Below, one piece after another: positions 1-64,000 of a stretch of DNA of 64,000 nucleotides (the first letter of the stretch is position 1; the number at the start of each line of letters is the position of its first letter). This DNA comes from Mucilaginibacter empetricola (lineage in GTDB: Bacteria > Bacteroidota > Bacteroidia > Sphingobacteriales > Sphingobacteriaceae). The notes below the pieces were generated by a model. The model saw only the letters and a program-made list of their open reading frames with translations, did no database searches and had not been told where the DNA came from. The stretch is taken from NCBI RefSeq assembly GCF_024808665.1, contig NZ_JANUBZ010000002.1, positions 248,001 to 312,000 of the forward strand, given 5' to 3'. A program made the translations under genes and the position numbers.

Positions 1-735
1 ACAGGTGGTGTAATGCTTTGGAAACTGAATGCAGCCTTACCAAGTGTAATATGGCAAATATATGATTGGTACCTGGAGCCTAATGCCGGTTATTACGCCA
101 TGCAAAATGCCTGCGAGCCGTTGCATATTCAGTTTAACCAGGATGATTCAACCGTTGCTGTTATTAACAGGATGCACCACGCTACCGGCTCATTGACTGC
201 AAAAGCTGATATTTATGATATAGATAGCAAACTGATCAAATCATTTTCAGCAGAACATATCAGCCTAAATGAAACTGGTTCCCCTGAAGTGATTAAGTTA
301 AAGGAATTGTTAACAGCAACAAAAGGTGTAAGCTTTGTGGTGTTGAATTTAACAAACGCAGCCGGTAAAAATGTTTCGCATAACGTGTACTGGTTGTCGC
401 CCGGGAATGATTTTACAAGCTTTAACACCATGCAGGCAACTGAGTTACAAACCAGGGTTTTAAGTGAAGAGAAAGGTACAAGCGAAAATAAATGGACATT
501 GGAGCTCAGCAACAACACCGATAAAATAGCATTTTTTGTACGCCCTCAATTAATGAATAATGGTGAAGAAGTGATGCCAAGTTACTGGACAGCCAATTAT
601 TTTACCCTGGCCCCGCACGAAAGTATTAAAGTAACCGTAGGTGCTCCGGTAGCTATATTAGGAGGCACACAACCAAGCGTTTTAGTGGAAGGCTGGAATG
701 TTGCCAAACAGGAAATAGCACTATCTGCAAAATAA
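1..735 (+). CDS. GH2-family glycosidase (exo-beta-glucosaminidase/mannosidase-like), C-terminal part, 5' cut by window edge
   Basis: The frame is open from base 1, so only the last 244 residues are visible and the true start lies upstream. The first visible residues (MLWKLNAALPSVIW, then YDWYLEPNAGYY) match the end of the catalytic barrel in GH2 enzymes of the exo-beta-D-glucosaminidase and beta-mannosidase type, where a Trp-rich loop precedes a Y-D-x-Y-L motif. The rest is predicted beta-rich, as expected for the C-terminal immunoglobulin-like domains. The catalytic acid and nucleophile lie outside the window, so substrate cannot be fixed; chitosan or mannan oligosaccharides are the family options. 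It is followed by an intrinsic terminator, so it ends its transcription unit. Confidence 0.75.
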   Translation, partial: TGGVMLWKLNAALPSVIWQIYDWYLEPNAGYYAMQNACEPLHIQFNQDDSTVAVINRMHHATGSLTAKADIYDIDSKLIKSFSAEHISLNETGSPEVIKLKELLTATKGVSFVVLNLTNAAGKNVSHNVYWLSPGNDFTSFNTMQATELQTRVLSEEKGTSENKWTLELSNNTDKIAFFVRPQLMNNGEEVMPSYWTANYFTLAPHESIKVTVGAPVAILGGTQPSVLVEGWNVAKQEIALSAK

Positions 736-756
736 TCTCTCTGATATAGTCAAGTT

Positions 757-791
757 AACAAGGCCCTGGTTTTACCGGGGCCTTTGTTTTT
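757..791 (+). terminator. Intrinsic terminator after the GH2 gene
   Basis: ACAAGGCCC pairs with GGGCCTTTGT around a short T-rich loop, followed by TTTT. It lies 22 bp after the GH2 stop and between that gene and the convergent FUSC-like gene. Confidence 0.75.
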
Positions 792-818
792 GAAGTGTGT
801 TTGACTATAGTTTAACGA

Positions 819-1319
819 TCAATGTTCAGCTGCTTTTACCTCTCGTTTACTCAAAATTAGGTTAAATAAAACAGTAATGAGCAGGGCTATTACGCATCCG
901 CTAACTACGCATACTACCCGTTCAACCGCAACAAACCAGTGCTTGCTTCGTTCCTGCTGTATAGTTACAATAACAAAACCTGCCAGTGCGCTTCGTAAGG
1001 CATCCTTAATATTCAGTGCCAGGCCAATACATATGGTTAAAATTACGCCGATGCATAAAATAATAAGATTGGGTAGCTGTATGGGATACAGGCAAATGCC
1101 CACGGCGCAGCCCAGTATATTTGCCTTGATGCGATTGTAAGCCTGCGTGGTACTATGATCGGGCGAGAGTACGATCACTACCGAAACAATGGCCCAATAA
1201 AATGGGTATTGAGGTATTAGCAGATAAGGTATATAACAAACTAGCAACCCCACCAGGCATTTAATAATATAAATAAAATTAGACGGGAATTCGCTTTTTT
1301 TAAATGGGTTGGTAAGCAT
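819..1319 (-). CDS. FUSC-like small integral membrane protein
   Basis: A 166-residue protein with about six hydrophobic segments. The central stretch (YWAIVSVVIVLSPDHSTT, followed by a conserved R and a glycine-bearing helix) resembles the repeating unit of FUSC / aromatic-acid exporter-like proteins (YccS, AaeB). Full-length members have two such halves and a cytosolic domain. This one has a single membrane block, as in the short FUSC_2 proteins, so it may work as an oligomer. Substrate is unknown. It is transcribed alone, convergent with the upstream glycosidase and divergent from the amine oxidase. Confidence 0.6.
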   Translation of the reverse strand: MLTNPFKKSEFPSNFIYIIKCLVGLLVCYIPYLLIPQYPFYWAIVSVVIVLSPDHSTTQAYNRIKANILGCAVGICLYPIQLPNLIILCIGVILTICIGLALNIKDALRSALAGFVIVTIQQERSKHWFVAVERVVCVVSGCVIALLITVLFNLILSKREVKAAEH

Positions 1320-1451
1320 ACTTAATTGAGCTTTTTTAACACTAAGGTGGTGTTTTTTGAAACAAGCGACGTCAGTTTTATATTAAAAGTATAATAAAAA
1401 ATTAAATTATGTTACTTTGTTTTCAACTATCATTTACCTGTATTAGTATCC

Positions 1452-2765
1452 ATGAATAAAAGCGATGTGTTAATTATTGGCGCGGGAGCCGCCGGATTGA
1501 TGGCTGCCAACTTATTGGTAAAAGCCGGAAAAAAGGTAACCGTATTAGAGGCGCGCGATCGTTGCGGGGGCCGTATCCATACTTTGCATAACGAACTTTT
1601 CTTTAAAAACGTTGAACTTGGGGCCGAGTTTATTCATGGCGACCTACCGGTTACACTTGGCTTGCTTAATGAGGCAGGCATTGCCTATTATCCTGCCGAC
1701 GCAGAGATGTGGCAGTATAAAAACGGCGCATTTGTTACGGAACGTCGCTTTATTGAGGAGTGGGGTTTACTGATGGAAAAGCTTGATGAAGTTGAGCACG
1801 ATATCAGTATTGAAGAATTTTTAGACAAAGAGTTCCCGGAAGACAAGTACAATGACTTGAAAAATTCGGTGCGGCGTTTTGTATCGGGGTATGATACCGC
1901 TGATCCTGAAAAGGCAAGCACTTTTGCCTTGAGAAACGAATGGCAAGGCGAAGATGGTGATGCCCAGTACCGCGTTAAAGGTGGATATGGGGTGATGATT
2001 AAATATCTGGAAGATAAAATTACCGGTTCGGGAAATGAAATCTATCTCAACTCCATTGTAAAAGAAATTAAGTGGTTGCCGGGCAGGGTAGATGTAGTTA
2101 CGTTGGATGGCTCGGTTTATGAGTCATCGCAAATAATAATAGCGCTGCCATTGGGCATTTTAAAAGCAGGCGATATTGAAAAGGCATCGATATCATTTAA
2201 TCCGCCGTTGGCTGAACAAAATAAAGCCATTGCGGATATGGGTTTTGGATCTATTATTAAAGTGCTGCTTGAATTTGAAGAGGCTTTTTGGATGGATGCT
2301 AAAACGGAAACTTTGGCAGGCAAAAGCTTAGGCAATATGGGCTTTTTATTATCGGATGAGAACATGCCAACCTGGTGGACACAGGTGCCGCAACACAGCG
2401 CGATACTGACCGGCTGGTTGGGTGGATTACCCGCATACAAAAAAAAGGATGCTACAGAACAGGAAATATTGAACGAGTCGCTACAGTCGTTGAGCAATAT
2501 ATTTAAACGGGATATAGAGGAGTTAAAGGGTAAACTGCGGGCGTTTTATATTGCTAACTGGACCGTTGATCCATTTACGTTGGGCTCATATGCTTATGAT
2601 ACTGTTGCCGTATCGCAATTGCGCAGCTTGTTGAATACGCCGGTTAGTGATACTGTATTTTTTGCAGGCGAATACCTGTATGAGGGCGCTGCAATGGGAA
2701 CTGTTGAAGCTGCACTTTGGAGTGGCGAAGATGCAGCAAAGAAAATATTGGATAAAAGCGCATAG
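1452..2765 (+). CDS. Flavin-dependent amine oxidase (monoamine oxidase family)
   Basis: A 437-residue FAD enzyme expected to oxidise amines to imines with release of H2O2. The N-terminal Rossmann motif is GAGAAG (residues 10-15), followed by the acidic residue and GGR of EARDRCGGR (about 33-41). The C-terminal FAD-contact block reads GEYLYEGAAMGTVEAALWSG, the usual end of PF01593 enzymes. There is no signal peptide, so it is probably cytoplasmic. Length is normal for bacterial polyamine or monoamine oxidases, but the substrate cannot be assigned. The patatin gene ends 14 bp beyond its stop on the opposite strand. Confidence 0.85.
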   Translation: MNKSDVLIIGAGAAGLMAANLLVKAGKKVTVLEARDRCGGRIHTLHNELFFKNVELGAEFIHGDLPVTLGLLNEAGIAYYPADAEMWQYKNGAFVTERRFIEEWGLLMEKLDEVEHDISIEEFLDKEFPEDKYNDLKNSVRRFVSGYDTADPEKASTFALRNEWQGEDGDAQYRVKGGYGVMIKYLEDKITGSGNEIYLNSIVKEIKWLPGRVDVVTLDGSVYESSQIIIALPLGILKAGDIEKASISFNPPLAEQNKAIADMGFGSIIKVLLEFEEAFWMDAKTETLAGKSLGNMGFLLSDENMPTWWTQVPQHSAILTGWLGGLPAYKKKDATEQEILNESLQSLSNIFKRDIEELKGKLRAFYIANWTVDPFTLGSYAYDTVAVSQLRSLLNTPVSDTVFFAGEYLYEGAAMGTVEAALWSGEDAAKKILDKSA

Positions 2766-2778
2766 GGTTTTGTAAACC

Positions 2779-3681
2779 TTAACCCTGTGCTAATTTTCTG
2801 ATACCGCCTTCGTTATATTTTTCAAGGCTTTGGATAGCTGCCGCCCTGCCTGTTTCAACCATTTCTTCGGCCCGGTAAAAATCGAAGGCGCCGCAGCAAT
2901 CGGCTGATACTTCAATTAAAATATCTGGTGGATGTTGTTCTATAGAAACTTTGGCAATATGAAACATCATTAAGCTGATGGTTTTGTTAATCAGGTTAAA
3001 ATAGCCAATCTTTTCCTCATTGCTTAAAGGGTTAAGCTTTTGCAGGTGATGGTAAAAATCTTTAAGTCTTTTTTGATAAACAGATTGTTCGGCTACAATT
3101 TCTGTTTTTTGAATAACCGGTTTAATGTAAGGAATATCGGCATTCACATTTACAGCAATTAAAATATCGCCGGGTGTTCTGGTAATATATTCAATGGGGA
3201 TGTTATTAATCACACCGCCATCAACCAGTAAACCATCCGCTGTTTTAACCGGGGTTAGCACCGTAGGTATGGCAACTGATGCTCTTATAGCGTTAAATAC
3301 GTTACCTTCGGTAAAAATTACTTCCTTTTTATTGATAATATCAGCTGCAACGGCTGCATAAGGCATGCCAAAATCCTCAATATTCTGATCGGAGATAAAT
3401 TCCTTCATTTTATGAAACAACTTATCACCCTTTACCAGTCCTTCGGTAGTAAAACTAAAATCGAGCAGGTTAAAAAGCTTCATTTTATCCAGCGTGTAAA
3501 GCCACTCTTTATAAGCCTCCAATTTGCCCGAAGCATAAACCCCACCAACAACTGCACCCATTGAAGTACCGGCTATGGATGATATTTGGAATCCGTTTTT
3601 TTCCAGTTCTTCAATAGCACCAATATGCGCTATACCTCTGGCACCGCCCCCCGATAATACCAATGCTACTTTTTGTTTCAT
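2779..3681 (-). CDS. Patatin-like phospholipase
   Basis: A 300-residue patatin-domain lipid acyl hydrolase. The oxyanion-hole motif GGGARG is at residues 11-16, the nucleophile elbow GTSMG at 38-42 (Ser40), and the catalytic Asp sits in a D-G-G motif near residue 155, giving the complete Ser-Asp dyad. There is no signal peptide and no outer-membrane barrel, so it is the short cytoplasmic or peripheral type, like E. coli RssA/YchK. A C-terminal Cys-Cys pair is present without a known role. It appears monocistronic. Confidence 0.88.
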   Translation of the reverse strand: MKQKVALVLSGGGARGIAHIGAIEELEKNGFQISSIAGTSMGAVVGGVYASGKLEAYKEWLYTLDKMKLFNLLDFSFTTEGLVKGDKLFHKMKEFISDQNIEDFGMPYAAVAADIINKKEVIFTEGNVFNAIRASVAIPTVLTPVKTADGLLVDGGVINNIPIEYITRTPGDILIAVNVNADIPYIKPVIQKTEIVAEQSVYQKRLKDFYHHLQKLNPLSNEEKIGYFNLINKTISLMMFHIAKVSIEQHPPDILIEVSADCCGAFDFYRAEEMVETGRAAAIQSLEKYNEGGIRKLAQG

Positions 3682-3812
3682 TTAACTAAGGTTTATACTT
3701 ATAATCTTATACGTTAATATACGAAAAAGGTGCTCTTAAAACCTCCCTTTTTTTGACACCTAAAATGCTTATTTGTTTAAACGCTGAATAAATATTTATA
3801 ATACCTCTTAAA

Positions 3813-5120
3813 TTATGCCGGTTTCCAGTAATTGCCTGATATGATAATCATATCCAGTAACTTAATAGTATTATCGTAATAATCAAAGTCTTTTAATTTA
3901 AAGGCGATAAGATAATCCCAAACTTTATTAAGCCATTGTTGGTTTTTTGAATCGACCATGGCAGCTACACCAAACGGAGCGCTAAAGCTAAGTGCTTCAA
4001 AATTATTCCCCTTTAAATCGTTACCAGCCAGAGTGTACCCAGCAGCCAGATTATAGGTGTCGTTTTTGGTGGTGCTTCTTATCCAGGTATTTATTTTATC
4101 TGTAATTTCTTTGGCGCGCTTATCGCCATTGAGCAAGTAGTCGGTGCCAATGCGCCAGGGTACACGGCAGGCATTGTAATTATAATATCCATCATATTTT
4201 GATTCGAGGAAATAAGGTCGCGCTGGCTTTGCCGTTTTGTTGATGTTTACAATGAAATCGGGAAGTAACCCGGCATCAGGACTATATTTTTCCTGCATTA
4301 TACTAAAGAGACTGTAATTATGATCTATAACCTTTTTCCATCTATCGTCGGCTGTGGCTTTATAAAATGCTTTGAAATTTGCCGGCATAAAATCAGATGA
4401 GCGGGTATCAAAAAAGTCCTTGCTTTCGTCTTCCACGGCATCACTCAATAAAATCGACCATGTAATATGGTTGATTTCATATTGCATAATGGCATTAATT
4501 GCAGCTTTTCCTTCAGCAAGATAATTGATAGCTCCATTGCTTCCCCATTGCTTATCGGCCAGTAATAAAGAATAGGCTATATCCATATCACCATCGGTAG
4601 CGGAAGTATTATCCAAATTTTTGCCGCCCGGATGTTGCGCCCAAGCCATTAAGTATTTGCTTTTACCGGTTGGATGTGCTTTGTAATAATTATACAACCT
4701 GTTATAGGTTTGTTGTGCTGTAGTATCATAGCCCGCCATTAAGGCTACTATAACCATCCCGTATCCCTGCCCTTCGGATACGCATTGCTTTTTGCCTATT
4801 CCTTCAAACCATATAAAGCTTTGGTTTTTGCCCGGCACAGTCTTTATAAAACGATTTTTCCACTGTGTATAAAAATCCGTCACCGCTTTGTCCAATTGGT
4901 TTTGACTAACATGGTTAGGCTTTATGGTACCCGCTGCATATTTTACATGCTGCGGAAAAGGTTTTAAAGCTTGCTGCGCAAAAAGTGGATGAAAAAGGGA
5001 AATGCCAAAAAATAGGAGAAGGCTAAATAAAACCTGATGATACAGATTCGCAATAACCTTCTTCCCAACTTTCTTCGTTCCTGATTTAATATTGATAGCT
5101 CCTAATATCCTGCACCTCAT
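3813..5120 (-). CDS. Glycoside hydrolase family 8 enzyme (endoglucanase/chitosanase-like)
   Basis: A 435-residue secreted GH8 enzyme, an inverting endo-glycanase fold acting on beta-1,4-glucan, chitosan or xylan. The general acid Glu116 lies in SEGQGYGM and the acidic cluster TDGDMD is at 175-180, both family hallmarks. A hydrophobic export segment (about 29-48) ends at a likely cleavage after FAQQ. The only in-frame ATG gives an unusually long basic pre-segment and makes the gene overlap the LysR gene by 35 bp. That tight overlap suggests co-transcription with the regulator. A role in bacterial cellulose synthesis (BcsZ) is not supported, since no bcs genes are nearby. Confidence 0.82.
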   Translation of the reverse strand: MRCRILGAINIKSGTKKVGKKVIANLYHQVLFSLLLFFGISLFHPLFAQQALKPFPQHVKYAAGTIKPNHVSQNQLDKAVTDFYTQWKNRFIKTVPGKNQSFIWFEGIGKKQCVSEGQGYGMVIVALMAGYDTTAQQTYNRLYNYYKAHPTGKSKYLMAWAQHPGGKNLDNTSATDGDMDIAYSLLLADKQWGSNGAINYLAEGKAAINAIMQYEINHITWSILLSDAVEDESKDFFDTRSSDFMPANFKAFYKATADDRWKKVIDHNYSLFSIMQEKYSPDAGLLPDFIVNINKTAKPARPYFLESKYDGYYNYNACRVPWRIGTDYLLNGDKRAKEITDKINTWIRSTTKNDTYNLAAGYTLAGNDLKGNNFEALSFSAPFGVAAMVDSKNQQWLNKVWDYLIAFKLKDFDYYDNTIKLLDMIIISGNYWKPA

Positions 5121-6126
5121 TAAAAAGTATAGCCTCTTTGTTGAATTTTAAGGGGGCCGCGGCTGCAACCTTTGGTTTATGCGCTGCTTGTTCCTTCACA
5201 ATTATCTTTTTTTCAGCATCATCAACACTCATATCCTCGCCTGCAAAATACATTTTCAGGCAATCCAGAAAATTCATAATGGCGGGGGTTTGTTTGCAGG
5301 TAGCCGCGTACCAAGCTCTTTTGGCTACGCTATGATGCAGTGGTTTTACAACAATGTTTTTGTCTTTTAAATAAGGCTCAACAATCCAATCGGCTAAAAC
5401 GGTAATACCTAAACCGGCGTTTACCATTTCAATAGCCGCATCAGTATAATGTATACGGTGAAGCGTTTTAGGCTTAACCTGCTGTGCCTGTATCAGCGAT
5501 TCGATAACCGGAGTATCCTGGTATGACGGGTCATACAGCGGCAATATCAATTCCTCTCCCTGAAAGTCGGATATTTCTATGACATCTTTTTTTGCCAAAG
5601 GATGGTCCTTGCAAATTACGGCCGCTAACTGATCAACAAAAATAGGCTCGTATCTTATTTTGGTGTTTACCATCTGGGTGCGGATAATGCCAATGTCCAG
5701 ATCGCCGTTCATCAGGTATTCCAGCGGGCGACGGGTAGCGTCGGACAGTATTTGAATATTGATATCGGGCCAGCGTTTTTTGTAGTATTTAATAATGGCA
5801 GGCAGCCAATGGTAGGCCGTATAGCACTGCATGCTGATACTCAATTTGCCCGTTTTTCCGTTTTTATAGTTGTTGATATCCTCTTCAAGCGACTTCAATT
5901 CGGCCAAAATCTTCTCCGAGCTGCGCAAAAAACGATACCCTTGTTCAGACAAATGTAATCTTTTGCCCTGGCGGTCAAATATATCTACGTCCAACTCACG
6001 CTCCAACTCTTTTAATTGATGACTCAGCGCTGACTGTGTTAAATGCAGCGTTTTAGCTGCTTTGGTCAATGTTCCCTCTTTTGAGATGGTATCCACTAAC
6101 CTAAAATGATGCAATGCTATATTCAT
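5086..6126 (-). CDS. LysR-family transcriptional regulator
   Basis: A 346-residue LysR regulator. The N-terminal winged helix-turn-helix reads LTKAAKTLHLTQSALSHQL, followed by a substrate-binding domain of two alpha/beta lobes. I chose the ATG at 6126 (MNIALHHFRLVD) rather than an in-frame start 9 codons upstream because LysR proteins begin close to the first helix. The C-terminal tail of about 45 residues is longer than usual and low in similarity. It is divergent from the RND efflux operon (89 bp between starts) and overlaps the GH8 gene, so it may regulate either. The DNA-binding domain resembles MetR-type members, but the effector is unknown. Confidence 0.88.
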   Translation of the reverse strand: MNIALHHFRLVDTISKEGTLTKAAKTLHLTQSALSHQLKELERELDVDIFDRQGKRLHLSEQGYRFLRSSEKILAELKSLEEDINNYKNGKTGKLSISMQCYTAYHWLPAIIKYYKKRWPDINIQILSDATRRPLEYLMNGDLDIGIIRTQMVNTKIRYEPIFVDQLAAVICKDHPLAKKDVIEISDFQGEELILPLYDPSYQDTPVIESLIQAQQVKPKTLHRIHYTDAAIEMVNAGLGITVLADWIVEPYLKDKNIVVKPLHHSVAKRAWYAATCKQTPAIMNFLDCLKMYFAGEDMSVDDAEKKIIVKEQAAHKPKVAAAAPLKFNKEAILFNEVQDIRSYQY

Positions 6127-6187
6127 TATTAGAAATTTTAATAATTGTAACAAATTTAATTCATTTTTTTCATATAGAGGATAGTTT

Positions 6188-6195
6188 TACTTTTG
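6188..6195 (+). promoter_or_regulatory. Bacteroidota -7 promoter element of the efflux operon
   Basis: TACTTTTG matches the Bacteroidota -7 consensus TAnnTTTG exactly and lies 20 bp before the tolC-like ATG, implying a very short leader. No clear -33 TTTG is present at the usual spacing, which would fit dependence on an activator such as the divergent LysR protein (inference). Confidence 0.5.
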
Positions 6196-6214
6196 CAGTG
6201 TCAAACTTACACAT

Positions 6215-7615
6215 ATGTTAAACATCTCTTCAAAACAGTTACTCCTTGGTTTTTTGAGTGTTTTATTTGTCTTTAGGGCTAATGGCCAAAAAATATTGAC
6301 TATTAAAGAAGCTGAACAAACCGCACTTGCTAATTATGGTTCCATAAAAGCAAAAGCAAATCAGCTTAACGCTGCCAAAGCAAATTTAACCGAATCAAAA
6401 ACTGAGGCCCTTCCCGATTTAACGTTATCAGGCCAGCAGGATTACGGTACTGTAAATTCACAGTACGGGCCGCTTTATGCATTTAAAGGACAAGGACTGG
6501 CATCATCAGGGCCGGCCCTGGGTAGTCAAAACTGGAATGCCGCTTTTGGTTCTTTTTACATCAGTACTGTTAACTGGGATTTTTTCTCATTCGGCAAAGC
6601 GAAGGAAAAAGTTAAAGTGCAGAAAAATGTTGTTAATCTGAATGAAACAGACCTGGCGCAGGAACAGTTTCAACACGAGATTAGGGTAGCAAGTACTTAC
6701 CTCAATTTGCTGGTTGCACAGCAGTTAAGTAAGGCGGAGCAGGATAATCTTAACCGCGCTATTGATCTGCAAAGGGTGGTAGTGGCAAGGGTTAAAAATG
6801 GCTTAAACCCAGGTGTTGATTCATCACAGGCTAATGCTGAAGTTGCCAATGCCAAAATTGCATTAACCAACGCCCAGGAGGTTGAGCAGGAGCAGAGCAA
6901 TTTACTGGCGCAGTTTCTTGGTGTGCAGCCGCAAAATTTCACATTAGATAGTGTCACTATTGCAAAGGCACCGGCAAATGCGGATCCGCAGTCGCAAATC
7001 AATCTTGAAAACCATCCAACATTACGTTTTTATAAAAACCTGATAAACGTAAGCGACGAGGAAACTAAATATTTAAAAACTTTTAACTACCCAACTTTTA
7101 GTTTGGTGGGATCTTTTGATGCCAGGGGTACCGGTTTTAATCAGGGCTATGGTGCCAATCAAAGCCTTTATACCAGTAGTTATGGAACAGGAATAGACCC
7201 AAGCAGGTATAATTATTTGTTTGGTATTGGCATTACCTGGAATATCACTACGCCATTAAGGGTACATTACCAGGTTAAGGCGCAGAAGTATATTTCTGCC
7301 CAATATCAGGATCAATATGATTTGGTTGATGAACAATTAAGAGACCAATCCGTGCTGGCAGAAACCAAGATCAGCAACGCACTGAAAAACTATAACGATG
7401 TGCCTGAAGAGGTTAAGGCAGCAACCGACACGTATCATCAAAAGTTTGCCCTTTACCAAAACGGGTTGTCAAATATTGTTGATTTTACCCAGGCATTGTA
7501 TATTTTAAATCGTGCAGAGGTGGATAAATACATAGCATCAAACAATGTATGGCAGGCACTTTTATATAAGGCCGCTGCGACAGGCGATTTTGGGATTTTT
7601 ATAAATAACTTTTAA
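6215..7615 (+). CDS. TolC-family outer membrane efflux protein
   Basis: A 466-residue outer membrane factor. An N-terminal signal peptide ends near FRANGQ (about residue 25). Two long alpha-helical repeats (roughly 30-240 and 270-466) separated by beta-barrel strands give the TolC fold, with repeated motifs LTESKTEALPDLTL and QALYILNRAEVDKYIASNN at equivalent places in the two halves. It would form the trimeric exit channel of the pump encoded by the next two genes. It is the first gene of the operon, with 14 bp to the permease. Confidence 0.88.
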   Translation: MLNISSKQLLLGFLSVLFVFRANGQKILTIKEAEQTALANYGSIKAKANQLNAAKANLTESKTEALPDLTLSGQQDYGTVNSQYGPLYAFKGQGLASSGPALGSQNWNAAFGSFYISTVNWDFFSFGKAKEKVKVQKNVVNLNETDLAQEQFQHEIRVASTYLNLLVAQQLSKAEQDNLNRAIDLQRVVVARVKNGLNPGVDSSQANAEVANAKIALTNAQEVEQEQSNLLAQFLGVQPQNFTLDSVTIAKAPANADPQSQINLENHPTLRFYKNLINVSDEETKYLKTFNYPTFSLVGSFDARGTGFNQGYGANQSLYTSSYGTGIDPSRYNYLFGIGITWNITTPLRVHYQVKAQKYISAQYQDQYDLVDEQLRDQSVLAETKISNALKNYNDVPEEVKAATDTYHQKFALYQNGLSNIVDFTQALYILNRAEVDKYIASNNVWQALLYKAAATGDFGIFINNF

Positions 7616-7629
7616 TACAGCATACTAAA

Positions 7630-10600
7630 ATGGGAATGATAAAAGGGGCTCTTCAAAAGCCGATCACCATACTGGTAATAGTTGCGGGATTATTCTTCTT
7701 CGGTATTAATGCCATACGGAGCATTAAAATTGATATTTTCCCCGATTTGAACTTGCCAGTAATTTATGTATCGCATCCATACGGAGGTTTTACTCCGGAT
7801 CAGATGGAGGCGTACTTCGGTAAGCAATATGTTAACTTACTACTTTTCGTTTCGGGTGTTAAAAGTATCGAAACAAAAAACATTCAAGGTTTAACTTTAA
7901 TTAAGATTACATTTTACGAGGGCACTAATATGGCCCAGGCCGCGGCGGAGGTCACGGCATATACCAACAGGGCGCAGGCCGGTTTTCCGCCCGGCTCGCA
8001 GCCGCCATTTATTTTGCGCTTTGACGCATCCACGCTACCAGTAGGCCAATTAGTATTAAGCAGCCCAACCCGTTCAAATAACGAATTGCTCGATTTTGCA
8101 TTGGTTTACATACGGTCGGCCTTTACTTCGGTACCGGGTTTGGTGGCTCCGGCACCATTTGGTGGTAACCAGCGTACGGTGGTTATAAAGGCTGATCCTG
8201 AATTATTGCGTTCACATAATTTAACGCCCGATCAGTTGGTTGTGGCCCTGCGTGATAATAACTTGAACACACCTGCGGGTAACGTTCGTGTTGGCGATTT
8301 TAACTATTTAACGCCTACCAATACCACCATTAAAAATGTAAGCGATTTTGGTGATATCCCACTGATTAAAAACGGTGTTCAAACTGTATTTGTACATGAT
8401 GTAGCAACGGTAGAAGATGCTGCGGATATTACAACAGGTTATGCGCTGATTAATGGTAAACGCTCGGTTTACCTGCCTATCACCAAATCGGCATCGGCTT
8501 CAACCTGGGAAGTGGTTCAGAACCTCAAAAAGGCACTCCCCCGTTTTCAGGCTTTAGTACCGCCGGATGTTAAGTTGTCTTTCGTTTTTGACCAATCTAT
8601 TTACGTAATCAACGCGGTAAAGAGTTTGGCCGAAGAAGGTGCAATTGGTGCTGTACTTACCGGGTTAATGGTATTATTGTTTTTGGGCGATAGAAGAGGA
8701 GCGCTGATTGTAATATTAACTATCCCTACCTGTATCGTTTCGGCAGTGCTGTTTTTATCGCTGTTTCATCAAACCATCAACATCATGACGCTGAGCGGCC
8801 TTTCGCTGGCTATTGGTATCCTGGTGGATGAATCAACGGTAACGATTGAAAATATTCACCAGCATTTTGATATGGGTAAACCCAAAGCCCTGGCTATTTG
8901 GGATGCCTGTAAAGAAATTGCGTTCCCTAAGTTGCTGATCCTGTTTTGTATCCTGGCGGTGTTTGCGCCGGCGTTTACCATGACTGGTATTCCGGGAGCA
9001 TTATTCCTTCCGTTAGCACTGGCTATTGGTTTTTCAATGATTATATCTTACTTGCTGGCACAAACCTTTGTACCTATCATGGCCAACTGGATCATGAAAA
9101 ACGAGCATGAAGATAAGAGCCATAAAGATGGCTTTGCACTGGATGATGAAGGTGACGCATGGCAGCAAAAGGAAAACGCTATTAAACATGCAACCGAAGC
9201 TAAAGGCGGTAAGCTTACCCGTTTTGATAAATTCAGACTAAGCTTCCTGAAACTGATGGACAGGATGCTGCCAAACCGTAAACTGATTGTATCAGCCTAC
9301 GTTGTTGTTGCTTTTGGGTTGGCGTTTTTACTGTTTATACTGATTGGACGTGATGTATTGCCAAAAACTAACTCAGGTACTTTCCAGGTGCGTTTACGCG
9401 GAGCCGATGGTACCCGTTTAGAACGCACCGAGCTCAGCACTATTAAGGCGCTGCATATATTAGATAGTTTAGTTGGCAAGCAAAATATAGCTATAACATC
9501 GTCTGTTGTGGCTACGCACCCTGCATCGTTTTCAACAAACCCTATTTATATGTTTATGGCCGGCCCGCAGGAAGCTGTTATGCAAGTGCAGTTGGCCGAA
9601 GGATATAAAGTGAACCTTGATGAGTTGAAAGAACGTTTCAGGCATGCTATGAAAAAGGATCTGCCCGATGTTAAAATGTCTTTTGAGCCGATTGAGCTTA
9701 CTGATAAAATTTTAAGTCAGGGTTCGCCAACGCCAATTGAGGTTGCGCTTACCGGTAAAAATAAGAAACAGGATGAGGAGTACGCTGGCAAAATTGTAAA
9801 TAAATTAAACCAGATAAATTATTTAAGAGATGTGCAAATAGCACAGTCATTTAAATACCCGGCTATAAATATTGATATTGACAGAACCCGTGCTGCAGAA
9901 TTAGGCGTAGGCGTGGGTGATATATCAAGAACGTTAACCGCATCAACATCTTCATCACGTTTAACAGAGAAGAATGTTTGGCTGGATCAGAAAGTTGGTT
10001 TAAGTTATCAGGTTCAGGTAGAAGTTCCTGAATACCAGATGACCGATATAAATGATATTAAAGAAATACCTATACTGGCTAATCAACCAAGACCAATATT
10101 GAGCGATGTTGCCTCTGTTAAGCCGGGCCTTACTAATGGCGAGGATGATGATATTGGCGCCGTACCAACGTTTTCGGTTACTGCCAACTTAAATAATAAG
10201 GATTTAGGTACCGCAACGGATGATGTAAAAGGAGTAATCAAATCATTAGGTAAATTGCCACGCGGTTTAACGGTTGAGTTGCGCGGCATGAGTCAAACAT
10301 TAACTGATACGCTGGATAGCTTACAGTCCGGTTTATTGGTGGCGGTATTGGTTATATTCCTGATGCTTGCAGCTAATTTCCAATCGTTTAAAGTATCGTT
10401 AGTAGTACTATCAACGGTGCCGGCGGTATTATTTGGTTCGTTGTTCCTGGTTAAAATAACCGGAGCTACGCTAAATTTGCAATCGTACATGGGTATGATC
10501 ATGTCGGTAGGGGTATCCATTTCCAACGCGGTACTGATGGTTACCAACGCCGAAGAGCTCAGAAAGCATAACGGCGATGCACTTAAATCGGCCCGTGAAG

Positions 10601-10887
10601 CAGCGGCCTTACGTTTAAGGCCTATTTTGATGACCAGTTTGGCCATGATTGTAGGTATGATTCCAATGGCATCGGGCTTAGGCGAGGGTGGCGATCAAAC
10701 ATCACCATTGGGCCGTGCGGTTATTGGCGGCTTAATGGCATCAACATTTGCCGCATTGTTAATATTGCCACTAGTGTTTGCCTGGGTACAAGGCAATGCC
10801 TCAACAGATTCTGTTTCATTAGATCCTGAAGATAAAGAAAGTAAATTTTATGTTCCACAGCACCATCATGAAAATCACAAAAAATAA
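7630..10887 (+). CDS. RND-family efflux permease
   Basis: A 1085-residue inner membrane pump of the AcrB/CusA class, with the usual internal duplication: one TM helix, a large periplasmic loop, then a TM bundle, twice over. The proton-relay helix TM4 reads LVDESTVTIEN, with Asp-Glu where AcrB has Asp-Asp, a variant seen in related subfamilies. A charged cytoplasmic loop (about residues 490-540) links the halves. The His-rich C-terminus ends in PQHHHENHKK. Drug, solvent and metal substrates are all possible. The last 20 bp overlap the adaptor gene, so the two are translationally coupled. Confidence 0.92.
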   Translation: MGMIKGALQKPITILVIVAGLFFFGINAIRSIKIDIFPDLNLPVIYVSHPYGGFTPDQMEAYFGKQYVNLLLFVSGVKSIETKNIQGLTLIKITFYEGTNMAQAAAEVTAYTNRAQAGFPPGSQPPFILRFDASTLPVGQLVLSSPTRSNNELLDFALVYIRSAFTSVPGLVAPAPFGGNQRTVVIKADPELLRSHNLTPDQLVVALRDNNLNTPAGNVRVGDFNYLTPTNTTIKNVSDFGDIPLIKNGVQTVFVHDVATVEDAADITTGYALINGKRSVYLPITKSASASTWEVVQNLKKALPRFQALVPPDVKLSFVFDQSIYVINAVKSLAEEGAIGAVLTGLMVLLFLGDRRGALIVILTIPTCIVSAVLFLSLFHQTINIMTLSGLSLAIGILVDESTVTIENIHQHFDMGKPKALAIWDACKEIAFPKLLILFCILAVFAPAFTMTGIPGALFLPLALAIGFSMIISYLLAQTFVPIMANWIMKNEHEDKSHKDGFALDDEGDAWQQKENAIKHATEAKGGKLTRFDKFRLSFLKLMDRMLPNRKLIVSAYVVVAFGLAFLLFILIGRDVLPKTNSGTFQVRLRGADGTRLERTELSTIKALHILDSLVGKQNIAITSSVVATHPASFSTNPIYMFMAGPQEAVMQVQLAEGYKVNLDELKERFRHAMKKDLPDVKMSFEPIELTDKILSQGSPTPIEVALTGKNKKQDEEYAGKIVNKLNQINYLRDVQIAQSFKYPAINIDIDRTRAAELGVGVGDISRTLTASTSSSRLTEKNVWLDQKVGLSYQVQVEVPEYQMTDINDIKEIPILANQPRPILSDVASVKPGLTNGEDDDIGAVPTFSVTANLNNKDLGTATDDVKGVIKSLGKLPRGLTVELRGMSQTLTDTLDSLQSGLLVAVLVIFLMLAANFQSFKVSLVVLSTVPAVLFGSLFLVKITGATLNLQSYMGMIMSVGVSISNAVLMVTNAEELRKHNGDALKSAREAAALRLRPILMTSLAMIVGMIPMASGLGEGGDQTSPLGRAVIGGLMASTFAALLILPLVFAWVQGNASTDSVSLDPEDKESKFYVPQHHHENHKK

Positions 10888-11998
10888 ATTCATCATCCCT
10901 ATAGCTGCTTTAGTTATAGGCACCGGTTTACTGAGCTCATGCGGGCCAGATAAAAAACAACAAGAAGAACAGGCCCAAACGGTGCAAGACGAAAATGCTA
11001 TTGATACGCCAACGGTTGTGCCGGTGCCCGTAGTAAAAGGCAAGTTGAACACTACCATTGCTGTGCCGGGCGAATTGGCTCCCTACCAGGAAGTTGATTT
11101 ATACGCAAAAGTAAACAGCTACGTAAAAAACCTTTTGGTTGATATAGGCTCGCAAGTGCATAAAGGCCAACTACTGGTTACCCTGGAAGCACCCGAAATA
11201 AATTCACAGCTGGCTGAAGCGCAATCGCGCATACAGCAGCAGGAAGCTATTTGTTTTGCCAGCAAAGCAACGTACGATCGTTTGTTGAGCACCAGCAAAA
11301 TACCGGGTACAGTGTCTCAAAATGACCTGGAACTGGCAGAAGCTAAGAAAAACTCCGACTATGCCAACGTTGAGGCTGCAAAATCGAGCTATAAAGAGGT
11401 GGCTGCCAACTTAGCCTATCTTGAAATACGGGCACCGTTTGACGGCGTGATAACTGCCCGTAATATTAACCTGGGCGCCTATGTTGGTCCGGGTGGCAAA
11501 AGCACCGATCCATTGTTTGTTTTGGAGGATCAAACCAGGCTGCGTTTAATAGTATCCGTACCCGAAGTATACACCGGAGGTTTAAACGATAAATCTGATG
11601 TTACTTTTTCGGTAGAAGCTTTACCTAGTCAAAAATTTACCGCACAGATAAAACGTTTAGCCGGTGCGCTTGATACCAAGTTACGGGCCGAGCGTTTGGA
11701 GATGGATGTGTACAATAAAGATAAAAGATTACTTCCGCACATGTTTGCCGAGGTTGATGTGCCCTTGCCGGCTCATGACAGTACTTTTATAGTTCCTAAA
11801 ACGGCTGTAGTAACATCAACAGAAAAAGTATTCATCATCAAGATAAATAATCACCGCGCTGAATGGGTTACCGTTAAGAAAGGTGTTTCAACCAGCGATA
11901 AAACCGAGGTTTACGGAGATGTAAAGGCTGGTGATGTTGTAGTTAAACAAGCATCGGAAGAAATAAGGGACGGCTCGACTGTAAAGGAAAAGCAATAA
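10868..11998 (+). CDS. RND efflux periplasmic adaptor lipoprotein (membrane fusion protein)
   Basis: A 376-residue HlyD/AcrA-type adaptor. I chose the ATG at 10868 (MKITKNKF), which gives a clean lipoprotein signal with lipobox LLSSC, over an in-frame start 6 codons earlier. A biotinyl-lipoyl half (LYAKVNSYVKNLLVDIGSQVHKGQ) is followed by an alpha-hairpin (about 105-165), the second lipoyl half (YLEIRAPFDGVITARNINLG), then beta-barrel and membrane-proximal domains. It bridges the RND permease and the TolC channel. The order TolC-RND-adaptor is the reverse of E. coli but common in Bacteroidota. Confidence 0.9.
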   Translation: MKITKNKFIIPIAALVIGTGLLSSCGPDKKQQEEQAQTVQDENAIDTPTVVPVPVVKGKLNTTIAVPGELAPYQEVDLYAKVNSYVKNLLVDIGSQVHKGQLLVTLEAPEINSQLAEAQSRIQQQEAICFASKATYDRLLSTSKIPGTVSQNDLELAEAKKNSDYANVEAAKSSYKEVAANLAYLEIRAPFDGVITARNINLGAYVGPGGKSTDPLFVLEDQTRLRLIVSVPEVYTGGLNDKSDVTFSVEALPSQKFTAQIKRLAGALDTKLRAERLEMDVYNKDKRLLPHMFAEVDVPLPAHDSTFIVPKTAVVTSTEKVFIIKINNHRAEWVTVKKGVSTSDKTEVYGDVKAGDVVVKQASEEIRDGSTVKEKQ

Positions 11999-12047
11999 TT
12001 AACCCTTGAAAGATAAATTTTGATTTGGTTGTTTTGATTTTGCCCTA

Positions 12048-12093
12048 CCTGAATTTTAAAATGAAAGCATTAATGCCGAGTTTTAAATTCAGG
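12048..12093. repeat. Inverted repeat downstream of the efflux operon
   Basis: CCTGAATTTTAAA and TTTAAATTCAGG form 12-bp arms with one bulged T around a 21-nt loop, 50 bp after the adaptor stop. It has no T-run and is not itself a terminator. It may act as a 3'-end mRNA stabiliser (inference). Confidence 0.5.
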
Positions 12094-12212
12094 TTACGGC
12101 AGAAATAGAAAGAAAAGGGATATGCCAAATTAAAGCAATGCAGTTGCCACTGAAAGGCCTGCAGGACTAAGAGCACTTGCAAATAAATAATATTTGCAAT
12201 AAATAAATAAGC

Positions 12213-12241
12213 AAAACGCCTGGCCCATAGCCGGGCGTTTT
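12213..12241. terminator. Bidirectional intrinsic terminator
   Basis: AAAACGCCTGGC pairs with GCCGGGCGTTTT (one wobble pair), with A and T runs on the two sides. It sits between the convergent efflux adaptor and RRM genes and can serve both. Confidence 0.85.
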
Positions 12242-12256
12242 ACTTATTAGTATATT

Positions 12257-12658
12257 TTACCAACGGCCACCGCCGCTGCCACCACCGCGATTGTTATCTC
12301 TTGAGTAGCCACCGCCGCCGCCGCCACGGTTTCCACCGCCGCCGCCGTAACCGCCGCCGCCACCACGGTTTCCACCACCGCCGTAACCGCCGCCGCCACC
12401 TCTACGGTCGCTTGGTTTCTTTTCTTCAGCCTGGCTCACCGCAATTGATCTGCCTTTTACTTCAGCGCCATTTAAACCGGTGATTGCTTTTTGAGCACTC
12501 TCGTCGTCAGGCATCTCAACAAAGCCAAAACCTTTGCTTCTGCCGGTTTCTCTGTCGCTAATTAATTTAACGGTGCTTACTTCACCATAAGCTTCGAAAA
12601 GCTCTCTTAAATCGGCTTCCTCTAATGAAAAAGGAAGACTTCCTACAAATATGTTCAT
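12257..12658 (-). CDS. RRM RNA-binding protein with Gly-rich C-terminal tail
   Basis: A 133-residue single-RRM protein. RNP2 reads IFVGSL at the N-terminus and RNP1 reads SKGFGFVEM, with aromatic residues in RNA-stacking positions. The RRM ends near residue 80 and is followed by an RGG/GYGGG-type low-complexity tail of about 50 residues, rich in Gly, Arg, Tyr and Asn. Such proteins in Bacteroidota and cyanobacteria are associated with cold or stress responses and RNA remodelling. The ATG at 12658 is preferred because RNP2 follows directly. The CDS carries GC-rich triplet repeats, making it the most compositionally biased stretch here. Confidence 0.88.
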   Translation of the reverse strand: MNIFVGSLPFSLEEADLRELFEAYGEVSTVKLISDRETGRSKGFGFVEMPDDESAQKAITGLNGAEVKGRSIAVSQAEEKKPSDRRGGGGGYGGGGNRGGGGGYGGGGGNRGGGGGGYSRDNNRGGGSGGGRW

Positions 12659-12677
12659 CAAGATTAAATTTATAATG

Positions 12678-12698
12678 GGCAAGTCTACTTTGCTTGCC
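12678..12698 (-). other. 5'-UTR hairpin of the RRM gene
   Basis: GGCAAG and CTTGCC arms enclose a 9-nt loop, 20 nt upstream of the RRM start codon, inside the predicted leader. Short stem-loops here could act on translation or mRNA stability, possibly with temperature (inference). Confidence 0.45.
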
Positions 12699-12713
12699 TC
12701 TCTTTATTAACAT

Positions 12714-12721
12714 CAAATATA
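12714..12721 (-). promoter_or_regulatory. Bacteroidota -7 element of the RRM gene
   Basis: On the minus strand the sequence is TATATTTG, a perfect TAnnTTTG. Transcription would start near 12707, giving a leader of about 50 nt that contains the hairpin. No convincing -33 element is visible. Confidence 0.45.
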
Positions 12722-12786
12722 GTAATAGATATTTGAATGATTACAGATACTAAATATAAATACCTTACAATTGTTTTAAAAAAAGT

Positions 12787-13239
12787 TTAAATTATCTGTT
12801 TTATCAAGTAAATTTTGTTGTTTAAGTTAAATTGGGCTCCCGCTTTTAAGCCCTTTAGCTTGAGGCCGATAGGTGAAGCTGGAGAAATTGCAAAATAATT
12901 TTCGTTTTTAACAGTTAATAAACCCGCGCTTATGGCCATATAAAAATTACCCTGGTCGGTTATTATCACTGCTCCCGGCTCTGCCTGCTCCGACAAATGT
13001 TCATAGCTTATTAAATTTAGGGCGATTTTTAATTTATTAGCTTCATTAAGTTGGGCCAAATTACGGTTGGTTTCCTGCTGCGCCATCTCACGGCCTGTTT
13101 CGTATTTATCGCCCGCGCTGCTCTTGGTGTCATCATTCGAAGCTTTTTGTGCGTCATTAATGGCTTGCTGAGCCGCTTCCATGCGGTTTTGTACATACTC
13201 GGTGCATAGCGTGTACAGTTGCTTCTTTATCTCTATCAT
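12787..13239 (-). CDS. GreA/GreB-like protein (often annotated 3-oxoacyl-ACP synthase)
   Basis: A 150-residue protein. The first half is a helical, possibly coiled-coil segment with the stretch SSAGDKYETGREMAQ, reminiscent of the acidic tip of Gre factors. The second half (about 75-150) is beta-rich, like the Gre C-terminal FKBP-like domain that binds RNA polymerase. Bacteroidota homologues are widely labelled 3-oxoacyl-ACP synthase, but no ketosynthase motif or catalytic Cys is present and the length is far too short. A transcription-factor-like role near RNA polymerase is inferred. It is monocistronic, with hairpins upstream on the same strand. Confidence 0.6.
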   Translation of the reverse strand: MIEIKKQLYTLCTEYVQNRMEAAQQAINDAQKASNDDTKSSAGDKYETGREMAQQETNRNLAQLNEANKLKIALNLISYEHLSEQAEPGAVIITDQGNFYMAISAGLLTVKNENYFAISPASPIGLKLKGLKAGAQFNLNNKIYLIKQII

Positions 13240-13337
13240 CTATTTAAATCGGCGGCTAAGATGTAAAAAGTTAATAAGAAAAGAAATTTAATATTTTGAA
13301 TTAACTAATTTATTAGTTATAATTGAAGAGGCAAATA

Positions 13338-13370
13338 AAAGCCCCCTTACACTCGCTGTTTGGGGGCTTT
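13338..13370 (-). terminator. Intrinsic terminator or attenuator upstream of the GreA-like gene
   Basis: AAAGCCCCC and GGGGGCTTT form a 9-bp stem around a 15-nt loop. On the minus strand the stem is followed by TTTTATTT. It lies about 100 bp before the GreA-like start codon, with no gene before it on that strand. It is therefore either the end of a small RNA or a transcription attenuator. Confidence 0.6.
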
Positions 13371-13390
13371 CAACCTAAACCTTATCACAA

Positions 13391-13417
13391 TTATAAATGC
13401 TAGAAATGCATTTATAA
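13391..13417. repeat. Perfect 10-bp inverted repeat
   Basis: TTATAAATGC, a 7-nt loop, then GCATTTATAA. It precedes the 13338-13370 terminator on the minus strand by about 20 nt, so the two hairpins could belong to one structured leader or small RNA. Confidence 0.6.
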
Positions 13418-13735
13418 GACAACTAACGTAAAAATGCAGGCGATGTTTTATGAAAGAAAAAAAACTGACTAAATAATGATACTTTTCTTTATACGATAAA
13501 AAATATGGTCGATTGTGGGAATTTAAAATACCTTTGCAAAAAATACAAATTACGTAAAAGCCGTAGTTAAAATAGGGGTTTTTACCCTACTGTAGACAGT
13601 GGCTTTTTCCGTTTATTAGCTGCAAACAAAATACAACGGGCAACTGTTGTAAATATAATTTTGAAGACTGTAACGTTTTTTAAACTTTGAACGTAATGTT
13701 CTAATATGCAGGCAACAAAATGTTAATATCTACCT

Positions 13736-13894
13736 ATGAAATACATAAATAAGAAGAAAAGTGTGCTGGAAGAATACAAAACTACCCTTATATTACTTTC
13801 AATTTTATTGGCAATTATGAGTTTGGTGGTTTTTATGCCCCTAAAACATTTAAAGAACACCGACGACAGTATTGTTGGTACTTATGCAAGATAA
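13736..13894 (+). CDS. Candidate 52-residue single-pass membrane microprotein
   Basis: An ATG frame of 52 codons ends in TAA. The predicted protein has a Lys-rich start (MKYINKKK), a single strongly hydrophobic segment (about residues 17-34, LILLSILLAIMSLVVFMP) and a polar tail with two Asp residues. The positive-inside pattern and the clean frame in an AT-rich gap favour a real small membrane protein. No family is recognised and there is no Shine-Dalgarno sequence, which is normal in this phylum. It may equally be chance. Confidence 0.4.
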   Translation: MKYINKKKSVLEEYKTTLILLSILLAIMSLVVFMPLKHLKNTDDSIVGTYAR

Positions 13895-14029
13895 GGTCTC
13901 CTTATTTTGTAATAAAAATTAAAGCTCAGTGTTCCAATTAACAGATTTTTTTCTGAAAGGCGTAGATGCGCTATAAAATAAAATGTAAATTCATTCTTAT
14001 TTTAGTTTAACGCAGCCATCAAACCTGAA

Positions 14030-15607
14030 ATGAAAGCACGCTACCTGATATTTATCGGCTTATTATTCCTGTCTATATTTCTTAATAATAAAGCAGCAGG
14101 GCAAAAGGTAGCTCCAAAACCTTTGCAGGAAGAGATTATTTACCACGTATTTCAGCGCAGTTTTTATGACAGCAACGGCGACCAGCATGGCGATTTAAAT
14201 GGCATACGTTTGAAGTTAGATTACCTGCAGCAATTGGGCGTTACAGCCATATTGCTTACTCCGCTGTACGAATCGGTTTTTTATCATAATTATTTTGCCA
14301 GCGATTTTAAGAAGATAGATGAGCATTACGGTAGCTTTAATGACTATTTATCATTAATAAAAGCGCTTCATAAGCGTGGGATGAAGTTGTATTTGGATAT
14401 GGAAACCCAATATGTTACCGAAGATCATATTTGGTGGAAGGATGGCATTAATAACCCAGCCTCGGCTTATAGCGATTATATTTTGTATGATGACCAGGCT
14501 CACCAACAACCATCGCCCATCATATTTAATTTAAAAGGTCTTTTAGGGTACGATAGCGTTTACCGGAAAATTACTACAGTAAATTTGAAAAGCCCCAAGG
14601 TTTTAGAATACAACTATCAACTATTTAAGTTTTGGATGGATCCGAATAACGACGGTAAATTTGACGATGGGGTGGACGGTTTCCGGCTTGACCATATGAT
14701 GGATAACCTGGATAATAAACCGGCGCTCACAGGTCTGTTTAATGCCTTTTGGACGCCATTATTAAACCGCCTGCGGCAGGTAAATCCTAAATTAAAAATT
14801 GTTGCCGAGCAAGCTAACTGGGGTGATTTTGGGCTCGATTATTTTAATAACGGAGGTGTTGACCGTGTTTTTGCATTCAGATTGACATTTGCTATCCGGT
14901 CCTTCGATAAAAAGCAATTAACGGCGGCTGCCGATTCAACCTTTTTGAATATACCAAAAGGAAAACAGCAGGTGGTATTTATTGAAAACCATGATATGCC
15001 CAGGTTTGCTACCGGCGTAAAAGGCGACATCAGGAAACTGAGAATAGGCGCGGCGTTTAATTTGTTGTTTGGCGGAGTGCCATCTGTTTATTACGGGCAG
15101 GAAATAGGTATGCAGGGAACCAACGCCAGCCTGGGTGCAACCGATGCCAATGATATCCCCAACCGCGAAGCCTTTGAATGGTATAAAAGCGACCAGGGAA
15201 AGGGGATGGCCTATTGGTACAAAACCAAGGGCCCATGGAAGGCCAAGTTTAACAACGATGTACCCGATGACGGCATCTCTCTTGAAGAAGAACAAAACGA
15301 TCCTAATTCAATCTGGAATTTTTACCGCAAAATGATTGGCATCCGCAAAGCTAATCCAATAATTTCGACGGGAACTTACCAGACATTGCAAAATGACAAT
15401 GACAAGGTTTTTAGCTTTATGAGATATGAAGGTAATAGTAAGTTTGTTGTAGTTGTAAATTTATCAGACAAAGCCGCTGATGTAACCATTACCGTTGCGG
15501 GAAAAAAGACAGCAAACGTTATTTATGGCGCTAAAAACATTAAAGCCGACAAGGGTACGGTCGTGCTGCATCTGCCGGCTTATGGTATTGAAGTGTGGAA
15601 GATGTGA
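14030..15607 (+). CDS. GH13 alpha-amylase-family glycosidase
   Basis: A 525-residue secreted amylase-family enzyme that cleaves or transfers alpha-glucosidic bonds. A signal peptide ends near KAAGQ (about residue 25). The barrel motifs are present: the nucleophile Asp in DGFRLDHMMD, the acid Glu in KIVAEQANWGD, and the transition-state His-Asp in FIENHDMPRF. The C-terminal beta domain (about 440-525) is short. The N-terminal block YHVFQRSFYDSNGDQHGDL is typical of the oligosaccharide-acting subfamilies (trehalose synthase or alpha-glucosidase-like). There is no sus locus directly attached, so the exact substrate is open. Confidence 0.87.
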   Translation: MKARYLIFIGLLFLSIFLNNKAAGQKVAPKPLQEEIIYHVFQRSFYDSNGDQHGDLNGIRLKLDYLQQLGVTAILLTPLYESVFYHNYFASDFKKIDEHYGSFNDYLSLIKALHKRGMKLYLDMETQYVTEDHIWWKDGINNPASAYSDYILYDDQAHQQPSPIIFNLKGLLGYDSVYRKITTVNLKSPKVLEYNYQLFKFWMDPNNDGKFDDGVDGFRLDHMMDNLDNKPALTGLFNAFWTPLLNRLRQVNPKLKIVAEQANWGDFGLDYFNNGGVDRVFAFRLTFAIRSFDKKQLTAAADSTFLNIPKGKQQVVFIENHDMPRFATGVKGDIRKLRIGAAFNLLFGGVPSVYYGQEIGMQGTNASLGATDANDIPNREAFEWYKSDQGKGMAYWYKTKGPWKAKFNNDVPDDGISLEEEQNDPNSIWNFYRKMIGIRKANPIISTGTYQTLQNDNDKVFSFMRYEGNSKFVVVVNLSDKAADVTITVAGKKTANVIYGAKNIKADKGTVVLHLPAYGIEVWKM

Positions 15608-15667
15608 GCGATTATCTACTCGTAATATAAATTTTTTCTTATTTAAGCAGGTTTGGTATATTCACCC

Positions 15668-16561
15668 ATGATTCCGGACCTAACCGAAGCCCAACAGCCT
15701 ATTGATTTAAATGAAACGGTAGCAGATTCTCAATTTGCTTACCCCAACGTAAAAGCGCTATTCAGGCTTTTCTTTGTCTTTCTTTTTTACATGGTTGTGT
15801 GTGGAATATTCGAAGGCATACTTTTAATGGGAATAAGAGATATTAGATCGCCGCTTTTAAGATCATTCTTAAATCTTTCAACTTATGTTGTTACATTTTT
15901 GGCTGTAACAAGATATGCGATAAAAAAATGCAAAAAGCAGGAGGGTGAAGATTTTAATATCAGTTTTAATAAAACAGCAACATGGGTGTTTCCAGTGCTT
16001 ACTATTTGTGCGTTGGCTTTGGTTGTAATTTTAGAACGACTTTCTAATATCATACCAATGCCGGTGGCCGTGCAACATTATTTCGAAAGGATGTTTCAAA
16101 AAGATTTTATCTCGATCATTACTATGGTTATAGCGGCCCCAATTTTGGAGGAAATACTTTTCCGGGGTATTGTCTTAAGAGGGCTATTGAAAAATTATTC
16201 GCCACATAAAGCTATCATAATTTCAGGGGTTTTCTTTGGTTTGATGCATTTGAACCCATGGCAAGCATTGCCCGCCATTTTTGGAGGAATATTTATAGGT
16301 TGGATATATTACAAAACGCAATCAGTCATCCCGGGAATGATCGTTCATGCTACAGTAAATTTAAGCGCAGCCCTCTTTTTGTTTTTGCCAAAGAAACAGC
16401 AGAGCTTTTTAAGTCTTTTAGGAATGCCCTGTTATATATTGTTATGCATCGTTTCATTGCTGATTTTTAGCACGGGTTGTATTTTGATTCAAAAACGTTT
16501 TGCTGACAGTAATGATGAGAGAATTCCGCAGTCATTAAGTTCAGAAGAACATCAATTATAA
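15668..16561 (+). CDS. CPBP-family intramembrane metalloprotease
   Basis: A 297-residue polytopic protein of the CAAX/Abi (CPBP) family. The three catalytic motifs are present: EEILFRG, FGLMHLNP and HATVN, which together bind the metal in the membrane. The ATG at 15668 (MIPDLTEAQQ) is preferred over one 5 codons upstream because it gives a normal polar start before the first TM. Family functions range from prenyl-protein processing to bacteriocin self-immunity; no precursor peptide is visible nearby. The AraC gene ends 4 bp beyond its stop on the opposite strand. Confidence 0.85.
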   Translation: MIPDLTEAQQPIDLNETVADSQFAYPNVKALFRLFFVFLFYMVVCGIFEGILLMGIRDIRSPLLRSFLNLSTYVVTFLAVTRYAIKKCKKQEGEDFNISFNKTATWVFPVLTICALALVVILERLSNIIPMPVAVQHYFERMFQKDFISIITMVIAAPILEEILFRGIVLRGLLKNYSPHKAIIISGVFFGLMHLNPWQALPAIFGGIFIGWIYYKTQSVIPGMIVHATVNLSAALFLFLPKKQQSFLSLLGMPCYILLCIVSLLIFSTGCILIQKRFADSNDERIPQSLSSEEHQL

Positions 16562-16564
16562 AAT

Positions 16565-17458
16565 CTACGCTACCTTTTTCTCATCGTCGCCTAGACTCCG
16601 CATAAATTTTTTGCGGTAATTAAGCGGACTGGCGCTCATTTTCAATTTGAACATTTTGTAAAAATGCGATACATCGCCAAAACCACTTTCGAATGATATT
16701 TCCGAAATAGGTTTATCGGTTTGAACAAGCTGTTGTGTGGCATAGTTGATCCGGTATTCAATTATGGTTTCCATAAAAGTTTTACGGGTGGTTTTTTTGA
16801 AATATTTGCAAAAAGCATTGGGCGTCATATTGGCAATGCTTGCTGCTTCGTCCAGGCTTACATGAGACCTGAAATTATCCACCAGGTAGGCAAAAACGGG
16901 GTTAATGCGCTCTTGCTCGGCCAATGTGCGTTCAGCAACTACGCTGTTTTGATCTAATAAATTAAAATCATTGGAAGTAGCGAGCCGCTGCAATATCTCC
17001 AGTAATTCTATCAACATTTTAAAGCTGTTTTTCTCATCGCCTAATACAATAAGTCTGTTTTTAATAGCGGTTTGTATACTTCTTTTAAAGCTTATTCCAC
17101 TGCTGCTGCGCTGAAAAAGTTTTTTAATATATTTTAGTTCGCCTTTATTAAAAAAGTCGTTGCCTAAAAAGGATGCATTAAATTGTATGACTATGGCGCT
17201 GCCTTCGGCTTTTTCATCTTTTGCGGGTTCCAGTTTCCAGCAGTGCGGCAAATTGGGACCGAGGAATACCAAATCGCCGGCTGTAAAATCTTCCATGTGG
17301 TTTCCTACATATCGTTTGCCGGAGCCACTTAAAATATAGGTGAGCTCATATTCTTCATGAAAATGATAGGGTGCATCAAATGCGACGCTCGCAAAGCGTC
17401 GAACCAAAAAAGATTGCCCGTTTGATGGTTTCAGGACTTCATAGGTAGCCTTTATCAT
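16565..17458 (-). CDS. AraC-family regulator with N-terminal cupin domain
   Basis: A 297-residue regulator. The N-terminal part is a cupin sensor (FHEEYELTYILSGSGKRYVG, with conserved His and Glu), as in sugar-sensing AraC proteins. The C-terminal part (about 195-285) has two helix-turn-helix motifs, with the second ending in ISEISFESGFGDVSHFYKMFK. It is divergent from the PhyH-type dioxygenase with a 122-bp shared upstream region, so control of that gene is the simplest inference. The ligand is unknown. Confidence 0.88.
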   Translation of the reverse strand: MIKATYEVLKPSNGQSFLVRRFASVAFDAPYHFHEEYELTYILSGSGKRYVGNHMEDFTAGDLVFLGPNLPHCWKLEPAKDEKAEGSAIVIQFNASFLGNDFFNKGELKYIKKLFQRSSSGISFKRSIQTAIKNRLIVLGDEKNSFKMLIELLEILQRLATSNDFNLLDQNSVVAERTLAEQERINPVFAYLVDNFRSHVSLDEAASIANMTPNAFCKYFKKTTRKTFMETIIEYRINYATQQLVQTDKPISEISFESGFGDVSHFYKMFKLKMSASPLNYRKKFMRSLGDDEKKVA

Positions 17459-17580
17459 GGCGTATTTTAATTAAAAAAGCGAATAGCATAAAAGTAAGGA
17501 TAAAATAATCCACTATTGTTCCATTAATGACATTTTTTTTGCTGTAAAGTGTTCCTTTCTTTGACTACAAACCAATTGTA

Positions 17581-18402
17581 ATGGATAGAGAATTAATGAC
17601 TTTGCCCTGCCTGGATGATTTTAAGAGATTATCCGGCGAAAATATCGTTGAATTTAAAGAAAAGGGACATACCCTGATTGAACAAATACTATCACCCGAT
17701 GAAGTTGCTGCTTATCGGATTGCCATTGTTCAGGCTGCTGATAAATACAATACCGAAACCCGCGCCATGGAGGACAGGGATACCTACGGAAAAGCTTTTT
17801 TGCAGATTATGAACCTGTGGCAGAATGATAAAGATGTACGACAATTTGTATTGGCCAGGCGCATGGCAAAAATTGCAGCCGATTTGATGGGCGTTGATAA
17901 TGTAAGGCTTTATCACGATCAGGCATTATTTAAAGAACCCGGCGGCGGCCCTACGCCGTGGCACCAGGATCAGTATTACTGGCCCATAGATACGCACAAC
18001 ACGGTAACCATGTGGATGCCGCTGGTTGATATTGACGAAGATATGGGAATGCTCACCTTTGCATCCGGCTCGTACAAGGAGGGCTCGATTTTTAATTTTG
18101 AAATATCTGACGAATCAGAAAGCGCATTTGATGCTTATGTTAAAGCACATCAATTTGCCATAAGTCGGGCCAAAACAATGAAAGCCGGTGATGCTACCTG
18201 GCATCGTGGTTTTACCATGCACCATGCCAATGGCAATAACTCAAATAAAATGCGCGAGGTAATGACCATTATTTATGTCGCCGATGGCGCACGGGTAACG
18301 CCCTATAAAAATAGCTGGCAGGAAAATGACCATCATAAATGGTTAATGTGCAAACCTATTGGTGAATTGATAGATTCGGAGTTGAATCCGGTGTTATTAT
18401 AA
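17581..18402 (+). CDS. Phytanoyl-CoA dioxygenase (PhyH) family protein
   Basis: A 273-residue Fe(II)/2-oxoglutarate-dependent oxygenase. The metal-binding HxD is in WHQDQYYWP, and the distal His is in HHANGNN, followed by the basic stretch with an Arg that binds 2-oxoglutarate. Bacterial members hydroxylate diverse small molecules, so the substrate cannot be read from sequence. It is divergent from an AraC regulator with a sugar-type cupin and is followed 8 bp after its stop by a dispersed repeat. Confidence 0.85.
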   Translation: MDRELMTLPCLDDFKRLSGENIVEFKEKGHTLIEQILSPDEVAAYRIAIVQAADKYNTETRAMEDRDTYGKAFLQIMNLWQNDKDVRQFVLARRMAKIAADLMGVDNVRLYHDQALFKEPGGGPTPWHQDQYYWPIDTHNTVTMWMPLVDIDEDMGMLTFASGSYKEGSIFNFEISDESESAFDAYVKAHQFAISRAKTMKAGDATWHRGFTMHHANGNNSNKMREVMTIIYVADGARVTPYKNSWQENDHHKWLMCKPIGELIDSELNPVLL

Positions 18403-18410
18403 ATGAGGAG

Positions 18411-18533
18411 GCCTCACCCCAACCCCTCTCCAAAGGAGTGGGGCAAAAAAAGTTTAATTTTGCATCGAAGTCCTCTCCTTGCGCCACCGCTAAAGCTATG
18501 GCGGCACGCGGTTGGAGAGGATTTAGGTGAGGC
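18411..18533. repeat. Dispersed palindromic repeat, copy 1
   Basis: Bounded by the perfect terminal inverted repeat GCCTCACC and GGTGAGGC, with internal CCTCTCC and GGAGAGGATTTAG. It starts 9 bp after the PhyH stop. A 63-codon frame inside it is not a gene. Related copies lie at 22103-22204 and 36134-36280. Confidence 0.85.
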
Positions 18534-18557
18534 AAAACGAAATGTCGGAGTTAATTA

Positions 18558-19334
18558 TTATAAAATACTTCTGCTGGCACCGCCATCAACCTGAATAGTG
18601 GTGCCGCTGATGTACGCTGCCTGTTCTGACGCCAGGAAGGTTACCAGGGCGGCCAGCTCTTCGGGTTTGCCTATGCGGCCAAGCGGGATGTTCTTGGCTT
18701 TTTCTTTTAATGCCGTCTCGGGGTCAACATCTTTGGGTAGGGTATGTTTCAGCCTGTCGGTTAATATCATGCCGGGGGCAACATTGTTTACGGTGATATT
18801 ATAGGGGCCAAACTCATCGGCCATTAATTTGGCCATACCCACTACACCCATACGCATACTGGTTGAAAGCACTGAATTACCCAATACGGCTTTTACCGAA
18901 CCGCTGATAATATTGATAATACGGCCCCCGCCGGCCTTTTTCATATGTGGCAAAACAAGTCGGCTGGTCCGGGCAAAGCTTAATAAATTTAAGTCGAATG
19001 CTTTTTGCCATTCGGCATCATCAAAATGCTCGAATTTGTTAAACGGCGGTCCGCCTGCGTTATTGAGCAAAATGTCAATTTTACCATATCGCTGTGCTAC
19101 CTCCTCAATAAAGCTTTCAACCTGTTTGGCATCGGCAACATCAATGGGTAAAGCCCAAACTTCGTTCCCGGTAAGCTGTTGGATTTCTGAAGCTACTTTT
19201 TTTAGCTCACCTTCATCGCGCGAGCCAATAATAACCTTTGCACCTTCGGCGGATAGGGCTGTGGCGATAGCTTTACCCAAGCCCTTGCTGGCGGCCAGTA
19301 CAATGGCAACTTTGTTAGTTAGTTTTAAATCCAT
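18558..19334 (-). CDS. SDR-family oxidoreductase lacking the usual Tyr-Lys pair
   Basis: A 258-residue short-chain dehydrogenase/reductase. The NAD(P)-binding motif is at the N-terminus (ALAASKGLGKAIA, a variant of TGxxxGxG), NNAG is present, and the C-terminal VDGG is normal. The catalytic block reads SVLSTSMRMGVVG, so the position of the catalytic Tyr holds Ser and the Lys position holds Arg. An SDR subfamily with L-S-N-x-x-R here is known, and enzymatic function is not certain. The ATG at 19334 is preferred over one 16 codons upstream. It lies downstream of the VapB-like gene on the same strand. Confidence 0.82.
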   Translation of the reverse strand: MDLKLTNKVAIVLAASKGLGKAIATALSAEGAKVIIGSRDEGELKKVASEIQQLTGNEVWALPIDVADAKQVESFIEEVAQRYGKIDILLNNAGGPPFNKFEHFDDAEWQKAFDLNLLSFARTSRLVLPHMKKAGGGRIINIISGSVKAVLGNSVLSTSMRMGVVGMAKLMADEFGPYNITVNNVAPGMILTDRLKHTLPKDVDPETALKEKAKNIPLGRIGKPEELAALVTFLASEQAAYISGTTIQVDGGASRSIL

Positions 19335-19382
19335 AATGATGTGAGTTTGAAACGGGAAGGAAGATGTGTTGAATATCCGCAA

Positions 19383-19580
19383 TTAGCAGTCCATGTAGTC
19401 ATCTGAAAAATTATTAGTTGCATCAATCATACTTTCCCATGCATTATGATAGGGGATGATGTAAATAACGTTCCCCGTCTTTTTTATATAGACTTTATCA
19501 TCATCAATCTTAAACTTTCCCGGAATTTTAAGATTCTGAAAATCGTTTTGTGTTTCAATATCAATTATTTCGAACGGCAT
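19383..19580 (-). CDS. VapB-like antitoxin (orphan)
   Basis: A 65-residue protein. The order L-K-I-P-G-K-F, then DDDKVYIKKTGNVIYIIP, then a Trp and finally FSDDYM matches the AbrB-fold VapB/MazE-type antitoxins, where R-x-P-x-E/K-F is followed by V-x-I-R and the C-terminus carries W...F-x-D-D-F for toxin binding. The N-terminal DNA-binding strand is shortened. No PIN-domain VapC toxin is found on either side: downstream is an SDR gene and upstream an MMPL transporter. The function may be residual or act on a distant toxin. Confidence 0.6.
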   Translation of the reverse strand: MPFEIIDIETQNDFQNLKIPGKFKIDDDKVYIKKTGNVIYIIPYHNAWESMIDATNNFSDDYMDC

Positions 19581-19638
19581 GACTAATGAGAAATTCTAAG
19601 TTACATATCCTTGGGCTCGCAATGAATGATTTTTGAAT

Positions 19639-21960
19639 TTATTCAGCTTTTTTGGTCTTCTTATTCTCCCTATGTTCTATACTCAACAAAAATGCAGGCA
19701 ATAAAGTTAAATTGCTGAACATAGCAACTGAAAGGGTGATAGATAGCAAAATGCCGAGCGCCTTTGTACTGCCAAAGGTAGATGCAGCAAATATGCCAAA
19801 GCCAAAGAATAATACAATGGCGATATAGATCATGCTGATACCCGTTTCGCGGATGGTATCAGAAACAATGCGCGAAATGGTTTTATTGGTATTTTTTAAC
19901 TCCTGTCGGTACCGGGTGATAAAATAGATGGTTTGATCGGATGAAATCCCCATCGCTATGCTGAATATTAAAATGGTTGATGGCTTAAGCGGGATGCCGA
20001 AAAAGCCCATTATGCCGGCTGTTATTACCAGTGGGATAAGATTGGGTAGCAGGGAAACGGCAATCATTTTAATTCCCCTGAAGAGGATCCACATTACCCC
20101 GGCTATTAAAAATATGGCCCAGGCTAGGCTTTCATACAGGTTTTTGACCATGTAATTGGCGCCTTTTATAAATATGATGCTCGATCCGGTTAGTTCAACA
20201 TGATATTTTTTAGGATTGAATATAGAGTCGATACGAGGCTGTAGCTGGCCAAGTAAAACGTTCATCCGGTTTGAGCCTACATCAATCATCTCAAAGCTTG
20301 CCCGGGTATATCTTTTATCGCTATCAATATAGTTATGCAGCACATTGGTATTTTTGCCTGAGTTACCTGCATAGCTTAAAATAAAACCTTGCTCCATTCC
20401 ATCAGGCAAACGGTAATAATTGCTACTGCCACCATAAAAGGCTTGGGTAGAGAATTTTAAAGCCTGTATAAGTGATAACGAGCGGCTGAATTCGGGGTAG
20501 GAGGAGATCAGGTTTTCTAATTTTTCAACCTTTTTTATAAACGCCTGATTCATTACGCCGTTTTTGCGTTTGGTATCAATACTAACCTCTAATGGTAGCA
20601 CACCTTTAAAGTTGTTTTCAAAAAATTGCAGATCGCTAAGGGTATTGCTGGTTTTAGGCAAATCATCAACCACATAACCATTTACATTGATAAGCGAAAG
20701 ACCGTATCCACAAACAGCAACCAGCAAAAAAGTAGTAATATAAATAGCTTTGCGGTGATGGTGCACCAGGTAATCGAGCTTTGATAATACAAACTGTATA
20801 ACCTTACGATCTTTAATACCGCTTTGGCGTTGTTTGGGGTTGGGCAGATAACTGAAAATTATCGGAATTAATACTAAACTCAAAGCAAAGGTTACCATAA
20901 TGCTTAATGATGCCACCAAACCAAATTGCGTTAATAACTCGCTGTTGGTAAAACATAATACGCCAAAACCAATGGCGGTGGTAACATTGGCAATAAAAGT
21001 GGTTATGCCCACCTTTTCAATCACTGTATGTAATGATTGCATTTTATTGCCCGTTAAACTGTACTCGTAATAGTATTTATTTAAAATGAAAACACTATTG
21101 GGTACACCAATAATTACCACCAGCGGTGGAATAATGCCTGTAAGTATGGTGATTTCATAATGCATTAAAACCAGTATGCCCAGGCTCCAAGTAACGCCAA
21201 GCAACACCACCAGTACCGGAAATATAACCGGGAAACCGGAACGAAATATGATTAATAAAATGCAGGCTGTTATTAGTAAGGACAGGCATAGAAAAAGCGT
21301 AAACTCATTTTTCATTAAATCGCCTGCCTTGGTGCGGATGAGTGGCAAGCCTGAATAATGTACCTGTATACCGTGCTTTTGTTCAAACTGCCGCCCTTCT
21401 GCCAGTATTTGATTTAAAATAGGTACGCGTTTGGGCGTATTGATTATTTTACCATCAAACGTAATGGCCATTAACGTTGCAGTGCTATCCTCACTTAATA
21501 AAAGTCCTTTATAAAAAGGAAGGTCCAATATTCTTTTTTTCAGGCTATCCACCTGCGCCTGGCTGGTAAGTTGACTATTTACCAACGGCTTAAGTACAAA
21601 ACGATGATGAAGCGTATCTTTTTGAAGATTATATAAATTAGCTACAGAAATTACCCCGGTTATTCCTTTAATACGCTGTATTCGGGTGCCTATCTGATAC
21701 CAATCGTTGAAAATATCTTTGTTAAAAATATTGGGTGATTTAAAGCCAATAACCATGGTGCTGGCATCCTGCCCAAAAGTATTTTTAAACTGCATGTACC
21801 GGATGTAGGCCGAGTCAGTTACCGGCAACACTTTGCCGCCATTAAATGTTATGCGTACCTGGCTGGCCTCGTATCCCATAAATAGCGTAGACAGGCCAAT
21901 AATGGCGAGGATAAGAACACGTTGTTTTAATACAAGATCAGCAAGTTTTTTCCAAATCAT
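19639..21960 (-). CDS. MMPL/RND-superfamily transporter
   Basis: A 773-residue membrane transporter with two repeats, each of one TM helix, a periplasmic loop and a five-helix sterol-sensing-like bundle (about 210-375 and 625-765). This matches the MMPL and hydrophobe exporter families that move lipids or hopanoids to the outer leaflet. The first loop begins near residue 30 (VRITFNGGKVLPVTDSAY) and holds FGQDASTMVIGF. No adaptor or TolC gene is adjacent, consistent with these simpler RND proteins. The C-terminus is Lys-rich. It is transcribed towards the VapB-like gene with 58 bp between. Confidence 0.82.
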   Translation of the reverse strand: MIWKKLADLVLKQRVLILAIIGLSTLFMGYEASQVRITFNGGKVLPVTDSAYIRYMQFKNTFGQDASTMVIGFKSPNIFNKDIFNDWYQIGTRIQRIKGITGVISVANLYNLQKDTLHHRFVLKPLVNSQLTSQAQVDSLKKRILDLPFYKGLLLSEDSTATLMAITFDGKIINTPKRVPILNQILAEGRQFEQKHGIQVHYSGLPLIRTKAGDLMKNEFTLFLCLSLLITACILLIIFRSGFPVIFPVLVVLLGVTWSLGILVLMHYEITILTGIIPPLVVIIGVPNSVFILNKYYYEYSLTGNKMQSLHTVIEKVGITTFIANVTTAIGFGVLCFTNSELLTQFGLVASLSIMVTFALSLVLIPIIFSYLPNPKQRQSGIKDRKVIQFVLSKLDYLVHHHRKAIYITTFLLVAVCGYGLSLINVNGYVVDDLPKTSNTLSDLQFFENNFKGVLPLEVSIDTKRKNGVMNQAFIKKVEKLENLISSYPEFSRSLSLIQALKFSTQAFYGGSSNYYRLPDGMEQGFILSYAGNSGKNTNVLHNYIDSDKRYTRASFEMIDVGSNRMNVLLGQLQPRIDSIFNPKKYHVELTGSSIIFIKGANYMVKNLYESLAWAIFLIAGVMWILFRGIKMIAVSLLPNLIPLVITAGIMGFFGIPLKPSTILIFSIAMGISSDQTIYFITRYRQELKNTNKTISRIVSDTIRETGISMIYIAIVLFFGFGIFAASTFGSTKALGILLSITLSVAMFSNLTLLPAFLLSIEHRENKKTKKAE

Positions 21961-22102
21961 TATTTTGAAGAAGATTATTCCCGGGTCGCTAAACTACGAA
22001 AATAGATTAATCATGGTAATTGATTAAATGAGATTGTGACAATGTTTTTCAAATGTGCAGATTTGTAACTTAGAATTTCAAATTCAGGGATCGCTAGTAA
22101 AA

Positions 22103-22204
22103 GCCTCACCCTGCCCTCTCCAAAGGAGAGGGTTCTAAAAAGGAATGTGTTCTGACAAAGAGCGAAGTTAAAGTCCTCTCCTTTGGAGAGGATTTAGGTG
22201 AGGC
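22103..22204. repeat. Dispersed palindromic repeat, copy 2
   Basis: Same terminal inverted repeat as copy 1 (GCCTCACC and GGTGAGGC), with an internal hairpin TCCTCTCC-TTT-GGAGAGGA followed by TTTAG. It lies 26 bp before the dgkA start and could fold in the dgkA leader. Confidence 0.85.
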
Positions 22205-22230
22205 TTTGCTGCATGCTATAATAACTTTAT

Positions 22231-22599
22231 ATGAAAAAACTTTTACGCAGCTTTGGTTATGCCTTTAAAGGGCTTGTTTATGCTACCGCCACACAACTAA
22301 ATTTCAGGATACACCTGGTGGCAACGGTTTTAGTTTTTATTACCGGCTTTTTGCTGCAAATTTCATTAGACCAATGGAACTGGATAGCCATCAGCATTTG
22401 CCTGGTGCTGGTAACCGAAATTTTTAATACCATGATTGAAACCCTGGTTGACCTGGTATCGCCGGGATATAATGAAAAGGCAGGGCGAATTAAAGACATG
22501 AGTGCCGCTGCTGTGGTAATAGCTGCCTTATTTGCGTTGGTAACCGCATTAATTATTTTTTTACCAAAATTGCTGTTGATGATAAATCATGCTGCATAA
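22231..22599 (+). CDS. dgkA: Diacylglycerol kinase (prokaryotic type)
   Basis: A 122-residue integral membrane kinase that phosphorylates diacylglycerol, or undecaprenol in Gram-positive relatives. It has the family's three TM helices and the conserved block EIFNTMIETLVDLVSPGYNEKAGRIKDMSAAAV, which carries the catalytic Glu and the Asn that binds Mg-ATP. Its small size is normal. It overlaps recO by 11 bp, so the two are translationally coupled. A dispersed repeat occupies the leader. Confidence 0.92.
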   Translation: MKKLLRSFGYAFKGLVYATATQLNFRIHLVATVLVFITGFLLQISLDQWNWIAISICLVLVTEIFNTMIETLVDLVSPGYNEKAGRIKDMSAAAVVIAALFALVTALIIFLPKLLLMINHAA

Positions 22600-23314
22600 A
22601 ACCCGCGGAATAGTTTTTAAAACCACCAGCTACAGCGAAAATAGCGTTATTGTGCAGGTGTTTACCGAGAAATTCGGCATGCAATCGTACATGGTAAACG
22701 GGGCCAAAAAGCCAAAAGCTAAAATAAGCCTTAATATGCTACAGTCATTATCGCTGCTGGATATGGTGGTTTACTATAAAAATACCGGGAACGTGCAGCG
22801 TATTAAAGAGCTCAAAAACTCGCCACCCTTACAAACTATACCTTACGATATTATAAAAAGCAGTATAGCTCTCTTTTTAAATGAGGTTTTATATAAGGCG
22901 GTAAAGCAACAAGGAACGGACGAGAGTTTATTTGATTTTGTATTCAGCGCTATTGAGTGGCTGGATAATCAGACCGAAGGGCTGGCCAATTTTCATTTGT
23001 TGTTTTTAGTGCGGCTTACCCGTTATCTGGGCTTTCATCCCGATAGGCACCTTGCCGGCGAGGCCGATTATTTTGATATGAAAAATGGTGTGTTTTGTAA
23101 TTACAAACCCGATACTACACTATATCTTTCACCGCCGCATACCCACAATTTTGCCGGTTTGCTGCAATATAACTTCGAAAACTTATCGCAGCTAAAGTTA
23201 AGTAATGACGAACGACGCTATCTTATCCATAAGTTGCTGGACTATTACTCACTCCATATTGAAAGTTTTGGGAACGTGCGCTCGCACGATATTTTGGAAG
23301 AGGTTTTGAGTTGA
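22589..23314 (+). CDS. recO: DNA repair protein RecO
   Basis: A 241-residue RecO, the mediator that loads RecA with RecR and anneals single strands. The N-terminal OB fold (RGIVFKTTSYSENSVIVQVFTEKFG) is followed by a helical C-terminal domain. The zinc-finger cysteines of some RecO proteins are absent, as is usual in Bacteroidota. The start overlaps the end of dgkA. Confidence 0.93.
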   Translation: MLHKTRGIVFKTTSYSENSVIVQVFTEKFGMQSYMVNGAKKPKAKISLNMLQSLSLLDMVVYYKNTGNVQRIKELKNSPPLQTIPYDIIKSSIALFLNEVLYKAVKQQGTDESLFDFVFSAIEWLDNQTEGLANFHLLFLVRLTRYLGFHPDRHLAGEADYFDMKNGVFCNYKPDTTLYLSPPHTHNFAGLLQYNFENLSQLKLSNDERRYLIHKLLDYYSLHIESFGNVRSHDILEEVLS

Positions 23315-23453
23315 GGAAAACAGTCTTTTGTGTTCGTTGGGGAGACAAAAAACAGGTTCCTGCAGAAAACTATCGAAAACGATACAATCAATTTTAGCAA
23401 TTTGCTGTTATATTTAAGCGCTGGTTTACATCAACAGCGTTTAAATACTTGTA

Positions 23454-24623
23454 ATGCTGCAACAAAAGCGACTTCTTTCTATCGATATATTCCGGGCGGT
23501 AAACATGTTTTTCATGATATTTGTTAATGATTTGAGCGATGTACACCGCGTGCCGCTTTGGATAGATCATGTAAAAGATAATGTAGACGGAATGCACTTT
23601 GCCGATACCATCTTCCCTATATTTTTATTTATCGCTGGTTTGTCAATCCCCCTGGCTATTGGGCGGAGACTGGAAAGAGGCGATTCGTTTCTTTCAATAG
23701 CCTCCTATATTTTACTGCGCTCATTTGCATTAATTGTAATGGGCTTTTTTCATGTTAACCTGGAAGATTATAGCACCGCAGCAGTAATACCACCCGGGAT
23801 ATGGGAGTTTTTGATGACGCTGAGCTTTTTCCTTATCTGGCTCGATTATCCTGAAACATTAGCTAAAGCAAAGAAATATGCGCTGATGGGCACAGGAGTG
23901 GTGATTTTAGCGGTACTGGCCTGGTTTTACAAAGGCGGAAGCGCCAGCGCACCAACGGGATTAAGTCCATCGTGGTGGGGTATTTTAGGGATAATAGGCT
24001 GGGCCTACCTGGTATGTTCATTTTTGTATCTTATTTGCCGGGGTAACTTTATAGCATTGGCCATTTGTCTTTTTGTGTTGGTAGGCATAAATATTTGCTA
24101 TCATGCCGACGTGGTGGATATGGATATCCCGGTTATTAAAGATGGCTCATCAACATCGTTAATGATGTTTGGTATCGTAATTTCCTTGTTGTACCCTTTA
24201 ATTATATCAAAGGCTAATTATAAAATATTGTGGCTAACGTTTGCGCTTATAGGCTTGGCCCTTATAGCCCTGGGCTTTATTATACGCCCATATACCGAAG
24301 GTATTTCAAAAGTACACTCTACACCCTCCTGGGTATTTATATGCACCGGCATAGGCGTACTGCTTTTTGAGTTTTTTATATGGCTGATAGATATTAAAGG
24401 CAAACAAAACTGGTTTAAGATTATAAAACCGGCAGGCACCAGCACATTAACCTGTTACCTGATACCTTATTTTATGGTGGCTATATTCACTATTTTAGAT
24501 TTTGATTATCCTGACTTTTTTAATTACGGAGCGGGTGGTATTTTTCGTTCTTTTGCAGTGTCGTTTATTGTGATCCTTATAACTGGTCTTTTAGAAAAAG
24601 GACGATTAAGATTGAAGATATAA
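23454..24623 (+). CDS. DUF5009 / heparan-alpha-glucosaminide N-acetyltransferase-like membrane protein
   Basis: A 389-residue polytopic protein with about 10 TM helices. The opening LLSIDIFRAVNMFFMIFVND and the early loop with HFADTIFPIFLFIAG fit the HGSNAT/DUF5009 acyltransferase family, which transfers acetyl groups across membranes to amino sugars. It is followed 20 bp later on the same strand by a GH18 chitinase-like gene, so a role in modifying amino-sugar products of chitin is a fair inference. The catalytic His of the human enzyme cannot be placed from the sequence alone. Confidence 0.75.
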   Translation: MLQQKRLLSIDIFRAVNMFFMIFVNDLSDVHRVPLWIDHVKDNVDGMHFADTIFPIFLFIAGLSIPLAIGRRLERGDSFLSIASYILLRSFALIVMGFFHVNLEDYSTAAVIPPGIWEFLMTLSFFLIWLDYPETLAKAKKYALMGTGVVILAVLAWFYKGGSASAPTGLSPSWWGILGIIGWAYLVCSFLYLICRGNFIALAICLFVLVGINICYHADVVDMDIPVIKDGSSTSLMMFGIVISLLYPLIISKANYKILWLTFALIGLALIALGFIIRPYTEGISKVHSTPSWVFICTGIGVLLFEFFIWLIDIKGKQNWFKIIKPAGTSTLTCYLIPYFMVAIFTILDFDYPDFFNYGAGGIFRSFAVSFIVILITGLLEKGRLRLKI

Positions 24624-24643
24624 ACCCATTAACCTTATTAATA

Positions 24644-25804
24644 ATGAAATGCCGATACCCCAAAAAGCCTGTTAACGGTTTAGCGTTAATAATGGCTTTT
24701 GCCACATTAATATTAATGCCTGGTATTATCCAGGCCCAATCAAATAAAGTAGTAATTGCTTACGTAGGTGGTTTTAGGGGCTTAATAAAAAATGTTGACC
24801 AGATAGATGTAAAGAAACTTACGCATATTGATTACGCATTTGTCGACATTAAAAATAACCGGGCCTGGCTTCATCGCGAAGCAACAGATACTGTCAATTT
24901 CAGAAGCTTAGTAGCATTAAAGAAACAAAATTCAGCACTAAAAATATTAATATCTATCGGTGGCTGGAGCTGGAGCGGTCGGTTCTCTGACGCAATGTTA
25001 TCAGATACTTCACGCCATGGATTTGCCACCAGTGCCGTAGCTATTATCGGTAAGTTTAATTTGGATGGTATTGATATTGATTGGGAATACCCCGCACGAA
25101 AGGGCCTTGAAGGAAATATTTACAGGCCGGAAGATGAGCAGAATTATACACTTATGTTTAAAGAGTTGCGTAGGCAACTGGATAGTTTGCAGCAACGGAC
25201 CCATAAAACGTATCTATTGACCACTGCCGTAGGTGCTTTTAAAGGCTTTGTTAGTCATACCGAAATGGGGAAGGTGCAGCAATACGTCGACTATATAAAT
25301 TTAATGACGTATGATTACTCAGCTGGGAAAGCTGCCATACATCATACCGCTTTGTATGCATCAAAGGCTTATCATGGTCACAATAATGCTGATGACGCAG
25401 TTGATTTATTTGTAGCGGCAGGTGTGCCCGTAAATAAACTGGTTATGGGAATAGCATTTTATGGACGCTCGGCAATTTTGGTAGATGATGCCAAAGGCCT
25501 GGGCGATTCTATTTCTACCCGCGCTAAAGGCTATGGATATACCATTATAAAGGACAGCATTCTTAACCTTCCCGGCTTTAACGTTTACCGCGACCACCAT
25601 GCAAAGGCCGACTACATTTATAATTCTACAACAAAACAGTTTTTCTCTTTTGATGATGAATGGTCGGTAAAGAAAAAAGTTAAATATGTAAAGTCAAAAG
25701 AAATGGCTGGGGTAATGTTTTGGGAGTACGCTGATGATCCTAAAGGCTACCTGTTAAATGCGATAGATAAATCAATAAATAAAGTAAGCTACAAAACTCC
25801 TTAA
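24644..25804 (+). CDS. GH18 chitinase-like glycosidase
   Basis: A 386-residue secreted GH18 enzyme. A signal peptide ends near IIQAQ (about residue 32). The catalytic motif DGIDIDWEYP fits DxxDxDxE, with Glu as acid and the preceding Asp assisting the substrate acetamido group. SIGGWSWSG and later MTYDYS are other family motifs. Chitin or chito-oligosaccharides are the likely substrate. It follows a putative amino-sugar acetyltransferase by 20 bp, probably in the same operon, and ends at an intrinsic terminator. Confidence 0.9.
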   Translation: MKCRYPKKPVNGLALIMAFATLILMPGIIQAQSNKVVIAYVGGFRGLIKNVDQIDVKKLTHIDYAFVDIKNNRAWLHREATDTVNFRSLVALKKQNSALKILISIGGWSWSGRFSDAMLSDTSRHGFATSAVAIIGKFNLDGIDIDWEYPARKGLEGNIYRPEDEQNYTLMFKELRRQLDSLQQRTHKTYLLTTAVGAFKGFVSHTEMGKVQQYVDYINLMTYDYSAGKAAIHHTALYASKAYHGHNNADDAVDLFVAAGVPVNKLVMGIAFYGRSAILVDDAKGLGDSISTRAKGYGYTIIKDSILNLPGFNVYRDHHAKADYIYNSTTKQFFSFDDEWSVKKKVKYVKSKEMAGVMFWEYADDPKGYLLNAIDKSINKVSYKTP

Positions 25805-25842
25805 ACAAAAAAAAGAGGAAGCGGGGAGCTTTCTCTTTTTAT
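25805..25842 (+). terminator. Intrinsic terminator of the acetyltransferase-chitinase operon
   Basis: AAAAGAGGAAGC and GCTTTCTCTTTT form a stem (one wobble pair) around GGGGA, followed by a T-run, right after the chitinase stop. Confidence 0.8.
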
Positions 25843-26357
25843 AGTAACTGACCTCATTATTTATCATAAAGAACTAATTGGTTAGAACGATAATAATAAT
25901 TATGCAAATATAAATTCTATAGAGTTTGCAGACTAATTTTTAACAGATATTTAACATATTTTTTTGCTAAAAATACTTTTCAATAAGCATTACTTATTAA
26001 CAATGCTGCATTTATCAACAAAATGGCATTTTGAGTTCTTGGAAATCGCCGGGCCGAAATAAGATTTTTTGGGGTGATATAAGTAAAATATCTTTCCTAA
26101 ATGTTGATTTTGCGCTTTTTTATGATAAATATCATCTTTATTTGCTGCATATTTTCCTCACAAATAACAGGTTTCCGTTAATAAACGCCGGTCACCAGAA
26201 GAAAGAAAAGGTTAAAAGGATACCGTTTTTATTTAACTGATCACTTATTTTTTTGGATTTAATACATAAGTACTTATGTATTATTGTGCTAATAATATAT
26301 AAGTACTTATGTAGTTTTGCGAATTGTAATATTCAGAATCGTAATTACAAAGTCAGT
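25843..26357. other. Gap between convergent genes, with tandem palindromes
   Basis: About 515 bp of AT-rich sequence between the convergent chitinase and ThuA genes. The open frames in it look random. Its only clear features are two 18-bp palindromes and a -7-like promoter element (26263-26319). A gene that once stood here may be lost. Confidence 0.5.
26263..26319 (+). promoter_or_regulatory. Tandem 18-bp palindromic operators with a -7 element
   Basis: TACATAAGTACTTATGTA (26263-26280) is a perfect palindrome, and TATATAAGTACTTATGTA (26296-26313) is the same with one position changed. The centres are 33 bp apart, about three helical turns. TAGTTTTG (26312-26319) fits TAnnTTTG and overlaps the second palindrome, as in a repressed promoter pointing right. 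No gene follows on that strand. Confidence 0.6.
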
Positions 26358-27218
26358 TTACTGTGGCTTTTGACCACCCAGCCAAAGCAGTGCATCAATT
26401 ACCAGTTTTGCCTCCATAGGGCTGGCAAATGTGTAAGAGAGGGTTTTGTCAGTATTATCGTATTTGTGTTCATAGTCCATATCATTATGCCCCATGTTAA
26501 AATAAATCATTTTGTAGTTTTTGTTGGTCCAAACTACCGGGTAATAGCCGCTGTGCCATATTTCGCTTTGTTTAGGGCCGGTGCCTAAGGGAAAACTGGT
26601 GGAATCAATGGAGCATAGTATTTGAATGTTGGGATTCTTTCTCAAGTCATTTTCCCATCTGTACCATTCATTGGGCGATGTTTTAAATTGAGCGGGCATT
26701 AATTGGGTGGCAGGGAAATTTTTGTCGACATTCAAAATAGCTATTGATGGACGCCATATATTACTCACATACTGCCCTGAGCCCAAAAATGTAGTGTGGT
26801 ACCAATCCCAGTTTTGCGGGAAATCGGAAGGAGTAAGGGCAAACGCTGCGAAATGGAAGCCTATCCAGGCGCCGCCATTTTCCATGTATTTTTGAAAAGC
26901 TGCGCGCTGTGCCGGATCATCGGGCCGGGTATCCAAAAAAATAACCACTTGGTAGTGCGAAAGAAATTCAGCATTCAGATTATTCCAGTTTTTTGTTGAA
27001 TCATATTTGAAATTATATTTGGCTGCCATCTCCGGAAACCATTTATTGGCTTCGTGCACAAAGCTTATATGGGCTTTGTCGTCTTTTGCGGTATAAAATG
27101 CAATTACATTAAATTTTGGCGTGCTGGTTTGAGCATGGGTATTTAATCCGCAAAAAACAAATAATCCTAATATAATTAAGGATAGCACAGATTTGATTGA
27201 TTTAAAAATGGCAGCCAT
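26358..27218 (-). CDS. ThuA-domain secreted protein
   Basis: A 286-residue protein. A signal peptide (hydrophobic stretch LSLIILGLFVFCGLNTHAQ) is followed by a class I glutamine-amidotransferase-like fold of the ThuA family. Typical blocks are IAFYTAKDDKAHISFVHEAN, VIFLDTRPDDPAQRAAFQKY and GGAWIGFHFAA, ending in YFNMGHNDMDYEHK. ThuA proteins are linked to sugar metabolism, often in carbohydrate loci, but no reaction is well established. It appears monocistronic. Confidence 0.85.
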   Translation of the reverse strand: MAAIFKSIKSVLSLIILGLFVFCGLNTHAQTSTPKFNVIAFYTAKDDKAHISFVHEANKWFPEMAAKYNFKYDSTKNWNNLNAEFLSHYQVVIFLDTRPDDPAQRAAFQKYMENGGAWIGFHFAAFALTPSDFPQNWDWYHTTFLGSGQYVSNIWRPSIAILNVDKNFPATQLMPAQFKTSPNEWYRWENDLRKNPNIQILCSIDSTSFPLGTGPKQSEIWHSGYYPVVWTNKNYKMIYFNMGHNDMDYEHKYDNTDKTLSYTFASPMEAKLVIDALLWLGGQKPQ

Positions 27219-27667
27219 AAGGTTTTACTTAGATTTTAAAAAGGTATCGATAAAAATAGAAAATTATTAATAAGATTTCCTTTGGTGTCTTAATACTAAT
27301 TTGTAATAGTAAGGAATAATTAATCAATTGTTAATTGATGAGTGCTTTATAGGTGATTTATTTGGGGTGTTTAATTAAAGGTTTAAATAAAAAACTTTTT
27401 TTTGAATTTTATTTAAAACAAATCTTCTGCGTTTATGGTATTAATTAAAATTACACTATGCCTTACCGGTTTTAAAATTCTACGGAATACGTTTTTCCTT
27501 AAAATAAAAAATTACAAAACCACCGATAAACGCATTGCGTAATTATTAAGTACAACACCAATCCTTTTACAGTATTTACATCGGTATTTGATGTTAACGA
27601 TTTGATAATTCCCCTGAGTAATTGAACGCGGTATAGATCGAAGTATTTATATCTGAAGTTTTTATTA
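27219..27667. other. Divergent upstream region of ThuA and hypF
   Basis: About 450 bp of strongly AT-rich sequence. The one clear element is the short palindrome ATCAATT-GTT-AATTGAT (27323-27339). No complete -33/-7 promoter and no RNA gene is recognised. Confidence 0.4.
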
Positions 27668-27712
27668 ATGGGACAGCTTTGTCCTCAATTCCTCCATGTA
27701 AAAAAAAATCGC

Positions 27713-30058
27713 ATGTCAACTTTTTACATACATATCAACGGAATTATGCCGGAAGTGGAAGTCCAGTTAGGGCTACAACGCATTACAAGAGAAATGCGGG
27801 TAAACGGTTATGCAGAAAATGTGAGCGACGGCTTTGATATTTATTTTAACGCGGATTCGTTGCTTGATGCCAGTAATTTCCTCCAAAAAATAAAACAGAC
27901 TATTCCCGAAATAGAAATTATTCCATCGCAGTTTAAAAAAATAGCCGATACTACTTTTGTAAGCTTTCATATAAAATCGGGCAATGGCGAGGAGTTAGAT
28001 GAAACATTAATACCTGCCGACAAGGCCATTTGTGATGACTGCAGAAGCGAATTACATAATCCTGATAGTAGGTTTGCTGGATATCCGTTTATATCCTGCG
28101 CTCATTGTGGCCCTCGTTATTCAATTACTAAGGATATTCCTTTTAACCGGGACAATACGTCAATGCAGCACTTTTCCAGGTGCCGCAATTGTGAAGAAGC
28201 GTACCGTCAGATTCATAGCCGTCATTTTCATGCTGAAACAGGTTCGTGTGCCATATGTGGCATTAAACTGGGCATTTTATGTGGCGACCTTTCTGTCCTT
28301 TCAAAAAACACCGACATCGTTTTTTCATTGATAAAACACTTTTTAAATCAGGGTAAAATTTTGGCAGTTAAGAGTGCCGGTGGCTATATTTTAATGTGCG
28401 ATGCCGATAATGCACAGGCCATACAATTACTAAGGAAGCGGAAGCATTGCCCCGGTAAACCCTTTGCGGTTTTATATCCGGATATGGAAACCGTTGAACG
28501 CGATTTTTTTGCGAATAATAAGGAACGCGACCTGTTGAAAAGTGAACATGCCCCGGAAGTGTTGTTATATCCTAAAGAACAGGCAGTCGAAAACCTGGCC
28601 ATTAATAGCATAGCGCCCGGGCTAAGCCGTGTTGGAGTGATGATTCCGGCTACGCCACTTTTAGAGCTGATTGCGCAAAACCAGGGTAAACCAATTGCGG
28701 TAACCAGTGCTAACCTTTCGGGTTCGCCTATTATTTATAAGGATGAGGATGCCAATCTGTATCTTTTTGATATAGTGGATTTTATAGTGAATTATAATTT
28801 GGAGATTGTTGTGCCGCAGGATGACAGTATAGTTCAGTTTTCGAAGTATGAAAACCAGCAGATCATTTTAAGGCGATCGCTGAGGCTGGCACCGTCTTTC
28901 CCATCGTACCAGTTTAATACGGATAAGTGCATTTTAGCTATCGGTTCATCGCTGGAGAGTACATTTACTTTGGCGGTAAATAACGATGTTTTTGTGAGCC
29001 AGTATTTGGGCGACAGCGAAACCTACGATGCGCAGCTGATGTATAAAAATACATTGTGGCATTGGTTAAATATGCTAAACACAAAACCTGGTGTAATAAT
29101 AACCGATAACGATGCCGGCTGTTTTTCGCATAAATATGCTGCCGAACTGGCGAAGGATTTTGGAGCAGATGTAAGATCAATACAACATCACGAAGCACAC
29201 TTTGCAGCGGTACTGGCCGAAAATGAATTGTTACACCACAACCAACCTGTATTGGGCATTATTTGGGATGGCGGCGGTATGGGTTATGACGATAATATTT
29301 GGGGCGGCGAGTTTTTTAAATATGAAAATAACGAAATGATGAGATGTTATCATTTTGATTATTATGCTGCCATTGCCAACCATAACCTGATGGCCGAACC
29401 CAGGATTGCGGCATTATGCATTGCAGGGTATAACTGGCCGCAAACAGACATATTACAGGATAAATTTACCACTGCCGAGCTGAATAAATATGTTTCACTG
29501 AGTGTAAATACCAATATGTATAGTTCATCGGCAGGAAGCATATTTAATGCTGTAGCATCGCTGCTTAATTTGTGCGATACGCAAACTTATGAAGGCGAGG
29601 CCGCCATGTATCTGCAGGTTTTGGCCGAAGAATATGTTAAGGAAAACGGTTTTGTGATGAACGGGTCTTATTTTAAAACCGGCGAGCACTATTACCACAT
29701 CCCAACATTAACGTTAATGCACGGCGTTATTGCTGATATTTATGCGCACCGCGATAAAAAATATATTGCTGCAAAATTCTATTATTCAATGGTAGGATTG
29801 GTGGGTATGGCGGCCAGGCAAATGAAGGTAGCGGATATTTGTTTTAGTGGCGACGTCTTTCAAAACGCGTTACTTGTCGACTGGATAAAAAGGGAATATA
29901 AAAACAAGTACCATTTATATTTTCATATTAACCTATCGCCCAATAATGAAAATATATCCTTTGGTCAGATGGTTCATTATGAAAACGGTATACGGCCAGT
30001 GTTTACAGCGGTGAGCAGGCAAAGCAGATGTGAAAGCGAAAAGATTTTTGTGCGATAA
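27713..30058 (+). CDS. hypF: HypF-family carbamoyltransferase with degenerate acylphosphatase domain
   Basis: HypF makes carbamoyl-AMP and transfers the carbamoyl group to HypE for hydrogenase cyanide ligands. The order acylphosphatase (about 1-90), zinc fingers, YrdC (about 200-395) and Kae1-like domain is complete. All four CxxC pairs (CDDC, CAHC, CRNC, CAIC) are intact, and the Kae1 HxxxH is in QHHEAHFA. The acylphosphatase signature, aligned without gaps to GxVQGVGFRP, reads GIMPEVEVQL, with Gln18 for the catalytic Arg, while Asn36 is kept. The LPGGD motif is also lost. The start at 27713 is preferred. No hydrogenase or hypCDE gene is nearby. Confidence 0.82.
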   Translation: MSTFYIHINGIMPEVEVQLGLQRITREMRVNGYAENVSDGFDIYFNADSLLDASNFLQKIKQTIPEIEIIPSQFKKIADTTFVSFHIKSGNGEELDETLIPADKAICDDCRSELHNPDSRFAGYPFISCAHCGPRYSITKDIPFNRDNTSMQHFSRCRNCEEAYRQIHSRHFHAETGSCAICGIKLGILCGDLSVLSKNTDIVFSLIKHFLNQGKILAVKSAGGYILMCDADNAQAIQLLRKRKHCPGKPFAVLYPDMETVERDFFANNKERDLLKSEHAPEVLLYPKEQAVENLAINSIAPGLSRVGVMIPATPLLELIAQNQGKPIAVTSANLSGSPIIYKDEDANLYLFDIVDFIVNYNLEIVVPQDDSIVQFSKYENQQIILRRSLRLAPSFPSYQFNTDKCILAIGSSLESTFTLAVNNDVFVSQYLGDSETYDAQLMYKNTLWHWLNMLNTKPGVIITDNDAGCFSHKYAAELAKDFGADVRSIQHHEAHFAAVLAENELLHHNQPVLGIIWDGGGMGYDDNIWGGEFFKYENNEMMRCYHFDYYAAIANHNLMAEPRIAALCIAGYNWPQTDILQDKFTTAELNKYVSLSVNTNMYSSSAGSIFNAVASLLNLCDTQTYEGEAAMYLQVLAEEYVKENGFVMNGSYFKTGEHYYHIPTLTLMHGVIADIYAHRDKKYIAAKFYYSMVGLVGMAARQMKVADICFSGDVFQNALLVDWIKREYKNKYHLYFHINLSPNNENISFGQMVHYENGIRPVFTAVSRQSRCESEKIFVR

Positions 30059-30066
30059 GGGCAGTA

Positions 30067-31305
30067 TTAATTGGCTACCAGGCCCATAAACTCATTTATG
30101 GCTTCAATATAATGGCAACCGCCTTTGTTTTGCGAACGCATTTTACTGGCGGTACCATTTACGACCTTTTGTATTTTTTGCTCGAAGGAAATGAAAGGAC
30201 ATTTTGTTTCGCCACCGTTTAATAATACATGGTGCTGGGCTGATATTTCGGCAAGTTTGGTTTTAATAGCGTTTAAAGTAGGGGCATTTTTACGCATCTG
30301 GTGCCATTCCATAAAATCAGTAAAATGTTCGGCAACTATTGCTTTTGCTTTGGGTGCTTCGGCTTTACGCTTTTTTAAGGTTTCATCTTTCAACTTTGAA
30401 AGTGTATCAACGTTTACCAGGCTGATGTAAGGCAAATCTTTAACTGATGCTTCCACATTTGCCGGAACAGCGAGATCAATGATAAGCTTTGGTGTTTTAT
30501 TTTGAAGTTGGGATGCTAAAATAACGGGTTCAACAGCATTGGTTGCTGTAAGAATAATATCCGCTAAAATGATATTATCTTCCAGCTGACTCATCGGGGC
30601 ATGTTTTAAACCAAGCTCGCGGGCCAGCTCTTCCGCTTTTTCGCCAGAACGGTTTATTAAGGTGATATTGGTGGTGCCCAGATAGTCAATCAGGTTTTTG
30701 CAGGTGTTTCGGCCTATTTTGCCCGTGCCCAATAGCAAGATTTTTGTATCAGGGGTAATTTCAGCGTTTTCTTTAATGTATTGTACCGCAGCAAACGAAA
30801 CCGAAACGGTGCCGCCACTTAACAGCGTATCATTTTTTATGGTTTTTGATGATTGTAAAACGCTGTTAAACAATCGTTCCATAAAACAATTGATAAAGCC
30901 TTTGTCTTTTGAAATTTTTACAGCTTGTTTCAATTGGCCAACTATCTCATAGTCGCCCAATATTTGTGAATCTAAACCTGCGCCAACGTGGTATAAATGA
31001 TGCACAGCATCAATACCTTTTTTAATATAAGCGAGAGAAGTAAAGGTATCTGCATCGCCTTTTGTTTGGCTGCAAATTAAGTTAATGAGTTTGGATGGAT
31101 CTTCTGCAAAGCCATAAATCTCCGTACGGTTGCAGGTTGAAAGAATAAAAAAAGCATCAATGTGATGAACGGGCGCCATCTGCATAATAGCTTCGTATTG
31201 ATCATTGTTAACGGCAAACTGGCCCCTGGTGGCTGCATCAGATTTTTTATAATTTATCCCCGCTATAAAAAAATGGGAAATATCAGAAGGCCTGTTTACA
31301 ATCAT
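30067..31305 (-). CDS. hemA: Glutamyl-tRNA reductase
   Basis: A 412-residue GluTR that reduces Glu-tRNA to glutamate semialdehyde, the first step of tetrapyrrole synthesis. The catalytic Cys58 lies in STCNRTE. HVGAGLDSQILGDYEIVGQ corresponds to the conserved catalytic-domain motif, and LLGTGKIGRNTCKNL is the NADPH-binding loop. The C-terminal dimerisation helix ends near the stop. It is transcribed alone and converges on hypF, with 8 bp between the ends. Confidence 0.94.
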   Translation of the reverse strand: MIVNRPSDISHFFIAGINYKKSDAATRGQFAVNNDQYEAIMQMAPVHHIDAFFILSTCNRTEIYGFAEDPSKLINLICSQTKGDADTFTSLAYIKKGIDAVHHLYHVGAGLDSQILGDYEIVGQLKQAVKISKDKGFINCFMERLFNSVLQSSKTIKNDTLLSGGTVSVSFAAVQYIKENAEITPDTKILLLGTGKIGRNTCKNLIDYLGTTNITLINRSGEKAEELARELGLKHAPMSQLEDNIILADIILTATNAVEPVILASQLQNKTPKLIIDLAVPANVEASVKDLPYISLVNVDTLSKLKDETLKKRKAEAPKAKAIVAEHFTDFMEWHQMRKNAPTLNAIKTKLAEISAQHHVLLNGGETKCPFISFEQKIQKVVNGTASKMRSQNKGGCHYIEAINEFMGLVAN

Positions 31306-31611
31306 TTTTGCTCATTTATTTGTAGTACGTACGCAAAGGATCAAAGGATGCTATGTGTGTGTATCAAAGCAGTCATTTAACTGTCATTTAGTATTAATGC
31401 CTATAAATGAAGCAAGGCCCATTTAATCAGCTGGTTTAATTAATTAGTTTTTATTTACTTCAAATCAGAACCATGCAGCAAATGTCACATTATGTTTCCA
31501 ATAAAAAGTAAAACGGATGTAAGAATAAAATAATTTAATGATATTCTGACAAAAAAATTAATATCTGTAAAAAAAACAGGTAATCGGGAATGTCTTCTAT
31601 CCAAAAAAGTT
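31306..31611. other. hemA upstream region with 11-bp-period direct repeat
   Basis: GTCATTTA occurs at 31372-31379 and 31383-31390, an 11-bp period typical of OmpR or other tandem-dimer sites, and CAAAGGAT is tandemly duplicated at 31334-31349. On the minus strand these lie 29-85 bp before hemA. From about 31391 to 31611 the sequence is AT-rich with nothing recognisable. Confidence 0.45.
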
Positions 31612-32529
31612 CTAATCAATAAATAACGAATCATTTGCAGGTTCAGGCGTAATGGGGCGTTCTGCCATTTCCAGCAGAGAGGTTTCAATGGTTTTGCTCA
31701 TGGCATTGAGCGCCAAATCGTTTGGCTGGGTACCGAAAGGTATCTCAATTTCATCGGCAATGGCTTCCAGTGCCACAAAGGTGTAGGCTATAAAAATAGT
31801 TACGATAGGTGTCATCCAGCCTAAACTATCAACAAAACCAAAGGGTACCAGCAAACAGTATAAATATACGGTTCGGTGCAACATTACTTTGTAGGTATAA
31901 GGTATTGGAGTTGATGCTAAGCGTTCGCAGCCGCCTACAATGTCTGATAATCGACTGAAGCTCTCATCAAAAGACACCTGTACAATAGAATCGATCTTTT
32001 TTTCTTCCCTGGCGGTTTGTACCCACTGGCCCATTGCTTTCATAATGATGATGGGTTTGTATTTTACATCTTCCAGGCTATTGGCGAATTCTTCGGGCAG
32101 CCATTGATGCATATCGGCGCTGGCGTCGGTATACCTGAGCTGGTGCTTGAGGGCATAGGTGAATGCAATTAAATAATTAATAAAAAGGGTAGTTTCCTTA
32201 TCATCAATGCTATAGCCGCTCATGGTGATGCATTTGCGGGCTAGTGAACGGGTATCATTCAGTAAAGCGCCCCATAGTTTGCGGCCCTCCCAAAAACGAT
32301 CATAACTGGCATTGTTGCGGAAGCCCAGGAACAGCGCCAGGGCAATGCCGAATAGTGTAAATGGTGCAGGGTTAAGTGGCACTTTATGACTAAAAAGCTC
32401 GCCATTAAAAAATACAATCACCACACTTAATATAAAAAGCAATGTTAAACGGGGTAATATTTGTGGCAGCACCGAGCCGCGCCAAACAAAAAGCAACCTA
32501 AACCAATTTTCATTTTTCCGCTGAATCAT
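31612..32529 (-). CDS. Bestrophin-like (UPF0187/YneE) membrane channel
   Basis: A 305-residue bestrophin-family protein, which forms pentameric ion channels. It begins WFRLLFVWRGSVLPQI and has four TM helices (about 25-45, 45-70, 215-235 and 235-260). The stretch LFGIALALFLGFRNNASYDRFWEGRKLWG is a family hallmark, containing the FRNNxSYDRxWE block. The C-terminal helix (about 260-300) is acidic. No other gene is close on the same strand. Ion selectivity cannot be predicted. Confidence 0.86.
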   Translation of the reverse strand: MIQRKNENWFRLLFVWRGSVLPQILPRLTLLFILSVVIVFFNGELFSHKVPLNPAPFTLFGIALALFLGFRNNASYDRFWEGRKLWGALLNDTRSLARKCITMSGYSIDDKETTLFINYLIAFTYALKHQLRYTDASADMHQWLPEEFANSLEDVKYKPIIIMKAMGQWVQTAREEKKIDSIVQVSFDESFSRLSDIVGGCERLASTPIPYTYKVMLHRTVYLYCLLVPFGFVDSLGWMTPIVTIFIAYTFVALEAIADEIEIPFGTQPNDLALNAMSKTIETSLLEMAERPITPEPANDSLFID

Positions 32530-32919
32530 TATTGCAGGGCTTTGATAGAATTCAAAAATAGCAAAGTTGCAGGTTACAAAACAGAAAAGTTTAACAACGT
32601 TTATTCTAGGCCCAAAACACCACCGTATTGACGGTTGTGGTTATAATTTGCCCCGTTTGACAGATAAATTATACACACTGTGTGTAACAGAAGGCACAGG
32701 TAATTAATTGTAATTTTTAAAAGAAAGCGGGGCTTTTACGGAAATAAAATAAAAAGGTTCTTTTTGTTGATATTTTAATTAACTAATTAGTAATTTTGTA
32801 ATTATTCGATAATAATTTATTCCCTGGTTAAATTATACTGATTTGGTAAAGTATTTGCTATAAGATAAATACAATTATATTCTAATTCACGTTTTTCGCT
32901 TATTTAAATAAACCGTGCT
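32530..32919. other. Divergent upstream region with a candidate promoter
   Basis: About 390 bp, AT-rich. TTG at 32767-32769, a 21-bp spacer and TAATTTTG (32791-32798) fit a Bacteroidota promoter for the gene at 32920, leaving a leader of about 115 nt. Nothing else is recognised. Confidence 0.45.
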
Positions 32920-33333
32920 ATGTTTTCATATGATAACTTATTGACCAGGGAAATGATACAGATTAATAACTTTGAGAGAAGATTATATTCTTTTGAAGCT
33001 TATTCGTTTGACAGGTACAGTGCCTTGAAACTCATCAACGTACAGTTGAAAAATTATGTTAATAATGGCCTTATTTCGGCCGATAAGCAGGTTTTAAGCG
33101 ATTTTTCGTTTGAATTGGAACAGGAAATAGAATCTTTAACTGACATACGTTACAGCACCGAAAAGGATGCTGAATTTATAGAACACGTAAATTACACCCT
33201 GGCTTTTATTAAAAGGTTTAAGGTATACTTTCCTAAAGCTAAGGTAGCCGAACTAAACAGAAGCGCCAATGCCTGGGAGCGGTTTAAGCAATATATCAGG
33301 TTGCACCTGAGCTATTCCACTCAACAGGGATAG
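32920..33333 (+). CDS. Hypothetical protein, small and helical
   Basis: A 137-residue protein without a signal peptide or TM segment. It is rich in aromatic, Asn, Glu and Lys residues and appears mostly alpha-helical. Two Phe/Tyr-rich regions (FERRLYSFEAYSFDRYSAL near the start and FIKRFKVYFPKAK near residue 93) flank an acidic helix with EQEIESL. No family is recognised. A strong terminator follows, so it stands alone. Confidence 0.6.
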   Translation: MFSYDNLLTREMIQINNFERRLYSFEAYSFDRYSALKLINVQLKNYVNNGLISADKQVLSDFSFELEQEIESLTDIRYSTEKDAEFIEHVNYTLAFIKRFKVYFPKAKVAELNRSANAWERFKQYIRLHLSYSTQQG

Positions 33334-33424
33334 TGTTATCCGGGTAAAAATTCCTCACTACTATTGGGAATAATTCCCCGGTTGCAAAACAAAATAAAAC
33401 ATAAGAGGGTTTAGAATAAATTGG

Positions 33425-33457
33425 AGCCTCCTGAAAATATTTTCAGGAGGCTTTTTT
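33425..33457 (+). terminator. Strong intrinsic terminator
   Basis: The perfect palindrome AGCCTCCTGAAAAT / ATTTTCAGGAGGCT (33425-33452) is followed by TTTTTT. It closes the unit of the hypothetical gene at 32920. Confidence 0.92.
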
Positions 33458-33477
33458 GTTTGATGTGGTATCGATTT

Positions 33478-34347
33478 TTAAATGGCTGGCTTTGTTAATT
33501 GTTTGCGTTTAGTCCAAAAATAGATGGCGGTTATGAAGCATATTACCGGCAGTACAGCGCCAAACTCATCAATAAAATATTTTGTGTGTGCGGTGTTTTT
33601 GGTAAGCGGCGTAAATATGGCCTGAATAAAGAGATTATGACTGCCATGCAAAATAGCAGCCGTCCATATGCTGTTTGATTTTAAACGGAACCAGGTAAAC
33701 ACAAAGCTGATACTTACCACCATTACCGTAAAACAGGTAAGCCCATACCATACTGGTGTGCCGTTATTATAATCTGCAAAAATCAATATCGGGAAATGCC
33801 AAAGTGCCCAAATTATGCCCACAAATAATGATGTTTTGGTATAACTGGTTATCTTAAAAAATTCGGGCACTAAAAAGCCGCGCCAGCCTATTTCTTCGCC
33901 CAGGCCAGATGCTGTGCTTTCGGCCATGCCAAAAATTCCCACAAATAAAAAGTAGAGTATAATGGTAAGGCCTGCGGGTAAATTGCTCCAGCCGAATGAT
34001 TTTGCTATTTGAGTAACGTAATCTTTATTGAAAAAAATGCCCCAACCAGCTATCCAGATAATTAAATAGGCTATTAGCGCATATATAAGTGGTGTTAAAT
34101 AACTCCAAAGCTGATACCGGGGATTGCCCCATTGCCACGCCAACCCGGATATTTTTCTTTTTAATATTTTAGTGGTGATAAGGCCCGACAATGCCGGGCA
34201 CCACATTAAACCGACAACATAAATGCCGAAACCACTGTTAAGTTTCCCAGTATGGATAATTAAAAAATAGAATATGGAACTAAGGCCAAAGGTGATTAGT
34301 AAAAATATTGCAATTGCTTTTCGGGCTTGTTTAACTGATGTTTCCAT
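33478..34347 (-). CDS. CPBP-family intramembrane metalloprotease (second)
   Basis: A 289-residue polytopic protein. The catalytic motifs are EEIGWRGFLVPE, ALWHFPIL and HGSHN. The EExxWRGFL version is the common bacterial CAAX-protease form and differs from the EEILFRG of the gene at 15668, so the two are different subfamilies. Eight hydrophobic segments are visible. There is no obvious substrate gene near it. Confidence 0.86.
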   Translation of the reverse strand: METSVKQARKAIAIFLLITFGLSSIFYFLIIHTGKLNSGFGIYVVGLMWCPALSGLITTKILKRKISGLAWQWGNPRYQLWSYLTPLIYALIAYLIIWIAGWGIFFNKDYVTQIAKSFGWSNLPAGLTIILYFLFVGIFGMAESTASGLGEEIGWRGFLVPEFFKITSYTKTSLFVGIIWALWHFPILIFADYNNGTPVWYGLTCFTVMVVSISFVFTWFRLKSNSIWTAAILHGSHNLFIQAIFTPLTKNTAHTKYFIDEFGAVLPVICFITAIYFWTKRKQLTKPAI

Positions 34348-34479
34348 TTCAATAAGTTTAAAGTTTAGGTTTCTGCTTATGTCATTAAGCTTATAATGAG
34401 TTTGTTAATATATTAAATGTACAAAGCGTTTGTTAAAAAAGCAAAACAATGCAGGAGGCGGAATATCCTTATAATGGTT

Positions 34480-34830
34480 TTAGATCGTTTGATCAATCAG
34501 CTGAAGATGGTGATGAAGTTTTTGTAAAATTAAGTCGACCGGGATATCCTCATCAGGGTTTATGCGGATAGATTCATACTGATCTTTCGGCTTAACACCG
34601 GCCACTATGGGCTGTAAACTTTTGTCGAAACAAAAGCCCAGCATTAGCTTTTTACCGTTGAGCCACAGGTAGCCCAGTTTTTTGCCTTTGTAGGTAAAAA
34701 AAGGTACCTGAAACTTACGTTCATGACAAATTTGCGGATGGGCGCGCAAAATTATATCCCTTAAAGCCAGCAGGCAGCTTTGGTAAGGCTCGGGTTTGGA
34801 TAGATAATAAGACTCGAGGGCGGTGAGCAT
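34480..34830 (-). CDS. DUF1801 domain protein (YdhG-like)
   Basis: A 116-residue protein with the YdhG/DUF1801 fold. Family features seen here are the N-terminal helix, LRDIILRAHPQICHERKFQVPFFTYKGKKLGYLWLNGKKLMLGF, and a C-terminal polar helix. The family is small, cytoplasmic and of uncertain function. It is monocistronic. Confidence 0.75.
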   Translation of the reverse strand: MLTALESYYLSKPEPYQSCLLALRDIILRAHPQICHERKFQVPFFTYKGKKLGYLWLNGKKLMLGFCFDKSLQPIVAGVKPKDQYESIRINPDEDIPVDLILQKLHHHLQLIDQTI

Positions 34831-34941
34831 AAGGGCTAAGTTATCAATTAATAATTAACTGTTACATTGACTTTTATTGATGAATATCTGTTTATTTGTA
34901 ATACCAATTATCCTGTTCACCAAATTATTAGAAGTTAATGT

Positions 34942-36144
34942 ATGTCAAAAAATAAATACATTTTTCCGCTTGTACTTGTTACGTGTTTGTTTTTTTTATG
35001 GGGCTTTGCGTATGGTCTGCTCGATGTTTTGAATAAACACTTTCAAGAAACGCTTAACATTACAAAAACGCGCTCAACCTTGTTACAGGGAGCCTATTTT
35101 GGCGCATATTTTTTAGCGGCACTCCCTGCCGGCCTGCTGATGAATAAATATGGCTACAAAAAAGGTATTGTAACCGGCTTATTGTTGTATGCCACGGGTG
35201 CTTTCTTGTTTTATCCGGCAGCAGAAAACTTTAGTTTTAATTTTTTTCTGGTAGCCTTATTTATTTTGGCTTCGGGGCTTGCGTTTTTAGAGACAGCGGC
35301 TAATCCCTATGTAACCGTTTTGGGCGCACCCGAAACATCAGCCAATCGTTTAAATTTATCGCAGTGTTTCAATGGCGTGGGGTCGTTTTTAGGCCCAATT
35401 CTGGCTGCTTACCTGTTTTTTGGCGGTGCAAAAAATGCCCCGGCTAATCTGGACTCCGTTAAGATGATTTACCTGATTATTGGTGTTGTCGTATTACTGA
35501 TCACTATCTTTTTTCTGAAAACGCCACTGCCCGAAATCAGGCCGAATGCAAATACCACATCCGGAGATGAAATCGTTACACGCTCTTTATTTTCATATCC
35601 CAATTTCACAAATGCTGTTATAGCCCAGTTTTTTTATGTTGCTGCCCAGGTAGGTGTTGCCGCATTTTTTATTAATTACTGCACCGAAAACGGTACGGGC
35701 ATTGCCAATGCCAAAGCCTCGGCTTTGTTATCAGCCGGGTTAATATTGTTTACCGCAGGGCGTTTTATTGGGACTGCCTTAATGAAGATCATAGCAGCCA
35801 ATCAATTGCTGGCCATTTATGCTGTGGTGAATATTTTGCTCTGTGCAATAGTAATAGCCGATTTGAAGTGGTTATCGGTTTACGCTTTGCTGGGCGTATT
35901 CTTTTTTGAGTCGATTATGTTTCCTACCATTTTTGCGCTGGGTTTAAAAGATATGGGTAGCCATACGCAAAAAGCGTCGTCATTTATCATTATGGCGATA
36001 ATCGGCGGCGCTGTGGTGCCGGTTGTAATGGGCATTATTGCCGATAAATATTCAACATCGTTAGCTTATGCTGTACCACTATGCTGCTTTATTGTTGTGG
36101 CCTGGTTTGGGTTGCGGGGGTACCGGGTGAGGAGCCCCACCTAA
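34942..36144 (+). CDS. fucP: Sugar MFS permease (FucP/L-fucose type)
   Basis: A 400-residue, 12-TM major facilitator. FLWGFAYGLLDVLNKHFQETL and NPYVTVLG are diagnostic of the FucP/GluP group, which includes L-fucose/H+ symporters. It lies directly upstream of a mutarotase, two SDRs and a lactonase-type amidohydrolase, so L-fucose or a related 6-deoxyhexose is the likely substrate. The last codons (SPT, then stop) come from a dispersed palindromic repeat that starts within the gene end. Confidence 0.85.
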   Translation: MSKNKYIFPLVLVTCLFFLWGFAYGLLDVLNKHFQETLNITKTRSTLLQGAYFGAYFLAALPAGLLMNKYGYKKGIVTGLLLYATGAFLFYPAAENFSFNFFLVALFILASGLAFLETAANPYVTVLGAPETSANRLNLSQCFNGVGSFLGPILAAYLFFGGAKNAPANLDSVKMIYLIIGVVVLLITIFFLKTPLPEIRPNANTTSGDEIVTRSLFSYPNFTNAVIAQFFYVAAQVGVAAFFINYCTENGTGIANAKASALLSAGLILFTAGRFIGTALMKIIAANQLLAIYAVVNILLCAIVIADLKWLSVYALLGVFFFESIMFPTIFALGLKDMGSHTQKASSFIIMAIIGGAVVPVVMGIIADKYSTSLAYAVPLCCFIVVAWFGLRGYRVRSPT

Positions 36145-36280
36145 ATCCTCCCCGGTAGGGAGGACTTTAAAAAATGAACAGGCGGTGAGCTAAATCCTCT
36201 CTACCAATGGGCGGAAGGGCTTAAAAAATAAGCAAGGGTGAAGCTAAAGTCTCCCCAACCGGGGGAGATTTAGAGGGGGC
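36134..36280. repeat. Dispersed palindromic repeat, copy 3
   Basis: A compound copy beginning GCCCCACCTAAATCC and ending GGAGATTTAGAGGGGGC, with an internal half copy (GTGAGCTAAATCCTC). It shares the CTAAATCCTC core of copies 1 and 2 but has diverged terminal repeats. It covers the end of the fucP gene and its downstream region. Confidence 0.75.
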
Positions 36281-36343
36281 TTTTTTCTTAAGCCTAATGC
36301 CATTAAGTGTAAAGAAAAATAATAAATACATTAAATCAATGCC

Positions 36344-36676
36344 ATGAAACAATATTGTTTAGCGCTCGACTTAAAAGATGATCCGGAACTCATCGCCGCC
36401 TACATAGCCCATCATCAAAAAGTATGGCCCGAAATATTGGCAAGTATCAAAGCCTCCGGAATTGTTGCTATGGATATTTACCATTTTGGAAACAGGCTGT
36501 GTATGTTTATTAATGCTAATGACGACTTTAGTTTTGAAGAGAAAGCACGAATGGATGCAGCCAACTCAAAAGTTGAGGAGTGGGAAACGCTGATGCTCCA
36601 ATATCAGCAGCGTATTCCGGGAGCGGATAATGGCGCGAAATGGGTATTGATGGAGAAAATATTTGAGTTAACATAA
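36344..36676 (+). CDS. Sugar mutarotase of the RhaM family
   Basis: A 110-residue RhaM/DUF718 protein that interconverts sugar anomers. The catalytic His lies in YIAHHQKVWPEI, followed by YHFGNRLCMFI and WETLMLQYQQRIP. Although the family is named for L-rhamnose, members next to fucose genes act on L-fucose, which shares the stereochemistry used. The position between the permease and fucose dehydrogenase-like SDR genes favours L-fucose here. Likely co-transcribed with the next three genes. Confidence 0.85.
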   Translation: MKQYCLALDLKDDPELIAAYIAHHQKVWPEILASIKASGIVAMDIYHFGNRLCMFINANDDFSFEEKARMDAANSKVEEWETLMLQYQQRIPGADNGAKWVLMEKIFELT

Positions 36677-36703
36677 CTATATTATACAAGCAAATAAAAA
36701 GGA

Positions 36704-37474
36704 ATGACCATGTTCAGTTTAAAAAATAAAAATGTTGTTATTACCGGTGGCGCCAGCGGTATAGGCAGGGCTATTGCTGTGCTTTTTGCTTCGCAGGGCG
36801 CATCCATTTATATTATAGATGTGGATGTACAGGCAGGGGAAGCTACCGCGGAAGCCATCAAAAAGGATGGTTTCAATGCCCAATTTACGCTATGCGATAT
36901 TACCAACCTGGATGCTGTTACTGCTGTGTTTGATAAGATAAGTGATATTGATATACTAATTAACAACGCAGGGGTGGCCCACGTTGGCAATGCGAGTAAT
37001 ACGCTGCCGGCAGATTTTCAACGGGTGATGGATATTAACGTAAAGGGGGCCTACAATTGTTTACATGCTGTAATACCGCTGATGCAGCGAAATAAGCGCG
37101 GGGCCATACTCAATACTGCTTCTATAGCTGCGCATGTGGGCATTACCAACAGATTTGCCTATTCGGCTAGCAAGGGCGCCATTTATGCCATGACGATGTC
37201 TGTAGCGCGGGATTACCTGGCGGATAACATCCGGTGTAACAGTATCTCTCCGGCGCGTGTGCATACGCCTTTTGTGGACGGGTTTATAGCCAAGAACTAT
37301 CCGGGCAGGGAGGCAGAAATGTTTAAAGAGCTATCTGATAGTCAGCCTATAAAAAGAATGGGCACGCCCGAGGAAGTGGCAATGCTTGCCCTGTTTTTAT
37401 GTGCCGATGAATCGGCTTTTATCACTGGCTGCGATTATTTGATAGATGGCGGATTTGTTCACTTGAATAATTGA
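36704..37474 (+). CDS. SDR-family dehydrogenase, probably 2-keto-3-deoxy-L-fuconate dehydrogenase
   Basis: A 256-residue SDR with TGGASGIG, NNAG, an intact catalytic Ser-Tyr-Lys (YSASK) and a C-terminal IDGGF. The loop after the active site reads CNSISPARVHTPF, as in the group that includes 2-keto-3-deoxy-L-fuconate 4-dehydrogenase. The neighbouring SDR resembles the fucose dehydrogenase, so this is assigned to the later oxidation step by elimination. ATG codons lie at 36704 and 36710; either may be the start. Confidence 0.75.
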   Translation: MTMFSLKNKNVVITGGASGIGRAIAVLFASQGASIYIIDVDVQAGEATAEAIKKDGFNAQFTLCDITNLDAVTAVFDKISDIDILINNAGVAHVGNASNTLPADFQRVMDINVKGAYNCLHAVIPLMQRNKRGAILNTASIAAHVGITNRFAYSASKGAIYAMTMSVARDYLADNIRCNSISPARVHTPFVDGFIAKNYPGREAEMFKELSDSQPIKRMGTPEEVAMLALFLCADESAFITGCDYLIDGGFVHLNN

Positions 37475-37495
37475 TCGACCTAAAAAAATAAACCT

Positions 37496-38338
37496 ATGCA
37501 AATAATTGATGCGCATCAGCATTTTTGGATTTTTGATGCCGAACAGGACAGCTGGATCAACCTCGATATGGAAAAGATCCGGAGGGATTTTTTGCCGGAT
37601 GAGCTTTCGGCTATTTTGAAGGAAAAACAAATCAACGGGTGCGTAGCGGTACAATCAAGGCAAAATGAGGAGGATAATTTCTTTTTACTGGAGTGTGCAC
37701 AAAAAAATGCTTTTGTAAAAGGGATAGTAGGCTGGATTGATCTGTGTTCGGATCGGGTGGAGGCTGATTTGAAAAAATATAGTCGATACCCACTGATAAA
37801 AGGTTTCAGGCATGTATTGGAAGCTGAAAAAGATTTAGCTTTTATGTTAAAATCTTCATTTTTGAAAGGCATATCCTTACTGCACGCATATGGATTCACT
37901 TATGATATATTAATAAGACCCGAACACTTGGAATATGCACTGCAGTTGGTTGAACAATTTCCTGAACAGCGCTTTGTAATTGACCATATGGCGAAACCTG
38001 CCATTAAAAATAATGAAATAACACAATGGCAGCATGATATTAAATTATTGGCCGGGCATAACAATGTTTACTGCAAAATATCCGGCCTGGTGACCGAGGC
38101 TGATTGGCATAGCTGGACGATACAGGATCTGGAACCTTACCTGGGTATCGTTTTCGCCGCCTTTGGACCCAACAGGGTAATGTATGGGTCCGACTGGCCG
38201 GTATGTAATCTGGCAGGTGGGTATAACCTTTTTTTCGAGACGATGAATACTTATACAGCAAATTTTTCAACCGCTGACCAGGAGTTGTTTTGGGCTGGAA
38301 ATGCTACTACGTTTTACAAATTAAATGAAGACAATTAA
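37496..38338 (+). CDS. L-fuconolactone hydrolase-like amidohydrolase
   Basis: A 280-residue amidohydrolase-2 family protein with the metal motif DAHQHFW at the N-terminus, a later conserved His in FVIDHMAKP, and the Asp of YGSDWPV. In this family (COG3618) lactonases open L-fucono-1,5-lactone to L-fuconate. It sits between two SDR genes, 21 bp after the first and 6 bp before the second, which matches the L-fucose oxidative route. Confidence 0.82.
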   Translation: MQIIDAHQHFWIFDAEQDSWINLDMEKIRRDFLPDELSAILKEKQINGCVAVQSRQNEEDNFFLLECAQKNAFVKGIVGWIDLCSDRVEADLKKYSRYPLIKGFRHVLEAEKDLAFMLKSSFLKGISLLHAYGFTYDILIRPEHLEYALQLVEQFPEQRFVIDHMAKPAIKNNEITQWQHDIKLLAGHNNVYCKISGLVTEADWHSWTIQDLEPYLGIVFAAFGPNRVMYGSDWPVCNLAGGYNLFFETMNTYTANFSTADQELFWAGNATTFYKLNEDN

Positions 38339-38344
38339 ACGAAC

Positions 38345-39124
38345 ATGGATTTACAATTGAAGGACAAGGTTATTATTGTTACCGGCGGAGCGCGTGGCAT
38401 TGGAAAAGGAATTGCACAGGCTTTGGCCAGGGAAGGCGCCATACCGGTTATTGTTAGCCGGACGGCGGCCCATAACCTGGATACGGTGAAGGAAATTGAA
38501 CAATCGGGAGGGAAGGCCGGTCATCTCGAGGCTGACTTAACCAATCCGGACGCATGCGCCCCGGCCATTAAGGCGGTTATCGAAAAGTTTGGCCGCATAA
38601 ACGGACTGGTGAACAACGCTGGCGCAAATGATGGTGTGGGGCTGCAAAGTGGTAATTATGAAAAGTTTATGGCCTCATTGCATAAAAACCTGGTACATTA
38701 TTACTTGATGGCCCAGGCTGTATTGCCTGAGTTGATTAAATCAAACGGCAGCATCTTAAATATCAGCTCAAAAACTGCCGACACGGGCCAGGGTGGAACA
38801 TCGGCCTACGCTGCTGCCAATGGCGGTCGTAATGCTTTAACCCGCGAGTGGGCGGTTGAATTGTTGCCACACAATATCAGAGTAAATGCCATTGTGGTGG
38901 CCGAATGCTGGACCCCGCTTTATGAACAATGGATCAGCACCATAAATAATCCGGAAGAGAAACTGGCAGCCATCAAAAACAATATCCCCCTCGGTAAAAG
39001 AATGACTACCGTCGAAGAAATAGCCGATATGGCCGTATTCCTGCTTTCGCCGCTATCCAGCCATACCACAGGGCAGCTGATTTACGTGGATGGTGGGTAT
39101 GTGCATTTGGATAGGTCGCTGTAG
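38345..39124 (+). CDS. L-fucose dehydrogenase-like SDR with Asn at the catalytic Lys
   Basis: A 259-residue SDR that resembles L-fucose 1-dehydrogenase of the Xanthomonas-type pathway: TGGARGIG, NNAG, SSKTADTGQGGTSAY, then AECWTPLYEQWI, PLGKRMTT and DGGYVHLDRSL at the end. The catalytic motif is Y-A-A-A-N rather than Y-x-x-x-K, so the Lys that lowers the Tyr pKa is Asn. The rest of the site is normal. It closes the fucose cluster; the dehydratase and diketo-hydrolase genes are not in this window. Confidence 0.82.
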   Translation: MDLQLKDKVIIVTGGARGIGKGIAQALAREGAIPVIVSRTAAHNLDTVKEIEQSGGKAGHLEADLTNPDACAPAIKAVIEKFGRINGLVNNAGANDGVGLQSGNYEKFMASLHKNLVHYYLMAQAVLPELIKSNGSILNISSKTADTGQGGTSAYAAANGGRNALTREWAVELLPHNIRVNAIVVAECWTPLYEQWISTINNPEEKLAAIKNNIPLGKRMTTVEEIADMAVFLLSPLSSHTTGQLIYVDGGYVHLDRSL

Positions 39125-39182
39125 GAGATTGTAATATTGAGGGAATGGATTTTCTATAAATCATGTTAGCATTTTATCCACC

Positions 39183-39230
39183 TTGTCATTCCGAACGTAG
39201 AGAGGAATCTTTTGTGCATTTTACGTGGGC
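39183..39230. repeat. Short dispersed repeat of the family's genomes
   Basis: GTCATTCCGAACGTAGAGAG and the following GGAATCT resemble a short intergenic element (GTCATTCCGA...GAGGAATCT) recalled from related Sphingobacteriaceae genomes. Only one copy is in this window, so the call rests on recall. Confidence 0.45.
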
Positions 39231-39309
39231 GATAAGCAAGGAGTATATTTTTAATATGTGTCCAAATTTTAATTTTATAGCGTAACTTAACAGTCTAAGT
39301 TACATTATA

Positions 39310-40371
39310 ATGAACCGCGCCTGCCTTATCGTTTTTATACCTTTACTCTTTATGTTGTCATGTCATTCTGATAAAGACAAGTCAAACGCCAAGACCCAAT
39401 CCATTAACAAAGCTTGGCGAAAAGTTCCAGATAGCTGGATTAATAGAGCCTTGCGTTTTAATTATGGAAAGGTTGATACCACACTACTTCATGAATTTGC
39501 CAACTTTATAAAACCTGATACTTTAAATAACCCGCATACCGAACATGTTGACCCTAATTACGGATTGATATTTAATTGTATTTCTGTTGATTTGGACGGA
39601 GACCAGCAAAATGAATTAGTTTGTTTAGTAGGGTGGGATGTCTACAGCCCTTATCTGGCGGTGCTTAAACAGATTAATGGCGCGTGGTATCTCATTTATA
39701 AAGAGGAAATCGATACTTTCTATAATTCACCTACTATTTATGTTGCAAATAGTTATTCGCGTGAAAAAACATTTTACTTGAGGCGTGTTTATGATCATGG
39801 TTCTGGCATTTACATCGACGGCTACAGTTTTTATAAGCTAGATAATAACCAGGTTTACAAATGCCTTGATATAGTAAACGATGCACATATTGAAGGGTGG
39901 GGACTGTTCATTAATCAATCTGTAAAATCGGATTTTGAATTTGATGGCGACTCAGATGATGCACTATCCGTAAATTATACATACAACTTCTTTCCTGGCA
40001 GCATTTACCCGTCCGACTATTCATGGGATGGACATGAGGACAAACCGCTTATAAACGGGGAAGAAACAGCTTATTATATTTATGACAGTAAAAAACATAA
40101 ATATAAATTGGATATCCCAAGCTATGAAAATAAAGCAACAGATCTTACCGCCGAAAAAATTGCTTGTTTTGGTGACTTTGGCGATGACAGTCTTTTTGTT
40201 AAAGCCTATCGCAGGCAAATTGATACAGTTATTAAAATCGGCACTCCTTGGCAAAAGAAACTATTGCGGAAGTATCTTTTATTAGCGCAAAAAAGTAAAA
40301 CAGTTAGAACGGAAATACTGGAAGAAAAAGCTAGCGCTGGCGGGACTAAGTTTTATGGACCTAAAAAATGA
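39310..40371 (+). CDS. Hypothetical lipoprotein
   Basis: A 353-residue protein. The signal peptide ends with lipobox LMLSC (Cys18). The mature part is predicted beta-rich, with a VDLDGDQQNELVCLVG stretch like the Asp-rich loops of VCBS/FG-GAP-type propeller proteins, but no full repeat. An acidic region with FEFDGDSDDAL follows. A Lys-rich C-terminus completes it. No family is recognised. A second unrelated large lipoprotein is at 47594. Confidence 0.6.
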   Translation: MNRACLIVFIPLLFMLSCHSDKDKSNAKTQSINKAWRKVPDSWINRALRFNYGKVDTTLLHEFANFIKPDTLNNPHTEHVDPNYGLIFNCISVDLDGDQQNELVCLVGWDVYSPYLAVLKQINGAWYLIYKEEIDTFYNSPTIYVANSYSREKTFYLRRVYDHGSGIYIDGYSFYKLDNNQVYKCLDIVNDAHIEGWGLFINQSVKSDFEFDGDSDDALSVNYTYNFFPGSIYPSDYSWDGHEDKPLINGEETAYYIYDSKKHKYKLDIPSYENKATDLTAEKIACFGDFGDDSLFVKAYRRQIDTVIKIGTPWQKKLLRKYLLLAQKSKTVRTEILEEKASAGGTKFYGPKK

Positions 40372-40451
40372 GTGGATTCTTTATTAATTTAAGCGTTTAA
40401 TTATAAATGTATCTTTATCAGACATCAATAACCCAAACAACCATAACCTAA

Positions 40452-40913
40452 ATGAAAAAGAAATTAATACTAGTTGGCGTTGCACTCCTTTTTGCTGCGC
40501 GCAGCTTTGCGCAAAGTCAGCAACAGATGCTGTACAGCAATGACCCACAATTGGCCAAAAACAAAAAAATAGTATATGATTTTTGGCGTTCGGTTTTAGA
40601 GGGTGGTCATTTGGAATTGGCACCGCAGTTTATGCAGGAAACCTATATTCAGCATAACCCCAATGTGCCAACAGGCAGACAGGGATTGATTGATTTCTTT
40701 TCGAAATTTGCAAAGGCCCGGCCAATTGTTGATACCATTCAAGGCCCGCTGATTGCCATTGTTGCTGAGGGCGACCGCGTGGTGCTTAGTTTTAAAAGTG
40801 TACATCCCGATCCAAAAGATGCTACCAAAAAATACACTACCACCTCGTTTGAAATGCTGCGTGTGGAGAATGGCAAAGTTGCGGAGCATTGGGATTCGGC
40901 GCTTAAGGAGTGA
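40452..40913 (+). CDS. SnoaL/NTF2-like secreted protein
   Basis: A 153-residue protein. A signal peptide ends near ARSFAQ (about residue 21). The mature part shows the NTF2-like cone: an N-terminal helix with NKKIVYDFWRSV, YIQHNPNVPTGRQGLIDFF, then strands DRVVLSFKSVH and FEMLRVENGKVAEHWD. The block YIQHNP is typical of SnoaL-like members. Such proteins are cyclase-like or ligand-binding; no catalytic assignment is possible. It ends 7 bp before a short dispersed repeat. Confidence 0.8.
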   Translation: MKKKLILVGVALLFAARSFAQSQQQMLYSNDPQLAKNKKIVYDFWRSVLEGGHLELAPQFMQETYIQHNPNVPTGRQGLIDFFSKFAKARPIVDTIQGPLIAIVAEGDRVVLSFKSVHPDPKDATKKYTTTSFEMLRVENGKVAEHWDSALKE

Positions 40914-40919
40914 GGGGGC

Positions 40920-40961
40920 AATTTAAGCGTCCTGCTTAAATTGTTGGGCATCCAAATGTGG
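40920..40961. repeat. Short repeat, copy A
   Basis: AATTTAAGCGTCC...TTAAATTG followed by GGGCATCCA; the two TTTAA-containing arms form a hairpin. It shares about 34 of 41 bases with copy B at 45055-45095. It starts just after the SnoaL-like gene. Confidence 0.7.
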
Positions 40962-41050
40962 ATGCTTGGATGGGCGGCAGGCAAACCTTATAATAAATAA
41001 TAGGTTAATTTTTAATTGGCAAAAAGTATCTTTATAAAAAGATTGCCTAA

Positions 41051-42112
41051 ATGCCTACAGATCATAATAACAACGATAGCGAGAATAACCCTCAAAAACC
41101 TATATCTAATAAGGCTAAAAATACCCCTATCATTAATGTTTCCGTTAATACTGGTATCGATCAAGTAAACTACGTAAATACACAAGGCAAAGAAAATAAT
41201 AACCATCCCGATGCAGTAACAATAAACGTTACCGGTCAGCCGAATGACTACACCTATGATATTGCAGCGAATAGAATTGCCACTACTGCAAATAGAATAT
41301 ACAAAAGATCTTTTTGGGTCAATATCGGTCTTTTTACTGGTACAATTTTGCTAGCTATTATTGGGACGTGTCAATACAAATCTTCTCGAAGCGCAGCAAT
41401 TATAGCGCAACAAACCTTGGACTCTACAAATGCTTTTAATACACGTTTGCTTAAATTTCAAAAAGAGGCTAATAGCAGTTCTGACAAAGCAGAATATAAA
41501 AGAAGCCAATTAGATAGCCAAAATATTGAGGAAATAAAAAGATATAATGATGCTCTGCTTGCCGCTCAAAAAGATGTTCTTATAGAAACTAAGAAAGACG
41601 CTATAAAAAAAGATAAAAGAGATAGCGCAAATCTTGCGGAAACAAAGAAAGAATTTCAAACTGAAAATTCTCCATTCCTTGAAATCATAAATGCGGCTAT
41701 TAATACGATAGAAAAAAACAAACCAGTTACAATAACATTTAGCTTCTATAATCATAGTAAATTACCAGCACAGGTAATTATAAGTAAAAGCGCAATTGAA
41801 TGGAGTACTTATGAAAACCCAATCCGGGACCCAAATATGAGACCCGGCCAAAGTAAAACTAATTTTTATATAGCAAATGGCGTCAGTCAAGGTTTTACAA
41901 CCCAAATTGATAGTCTTACGTCAAATGTTATTAAAGGATACAATGACGGTTGGGAGTATATATTTCTTAGGGGTTCTTGTGAATACGTCGATCCGGTAAC
42001 AAACAAGACTTTTATTTTTAGTTTTGTAGTAAGGTTTTACACAAAACCAATTGTTGGAATTGAAACTATCAAAAGTTCCGTTGAAGAAGAAAAAAGTGAT
42101 GGCGTAAAATAG
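41051..42112 (+). CDS. Single-pass membrane protein with coiled-coil stalk
   Basis: A 353-residue protein with a disordered polar N-terminus (about 1-85, rich in Asn), a single TM helix near residues 90-110 (WVNIGLFTGTILLAIIG), a Lys/Glu/Ala-rich coiled coil (about 120-205) and a beta-rich C-terminal domain. The order suggests a membrane-anchored stalk with an outer or cytoplasmic head; the topology is uncertain. The base composition is more AT-rich than the neighbouring metabolic genes, so transfer is possible. No family is recognised. Confidence 0.55.
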   Translation: MPTDHNNNDSENNPQKPISNKAKNTPIINVSVNTGIDQVNYVNTQGKENNNHPDAVTINVTGQPNDYTYDIAANRIATTANRIYKRSFWVNIGLFTGTILLAIIGTCQYKSSRSAAIIAQQTLDSTNAFNTRLLKFQKEANSSSDKAEYKRSQLDSQNIEEIKRYNDALLAAQKDVLIETKKDAIKKDKRDSANLAETKKEFQTENSPFLEIINAAINTIEKNKPVTITFSFYNHSKLPAQVIISKSAIEWSTYENPIRDPNMRPGQSKTNFYIANGVSQGFTTQIDSLTSNVIKGYNDGWEYIFLRGSCEYVDPVTNKTFIFSFVVRFYTKPIVGIETIKSSVEEEKSDGVK

Positions 42113-42116
42113 TATA

Positions 42117-42302
42117 TCATTGTACTGATAGATAATCATCAATGCCTCTTTCTTTTAGAACTTGCTTGTAGGCTATCGCAATATCATTTGTCTTGTTGAA
42201 ATTTGTTAATCTTTGCGCTATAAGTTCTGTGCTTAAATGTTGAAAACGTTCTTTCAATTTATCAATGCGTTCAAGGCTTTGCTGCGTTTTGGTTTTACTC
42301 AT
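42117..42302 (-). CDS. Small hypothetical protein, convergent with the membrane protein
   Basis: A 61-residue protein, predicted to be two basic helices (LERIDKLKERFQHLSTELIAQRL and AIAYKQVLKERGI). No TM segment and no recognised family. The gene ends 4 bp from the upstream convergent gene. A helical DNA- or protein-binding role is possible but cannot be shown. Confidence 0.5.
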   Translation of the reverse strand: MSKTKTQQSLERIDKLKERFQHLSTELIAQRLTNFNKTNDIAIAYKQVLKERGIDDYLSVQ

Positions 42303-42479
42303 AGTATGATACCAAGATATAAATTTTGCCGGATTTGGAATGAATTCACTTTGTATAATCCTTTCATTTCTTAACCTACATCATCTTCTTATTTTTTTCG
42401 TCCCCCCATCTTTGGTTTGTCATTAAATCGATAAAAAAATATATCTTAATACTTCAATCAGAATTAAAATTCTATCTAA

Positions 42480-43217
42480 ATGAAAAATAGCATTACAACA
42501 TTATTTCGCTTACTGTTTATAACTATCGCCGTCATTTTTGCAAGTTTTGGCATAGGCTATGCCCAGGCACCGGCGCAGCATTTACCTGCTGTCGGTACCA
42601 CATCAGTTTTGGGGCAGATAGATGGGGTGACAGTTGCTGCCACTGTTCAATCACCATCTAATCAACAAACGTCGTTGCAGGTAATTTGCGTTTTTGAATA
42701 TACCGAGGGTGATATTTTTAACTCGCCGCCCGCACTGCCACGCAATATTAACGGACTGGTGCATGTGGATGAGGCCTTGAAAGGATTGCTTACCGAATTA
42801 CGTAAAAGTGGCAGATTTGCCGGCCATACGCTGGAAACAATTCTTCTTACCCCGCCCGCGGGTACTATGCCCGCCCAAAGACTCCTCATCATCGGTCTGG
42901 GTGACCGCAATAAATTTAATGCGGAACTGATGACCCGCGTGGGCAGCGTAGAAATGCACGAGGCTTTGCGCCTCGGTGTTGGCAGTTACTCACATGCCAG
43001 TGATCTGAAAGATGCCGGTATCGATTCGCCTACTGGTTCTGTTGCGGTTAATATTGTAAAAGGCGCCATGCAGGCCTACGAGGCAGAAATTTTTCTGAAA
43101 GACCATTCGCTGACCACTTTTCAACCTATTGATCAAATCACTTTACTGGCCGGCCCTGCTTTTTTTGAGGCGAGTAGTGAGGCCATTAAGGCTTATATCG
43201 CTACGCTAAAGAAATAA
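42480..43217 (+). CDS. Secreted stand-alone peptidase M17 N-terminal domain
   Basis: A 245-residue protein. A signal peptide ends near IGYAQ (about residue 29). The mature part matches the N-terminal (macro-like) domain of M17 leucyl aminopeptidases: DGVTVAATVQSPSNQ, then LETILLTPPAGTMPAQRLLIIGLGDRNKFN. The C-terminal zinc-binding catalytic domain of M17 is absent: the protein ends about 60 residues after the domain, with no second frame nearby that would supply it. It is therefore not a peptidase on present evidence. It may bind a ligand in the periplasm (inference). Confidence 0.7.
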   Translation: MKNSITTLFRLLFITIAVIFASFGIGYAQAPAQHLPAVGTTSVLGQIDGVTVAATVQSPSNQQTSLQVICVFEYTEGDIFNSPPALPRNINGLVHVDEALKGLLTELRKSGRFAGHTLETILLTPPAGTMPAQRLLIIGLGDRNKFNAELMTRVGSVEMHEALRLGVGSYSHASDLKDAGIDSPTGSVAVNIVKGAMQAYEAEIFLKDHSLTTFQPIDQITLLAGPAFFEASSEAIKAYIATLKK

Positions 43218-43402
43218 TTAAACGAATTCGTCTCCGGCAAGATATCCTGCCTAATGTAGTTAAGTTAAGGGAAACGCTTTTTCAGGAGCTATATTTACCT
43301 TCTTTACGGCAAGCAAAAAAAGAGGGTTGGGGGGAATTATTCTTAATTATTGATATTGGATTTGTCGTCTGGGCAGGTGAATTGATTACCAACATTCTAT
43401 CT

Positions 43403-44926
43403 CTACTTTTGGCTATACTGCAAATCTACTGGAACTGGCGCGGGTTTTTTTGTCTCCATAGTGCCTGGGGTAAGATAAGACCATTTCAACTTAAAATCTT
43501 CATGTTGATGCAGGTATTCAATCCGCAAAGGATAAAATCCTTTTGATAGGGGCACTAAACAGGAATAAGTACGCCGGTTGGAATCGCCATTCCATTCAAT
43601 TAATGATTTATTGCCGATGTATAGTTTTGAACCATTGTCGGCATCAAAAGCAAATACATAATAGCCATCTTCTTTTATTTCGATAAATCCATCTATCGCT
43701 AAGGCGTAATTGTTTTTTTGCGGAAGCTTATCGACATCAAAACCCTTGTCAGTTATTCCTGTCTTTACAGGTTTCAGGCTTTTTAGATCGGGAAACTTGT
43801 CCCATTTTCCTTCATAATACGCATAATGAAATCCGCCTTGTAGCAAATTTAGAGGGTTTGAAAGAGGCGTCGGCATTTTTTCGGTGGTAAAAGTGCCGGT
43901 TATAGTTTTATCATACTTACTCCTATTGCTGAATAATTTATAAGTGACCGTTGCTGCCCCGGTTACTGCAACCTCACGCTCAACCTTTGGCGACGAAATG
44001 GTGGGCGCTGTTCCATCAAGTGTATAATGTATTCGTGTGGTATCGTCAAAATAGAATATTTTGTAAGGCTTGTCTTTCAGCACAATTCCATTCATAGGGT
44101 GGAATTGGATAGCGCTGGTGAGACCTGCATAAGTAAATTTTAAACCATCATACGTGCCTTTAAATCTCACCGAACTATGCGTTTCTTCGGCATAAATATT
44201 AAATTTCCAGTTTAAATTTGCGGGAGCTGCTTTTTTAAGCACGATGTTGATGGTGTCCGATTTCATTTCTGTGAGCGTTTCCTGCCTGCCAGCTATAAAA
44301 AGTGTAGTGTTTTGTGTTAGCGCCGGTAATTTAGCAGCAGCCATTTTGGCTACATAGGCATTGTCCCACCAAATGCTGGGATCAATAGCGATATAGGATT
44401 TAAAAAGGGTTGGTTCATTAAGCAGTGCATACAATGCAAACATGCCGCCTAATGAATGGCCCCACAAGGTATTGTCGCCATTAGATGGATAGTTTTTATT
44501 GACATAAGGAACAAGTTCATTTTTTATAAATGCTAGAAACTTATCGGCTCCGCCTGATGTTTTCCAATTTTCTAAATGTGTTGGCGTAAAATCATGAATC
44601 CGGTCAATACCCATTACACTTACAATAATGGTCGGTGGTATGAAGCCTTCATTTTCCAAAAAGGTTTGCACATGTGTCATTAAACCTACGTTCCAGTTAC
44701 CGCCATCAAGCACATATAATACATCATATTTTTCCATGTCGTCTGGTTTATAACCAGGCGGGGTAAATACCTGGATGAGACGTTCCTGCTGCAGTATGTC
44801 TGAATGCAGAGAATCCAGCCGGCTCCGGTTATGTACAGTAAGAAGTGTATCCTGACCATTAACTGTATGAACAAGAACAATAACCGGCATAAACAGCATT
44901 AAACAAAAGCGAAGTATGTTTTTCAT
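43403..44926 (-). CDS. Secreted esterase with PA14-like C-terminal domain
   Basis: A 507-residue secreted protein. A signal peptide (about 1-24) is followed by an esterase D-type alpha/beta hydrolase domain with the nucleophile Ser158 in GHSLGG and a late His250 in ETHSS. Next comes a small beta domain like the chitobiase/hexosaminidase C-terminal domain (IHYTLDGTAPT, about 300-350). A PA14-like domain (about 365-490) carries AIDGFIEIKEDGYYVFAFDADNGSKLYI, which in other enzymes binds carbohydrates. Esters on polysaccharides are a likely substrate (inference). It stands alone. Confidence 0.8.
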   Translation of the reverse strand: MKNILRFCLMLFMPVIVLVHTVNGQDTLLTVHNRSRLDSLHSDILQQERLIQVFTPPGYKPDDMEKYDVLYVLDGGNWNVGLMTHVQTFLENEGFIPPTIIVSVMGIDRIHDFTPTHLENWKTSGGADKFLAFIKNELVPYVNKNYPSNGDNTLWGHSLGGMFALYALLNEPTLFKSYIAIDPSIWWDNAYVAKMAAAKLPALTQNTTLFIAGRQETLTEMKSDTINIVLKKAAPANLNWKFNIYAEETHSSVRFKGTYDGLKFTYAGLTSAIQFHPMNGIVLKDKPYKIFYFDDTTRIHYTLDGTAPTISSPKVEREVAVTGAATVTYKLFSNRSKYDKTITGTFTTEKMPTPLSNPLNLLQGGFHYAYYEGKWDKFPDLKSLKPVKTGITDKGFDVDKLPQKNNYALAIDGFIEIKEDGYYVFAFDADNGSKLYIGNKSLIEWNGDSNRRTYSCLVPLSKGFYPLRIEYLHQHEDFKLKWSYLTPGTMETKKPAPVPVDLQYSQK

Positions 44927-45054
44927 TGTGAGGTACGTTTTAGGTAAATCTGTATAAAGTCGGGGACTATTTCAATTTAAGTGCAGCATTTTATTTGTAA
45001 GACGAGTAATTGATTGCAGACGTTGCAGTGATTATGGCATTTTTGATTTTTTGT

Positions 45055-45095
45055 AATTTAAGCGTCCCGTTTAAATTGCCGGGCATCCAGGCGGG
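45055..45095. repeat. Short repeat, copy B
   Basis: AATTTAAGCGTCCCG-TTTAAATTG followed by GGGCATCCA, the counterpart of copy A (40920). It lies in the 239-bp space between the divergent esterase and AraC genes. Confidence 0.7.
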
Positions 45096-45165
45096 ATTAA
45101 AAGATGCAAGGCATATTAAAATAATTTGTAAATTTCAGATAAATAGTTTTATAACTTAAAGTCCA

Positions 45166-46329
45166 ATGTCCTGGTCAACCATTTTAAGTATTGTAACGTG
45201 TATAAGCTTTTATCAGCTTGCGCTTATAGCCTTTTTTAATCCTACAAAATTTAATAATGCGGCCAATAAATGGTTTGCGTTGTGCTTTTTTGCTGTGGGA
45301 TGCATGGTGCTTAATTGGGTAATTTATCAGCAAAGTGCCGATGCTGCCTACACCCGGCTAATTGCATTCAATGAGCTTTCTCGGTTTATTATTGCTCCTG
45401 CTCTTTACCTGGCCGCGGTTCAGTTTACCTCGCCTTATAAAAGTTTAAAAAGAAAAGATTATTTACATTTTATTCCTTTTGCCTTGTTTTTTGTTTACAT
45501 GGCTCCGTTTGTAATTACAAATGGTAACTGGACGATTAGCTTGAATTTTCCATTAGTGCTCAAACAATGGCTGCCCGTTATTGTAGGCCTGTCAATAAAA
45601 GTGCAATTATTCATCTATCTGCTGCTGTCTATATATCAACTCCGCAAACATCAAAGAAATGTGCTGTTAATCAATGCCAATGTGGATGGCGTCAATTTAA
45701 AGTGGCTGCAATATCTCATTTTCTCCATTGCTGGTATGTTGCTGATCTGGTATGCAGGTATGATATTTTCTTCATATTGGATGGCAGTTTCTCAACCGGT
45801 AATTTATTTGGCCGGCGCGCTTTTGACAGGGTACTTTTTATTGGCCCAAAAGGAGATCTATCCGTTCGATAAATTAGAACTGGCAGAAATTGACAGGGTG
45901 ATAAACCCGGAAAGCTCCGCAATACCAGCACAAAGGTTTAAAGAAGAAATTTTAGAGGAGCATAAAGAAAAGTTAATTCGGTTGATGCAAACAAAATGCC
46001 TTTATATGGATAATGAACTAAGCCTGCCTGATCTTGCCGATGCAATGAATATGTCTACTCATGATCTGTCGCACGTGTTGAATAAAGGATTAAATATGAG
46101 TTTTTACCAATTTATAAACTCGTATAGGGTTGAGGAAGCAAAAAGATTGATGCTTTCAAAAGATAACAAACATCTCAACATGCTGGGTATCGCCTATGGC
46201 GCGGGCTTTAATTCAAAAACAACGTTTAATACTTTTTTTAAGAAACAAACAGGATTGTCGCCCAGTCAGTTCATTGAACAGGCAAAAGCTGTTCAGCCAA
46301 CAGAACTATCGCTTCAAAAAATGAATTAA
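45166..46329 (+). CDS. Membrane-bound AraC-family regulator
   Basis: A 387-residue regulator with an N-terminal membrane region of about seven TM helices (1-230) and a C-terminal AraC DNA-binding domain (about 275-375). The first helix-turn-helix reads LPDLADAMNMSTHDLSHVLNK, and the second ends in KTTFNTFFKKQTGLSPSQF. Membrane-sensor AraC proteins are common in Bacteroidota. The following gene on the same strand, 77 bp downstream, encodes a membrane protein that may be its target or partner (inference). The signal is unknown. Confidence 0.85.
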   Translation: MSWSTILSIVTCISFYQLALIAFFNPTKFNNAANKWFALCFFAVGCMVLNWVIYQQSADAAYTRLIAFNELSRFIIAPALYLAAVQFTSPYKSLKRKDYLHFIPFALFFVYMAPFVITNGNWTISLNFPLVLKQWLPVIVGLSIKVQLFIYLLLSIYQLRKHQRNVLLINANVDGVNLKWLQYLIFSIAGMLLIWYAGMIFSSYWMAVSQPVIYLAGALLTGYFLLAQKEIYPFDKLELAEIDRVINPESSAIPAQRFKEEILEEHKEKLIRLMQTKCLYMDNELSLPDLADAMNMSTHDLSHVLNKGLNMSFYQFINSYRVEEAKRLMLSKDNKHLNMLGIAYGAGFNSKTTFNTFFKKQTGLSPSQFIEQAKAVQPTELSLQKMN

Positions 46330-46406
46330 AAGAACCTGTTCGACTGGATAAATCCGAACAATCGGGGTAAGTATGTGGTGTAAAATTGTGTCTTAAAAAT
46401 TTATTT

Positions 46407-47471
46407 ATGACACAAATATCTCACTCTAAAAATGCGGCGGCAGGTATCATCGCTGCAATTATCGCTTCAATAGTTAGCCTTCGCATAGGCAGAAGATTTG
46501 TTCCAATTATTCCCTTCGCCAACTTATTAGCTTTGGTTACCCTTTGCTTTTTGGGCATTATTATTTACCTGTTTGTGCAGAAAATAAAAGCTAAACAAAA
46601 ACAGCTTGACCCGCCTATAATGTTTGCTTTTTGGCAGGATGTGATCAGGTATTTTTTGGCAATGGATATGACGATGTTTGCGCTACAGAAAATTTTCCAT
46701 CTGCAGTTTCAAATTCCCTTAGGTGTACTGGATAATCCCTTCAACAGCCTGGATGGGGAACAATTGGTGTGGGCATTTTTTGGCAAATTTTATGCATTCA
46801 CCGTGATTATTGCCAGCCTGCAAATTACAGCGGCTGTGATGATGCTTTTTAGTAAAACGCGGCTTTTAGGCACCATCATCCTACTGCCTATATTATTTAA
46901 TATTTTATTACTCGATTGGTTTTACGATCTGGGAATAGTAGTAAACCTCTATATTACCTTATTAACATTAGCCACTGTTTATCTGCTGTTGACTGAATAC
47001 AGCAGGCTAAAGGAATTCTTTTTTGTTGCAAAAAGTAATTTACCTGTCTTTACTTTTAAAAATAGATCGGTTAAAAATATACTCAGGGCTTCGGCTATTG
47101 TTATTCCTGTTTTGCTTATTGCATGTTGTCAGCTCCCACGGTCTTATCCGCAAATATTCGGAAAGTATGAGGTGAAAGACTCGGGTATAATTGATCCTTC
47201 ATCAAATTTGAACACCGGCTGTGAAAATGGACTGACTAAGATTTTTATTGATGACCATGATTTTGTATTTCAATTTGGCAGTTATGAAAACCGGTTTATA
47301 GGCGCTTATCAATACAATAAACACAATAAAGCAATCAAAGTTATTTGGCGATATCCGGAAACGCAGCATGATACACTTTATGGAGTATTTTCATTTGATA
47401 AAAATGTTAAAATACTAAGCGGGCATATGGGTAAGCGAAAAATAAATATCCGGATGGTGAAGGTAAATTGA
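46407..47471 (+). CDS. DoxX-like polytopic membrane protein
   Basis: A 354-residue membrane protein. The ATG at 46407 (MTQISHSK) is preferred over an upstream TTG. Five to seven TM helices occupy residues 10-230, with DVIRYFLAMDMTMFALQKIFH resembling a DoxX-type first helix. A TM at about 230-245 leads to a C-terminal extramembrane beta-rich domain of about 105 residues with a Cys near residue 272. It follows a membrane-bound AraC gene. Function is unknown. Confidence 0.6.
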   Translation: MTQISHSKNAAAGIIAAIIASIVSLRIGRRFVPIIPFANLLALVTLCFLGIIIYLFVQKIKAKQKQLDPPIMFAFWQDVIRYFLAMDMTMFALQKIFHLQFQIPLGVLDNPFNSLDGEQLVWAFFGKFYAFTVIIASLQITAAVMMLFSKTRLLGTIILLPILFNILLLDWFYDLGIVVNLYITLLTLATVYLLLTEYSRLKEFFFVAKSNLPVFTFKNRSVKNILRASAIVIPVLLIACCQLPRSYPQIFGKYEVKDSGIIDPSSNLNTGCENGLTKIFIDDHDFVFQFGSYENRFIGAYQYNKHNKAIKVIWRYPETQHDTLYGVFSFDKNVKILSGHMGKRKINIRMVKVN

Positions 47472-47490
47472 GCTGTTATTGAGCGATGCT

Positions 47491-47583
47491 TAAATTGTTA
47501 TGTGCCAGGGCGGCGCGCCCGGACGGGCAGTTGAATCATGAGTTCAACCCTCAGTGGGGTCACTCTTCAAATCAAGCCTTTAG
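47491..47583. repeat. Partial short repeat (copy C) and tRNA-T-arm-like tail
   Basis: GCTTAAATTGTT (about 47488-47499) matches part of copy A. Further on, TGAG-TTCAACC-CTCA looks like a tRNA T-arm, followed by GGGGTCAC and then the terminator. No other arms of a tRNA fold upstream, so no tRNA is called. Confidence 0.35.
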
Positions 47584-47608
47584 TAGTCTTTTGCTAAAGG
47601 CTTTTTTT
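47575..47608 (+). terminator. Intrinsic terminator overlapping the convergent gene's stop
   Basis: AGCCTTTAG and CTAAAGGCT form a 9-bp stem with a T-run. It ends the AraC-DoxX unit and overlaps the last codons of the gene at 47594 on the other strand. Confidence 0.88.
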
Positions 47609-48703
47609 ATTTCGGTGATTGCTGCCGTCAGCTTTCACTTCGCTTAAATAATGCAAGATACGAACACGCTTGTTTTTGTCCTGCAAGCCGTTTTTCAACA
47701 CTTGGTAATGTGCATTTATGAATAAGAGGTTATCGCTGGAAAGGTAGTAAGATATTATTTGCGGGCGGGTAATTTTAGATTGTTCATAGTTACCCTGATA
47801 TGTTTTTGAGCGCTCGTCCCATCGGTATTGAACGGTGGTTGAATCTTTTATTATGTAAGGACCAAAATCAATATCATTTTCTGAAGCAGGAAATTGGTTA
47901 TAATAAACCATTTTGATAGTTAAGGGATTGTTTTTCTCTATTGTAGATTCCAACCACAAAGCTCGCTCCACAGGTGCCGTTACATTCCCATTTTCAAGTT
48001 CATTTAAAACCGGGATCAGTTTATTGCCGTCGTATTTGTAGAAGAAATAATTGAACCACCATTCGTTTGATCCTTCGGCAAACATATAACAATAGTAAAT
48101 TACTGTTTTGCCGTCGCTGTCTTGATAATGATATAAACCTGATTCAAAACGCTCATAAAAATTGTGCATAGCTATAACCCTTTTACCTTTAAAAAAATAC
48201 AAGCAAGCGTTTGGACAATGATCCGGATCGCCAATGCAAACGGCGTATTCATTAAGGGTTCCTTTATTTTTGCTGAAGGGATAAAGCTCTATGGGCGTAA
48301 GTCCTTGTTTGTAAGTTAAAAAGACGCTTTTTTCTGTGCATGAGCTATCAATCGCGGGGTTGTTGAAAATACGCCTGGCAACACTCACCCTTATAGCTCC
48401 CTTACGGATGGCTTTTTTTAGTGCTTTCAAGTCACGATCTGATATTAGCGTATCTAATTGTCGCTGATTTTTGAAAATTGAATCAGCATAAAACGCTTCT
48501 TTATTTGCAAGTAATTTGGTTGATAACTTACCTACGCTATCCAAAAAAAATTCCAACTGCCGATCGGTATATTGAATAATTGGCTTCCCGGTAGTGTCCG
48601 CAATTGATACTTTTATCTCCGCCGTCTTTTTGTTGCCCGGCTTAAACCCATGGCCGCAACCAGCTGTCACAAAAATTGTGAGTATGGCAAGAATCCTCTT
48701 CAA
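47594..48703 (-). CDS. Hypothetical lipoprotein
   Basis: A 369-residue protein. The signal peptide ends in lipobox FVTAGC (Cys16). The mature part is Lys-rich at the start and mostly beta-rich, with a Cys pair (CPNAC) near the middle and a basic tail. No family is recognised. The start is a TTG at 48703 (MKRILAILTIF), because no in-frame ATG precedes it and a stop lies two codons upstream. The tail KKSL is encoded within the shared terminator. Confidence 0.6.
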   Translation of the reverse strand: MKRILAILTIFVTAGCGHGFKPGNKKTAEIKVSIADTTGKPIIQYTDRQLEFFLDSVGKLSTKLLANKEAFYADSIFKNQRQLDTLISDRDLKALKKAIRKGAIRVSVARRIFNNPAIDSSCTEKSVFLTYKQGLTPIELYPFSKNKGTLNEYAVCIGDPDHCPNACLYFFKGKRVIAMHNFYERFESGLYHYQDSDGKTVIYYCYMFAEGSNEWWFNYFFYKYDGNKLIPVLNELENGNVTAPVERALWLESTIEKNNPLTIKMVYYNQFPASENDIDFGPYIIKDSTTVQYRWDERSKTYQGNYEQSKITRPQIISYYLSSDNLLFINAHYQVLKNGLQDKNKRVRILHYLSEVKADGSNHRNKKSL

Positions 48704-48801
48704 TTTTTATAAGGATAAAAGTTTATCTCCTTAAAGCTACGATTTTCTTTACATCCTCAAAAAAAGGGGCAGATATTTAGATCATTGGCGCTACCAGATA
48801 T

Positions 48802-48840
48802 AAAAAAGCTGCTTCCAACGCAATTGGAAGCAGCTTTTTT
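48802..48840. terminator. Bidirectional intrinsic terminator, end of the receptor-phosphatase operon
   Basis: AAAAAAGCTGCTTCCAA pairs with TTGGAAGCAGCTTTTTT (17 bp) around CGCAA. On the minus strand it follows the phosphatase gene and ends the operon. Confidence 0.95.
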
Positions 48841-48869
48841 TGCAATTCAACTTTTCGTTTTGGTGTACC

Positions 48870-49880
48870 TCATTTATTTAAGGTTGTTTCGTACAAAACG
48901 GCGCCGTTATAACTTACGGCCTTAACATTCAGTCTCTTTGCATCTACAGAAAAATACATGAAGCCATGTTCTGAAGCTTCGAATTTGCTGTATGGGATTC
49001 CCGAAGTTACTTTTGTTAATTCGGATCCTGCACCTGATATAAATTGATGACAAAAACCATCGGGTGTAAGGTGCTGTAGTGAATGTTCGTGGCCTGATAA
49101 ATAAATATCTACTTTGTTATCTGCAAATATTTGCGGCAGTGTTTTCCTCATCGTTAACGTATCATAATTATTAATACGCGGACCAACCGTGTAACATGGG
49201 TGATGACCGATCACAATCTTCCACTTAACATCTGCCGAAGCATTTGCCAATGTATCCTTCAGCCATGCTATTTGTTTTTCAACATAATCAGCCTTGTCTT
49301 CATGTAAAAATGGATCGGTATCCATCATTACAAAAAGTACTTTATCTTTAGTTTTAGGCGCGCCAGGGGTTTTTATTTCTTTGTCTGCGTCTTTGTTTAA
49401 GCTAACTTCTTTTGAATAGTAGCGCGCGGGCATGTCCCAGCGGCGGCTTATTTTACTATATCTTATTTGTGCATCAACATCGGAGTGCCAATCGTGATTA
49501 CCTAAAACCGGATACCAGTCGCATTGCAGCGAGTGAGCCGTATAAATATTTTCAAATGAATAATGCCATAACGGATCTTCTTCGCTGACCACTCCCTTTG
49601 GATAAAAGTTATCGCCAACAGAAATAACAAAATTATTAGGGTGTGATGCTCCCCATAATCCCATTTGCGCTGCAACCTGAGATTGATCATATTCGCCATT
49701 GCGACCCCAATCTCCCAGGGCCATAAAGTGTAGGGCATAATCATCTTTCAATGCCGATGGCGAGAGGTCTTTACTGTCAAAATGGGTTACTGTAGGCCCG
49801 GCCAGTGAGCTTAAAGGCGCTATTATAGAGGCACCTATAGCTGCCAGGGCTGTGTTTTTTACAAAATCTCTGCGTTCCAT
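48870..49880 (-). CDS. Tat-exported purple-acid-phosphatase-like metallophosphoesterase
   Basis: A 336-residue enzyme with a Tat-type signal (ERRDFVKNTALAAIGA). The five metallophosphatase blocks are complete: GDWGR (Asp57), GDN (Asp90, Asn91), GNHDW (128-132), then GHHPCY and SGHEHSL. The Tyr of the GDxxY block of purple acid phosphatases is matched by NFYPKG. A binuclear metal site can therefore form. It is last in the operon, 5 bp after the YncE-like gene, so it is likely co-expressed with the receptor and probably releases phosphate from an imported or surface ligand (inference). Confidence 0.86.
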   Translation of the reverse strand: MERRDFVKNTALAAIGASIIAPLSSLAGPTVTHFDSKDLSPSALKDDYALHFMALGDWGRNGEYDQSQVAAQMGLWGASHPNNFVISVGDNFYPKGVVSEEDPLWHYSFENIYTAHSLQCDWYPVLGNHDWHSDVDAQIRYSKISRRWDMPARYYSKEVSLNKDADKEIKTPGAPKTKDKVLFVMMDTDPFLHEDKADYVEKQIAWLKDTLANASADVKWKIVIGHHPCYTVGPRINNYDTLTMRKTLPQIFADNKVDIYLSGHEHSLQHLTPDGFCHQFISGAGSELTKVTSGIPYSKFEASEHGFMYFSVDAKRLNVKAVSYNGAVLYETTLNK

Positions 49881-49885
49881 ATTAA

Positions 49886-50887
49886 TTATTTAAGAGTGAA
49901 TACCAACACCTTAAATGTGTCGGCTATTTGAGTTTTAGTTCCGGGCTGATAATCGGCCACCGGGAAATATAATTTATGGGTGATAATATCTAACGCCATA
50001 GTTTTAGCGCGATACTGTGTTTTTAGCGTTTGGACCAGTTCATAACTATCTGCCGAGTTCTGCTTAAATATAGTAGCAGTTCCATCGCCATTGGAAGCGA
50101 TAACTAATTTAGTTGAGGCATCATAAACTACAGCATCAACGCCGGTACCAATGGGTAAAGTTTGTACTATTTTTCCGGTTTGTGCATTTATAACACTCAT
50201 GCCTTTATTTTGACGACAAACAGTAAATAAACGCTGATTATCTATATCTATAGCAATGCCAGTAGGGCCACCACATGGTTCGAGCGGGTAATTATGAATT
50301 ACTTTAAGGTTTTTGGTATCAATAATATTAAGACTGCTTTTGTCTTCCAAATTGTTATAAATCAAGCCTTTGCCATCGGCAACTGCAAACTCCGGGCTTC
50401 CACCTAAATCAACCGTGCCTGTTTGTTTTAACTCCCCGGGATCAACCACCACAGCACTTTTACTATCACCCTCAAAAGCAAATATTTTTTTTGACGATGG
50501 ATCATAAATAATGCCATCGGGGCCATTGCCCGTTAGAGGTATGGTTTTAATAACCTGCAAGGTATTTATATCAAAAGCCACAATGGCATTTGCTTTTCCG
50601 TCGCTTATAAAACCTCTGTTCAAATCGTTTGCAACGGCTATACCGTGTACGCCCTTCATGCCGGCAATGGTTCCAACAACTTGTTCCGTTTTTAGGTCGA
50701 TAACGTTTACTGCTGTACCGTGCGACAGATATAATTTGTGATTGGGCTGATCAATAAAAGCATAATCATAACCACCATTACCCTGTACAGCAATAGTTTT
50801 ATCCAACACATAGTTTTGAGCTGATGAACTTAACGGGTTGATGAGGAAGCCGCCAATAAGAAGAAAGAATAGCGTAATTTTTTTCAT
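49886..50887 (-). CDS. YncE-like secreted beta-propeller protein
   Basis: A 333-residue protein with a signal peptide ending near SSAQ (about 24) and a seven-bladed YVTN/YncE-type propeller. The repeats show the shape VIDLKTEQVVGTIAG, AFDINTLQVIKTIPL and VINAQTGKIVQTLPI. Propellers of this group bind DNA, proteins or small ligands, and some bacterial phytases share the fold, but the calcium-site residues of phytases are not evident. Its position between a beta-helix lipoprotein and a phosphatase suggests a shared envelope role. Confidence 0.85.
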   Translation of the reverse strand: MKKITLFFLLIGGFLINPLSSSAQNYVLDKTIAVQGNGGYDYAFIDQPNHKLYLSHGTAVNVIDLKTEQVVGTIAGMKGVHGIAVANDLNRGFISDGKANAIVAFDINTLQVIKTIPLTGNGPDGIIYDPSSKKIFAFEGDSKSAVVVDPGELKQTGTVDLGGSPEFAVADGKGLIYNNLEDKSSLNIIDTKNLKVIHNYPLEPCGGPTGIAIDIDNQRLFTVCRQNKGMSVINAQTGKIVQTLPIGTGVDAVVYDASTKLVIASNGDGTATIFKQNSADSYELVQTLKTQYRAKTMALDIITHKLYFPVADYQPGTKTQIADTFKVLVFTLK

Positions 50888-50962
50888 GCTAAATTTGAGT
50901 TAAAGCGACAAAAGACTTGCTTAAACAAATCTTTTGTCGTTATTAAATAAATGAATAATTGA

Positions 50963-52216
50963 TTAGTGCTTGTTGCCCTTGCCGTCTGTTGGGTAGGCTC
51001 CTAAATCGATATCGGGAGTAGTACCACCGGCTAACGAAGGATTAAACAGTACAAATGAGGTGTTTCCTTTGCCTATTGCAGGTGAGCCACTTTGTAAATG
51101 ATAATTATTAGGATCAACTGCACCGGTTGCGGTGGCTACTTCTGAGGCAACAAAAGTGTTAAACAGCGGATTAAAACTGGTTAATGAAGTTGATACCAGG
51201 TCAGTAGCCTGTGCTTTGCCAACACCGTCAGTAGGGAAGAAGTTAGCTCTTATATTTACAGGAACGGGTGGCGTAACTGTATTATCAGCAAATGCATCAA
51301 CCGAAGCATAGTAAAGGTTGTTACCATAGTTTACATGCGTAACATCAGCAGCAGCATACATCTCAAATCCTTCGTAATTATTTACAAATATGTTGTTGTA
51401 AACATTTGCTTTTGCATTCAAATCTATGGAAACGCCTCTGCCGGGCTCACCCGCACCTCTTCTCCATCCACAATCAACTGCTGTATTGTTATAAATATCA
51501 ACGCTTGTTTGCGGAATTGGCGAAGTATCGCTGGTTTCTAACTTAATTGCTGTACCGGCCTGGCTAAAAATCACATTGTAAGCAACCACGCCGGTAACAC
51601 CTGTTTTAAGGTTAATGCATTCGCCATCAGTACTTCCGTTTGATGCAAAAGTGTTTCTTAGTACAGTGATTTTAGCGCCGCTTTTCATCGCAACAATATC
51701 ATCTTCACCACCGGTTATCCAGCAATCTTCAATATCTACATTAATTGGCGCAGCAACTGCTATTGTTTTGCGTGGAGATGCAGTTGGATCTAAACCACCG
51801 GTGTTGTTAATGTGTGCCCACTTAATGGTTACCGCCTGTGCTGTATCGCATTGAAAACCACCCCAGGTACCGGGCGTATTTTTATCTGAATTAAAAGATA
51901 CAGGATTAGCTTGTGTACCTAAAATTTGCAATACACCGTTAATAGTAAATTGAGAGTTATTTTGAACAATTATAATTGCTCCCGGTTGTGAAGCCAGGGT
52001 GTCGCCTTTTTTTACGGTGATATCACCTGTTACGGTGTAGGTTATGCCGGTTAATAATGTGCCCTTTAAAAATCCGCTTATGTTTCCGGCTGCAATAGGG
52101 TGGGAAGGCGGAATTACAGGAGTAGTTTCTTTAGTGTTTTCCTTTTTTGAACAGGAAACAATGCTTACAGCCATTGCTATGGCCGCAATTAATAATGGTA
52201 CTTGTTTTGTTTTCAT
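50963..52216 (-). CDS. Right-handed parallel beta-helix lipoprotein
   Basis: A 417-residue lipoprotein with lipobox SIVSC (Cys22). The mature region has repeating short beta turns with Asn ladders (TVDIYNNTAVDCGW, NVYNNIFVNNYEGF), the mark of a right-handed parallel beta-helix, as in pectate lyases and other surface glycan-binding proteins. The N-terminal half has the ITVKKGDTLASQPGAIIIVQNNSQF motif found in many Bacteroidota surface proteins. Catalytic residues are not identifiable. It follows the TonB receptor gene by 35 bp. Confidence 0.82.
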   Translation of the reverse strand: MKTKQVPLLIAAIAMAVSIVSCSKKENTKETTPVIPPSHPIAAGNISGFLKGTLLTGITYTVTGDITVKKGDTLASQPGAIIIVQNNSQFTINGVLQILGTQANPVSFNSDKNTPGTWGGFQCDTAQAVTIKWAHINNTGGLDPTASPRKTIAVAAPINVDIEDCWITGGEDDIVAMKSGAKITVLRNTFASNGSTDGECINLKTGVTGVVAYNVIFSQAGTAIKLETSDTSPIPQTSVDIYNNTAVDCGWRRGAGEPGRGVSIDLNAKANVYNNIFVNNYEGFEMYAAADVTHVNYGNNLYYASVDAFADNTVTPPVPVNIRANFFPTDGVGKAQATDLVSTSLTSFNPLFNTFVASEVATATGAVDPNNYHLQSGSPAIGKGNTSFVLFNPSLAGGTTPDIDLGAYPTDGKGNKH

Positions 52217-52251
52217 CTGAATTTGTGTTAAATGGTGATCTATTTAAAATT

Positions 52252-54984
52252 TTAGTGTACGTAACGGATACCTATCAGGCCATTAGGCTGTGTTAGGTCG
52301 TGGCCATTTACAAGGCCGTCAATTTTAATAATGGTGGCTGTATTGAGCAGGTTATTGAATTTGCCAAAAATGGTAAAGTGCTTCCCAATAGCTTTATCAG
52401 CCGAGAGGGATAAAAAAGATTGCGGTTGTTGGTAATAATCACCGCCCAGATCCTGATTTATACGATATAAAGTTTTGCCTGTATACTGGAAGGCCAGTTG
52501 TATGAATAACTTCTTAACGCTGTTTTTATATTCAAGCGAAAGATTAAGCTCATCATCTGCCTGACCCTGCAGGGGGCGGTCCTGAGTTACCGTGTTGCCG
52601 GTTGTTGGATCTTTATATGATCCGGCAACGTTTGAAAATGTGCGGGCGTAATTGCCGGTGATCCCAATGTTGCCAAAGAATTTGGTGTAGGTGGCTTCGG
52701 CGCCATATACTGTTGCCTGGGGCGAGTTTACGGGTTCGTAGGTGTAACTATCAACAAACTGATATTCGATAGGATTTTGAAGGTTTTTATAAAAACCGCC
52801 TATAAATAACTCCTGATCTGCTTTTGGGAAAAACTCATAGCGGAGATCAAAATTATTGGATGTTGTATGCTGTAAAAAGGCGTTTCCTTTGTCTGAAGTT
52901 CCGTCATTTCCAGCCGGCTGTGTTACCGGTATTATTTCATAATAGCCGGGACGGGAAATGGATGCATAATAAGACGCCCTGATATTTGTTTTTTCATTAA
53001 GCCTGTATTTCAGGTTTAAACTCGGTAAAATATCTGAATATGATTTGGTTACATTATCAGGAGCATCCTGTTCAAACTGCAAAAAGTGATACCCCTGGGA
53101 CGTGTTTTCTAACCTGACACCGCCAATAATATCCAGTTTATTTATTGTAAGCTTAAATTCTCCGAAGGCAGCAGTGATATCTTCAAAAACATGATAGTTA
53201 TTTAAATCATAGCCGGCGGTACCGTTGGGGTTTATAACAGAATCGCGCACCGAATAAATATTAACAAATTGCTGCCTGCTGCCTATGTTATTGTCTCCCC
53301 CTGGCGCAAACAGGATGTACTGATTTTGGTAATTATTTCGTTCCTTATGTCGATATAAGCCGCCTGCTTTCAGTTCGAGTATACTGTTACCCAGCTTTGT
53401 TTTATAGGTAAGGTTAAGTAAACCATCATAATCCTTATCTTCATTATGCTGCCAGATGCGGGTGCTGCCATCATAGTAATAAGGTGTACTAACAAATTTG
53501 TTAACGCTATCAGGCTCGTATGATATTCGTTTGTTGGTTGTATATTCTGCTCTGTCTGGTGCTTTATTGCTTGCACTGGATAATACGCCTGTCCAATCCA
53601 GTAATAAGTGATCAGTCAGGATGTGTTTACCCTGAACTTTTAAATTCTCGAGAAACTGCTGATAGGTGGAAGAAGTGTTATCCTGGTGGATGGATCCGGT
53701 ACCCGGTACCGGTTTTCCCATGTATATGGTACGGGGTGCATCGCCGCCAACTATTGTAGTGTCGGTACTTAAAAAGGCCTGCGCAAAATAGGTGTACAAT
53801 AAAACATTGTCCAACGTTATTTTATTGCGTTTATCAAGATCATAATCAGCATGCAAAACAAGCCCATTGTTTATCTGGTGATTGGAATAGGTTCTGTTTT
53901 CAATATCAGTGAGATAAGGTTTAAAACCATTATTAGGATCTTCAGCTGCGGGGTTTAATTGTGAATTATCTCCGAAATATTGGTTTTGATAATTATCGGC
54001 CACCAGGATGCCCAACTTATTATCAAAGAACCTTTTTCCATAAGTAAAACCAAATAGCGTATTGGGCGGTGCGGTAATATTCTTAAAATCAAGGTTCGAC
54101 CTGCTGAAATCAGCCGGAGAGGGCACATAATTTGGCCCTATTTTATCATACGGACTTTCGGCCTGAATATCCTTTTTTGAAAAATCAACAAATTTCCTAT
54201 CTAAAAATATAGCGCTATAGCCTACAGATGCGCTCGCATTAAATATTAATGAATCGGGCGCATCCTTAAAAACCATATTTACGGTTCCACCAATAGCGTC
54301 ACCTTCCATTTCGGGCGTTAATGATTTGCTTACTTCAATGCGCTGCAATAAATCTGATGGTACAATACTTAATGAAACAAACCTTGATTTATCATCGGGA
54401 CTGGTAATTTTTACACCATTTATTAAAGTGTTATTATAACGGGGTTCCATACCCCTTATCACGGCGTAAGCATCATCGCCCCCATTATTGCGTTGAATAG
54501 TAACACCGGACACCCTTTGAAGTACGTTGGCCGCATTAATATCCGGCGACTGCAAAATTGCTTTTGCCCCAACTACGTTGGTGACGTTATCTGCATTCTT
54601 TTCGGATGATCGTGAAGCAGCGTCCGATTCTTTGTCAAGCTTTCCAAAAATGCTTACAGTTTGAAGAGCATTAGTTTTAAGATTCAGTTTAATATCCAAT
54701 ACCATCACCTGGCTTGAACTGAGTTTTATTTTTTGCTCAAATTCTGAATACCCGAAAAATTTCACTTTCACCTTATACTCGCCGGGTACAAGGTTTGCAA
54801 GTGTATACTCGCCTTTTCCGTTTGCCGAAACTGCATCGTCATGATCATCCAGATGTATTACAGCGCCGGGTAAAGCGTCGCCGGTTTGCTTATCAGTAAT
54901 GCGGCCTTTAAGCGTTGCATTTTGTGCGAAAGCTGCTGTTGTGAGGAGAAAGGAAAATATTAAAAAGTAAAATTTTTTGCCCAT
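52252..54984 (-). CDS. TonB-dependent receptor with carboxypeptidase-like N-domain
   Basis: A 910-residue outer membrane receptor. A signal peptide ends at TAAFAQ (about 21). A carboxypeptidase regulatory-like domain follows (ATLKGRITDKQTGDALPGAVI), then the plug (about 130-240, with IQRNNGGDDAYAVIRGMEPRYNNTLINGV) and a 22-strand barrel ending in a terminal His. It has no SusD partner. It is the first gene of an operon with a beta-helix lipoprotein, a propeller and a phosphatase. Its promoter carries a TATTCA direct repeat shared with the two-component system. Confidence 0.9.
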   Translation of the reverse strand: MGKKFYFLIFSFLLTTAAFAQNATLKGRITDKQTGDALPGAVIHLDDHDDAVSANGKGEYTLANLVPGEYKVKVKFFGYSEFEQKIKLSSSQVMVLDIKLNLKTNALQTVSIFGKLDKESDAASRSSEKNADNVTNVVGAKAILQSPDINAANVLQRVSGVTIQRNNGGDDAYAVIRGMEPRYNNTLINGVKITSPDDKSRFVSLSIVPSDLLQRIEVSKSLTPEMEGDAIGGTVNMVFKDAPDSLIFNASASVGYSAIFLDRKFVDFSKKDIQAESPYDKIGPNYVPSPADFSRSNLDFKNITAPPNTLFGFTYGKRFFDNKLGILVADNYQNQYFGDNSQLNPAAEDPNNGFKPYLTDIENRTYSNHQINNGLVLHADYDLDKRNKITLDNVLLYTYFAQAFLSTDTTIVGGDAPRTIYMGKPVPGTGSIHQDNTSSTYQQFLENLKVQGKHILTDHLLLDWTGVLSSASNKAPDRAEYTTNKRISYEPDSVNKFVSTPYYYDGSTRIWQHNEDKDYDGLLNLTYKTKLGNSILELKAGGLYRHKERNNYQNQYILFAPGGDNNIGSRQQFVNIYSVRDSVINPNGTAGYDLNNYHVFEDITAAFGEFKLTINKLDIIGGVRLENTSQGYHFLQFEQDAPDNVTKSYSDILPSLNLKYRLNEKTNIRASYYASISRPGYYEIIPVTQPAGNDGTSDKGNAFLQHTTSNNFDLRYEFFPKADQELFIGGFYKNLQNPIEYQFVDSYTYEPVNSPQATVYGAEATYTKFFGNIGITGNYARTFSNVAGSYKDPTTGNTVTQDRPLQGQADDELNLSLEYKNSVKKLFIQLAFQYTGKTLYRINQDLGGDYYQQPQSFLSLSADKAIGKHFTIFGKFNNLLNTATIIKIDGLVNGHDLTQPNGLIGIRYVH

Positions 54985-55004
54985 AATGTTTGCTGATATA
55001 CAGG

Positions 55005-55040
55005 CAAATCACAGGGGCAATTCTGAATAATATTTGAATA
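55005..55040 (-). promoter_or_regulatory. Response-regulator site and promoter of the receptor operon
   Basis: On the minus strand TATTCA-N5-TATTCA (55040-55024) is followed, 11 nt later, by the -7-like octamer ending in TTTG at 55005. The repeat lies 40 bp before the receptor ATG. The regulator gene has the same arrangement with the same spacing. Confidence 0.65.
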
Positions 55041-55153
55041 TGGAGGTCAAAATGCAAGCCTTAATTATATGATAATGGAGGCTTAACAATCAAGTACCAG
55101 GCGGTAGGTTTTGGGACTTTTATAAGGCTATAAATTAACACTGGTTTTAAATA

Positions 55154-56452
55154 TTAAACCTGATTTGGGAAGGTTATTATAAATGTATGATATGGAGAGG
55201 AGAATCTGTAACCCAATAACAAATTGAAGTTTTCGCATATCTGCCGCGATATGGTTAAACCTAAACCGCTCCCTTCTGAACCGGATGATTTATGAAACCG
55301 TACAAATATTTTTTCGTCATTTAACGGCTCATTACTCCCTGTATTGCGGATAGTAAAACTTTCACCCGTTAGGTTAATAATTATTTCGCCATCCGCGTAA
55401 TTATGTCTTATCGCGTTAAGAATAAGGTTACTTAGCAAAATTTCCATTAAATAGCGGTTGGCATAAATGCTTTTTTCTTGTAAGTTATAAGTGAGTTTTA
55501 ATCTCTTGTTGCGATAGATATCATCAAACTGAATAATCAGCCCTTCAATTACCTCGTGCAAATTAATCTGTTGCCGTTCATCAAGCAGCTGATTTTCAAT
55601 TTTAACCAGTAATAGCAAAGAATGATTTAACCTATTTAATCGTAAAACACCGCTGTATAGTTCCGTTAATAATTTGCCTTGCCATTCGTCAAAATTTTCA
55701 GTTTGAATAAGCAGATCCAGTTTTGAGTTAATTATTGCAATAGGAGTATTGAGTTCATGTGCAGCATTTTCAGTAAACGTTTTTAGTGTTTGATAATCGC
55801 GCTTTGCTTTTGCGCTCATATTCGTTACTGAATTATTTAACCGCTTAAATTCATCTATATTAGTATCAAGACGGGGAATTACTTTTTTATCTGCGATATT
55901 GAACAGGTCCAGTTCCTGCACAAGATTATAAAAAGGCTGCCAGAGCCGGTTTAAAATAAGCCGGTTGGTTGCAAATAATATGATTAGTAACAGCAGAATA
56001 ACACCTATAGTGATACTGAAGATGATCCGGATCAAGTCCTCCGTTTCTACTTTTGATTGAATGATGGATACTTTATAATCCTGATTTGCAATTGTAACAG
56101 TGGTAATGAGGCCTCTGGCGGGCTCATATTCTCCTACAGCATGAAAGTGGCGCCTTTTAGGGTTATTTTTACCCCATTTTTTAAAATAAATGGTATCAAC
56201 AAGTTTCCGCTTTACCGAGCCCGGTTTTATTTTTGTGAAGACAATTTGCTGGTGTTTGGTTTCAAAAGCATCGGGCAAACGTTGATTGGCATTTACATAT
56301 TCATAAATCTCTTTTTCTTCATCTGCTAAATCTTTGTCTTTTTGCCGGGTTAATATCCAACTGATTGCCTGGTAATAAGCTATGCCCGTTAAAAGCATTA
56401 TAATTATGGTGGTGATGAGGGTTACGCGGTTGTATCTTGCTAAAAGTTTCAT
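55154..56452 (-). CDS. Sensor histidine kinase
   Basis: A 432-residue HAMP-less histidine kinase. Two TM helices (about 10-30 and 148-170) bound a periplasmic domain of about 120 residues. The H-box reads ENAAHELNTPIA, the N-box NLILNAIRHNYADG, and the G-box region DEKIFVRFHKSSGSEGSGLGL. The start is the ATG at 56452, which overlaps the regulator stop in TGATG. It transfers phosphate to the upstream OmpR-type regulator. The unusual periplasmic domain gives no ligand hint. Confidence 0.9.
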   Translation of the reverse strand: MKLLARYNRVTLITTIIIMLLTGIAYYQAISWILTRQKDKDLADEEKEIYEYVNANQRLPDAFETKHQQIVFTKIKPGSVKRKLVDTIYFKKWGKNNPKRRHFHAVGEYEPARGLITTVTIANQDYKVSIIQSKVETEDLIRIIFSITIGVILLLLIILFATNRLILNRLWQPFYNLVQELDLFNIADKKVIPRLDTNIDEFKRLNNSVTNMSAKAKRDYQTLKTFTENAAHELNTPIAIINSKLDLLIQTENFDEWQGKLLTELYSGVLRLNRLNHSLLLLVKIENQLLDERQQINLHEVIEGLIIQFDDIYRNKRLKLTYNLQEKSIYANRYLMEILLSNLILNAIRHNYADGEIIINLTGESFTIRNTGSNEPLNDEKIFVRFHKSSGSEGSGLGLTISRQICENFNLLLGYRFSSPYHTFIITFPNQV

Positions 56453-57132
56453 CAACCTATAAATTTATATCCCATTCCATAAGCTGCCCGTATATAATCT
56501 TTACCGCTGGCTTCCATTAATTTTTTGCGGATATTTTTAATATGGGCGTAAATAAAATTAAAATCATCGGTTATATCCACACCATCACCCCAAAGGTGTT
56601 CTGCAATAGCGTTTTTTGAAACCACTTTACCTTTGTTTGCTATAAAATAAAGTAACAGCGCATATTCTTTTGGTGTAAGCTTTATATCTTCATTTCCTAT
56701 TTTAACTTCTTTCCCAATCAAGTCAATAGTAATTTCATTAATTGTCAGTAAATTACTACCAGAACCATTAAATGTTTTACGGCGAACGATAGCAGTAATC
56801 CGCGATCTTAATTCAGACAGGTGAAATGGTTTAACCAGATAATCATCCGCACCCAGATCCAGGCCTTGCAGCCGGTCGTCGAGCGAGTCTTTAGCCGATA
56901 TAATCAATATGCCATCGCTATGGTTATTCTCCTTTAAATTTTTCAGCAAATTGATGCCATTGCCATCGGGCAGCGTAATATCTAATAAGATGCAATCGTA
57001 CCGGTAGAGATTTATTTTTTCCAGTGCCGTTGCGTAGTTGGCGGCAGTTTCACAAAGATTGCCCGTTCCTTTGAAATATTCTTCAATACTTCCCCTTAGG
57101 CTTTGTTCGTCTTCAATGATGAGGATCTTCAA
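56452..57132 (-). CDS. OmpR-family response regulator
   Basis: A 226-residue regulator. The receiver domain has the phosphoacceptor Asp in LLDITLPDGNG and the Lys of LVKPFHLSEL. The C-terminal winged helix-turn-helix (about 130-226) reads KGKVVSKNAIAEHLWG, then FNFIYAHIKNIRKKL and the last strand AAYGMGYKFIG. The start is a TTG at 57132 giving MKILIIEDE, as no in-frame ATG precedes it. It is coupled to the kinase by TGATG. Its own promoter carries the same TATTCA repeat as the receptor operon, implying autoregulation. Confidence 0.92.
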   Translation of the reverse strand: MKILIIEDEQSLRGSIEEYFKGTGNLCETAANYATALEKINLYRYDCILLDITLPDGNGINLLKNLKENNHSDGILIISAKDSLDDRLQGLDLGADDYLVKPFHLSELRSRITAIVRRKTFNGSGSNLLTINEITIDLIGKEVKIGNEDIKLTPKEYALLLYFIANKGKVVSKNAIAEHLWGDGVDITDDFNFIYAHIKNIRKKLMEASGKDYIRAAYGMGYKFIG

Positions 57133-57144
57133 AAATTTTTCTTG

Positions 57145-57180
57145 TAAAGTTAAAATGTAATAGTGAATATATTCTGAATA
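57145..57180 (-). promoter_or_regulatory. Response-regulator site and promoter of the two-component operon
   Basis: On the minus strand TATTCA-N5-TATTCA (57180-57164) is followed, 11 nt later, by TAACTTTA (57152-57145), close to TAnnTTTG. The distance from repeat to -7 end is 19 nt, the same as in the receptor promoter. Confidence 0.65.
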
Positions 57181-57288
57181 TTGAACCGGGTGGTTAAATA
57201 AATTGGAATAATAATCTTTTTCTGATTAATGCTTTAAGGTTGAGCTTTGCCAAACTTATAACTTGCCTGCCTCGACTACATAAACAAG

Positions 57289-57315
57289 AAAGCCTGATAT
57301 TTCTATCAGGCTTTT
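57289..57315 (-). terminator. Intrinsic terminator after the SusCD operon
   Basis: AAAGCCTGATA and TATCAGGCTTT form an 11-bp stem around TTTC. It lies 23 bp after the SusD stop on the minus strand. Confidence 0.85.
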
Positions 57316-57337
57316 CCTTTTTTATATGGTTATTTTA

Positions 57338-58882
57338 TTAATTACCCCAGGCGGTATTTTGCACCATCAAAGGATTGTTATCCAATTCTGATTGTGGGAT
57401 GGGGAAGTAATTGAATTTAGCTGCGTAGTATTGCTTGCCAACCTTGTCGCTATTGGTTAATGCCTGTTGTATCAGGTTCCATCTTACCAAATCGTAAAAG
57501 CGGTCGCCTTCGCGGGCAAATTCGATCTCACGCTGGTGCATAATTTCGGTCATCATTTGCGTTTGCGAATAGCCGGCCGGCAAAGTACTTAAGTCTGCTC
57601 TTGTGCGGATGGCATTAACGTCAACATAGGCATCCTGCGGCCTGCCTTGCATGGTAACGGCTTCGGCGTGTATCATCAATACTTCAGCATAGCGCATTAC
57701 GCGTTCATTAATGCTGGATGAGTATTGGGTGTTGTTGGCGCCCACCAATTCGTTTGCCTGGTTAAAGTTTTGATCTTTTTTGAGTCTGGCATGATATGAT
57801 GAGAAATCGCCGGGGAAGAAATTGGCAATAGGTTGCTGATAAAAAGTAGTATTACCTCCCAACGCTGCTGTTTCGCCTTGCCAAACCAAAGTAGCAGGCA
57901 ATCTTATATCATAATTTCCGGAAGGTGCTTTTTCTTTCATAAATGCACTCAAAAGACTGTCGGTAGGGCATATTTCAAACCAGCCACCTATTTGCGAAGG
58001 AGCAAATTCCTGCGCAACGGTGGTGCCTAAGTTTTCGCCTGAGCCGGTAGTCCATGGGTTGGTGCCGCCTACGTCACTCAGTTGAATTTCAAAAACAGAT
58101 TCTGAGTTGTTTTCGTGTGTGGCATCAAAATTGTCAGAGAAATTTGCGGTGAGGCTGTACTGGCCTTTCATGATATTGCCTGCTGCTGCTTCGGCCGCGG
58201 CGTAATTTCCCTGGTATAAATATGCTTTAGCCAGATAGGCATAAGCAGCGCCAGATGTTGCACGACCAACCCATTGCGCCGGATAGGAGGCAGGCAATGC
58301 CGCTGCAGACTCCGTAAAATCCTGAACAATTTGTGCCCACACCGCTGTTGCCGGACTTTTTGCTATGTAATAGTCTTTCTGCGTTTTTGGGATGGTTAAA
58401 CGCAATGGCACATTTTGAAAATTTATTTCGAGATTAAAGTAAAACAAGCCGCGTAAAAATTTGGCTTCGGCAATTTCCTGCGCTTTGGTAGTTGCATCCA
58501 TTTGTATGGCTGGTGCGTAGGCTATTACCTGGTTGGCGCTAAAAATGCCCTGGTAACAGGTATTCCAATATCCGCCAGAAACACCATTAGATGCCGAATT
58601 GGTAAATGTTGAAAGCGTGTAGAGGTCGCTCACATCATTACGAATAAAGAAATCATCGCCACGACCATTCATCAGTTCAACGCCACGCACCGTATATAAG
58701 CCGGTTTGTGCTTCGGAAACAAAGGAGTTATAGGTAGCTGCCAGGCCTGCCAATACATCGGCTGATGTTTTCCAGTAGGTTGCTGTGGTAATTTGGTTGG
58801 GATTATTTAATTCCAGTGTTGATTTTTTACAACCACCAAGTATAATTACCATGGTAATTGATATGTATATTATCTTTTTCAT
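57338..58882 (-). CDS. SusD/RagB-type outer membrane glycan-binding lipoprotein
   Basis: A 514-residue SusD-family lipoprotein with lipobox ILGGC (Cys18). The TPR-rich helical body is indicated by AEAKFLRGLFYFNLEINFQNVPL, the classic SusD block, and by AEAVTMQGRPQDAYVDVNAIRTRADL and REIEFAREGDRFYDLVRW near the end. The C-terminal block FNYFPIPQSELDNNP is also typical. SusD caps SusC at the cell surface and binds oligosaccharide ligand. No glycosidase follows in the operon. Confidence 0.93.
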   Translation of the reverse strand: MKKIIYISITMVIILGGCKKSTLELNNPNQITTATYWKTSADVLAGLAATYNSFVSEAQTGLYTVRGVELMNGRGDDFFIRNDVSDLYTLSTFTNSASNGVSGGYWNTCYQGIFSANQVIAYAPAIQMDATTKAQEIAEAKFLRGLFYFNLEINFQNVPLRLTIPKTQKDYYIAKSPATAVWAQIVQDFTESAAALPASYPAQWVGRATSGAAYAYLAKAYLYQGNYAAAEAAAGNIMKGQYSLTANFSDNFDATHENNSESVFEIQLSDVGGTNPWTTGSGENLGTTVAQEFAPSQIGGWFEICPTDSLLSAFMKEKAPSGNYDIRLPATLVWQGETAALGGNTTFYQQPIANFFPGDFSSYHARLKKDQNFNQANELVGANNTQYSSSINERVMRYAEVLMIHAEAVTMQGRPQDAYVDVNAIRTRADLSTLPAGYSQTQMMTEIMHQREIEFAREGDRFYDLVRWNLIQQALTNSDKVGKQYYAAKFNYFPIPQSELDNNPLMVQNTAWGN

Positions 58883-58899
58883 GTGTTTTTACTATTTGG

Positions 58900-61800
58900 T
58901 TATAATGATAATTGAACGCCTATGGTTGATACACGAGCCAATGGATAAGCAGTATAGCTATAATCAACACCACGGCTAAATATATTCTGCCCTGCTATCA
59001 CACCTAAATCAGGATTTAAACCGGTATAGTTGGTAATGGTGAATAAGTTATCAAAACTGATATAAGCCCTTAGTGATTTTATGCCGATGCTTTGTATAGC
59101 CTGCATTTTAAAGTTATATCCAAACTGCAATGATTTACATCTTAAATAAGAGCCACTTTCTAAAAAGCGATCTGATACACGGTCGTTACCGTTTGGATCG
59201 CCATAAACAGCACGTGGCATATTTGTATTGGTATTGGTAGGTGTCCAGGCGTTTAAGGTGGTGGTCGACATGTTATAATCAACATTCATCCCTTCCAGAT
59301 CCATACGGAAACCATTGTATATCATGTTGCCATAAGTGCCCTGGAAGTAAACCGACATATCAAAGTTTTTATAACGGGCGTTGTAACCAAATCCATAAGT
59401 GAATTTAGGATTAGGACTGCCTATATACTGTTTATCAGCATCAGAGATCTGTCCGTCGCCATTATAATCAACAAATTTGATATCACCGGGTGCTGCATTT
59501 GGCTGAATAAGCTGGCCGTTTTTGTCTTTATAAGCATCAATTTGCGCTTGAGATTGGAAAATGCCTGCAGTTTTTACGAGGTAAAATGCGCCAACCGGGC
59601 CGCCAACTTGTGTGGTAGTAGTTCCTTCGCCGTGTAAATCGGGATAACCGCCAATGATTTGTTCGGAACCTGAACCTAGTGATAATACTTTATTTTGATT
59701 GGTTGAGAATGTTCCGAATACGTTGTACGTGAAATCGTGCGCTACGCCATGGTATGATAATGATAGCTCCAAACCGTTATTGCTGATAGAACCCGCGTTA
59801 ACATATGGACTGCTGGTTGAACCTGCCGAACCCGGGATAGGCACCTGAACCAACATATCGCTGGTTACTTTGTGGTAGTAATCGGCCGTTAAATTAAGGG
59901 CGTTATTGAAGAAACCTAATTCGGCACCTACATCCGAAGTTTTTGATGTTTCCCACTTAATATCCGGATCGGCATAAGCTTGTTGGGTTGCACCCGACCA
60001 TAGTGTTTGCCCTGTGCCGGTTACGTAGTTAACGTTTGAGGCTATAGCCGCACCATATTGGTAATTGGCAAATTCCTGATTACCAAGTATACCAAAACTG
60101 CCACGCAATTTTAATAAACTGATTACGCTGGCCAGTTTGCTGTTGGTGAAAAACTTCTCATTTGAAATATTCCAGCCGGCAGCAACAGAAGGGAAAACGC
60201 CGTAACGGTTGGCATCACCAAAACGGCTCGATCCATCGCGACGTACGCTACCTGTAAACAAATAACGATCATCATATGAATAAACCACACGACCAAGTTG
60301 CGAAACTAATGAGGCCTGCGATGCATTACCAAATGCCTGCGTTGCACCTGTAGCAGCATCGGCCTGGTAAATACCATCGGGCAAACCGGCGGCGGTTTCG
60401 TTGTTGTATTGGTAGTTTTCATTTTGATAGGTGTAGCCAACCAATGCCTGAATATGGCTTTTACCGAATTGCCTGTCGAAGTTTAATGTGTTTTCGATCA
60501 GTACGGTGTTATCATCCTTATTGTCATCAGTATTAATGTTATTGGTTGCATTACTGAAGAATGAACCTACCTGGTAACGTGGTTTATAATCAAAATCGTG
60601 GGTAAGGTAATCGGTGTATCCGAAATTGATTTTGTAATAAAAGCCTTTAACAATATCAACCTGACCAAACGTATTAATTAAAGCGCTATTGGTACGGGTG
60701 GTGCTTTGTTCCAGATATAATTGGGCAACAGGATTCTCCACGTTGATTACCGATCCTGTTGGTCCTGCATATCCGCCAACGGCTGTTGGATCATAAATTT
60801 GAAAAGCAGGGATACTTTTCGCCGCGGCCCCAACCGGGTTACCACCCTGACCACCCCAGCTTCCCGGAAGATTTTGCCAGTTCTCTTGCGAGAGGATAAC
60901 CGACTCGCCAAATTTTATGATACCTAATTTGGTTTCAGATTTAAAGCGAAGATTATAGCGGTTATATCCGGTTTGATCAACAATACCTTTCTGATCAAGG
61001 TATCCGCCCGAAACACTATAAGTGGTACCTTTGCCACCGCCGCTAATGTTCAATTCGTAATTTTGAATAGGCGCTGTGCGGTAAATAGCATTTTGCCAAT
61101 TAGTGCTTGGCCCTAATGAATCGGGTTTGTTAGCAAGCGGTAATCTGGCTATGCCTGCATTGTCATGCATAGCATTGTCTACCTGTCCCCATTGCGTTGC
61201 ATCTAAAACGCTGAGTTTTTTCTGGATTGTTTGAACACCGTAATAAGAATCGAACGAGATGGATGTTTGGCCACCCGAACCTGATTTTGTGGTAACTAAC
61301 ACCACGCCATTAGCCGCCCGTGTACCATAAATGGCTGCTGCCGATGCATCTTTTAATACAGATATACTGGCAATATCACCCGGGGCAATATTACTTATGC
61401 TGCTTACATACATACCATCCACCACGTAAAGCGGCGTAGTGTTGTTAATAGTACCTACACCACGCACTAATATGGACATGCCCGAACCCGGTGCACCGCC
61501 CGCTGATTCAACATCAACACCAGCCAGCTTACCTTGAAGAGCTTTATCAACAGAGCTTGAACCGGCTGTTACCAGATCTTTAGCTTGTACTGATGCCACC
61601 GCTCCGGTTAAATCAGATTTTTTTATACTGCCATAGCCAATTACTACTATCTCGCTAAGCTTTGAATCATCAAGCTTCATGTGGATGGACATGGGCTGGC
61701 CTGGTACTACCACGTCTTCCTGCGTGGCATAGCCAACAAACGAAAAAACAAGCACCGCACTGGCGTTGGGTACATCTATCTTAAACTGACCCTGATTATC

Positions 61801-62295
61801 GGTCACGGCACCCACTGCACTGCCCTTAAGTTTTACGGTAACACCGGGTAGTGGCAGATTCTTTTCGTCCAGCACCTGCCCGGTTATGTTGAGCACTACG
61901 GCCTGCACCGGTGATACTGCGGGCGTATTGGGTTTATTCTCCTGCTTGTTTATAAAAATGGTGTTTTGAATAATTACATAATTTAACTGTTCGTCTTTTA
62001 AACATTTATTTAATGTTTCGCTAATAGAGCCATCTTTAATGTCAACAGTTATTGTTTTGTTTTTGATGTCTTTTGATTCGTAAAAAAAGACATAGCCCGA
62101 TTGCTGATTAATTAAACTCAATACCTTTTTTAAAGGCGCATTGGTTTCGTTAATGTTGATTTTTTGACTAAATACATTGGCGCTGCATTGCAGAAAAGTA
62201 ATTAGTAATATAAAAGTTGTCAGCTTCATAACCATTAAGGTTTTTTGGGGCAGCCACGGTTTATTGATGGCTTTTAAAATAACATTTAAAGTCAT
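58900..62295 (-). CDS. SusC/RagA TonB-linked outer membrane protein with STN domain
   Basis: An 1131-residue receptor. The N-terminal extension (KPWLPQKTLMVMKLTTFILL) and STN domain (about 45-110) mark signalling SusC proteins that contact a FecR anti-sigma factor. The carboxypeptidase-like domain (VLDEKNLPLPGVTVKLKGS) is followed by the plug with DVESAGGAPGSGMSILVRGVGTINNTTPLYVVDGM, then the barrel ending in LARVSTIGVQLSL. It imports glycan across the outer membrane with SusD. An STN domain with the next two upstream genes gives a trans-envelope switch. Confidence 0.94.
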   Translation of the reverse strand: MTLNVILKAINKPWLPQKTLMVMKLTTFILLITFLQCSANVFSQKININETNAPLKKVLSLINQQSGYVFFYESKDIKNKTITVDIKDGSISETLNKCLKDEQLNYVIIQNTIFINKQENKPNTPAVSPVQAVVLNITGQVLDEKNLPLPGVTVKLKGSAVGAVTDNQGQFKIDVPNASAVLVFSFVGYATQEDVVVPGQPMSIHMKLDDSKLSEIVVIGYGSIKKSDLTGAVASVQAKDLVTAGSSSVDKALQGKLAGVDVESAGGAPGSGMSILVRGVGTINNTTPLYVVDGMYVSSISNIAPGDIASISVLKDASAAAIYGTRAANGVVLVTTKSGSGGQTSISFDSYYGVQTIQKKLSVLDATQWGQVDNAMHDNAGIARLPLANKPDSLGPSTNWQNAIYRTAPIQNYELNISGGGKGTTYSVSGGYLDQKGIVDQTGYNRYNLRFKSETKLGIIKFGESVILSQENWQNLPGSWGGQGGNPVGAAAKSIPAFQIYDPTAVGGYAGPTGSVINVENPVAQLYLEQSTTRTNSALINTFGQVDIVKGFYYKINFGYTDYLTHDFDYKPRYQVGSFFSNATNNINTDDNKDDNTVLIENTLNFDRQFGKSHIQALVGYTYQNENYQYNNETAAGLPDGIYQADAATGATQAFGNASQASLVSQLGRVVYSYDDRYLFTGSVRRDGSSRFGDANRYGVFPSVAAGWNISNEKFFTNSKLASVISLLKLRGSFGILGNQEFANYQYGAAIASNVNYVTGTGQTLWSGATQQAYADPDIKWETSKTSDVGAELGFFNNALNLTADYYHKVTSDMLVQVPIPGSAGSTSSPYVNAGSISNNGLELSLSYHGVAHDFTYNVFGTFSTNQNKVLSLGSGSEQIIGGYPDLHGEGTTTTQVGGPVGAFYLVKTAGIFQSQAQIDAYKDKNGQLIQPNAAPGDIKFVDYNGDGQISDADKQYIGSPNPKFTYGFGYNARYKNFDMSVYFQGTYGNMIYNGFRMDLEGMNVDYNMSTTTLNAWTPTNTNTNMPRAVYGDPNGNDRVSDRFLESGSYLRCKSLQFGYNFKMQAIQSIGIKSLRAYISFDNLFTITNYTGLNPDLGVIAGQNIFSRGVDYSYTAYPLARVSTIGVQLSL

Positions 62296-62512
62296 ACTTT
62301 TGATGAGTTTGAGTTAATACACAATTTGCTGAAATGAATTTGTTGTCCTGAAAAGGAGGTTATCTCAAATGCGCGTATCCTGATAGCCGTCGGGGTACGT
62401 TTTTTTCTATAACCTGTAGGTGAGGCAATTGCCTTAAAGTCTCATTTGTATCTTTTTTCTCATAATTGATTTGGTTTAATTTAATTGGTTAATTGGTGTT
62501 AAAGGATATGGT

Positions 62513-63652
62513 TTACGGTTTTATAATAATGGTTTTGTTTTCGATGTGATAGGTTATCTTCTCGAAACTTAAAATGGCCAGTAATTTGGAGGCATCAATA
62601 TTCTTCGATATTTCGCCCGAAAACTCTCTTTGCGGTATTTCCCCCTCGTATTTAATATCTACATTGTACCAGCGGGCCAGCTGACGCATCACGCTTTTAA
62701 TATCATCATCCTTAAAATAAAAGAAGCCATTTTTCCAGGCTACGGCCTCATTTACATCTACCTTAGCTATACTCATAGCGCCATCCTTCAACATTATCTG
62801 CTCATTTGGCTTTATAGTTTTGCTTATTCCGTTTGATTGTACTTTAACCGAACCCTCTAAAAGCGTGGTTTTAGCGGCAGGCTCATCGGCATAGGCGTTT
62901 ACATTAAAGTGGGTGCCTAAAACTTCAACTACCTGCCCGTTTGATATTACCCTGAATGGTTTATGCTGATTGTGCGCGACTTCAAAATACGCCTCGCCCG
63001 AAAGTTCAATTTCGCGTTTGTCGCCGGTAAAGGTCACTGGATATTTTAAGGATGAGGCCGAGTTGAGCCATACTTTTGTACCATCGCTCAATACCAACTG
63101 GTACTGCCCGCCGCGTGGCGTAATTACCGTATTAAAAGCGTTTGCCTGTTGTTCGGCGTTTGCGCCGTTGCGCGAATAGGTAATCTGGCCATTTGCTTTT
63201 TTGTTGATCTGTACACCTTTATCGTTAGCCAGCTTGCCTTTTTTGGCGTCGCTTAATGCGATAGAGCTACCATCAGATAAAATGAGGATGGCTTTATTGC
63301 CTCCCGGTGGCAGGGGCGGTGGCGTAGTATGTACGGGCTTTATAGTTGCTATTTGTTTTTTATCAAAAAGGAGTGGTTTTAATAATGTCAAGGATACAAT
63401 TATAAAACCGGACACAGCGGCAGCCACCTTTATATATCGAAAGTAATTGTGTTTGGCCCTGGGACGTATTTTGGCTAATAACTTTAATAAATTATCCTGT
63501 TGATTGTCTTCCAGTTGCTGATCATCAATATCAGGCAATGGGGCATTTTTTGAATAGTTTACATACCAGCTTTCAACCAAAGCCTTTTCATCGGCGGTTA
63601 CATTACCGGTTAAATACCTGTTCAATAAGTCGGCAGCGTCTTTTTTAGACAT
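62513..63652 (-). CDS. FecR-family anti-sigma factor
   Basis: A 379-residue inner membrane anti-sigma factor. The N-terminal cytoplasmic part (about 1-70) precedes a TM helix near 75-90 (VAAAVSGFIIVSLTLL). The periplasmic FecR domain has VITPRGGQYQLVLSDGTKVWLNSASSLKYP, then ELSGEAYFEVAHNQHKPF, both hallmarks. A C-terminal STN-like or secretin-type domain (about 305-379) can contact the receptor. It is flanked by the ECF sigma gene and SusC. Confidence 0.93.
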   Translation of the reverse strand: MSKKDAADLLNRYLTGNVTADEKALVESWYVNYSKNAPLPDIDDQQLEDNQQDNLLKLLAKIRPRAKHNYFRYIKVAAAVSGFIIVSLTLLKPLLFDKKQIATIKPVHTTPPPLPPGGNKAILILSDGSSIALSDAKKGKLANDKGVQINKKANGQITYSRNGANAEQQANAFNTVITPRGGQYQLVLSDGTKVWLNSASSLKYPVTFTGDKREIELSGEAYFEVAHNQHKPFRVISNGQVVEVLGTHFNVNAYADEPAAKTTLLEGSVKVQSNGISKTIKPNEQIMLKDGAMSIAKVDVNEAVAWKNGFFYFKDDDIKSVMRQLARWYNVDIKYEGEIPQREFSGEISKNIDASKLLAILSFEKITYHIENKTIIIKP

Positions 63653-63721
63653 AATTGATGGCGGAGCTGATGCCCCTGGTTATGCTATATGCACCTAAGT
63701 AGACCCCAGGGAGTAGACGAA

Positions 63722-64000
63722 TCAGAAAAAAAATGAAAAAAATTTGGAGGATAGTTTTAGCCGCAAAACTTTTAGGGAGTTATTTACCTGTTTTTTAACG
63801 GTATGCGTGCTTATTTGCAATTGTTCGGCTATTTGCTGATGCGAAAGATTGCCGTTGCGGCTCATTTCAAATACCTGGCGCATTTTGGGGGGGAGCTGGG
63901 ATACTTCAGCCTCAATAATGGCGGTTAATTGTTTTAGGCGGATACTTTCGTCCGTTTCGGGCTGATGGCTGTTGATGAATGTCTGCAACGAGGAAATATG
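63722..64000 (-). CDS. ECF-type sigma factor, C-terminal part, cut by window edge
   Basis: The frame is open to base 64000, so the N-terminal half (region 2) lies outside. The visible 92 residues contain region 4: LPPKMRQVFEMSRNGNLSHQQIAEQLQISTHTVKKQVNNSL, a sigma-70 region 4 helix-turn-helix. It would direct RNA polymerase to the SusCD operon when released by FecR. The Phe-rich end (KFFSFFF) is unusual. Confidence 0.88.
   Translation of the reverse strand, partial: HISSLQTFINSHQPETDESIRLKQLTAIIEAEVSQLPPKMRQVFEMSRNGNLSHQQIAEQLQISTHTVKKQVNNSLKVLRLKLSSKFFSFFF

Follow-up and report, generated by a model that had tools for sequence, protein, structure and literature searches.

A putative 11-bp direct-repeat operator at the promoters of an OmpR-type regulator gene and a TonB-receptor operon in Mucilaginibacter

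Described OmpR-type systems and the organization of the locus

The pho box of Escherichia coli repeats with an 11-bp step. PhoB, which carries an OmpR-type DNA-binding domain, is described as binding direct repeats as a tandem dimer, at sites that overlap the -35 sites in PhoB-activated promoters (PMC3348028). For PmrA/BasR (Klebsiella, E. coli), tandem half-sites are reported to be read by helix alpha-3 (PMC3973317). Operators made of direct repeats for OmpR-type regulators are a known kind. In the PorY-PorX-SigP system of type IX secretion, the regulator PorX has a PglZ-type output domain and no OmpR-type DNA-binding domain. In Bacillus subtilis, the PhoP box is TTAACA-N5-TTAACA. Finally, Fjoh_0545 and Fjoh_0546, in the phoBR operon of Flavobacterium johnsoniae, are described as a TonB receptor and lipoprotein FII that are inducible by low Pi (PMC8115612).

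The window analysed here, i.e. a stretch of 64,000 nucleotides from Mucilaginibacter empetricola, encodes a two-component pair on its minus strand. The regulator gene (56452..57132, TTG start at 57132) codes for a 226-aa protein of the OmpR/PhoB family, with the receiver domain (Response_reg, PF00072) and the winged-helix output domain (Trans_reg_C, PF00486) of this type and with direct repeats at an 11-bp step near its core promoter. It aligns to BasR/PmrA, KdpE and other such PDB chains, BasR being among its nearest solved relatives. It remains under the PhoB model cut-offs (153.2 of 296.2 and 147.7 of 270 bits) and reaches 175.4 of 330 bits on the PmrA model. The kinase gene (55154..56455, minus strand) codes for a 433-aa sensor with HisKA and HATPase_c domains, which passes the NCBI model of the PorY family (NF052314, 430 bits for a cut-off of 350). 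However, its partner is a regulator of the OmpR type and has a DNA-binding domain of its own, Trans_reg_C, and the pair is therefore not assigned to the PorXY-SigP system; a domain search of the operon genes found no T9SS component among them. A relative of the kinase (E ≤ 1e-40) occurs in 222 of the 301 genomes of the family, a high base rate against which its presence in 33 of 34 further receptor-holding genomes should be read. Compared with E. coli PhoB, the system described here has a TNCA half-site, a Bacteroidota-type -7 element instead of a -10 element, a PorY-family kinase, and envelope genes as candidate targets. It also differs from the PmrA/BasR boxes in half-site sequence and in targets.

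The receptor operon lies on the same strand. It encodes a TonB-dependent receptor of 910 aa (52252..54984, ATG start at 54984) with CarbopepD_reg_2, Plug and beta-barrel domains, a right-handed beta-helix protein of 417 aa (50963..52216; Beta_helix, NosD), a YncE-like beta-propeller protein of 333 aa (49886..50887; YNCE, PF21783) and a calcineurin-like metallophosphoesterase of 336 aa (48870..49880; Metallophos, PF00149). A 369-aa protein encoded at 47594-48703 (minus strand) matched no Pfam or NCBIfam model at E ≤ 0.001, and tblastn against the related loci examined gave nothing at 1e-10. A further likeness involves IPR011050, the pectin-lyase fold. As described in PMC8115612, F. johnsoniae has a TonB receptor and an IPR011050 lipoprotein beside a two-component pair, and the two loci are likened here by gene content alone. 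The pair described in that source is PhoBR itself, whereas the window has a PorY-family pair and its probable PHO box is a separate element.

The direct repeat at regulator and receptor promoters

On the minus strand, TATTCA-N5-TATTCA, i.e. two TNCA half-sites 11 bp apart, is found in the regulator promoter (57164..57180, TATTCAGAATATATTCA) and in the TonB-receptor promoter (55024..55040, TATTCAAATATTATTCA). Both sites are hereafter called the RR box, the putative operator. The -7-like element of the regulator promoter, TAACTTTA (57145..57152, minus strand), has the form TANNTTTR and begins 11 nt 3' of the RR box, and that of the receptor promoter, GTGATTTG (55005..55012, minus strand), has the TTTG without the TA. 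The initial annotation had reported the repeat at these two places, with the same 19 nt from its last base to the end of the TTTA or TTTG; coordinates, letters and distance are all correct. A terminator-like hairpin (57288..57315, a consensus match on both strands) separates the regulator promoter from the SusD gene upstream, and the region contains 4 terminator-like sites for a shuffle mean of 2.1. In the window, 12 nt separate the end of the -7-like element from the regulator start codon. At locus L089, this element ends 4 nt 5' of the regulator GTG, which suggests a leaderless or nearly leaderless mRNA for that regulator. In L089 and other loci, the RR box begins 40 nt before the regulator start codon.

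We then considered how rare the exact word is. Only these two matches are perfect among the 22 with at most two mismatches in the window, a moderate excess over the shuffle mean of 13.9, the number 22 being reached by 5 of 100 shuffles. Across the genome (5.83 Mb), 4 exact copies were counted, compared with 3 for the reversed control pattern. The genome search that the initial annotation had put forward as a check recovers both promoters; the other two copies are inside ORFs (L001 in one of 172 aa, L004 at the start of one of 507 aa). With at most one mismatch, 79 matches were found for 54 with the control, so that the TATTCA word alone is weakly discriminating; it was rejected as the code itself and replaced by TNCA-N7-TNCA. 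Two consensus patterns were also discarded, the first giving 2 sites for 2 in the control and missing known sites, the second giving 3 sites for 2 at one mismatch or less, without those of the window. These patterns being poor detectors, a matrix was used for the box. The evidence for the earlier statement that the shared repeat is unlikely by chance comes from the comparison across loci.

For this comparison, the regulator-promoter set comprised 41 loci, i.e. the window and the 40 best-scoring kinase places. The two nearest orthologous loci, L062 (= G285) and L113 (= G337), keep the repeats at both promoters: on the regulator side the 17-mer is identical to that of the window, and on the receptor side the two hexamers persist around a different 5-nt spacer. 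In related loci, the flanking DNA diverges while the boxes persist. Pairs of THCA at period 11 are present in 22 of the 41 regulator upstreams (shuffle mean 1.2, maximum 4). Three of the other periods from 5 to 33 exceed the shuffle maximum, i.e. 16 (8 of 41 loci), 19 and 21 (5 each). The same pairs occur in 16 of 24 held-out upstreams, for 5 or fewer at any other period. The 11-bp period emphasized in the initial annotation thus stands far above other periods and shuffles. Moreover, a TANNTTTR-like element lies 11 or 12 nt 3' of the pair in 21 of the 22 loci with a full pair. Across these loci, the box code is broader than TATTCA and consists of TNCA half-sites at an 11-bp period (TNCA-N7-TNCA). 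After the kinase gene of L089, L091 and L100, three tandem half-sites at 11-bp steps precede the gene of a small exported protein, which is PepSY_like in L091.

On the receptor side, a match to the receptor (E ≤ 1e-120) is present in 124 of the 149 genomes of the genus. Among the 42 close matches listed (at least 48% identity), 38 receptor promoters were examined, including those of the window and L062. The box aligns 46-56 nt before the receptor start in all 38, of which 36 meet the seed pattern; the alignment scores (29.8-53.2) were fitted on the same sequences and are not independent evidence. In 36 of the 38 promoters, TTTG or TTTA starts 15 nt past the second half-site, and the -7-like 8-mer begins with TA in none of the 38. 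The two-component pair is adjacent to the receptor in 6 of these loci, and the receptor operons of the other 32 retain the box.

A 25-column matrix was trained only on these 32 receptor promoters, the regulator promoters being different DNA; the effective number of training sequences is below 32, since they include the near-identical L141-L145. On the 41 regulator upstreams, the mean best score was 7.7, compared with -9.6 after shuffling (sd of the mean 0.8). At p ≤ 0.05, the box was detected before the regulator gene in 37 of the 41 loci, 32 of which reached p ≤ 0.01; it was not found (p > 0.05) in L072, L084, L085 and L090. A held-out set of 30 further loci was drawn from receptor genomes, 28 of which were scored, two having no regulator match. 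The box was detected in 21 of 28 at p ≤ 0.05 or, after removal of 4 loci whose receptor-linked pair had already been seen, in 17 of 24, no box being found (p > 0.05) in the remaining 7. In the 130 nt after the kinase gene it scored in 24 of 41 loci, the genes that follow in L061 being those of an RND pump; this stretch is too short for the receptor box of the window and L062, which count as misses although the box exists. The proposal that regulator and receptor promoters carry the same box is therefore supported on two non-homologous kinds of promoters. Together with the coincidence of box and recognition-helix variants in one clade (see below), these results strongly support in silico the prediction of a single OmpR-type regulator acting through an 11-bp direct repeat both at its own gene and at the receptor operon.

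To look for a candidate regulon, we scanned 1.0 Mb of loci on both strands (2.01 million strand-positions). At a score of at least 5, 94 sites were at expected places, training promoters included, and 126 were elsewhere. Among the latter, 33 of the 43 scoring at least 10 and 18 of the 83 scoring 5-10 are located outside large ORFs and have an ORF start 36-190 nt downstream; these are raw counts. Candidate targets include TonB-receptor-type outer-membrane proteins (own genome C10, L281; L145), the YncE-like genes of RND loci L068, L071, L074, L075 and L077, and a weakly identified propeller in L091 (23.7 of 27.1 bits). The candidate regulon would thus be larger than two promoters, further boxes preceding other envelope genes. 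The initial annotation had expected hits limited to a small regulon: the box is indeed unevenly spread over the promoters of the loci scanned, but it is not limited to two of them. Outside the expected places, the top scores (25.9 and 29.3) belong to L198:3753 (C8:266254 in the own genome) and L199:3028 (C25:15505). No ORF start was found 36-190 nt downstream of either, and their target is uncertain; one is some 310 nt upstream of where a 965-aa TonB receptor is predicted to start, and the other has a triple-TTA element and an ECF sigma gene as neighbours.

A second element in the receptor promoter

A second element, overlooked by the initial annotation, is present in the receptor promoter. 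It consists of three TTA at an 11-bp period (55061..55086, minus strand, TTAAGCCTCCATTATCATATAATTAA) and is a probable PHO box. Before the receptor box, 36 of the 38 loci have 9 of 9 key bases and the other two have 8 of 9, for a mean of 0.37 loci and a maximum of 2 in shuffles. It is separated from the RR box by 48 nt in 32 loci, by 47 nt in 4 and by 37 nt, one repeat step less, in 2. Like the B. subtilis PhoP box, it has TTAAC-like half-sites at an 11-bp step, but it comes from another phylum and has three half-sites, the central one being TTA[TC].

The exact pattern occurs twice in this genome, before the receptor and before the gene of the PafA phosphatase. Allowing one mismatch, 57 matches were found for 34 with the control, and single matches therefore mean little. 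Related triples in this genome precede its best PhoB match, which is below both PhoB cut-offs (229.6 of 296.2 and 216.5 of 270 bits), and the gene preceding pstS, a 482-aa gene with no Pfam or NCBIfam match, for which an identity as a porin was rejected on this ground. For the latter, 16 of 21 matches were examined, one per genome (this genome and 15 relatives). All 16 loci have the triple TTA, 15 of them in reverse orientation (shuffle mean 0.5, maximum 3), and pstS is directly downstream in 14; L240 is cut by a contig end and none was found in L245. Because the triple TTA precedes this gene in all 16 loci and is thus shared with pst promoters across the genus, we regard it as the probable PHO box of Mucilaginibacter; the receptor operon then probably belongs to the PHO regulon, like the TonB receptor and lipoprotein FII of F. 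johnsoniae (PMC8115612), and PhoB, we infer, binds the element. The pafA promoters as a set do not share it: among 30 of 38 PafA matches examined, only 4 have the element (shuffle maximum 3), and PafA was dropped as a witness because, although found in this genome, the element is absent from the other 26 upstreams. PafA is described as Pi-irrepressible (PMC8115612). The RR box is a feature of neither the pstS-preceding-gene set nor the pafA set (mean scores -5.0 and -8.6, best 6.0 and 5.1, respectively).

Clade variant, paralogue and proposed regulation

The TATTCA repeat had been presented as the shared signal. It is common to both promoters, but by comparison of loci TATTCA/TATTCA is the variant of one clade (3 loci) of TNCA-N7-TNCA and not the general code. 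Among the 57 of 69 upstreams scoring at least 0, TTCA/TTCA at the regulator promoter occurs only in the genomes of the window, L062 and L113. The receptor box of the window-clade loci is the same TTCA variant, and L114-L116 have TMCA half-sites at both promoters. The regulators of these three genomes (G337, i.e. L113, entering this comparison as L251) are the only 3 of 71 with T188, D190 and A196 together, none of which occurs singly in the 68 others; residue 196 is A in these 3 and S in the 68. A196 aligns with the recognition-helix Val of BasR/PmrA, which we equate with PhoB Val197; PhoB Thr194 and Val197 are described as contacting thymines in both half-sites (PMC3973317). A joint change of box and recognition helix in this clade is suggestive only, and the coincidence counts as one event because a single clade is concerned.

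The same genome carries a paralogous PorY-type pair (L061, C10:203500-215300), the regulator of which is 75% identical to that of the window. Its neighbours are an RND pump, a YncE-like propeller and a sphingolipid-desaturase-like protein, and further boxes are present before the pump and before a divergent TonB-receptor-type protein. The box at the promoter of the paralogue itself is TCCA-N7-TACA. By the topology of a midpoint-rooted protein tree, the receptor-linked pairs cluster together, next to a group that holds the RND-linked pair of the same genome. The pair of the window looks like a lineage-specific, receptor-linked copy of the pair adjoining an RND pump in this and other genomes.

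The explanation that we favour, with a probability of about 0.78, is that the repeat is the operator of the adjacent OmpR/PhoB-family regulator, which would activate its own gene and, with an input from PhoB, the receptor operon. A signal, which the candidate targets suggest to be something at the cell envelope, would reach the PorY-family kinase and result in phosphorylation of the regulator. The phosphorylated regulator would bind as a head-to-tail dimer to the two TNCA half-sites 11 bp apart. The bound box would occupy the position expected for a -33 element, and the regulator would activate transcription from the weak -7 element 11 nt downstream, both at its own gene (autoactivation) and at the operon encoding the TonB receptor, beta-helix protein, YncE-like protein and metallophosphoesterase. 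At the receptor promoter, the triple TTA, 48 nt before the RR box and presumably bound by PhoB, would join in. This operon would then take two OmpR-type inputs, phosphate limitation and the PorY-kinase signal, i.e. an OmpR-type regulator would drive a phosphate-scavenging receptor operon together with PhoB. Activation is preferred because the box is where a -33 element would be expected and the receptor -7 element is poor, which resembles PhoB-type activation with sites overlapping -35 (PMC3348028).

Other explanations were weighed against this one. The regulator might bind both boxes and repress, blocking RNA polymerase at -33 until the kinase signal relieves it. The box does overlap the core promoter region and the sign of regulation is deduced here from sequence, but we consider repression unlikely, given a receptor -7-like element without TA in 38 of 38 promoters and a box that replaces the -33 element at near-fixed spacing, as described for PhoB-activated promoters (PMC3348028). 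Slightly less likely still is a reading of the boxes not, or not only, by the neighbouring regulator but by a different protein of the OmpR type, above all the RND-locus paralogue. The 75% identity of the paralogue, its own TCCA-N7-TACA box and the retention of the box in 32 of 38 receptor operons without an adjacent pair would be consistent with this; however, both linked promoters have TTCA in the clade of the window whereas the box at the paralogue's own promoter, in the same genome, lacks it, and the two regulators differ at residues 188, 190 and 196.

The fixed spacing to TTTG/TTTA, 15 nt in 36 of the 38 receptor promoters, could also mean that the box belongs to an extended core promoter recognized by a special sigma factor, the 11-bp period being coincidental. 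We regard this as very improbable, as a third half-site is found at the same 11-bp step in L089, L091 and L100 and the box variant coincides with a regulator variant. Chance similarity, or plain inheritance of unconstrained DNA, is hardly credible. The one-mismatch matches (79 vs. 54) are only moderately above the control, but the shuffle tests and the cross-promoter matrix test, with the scores on the 41 loci and on the held-out loci, contradict chance, and the boxes stay while their flanks diverge. Beyond activation by the neighbouring regulator, which we retain, we tentatively propose, at slightly less than even odds, a composite promoter on which PhoB and the partner of the PorY-family kinase would occupy 11-bp arrays at a near-fixed phase of 48 nt and gate the phosphate-scavenging operon. 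In one clade, the receptor-linked pair would be insulated from its RND paralogue by a joint change of the operator (TNCA to TTCA) and of the helix region.

Among the titles and abstracts searched, none was found to describe this operator or the PHO box of the genus. Within this literature, the operator of this regulator group, the PHO element of the genus and the two-element promoter are new. They would provide an operator code, open to testing, for the regulators that work with PorY-family kinases, a relative of which is encoded in most of the sampled genomes of the family (222/301), and would link a PorY-family system to phosphate scavenging by an outer-membrane receptor. Finally, the clade with altered operators and an altered helix region offers a natural experiment on the separation of targets between paralogous two-component systems.
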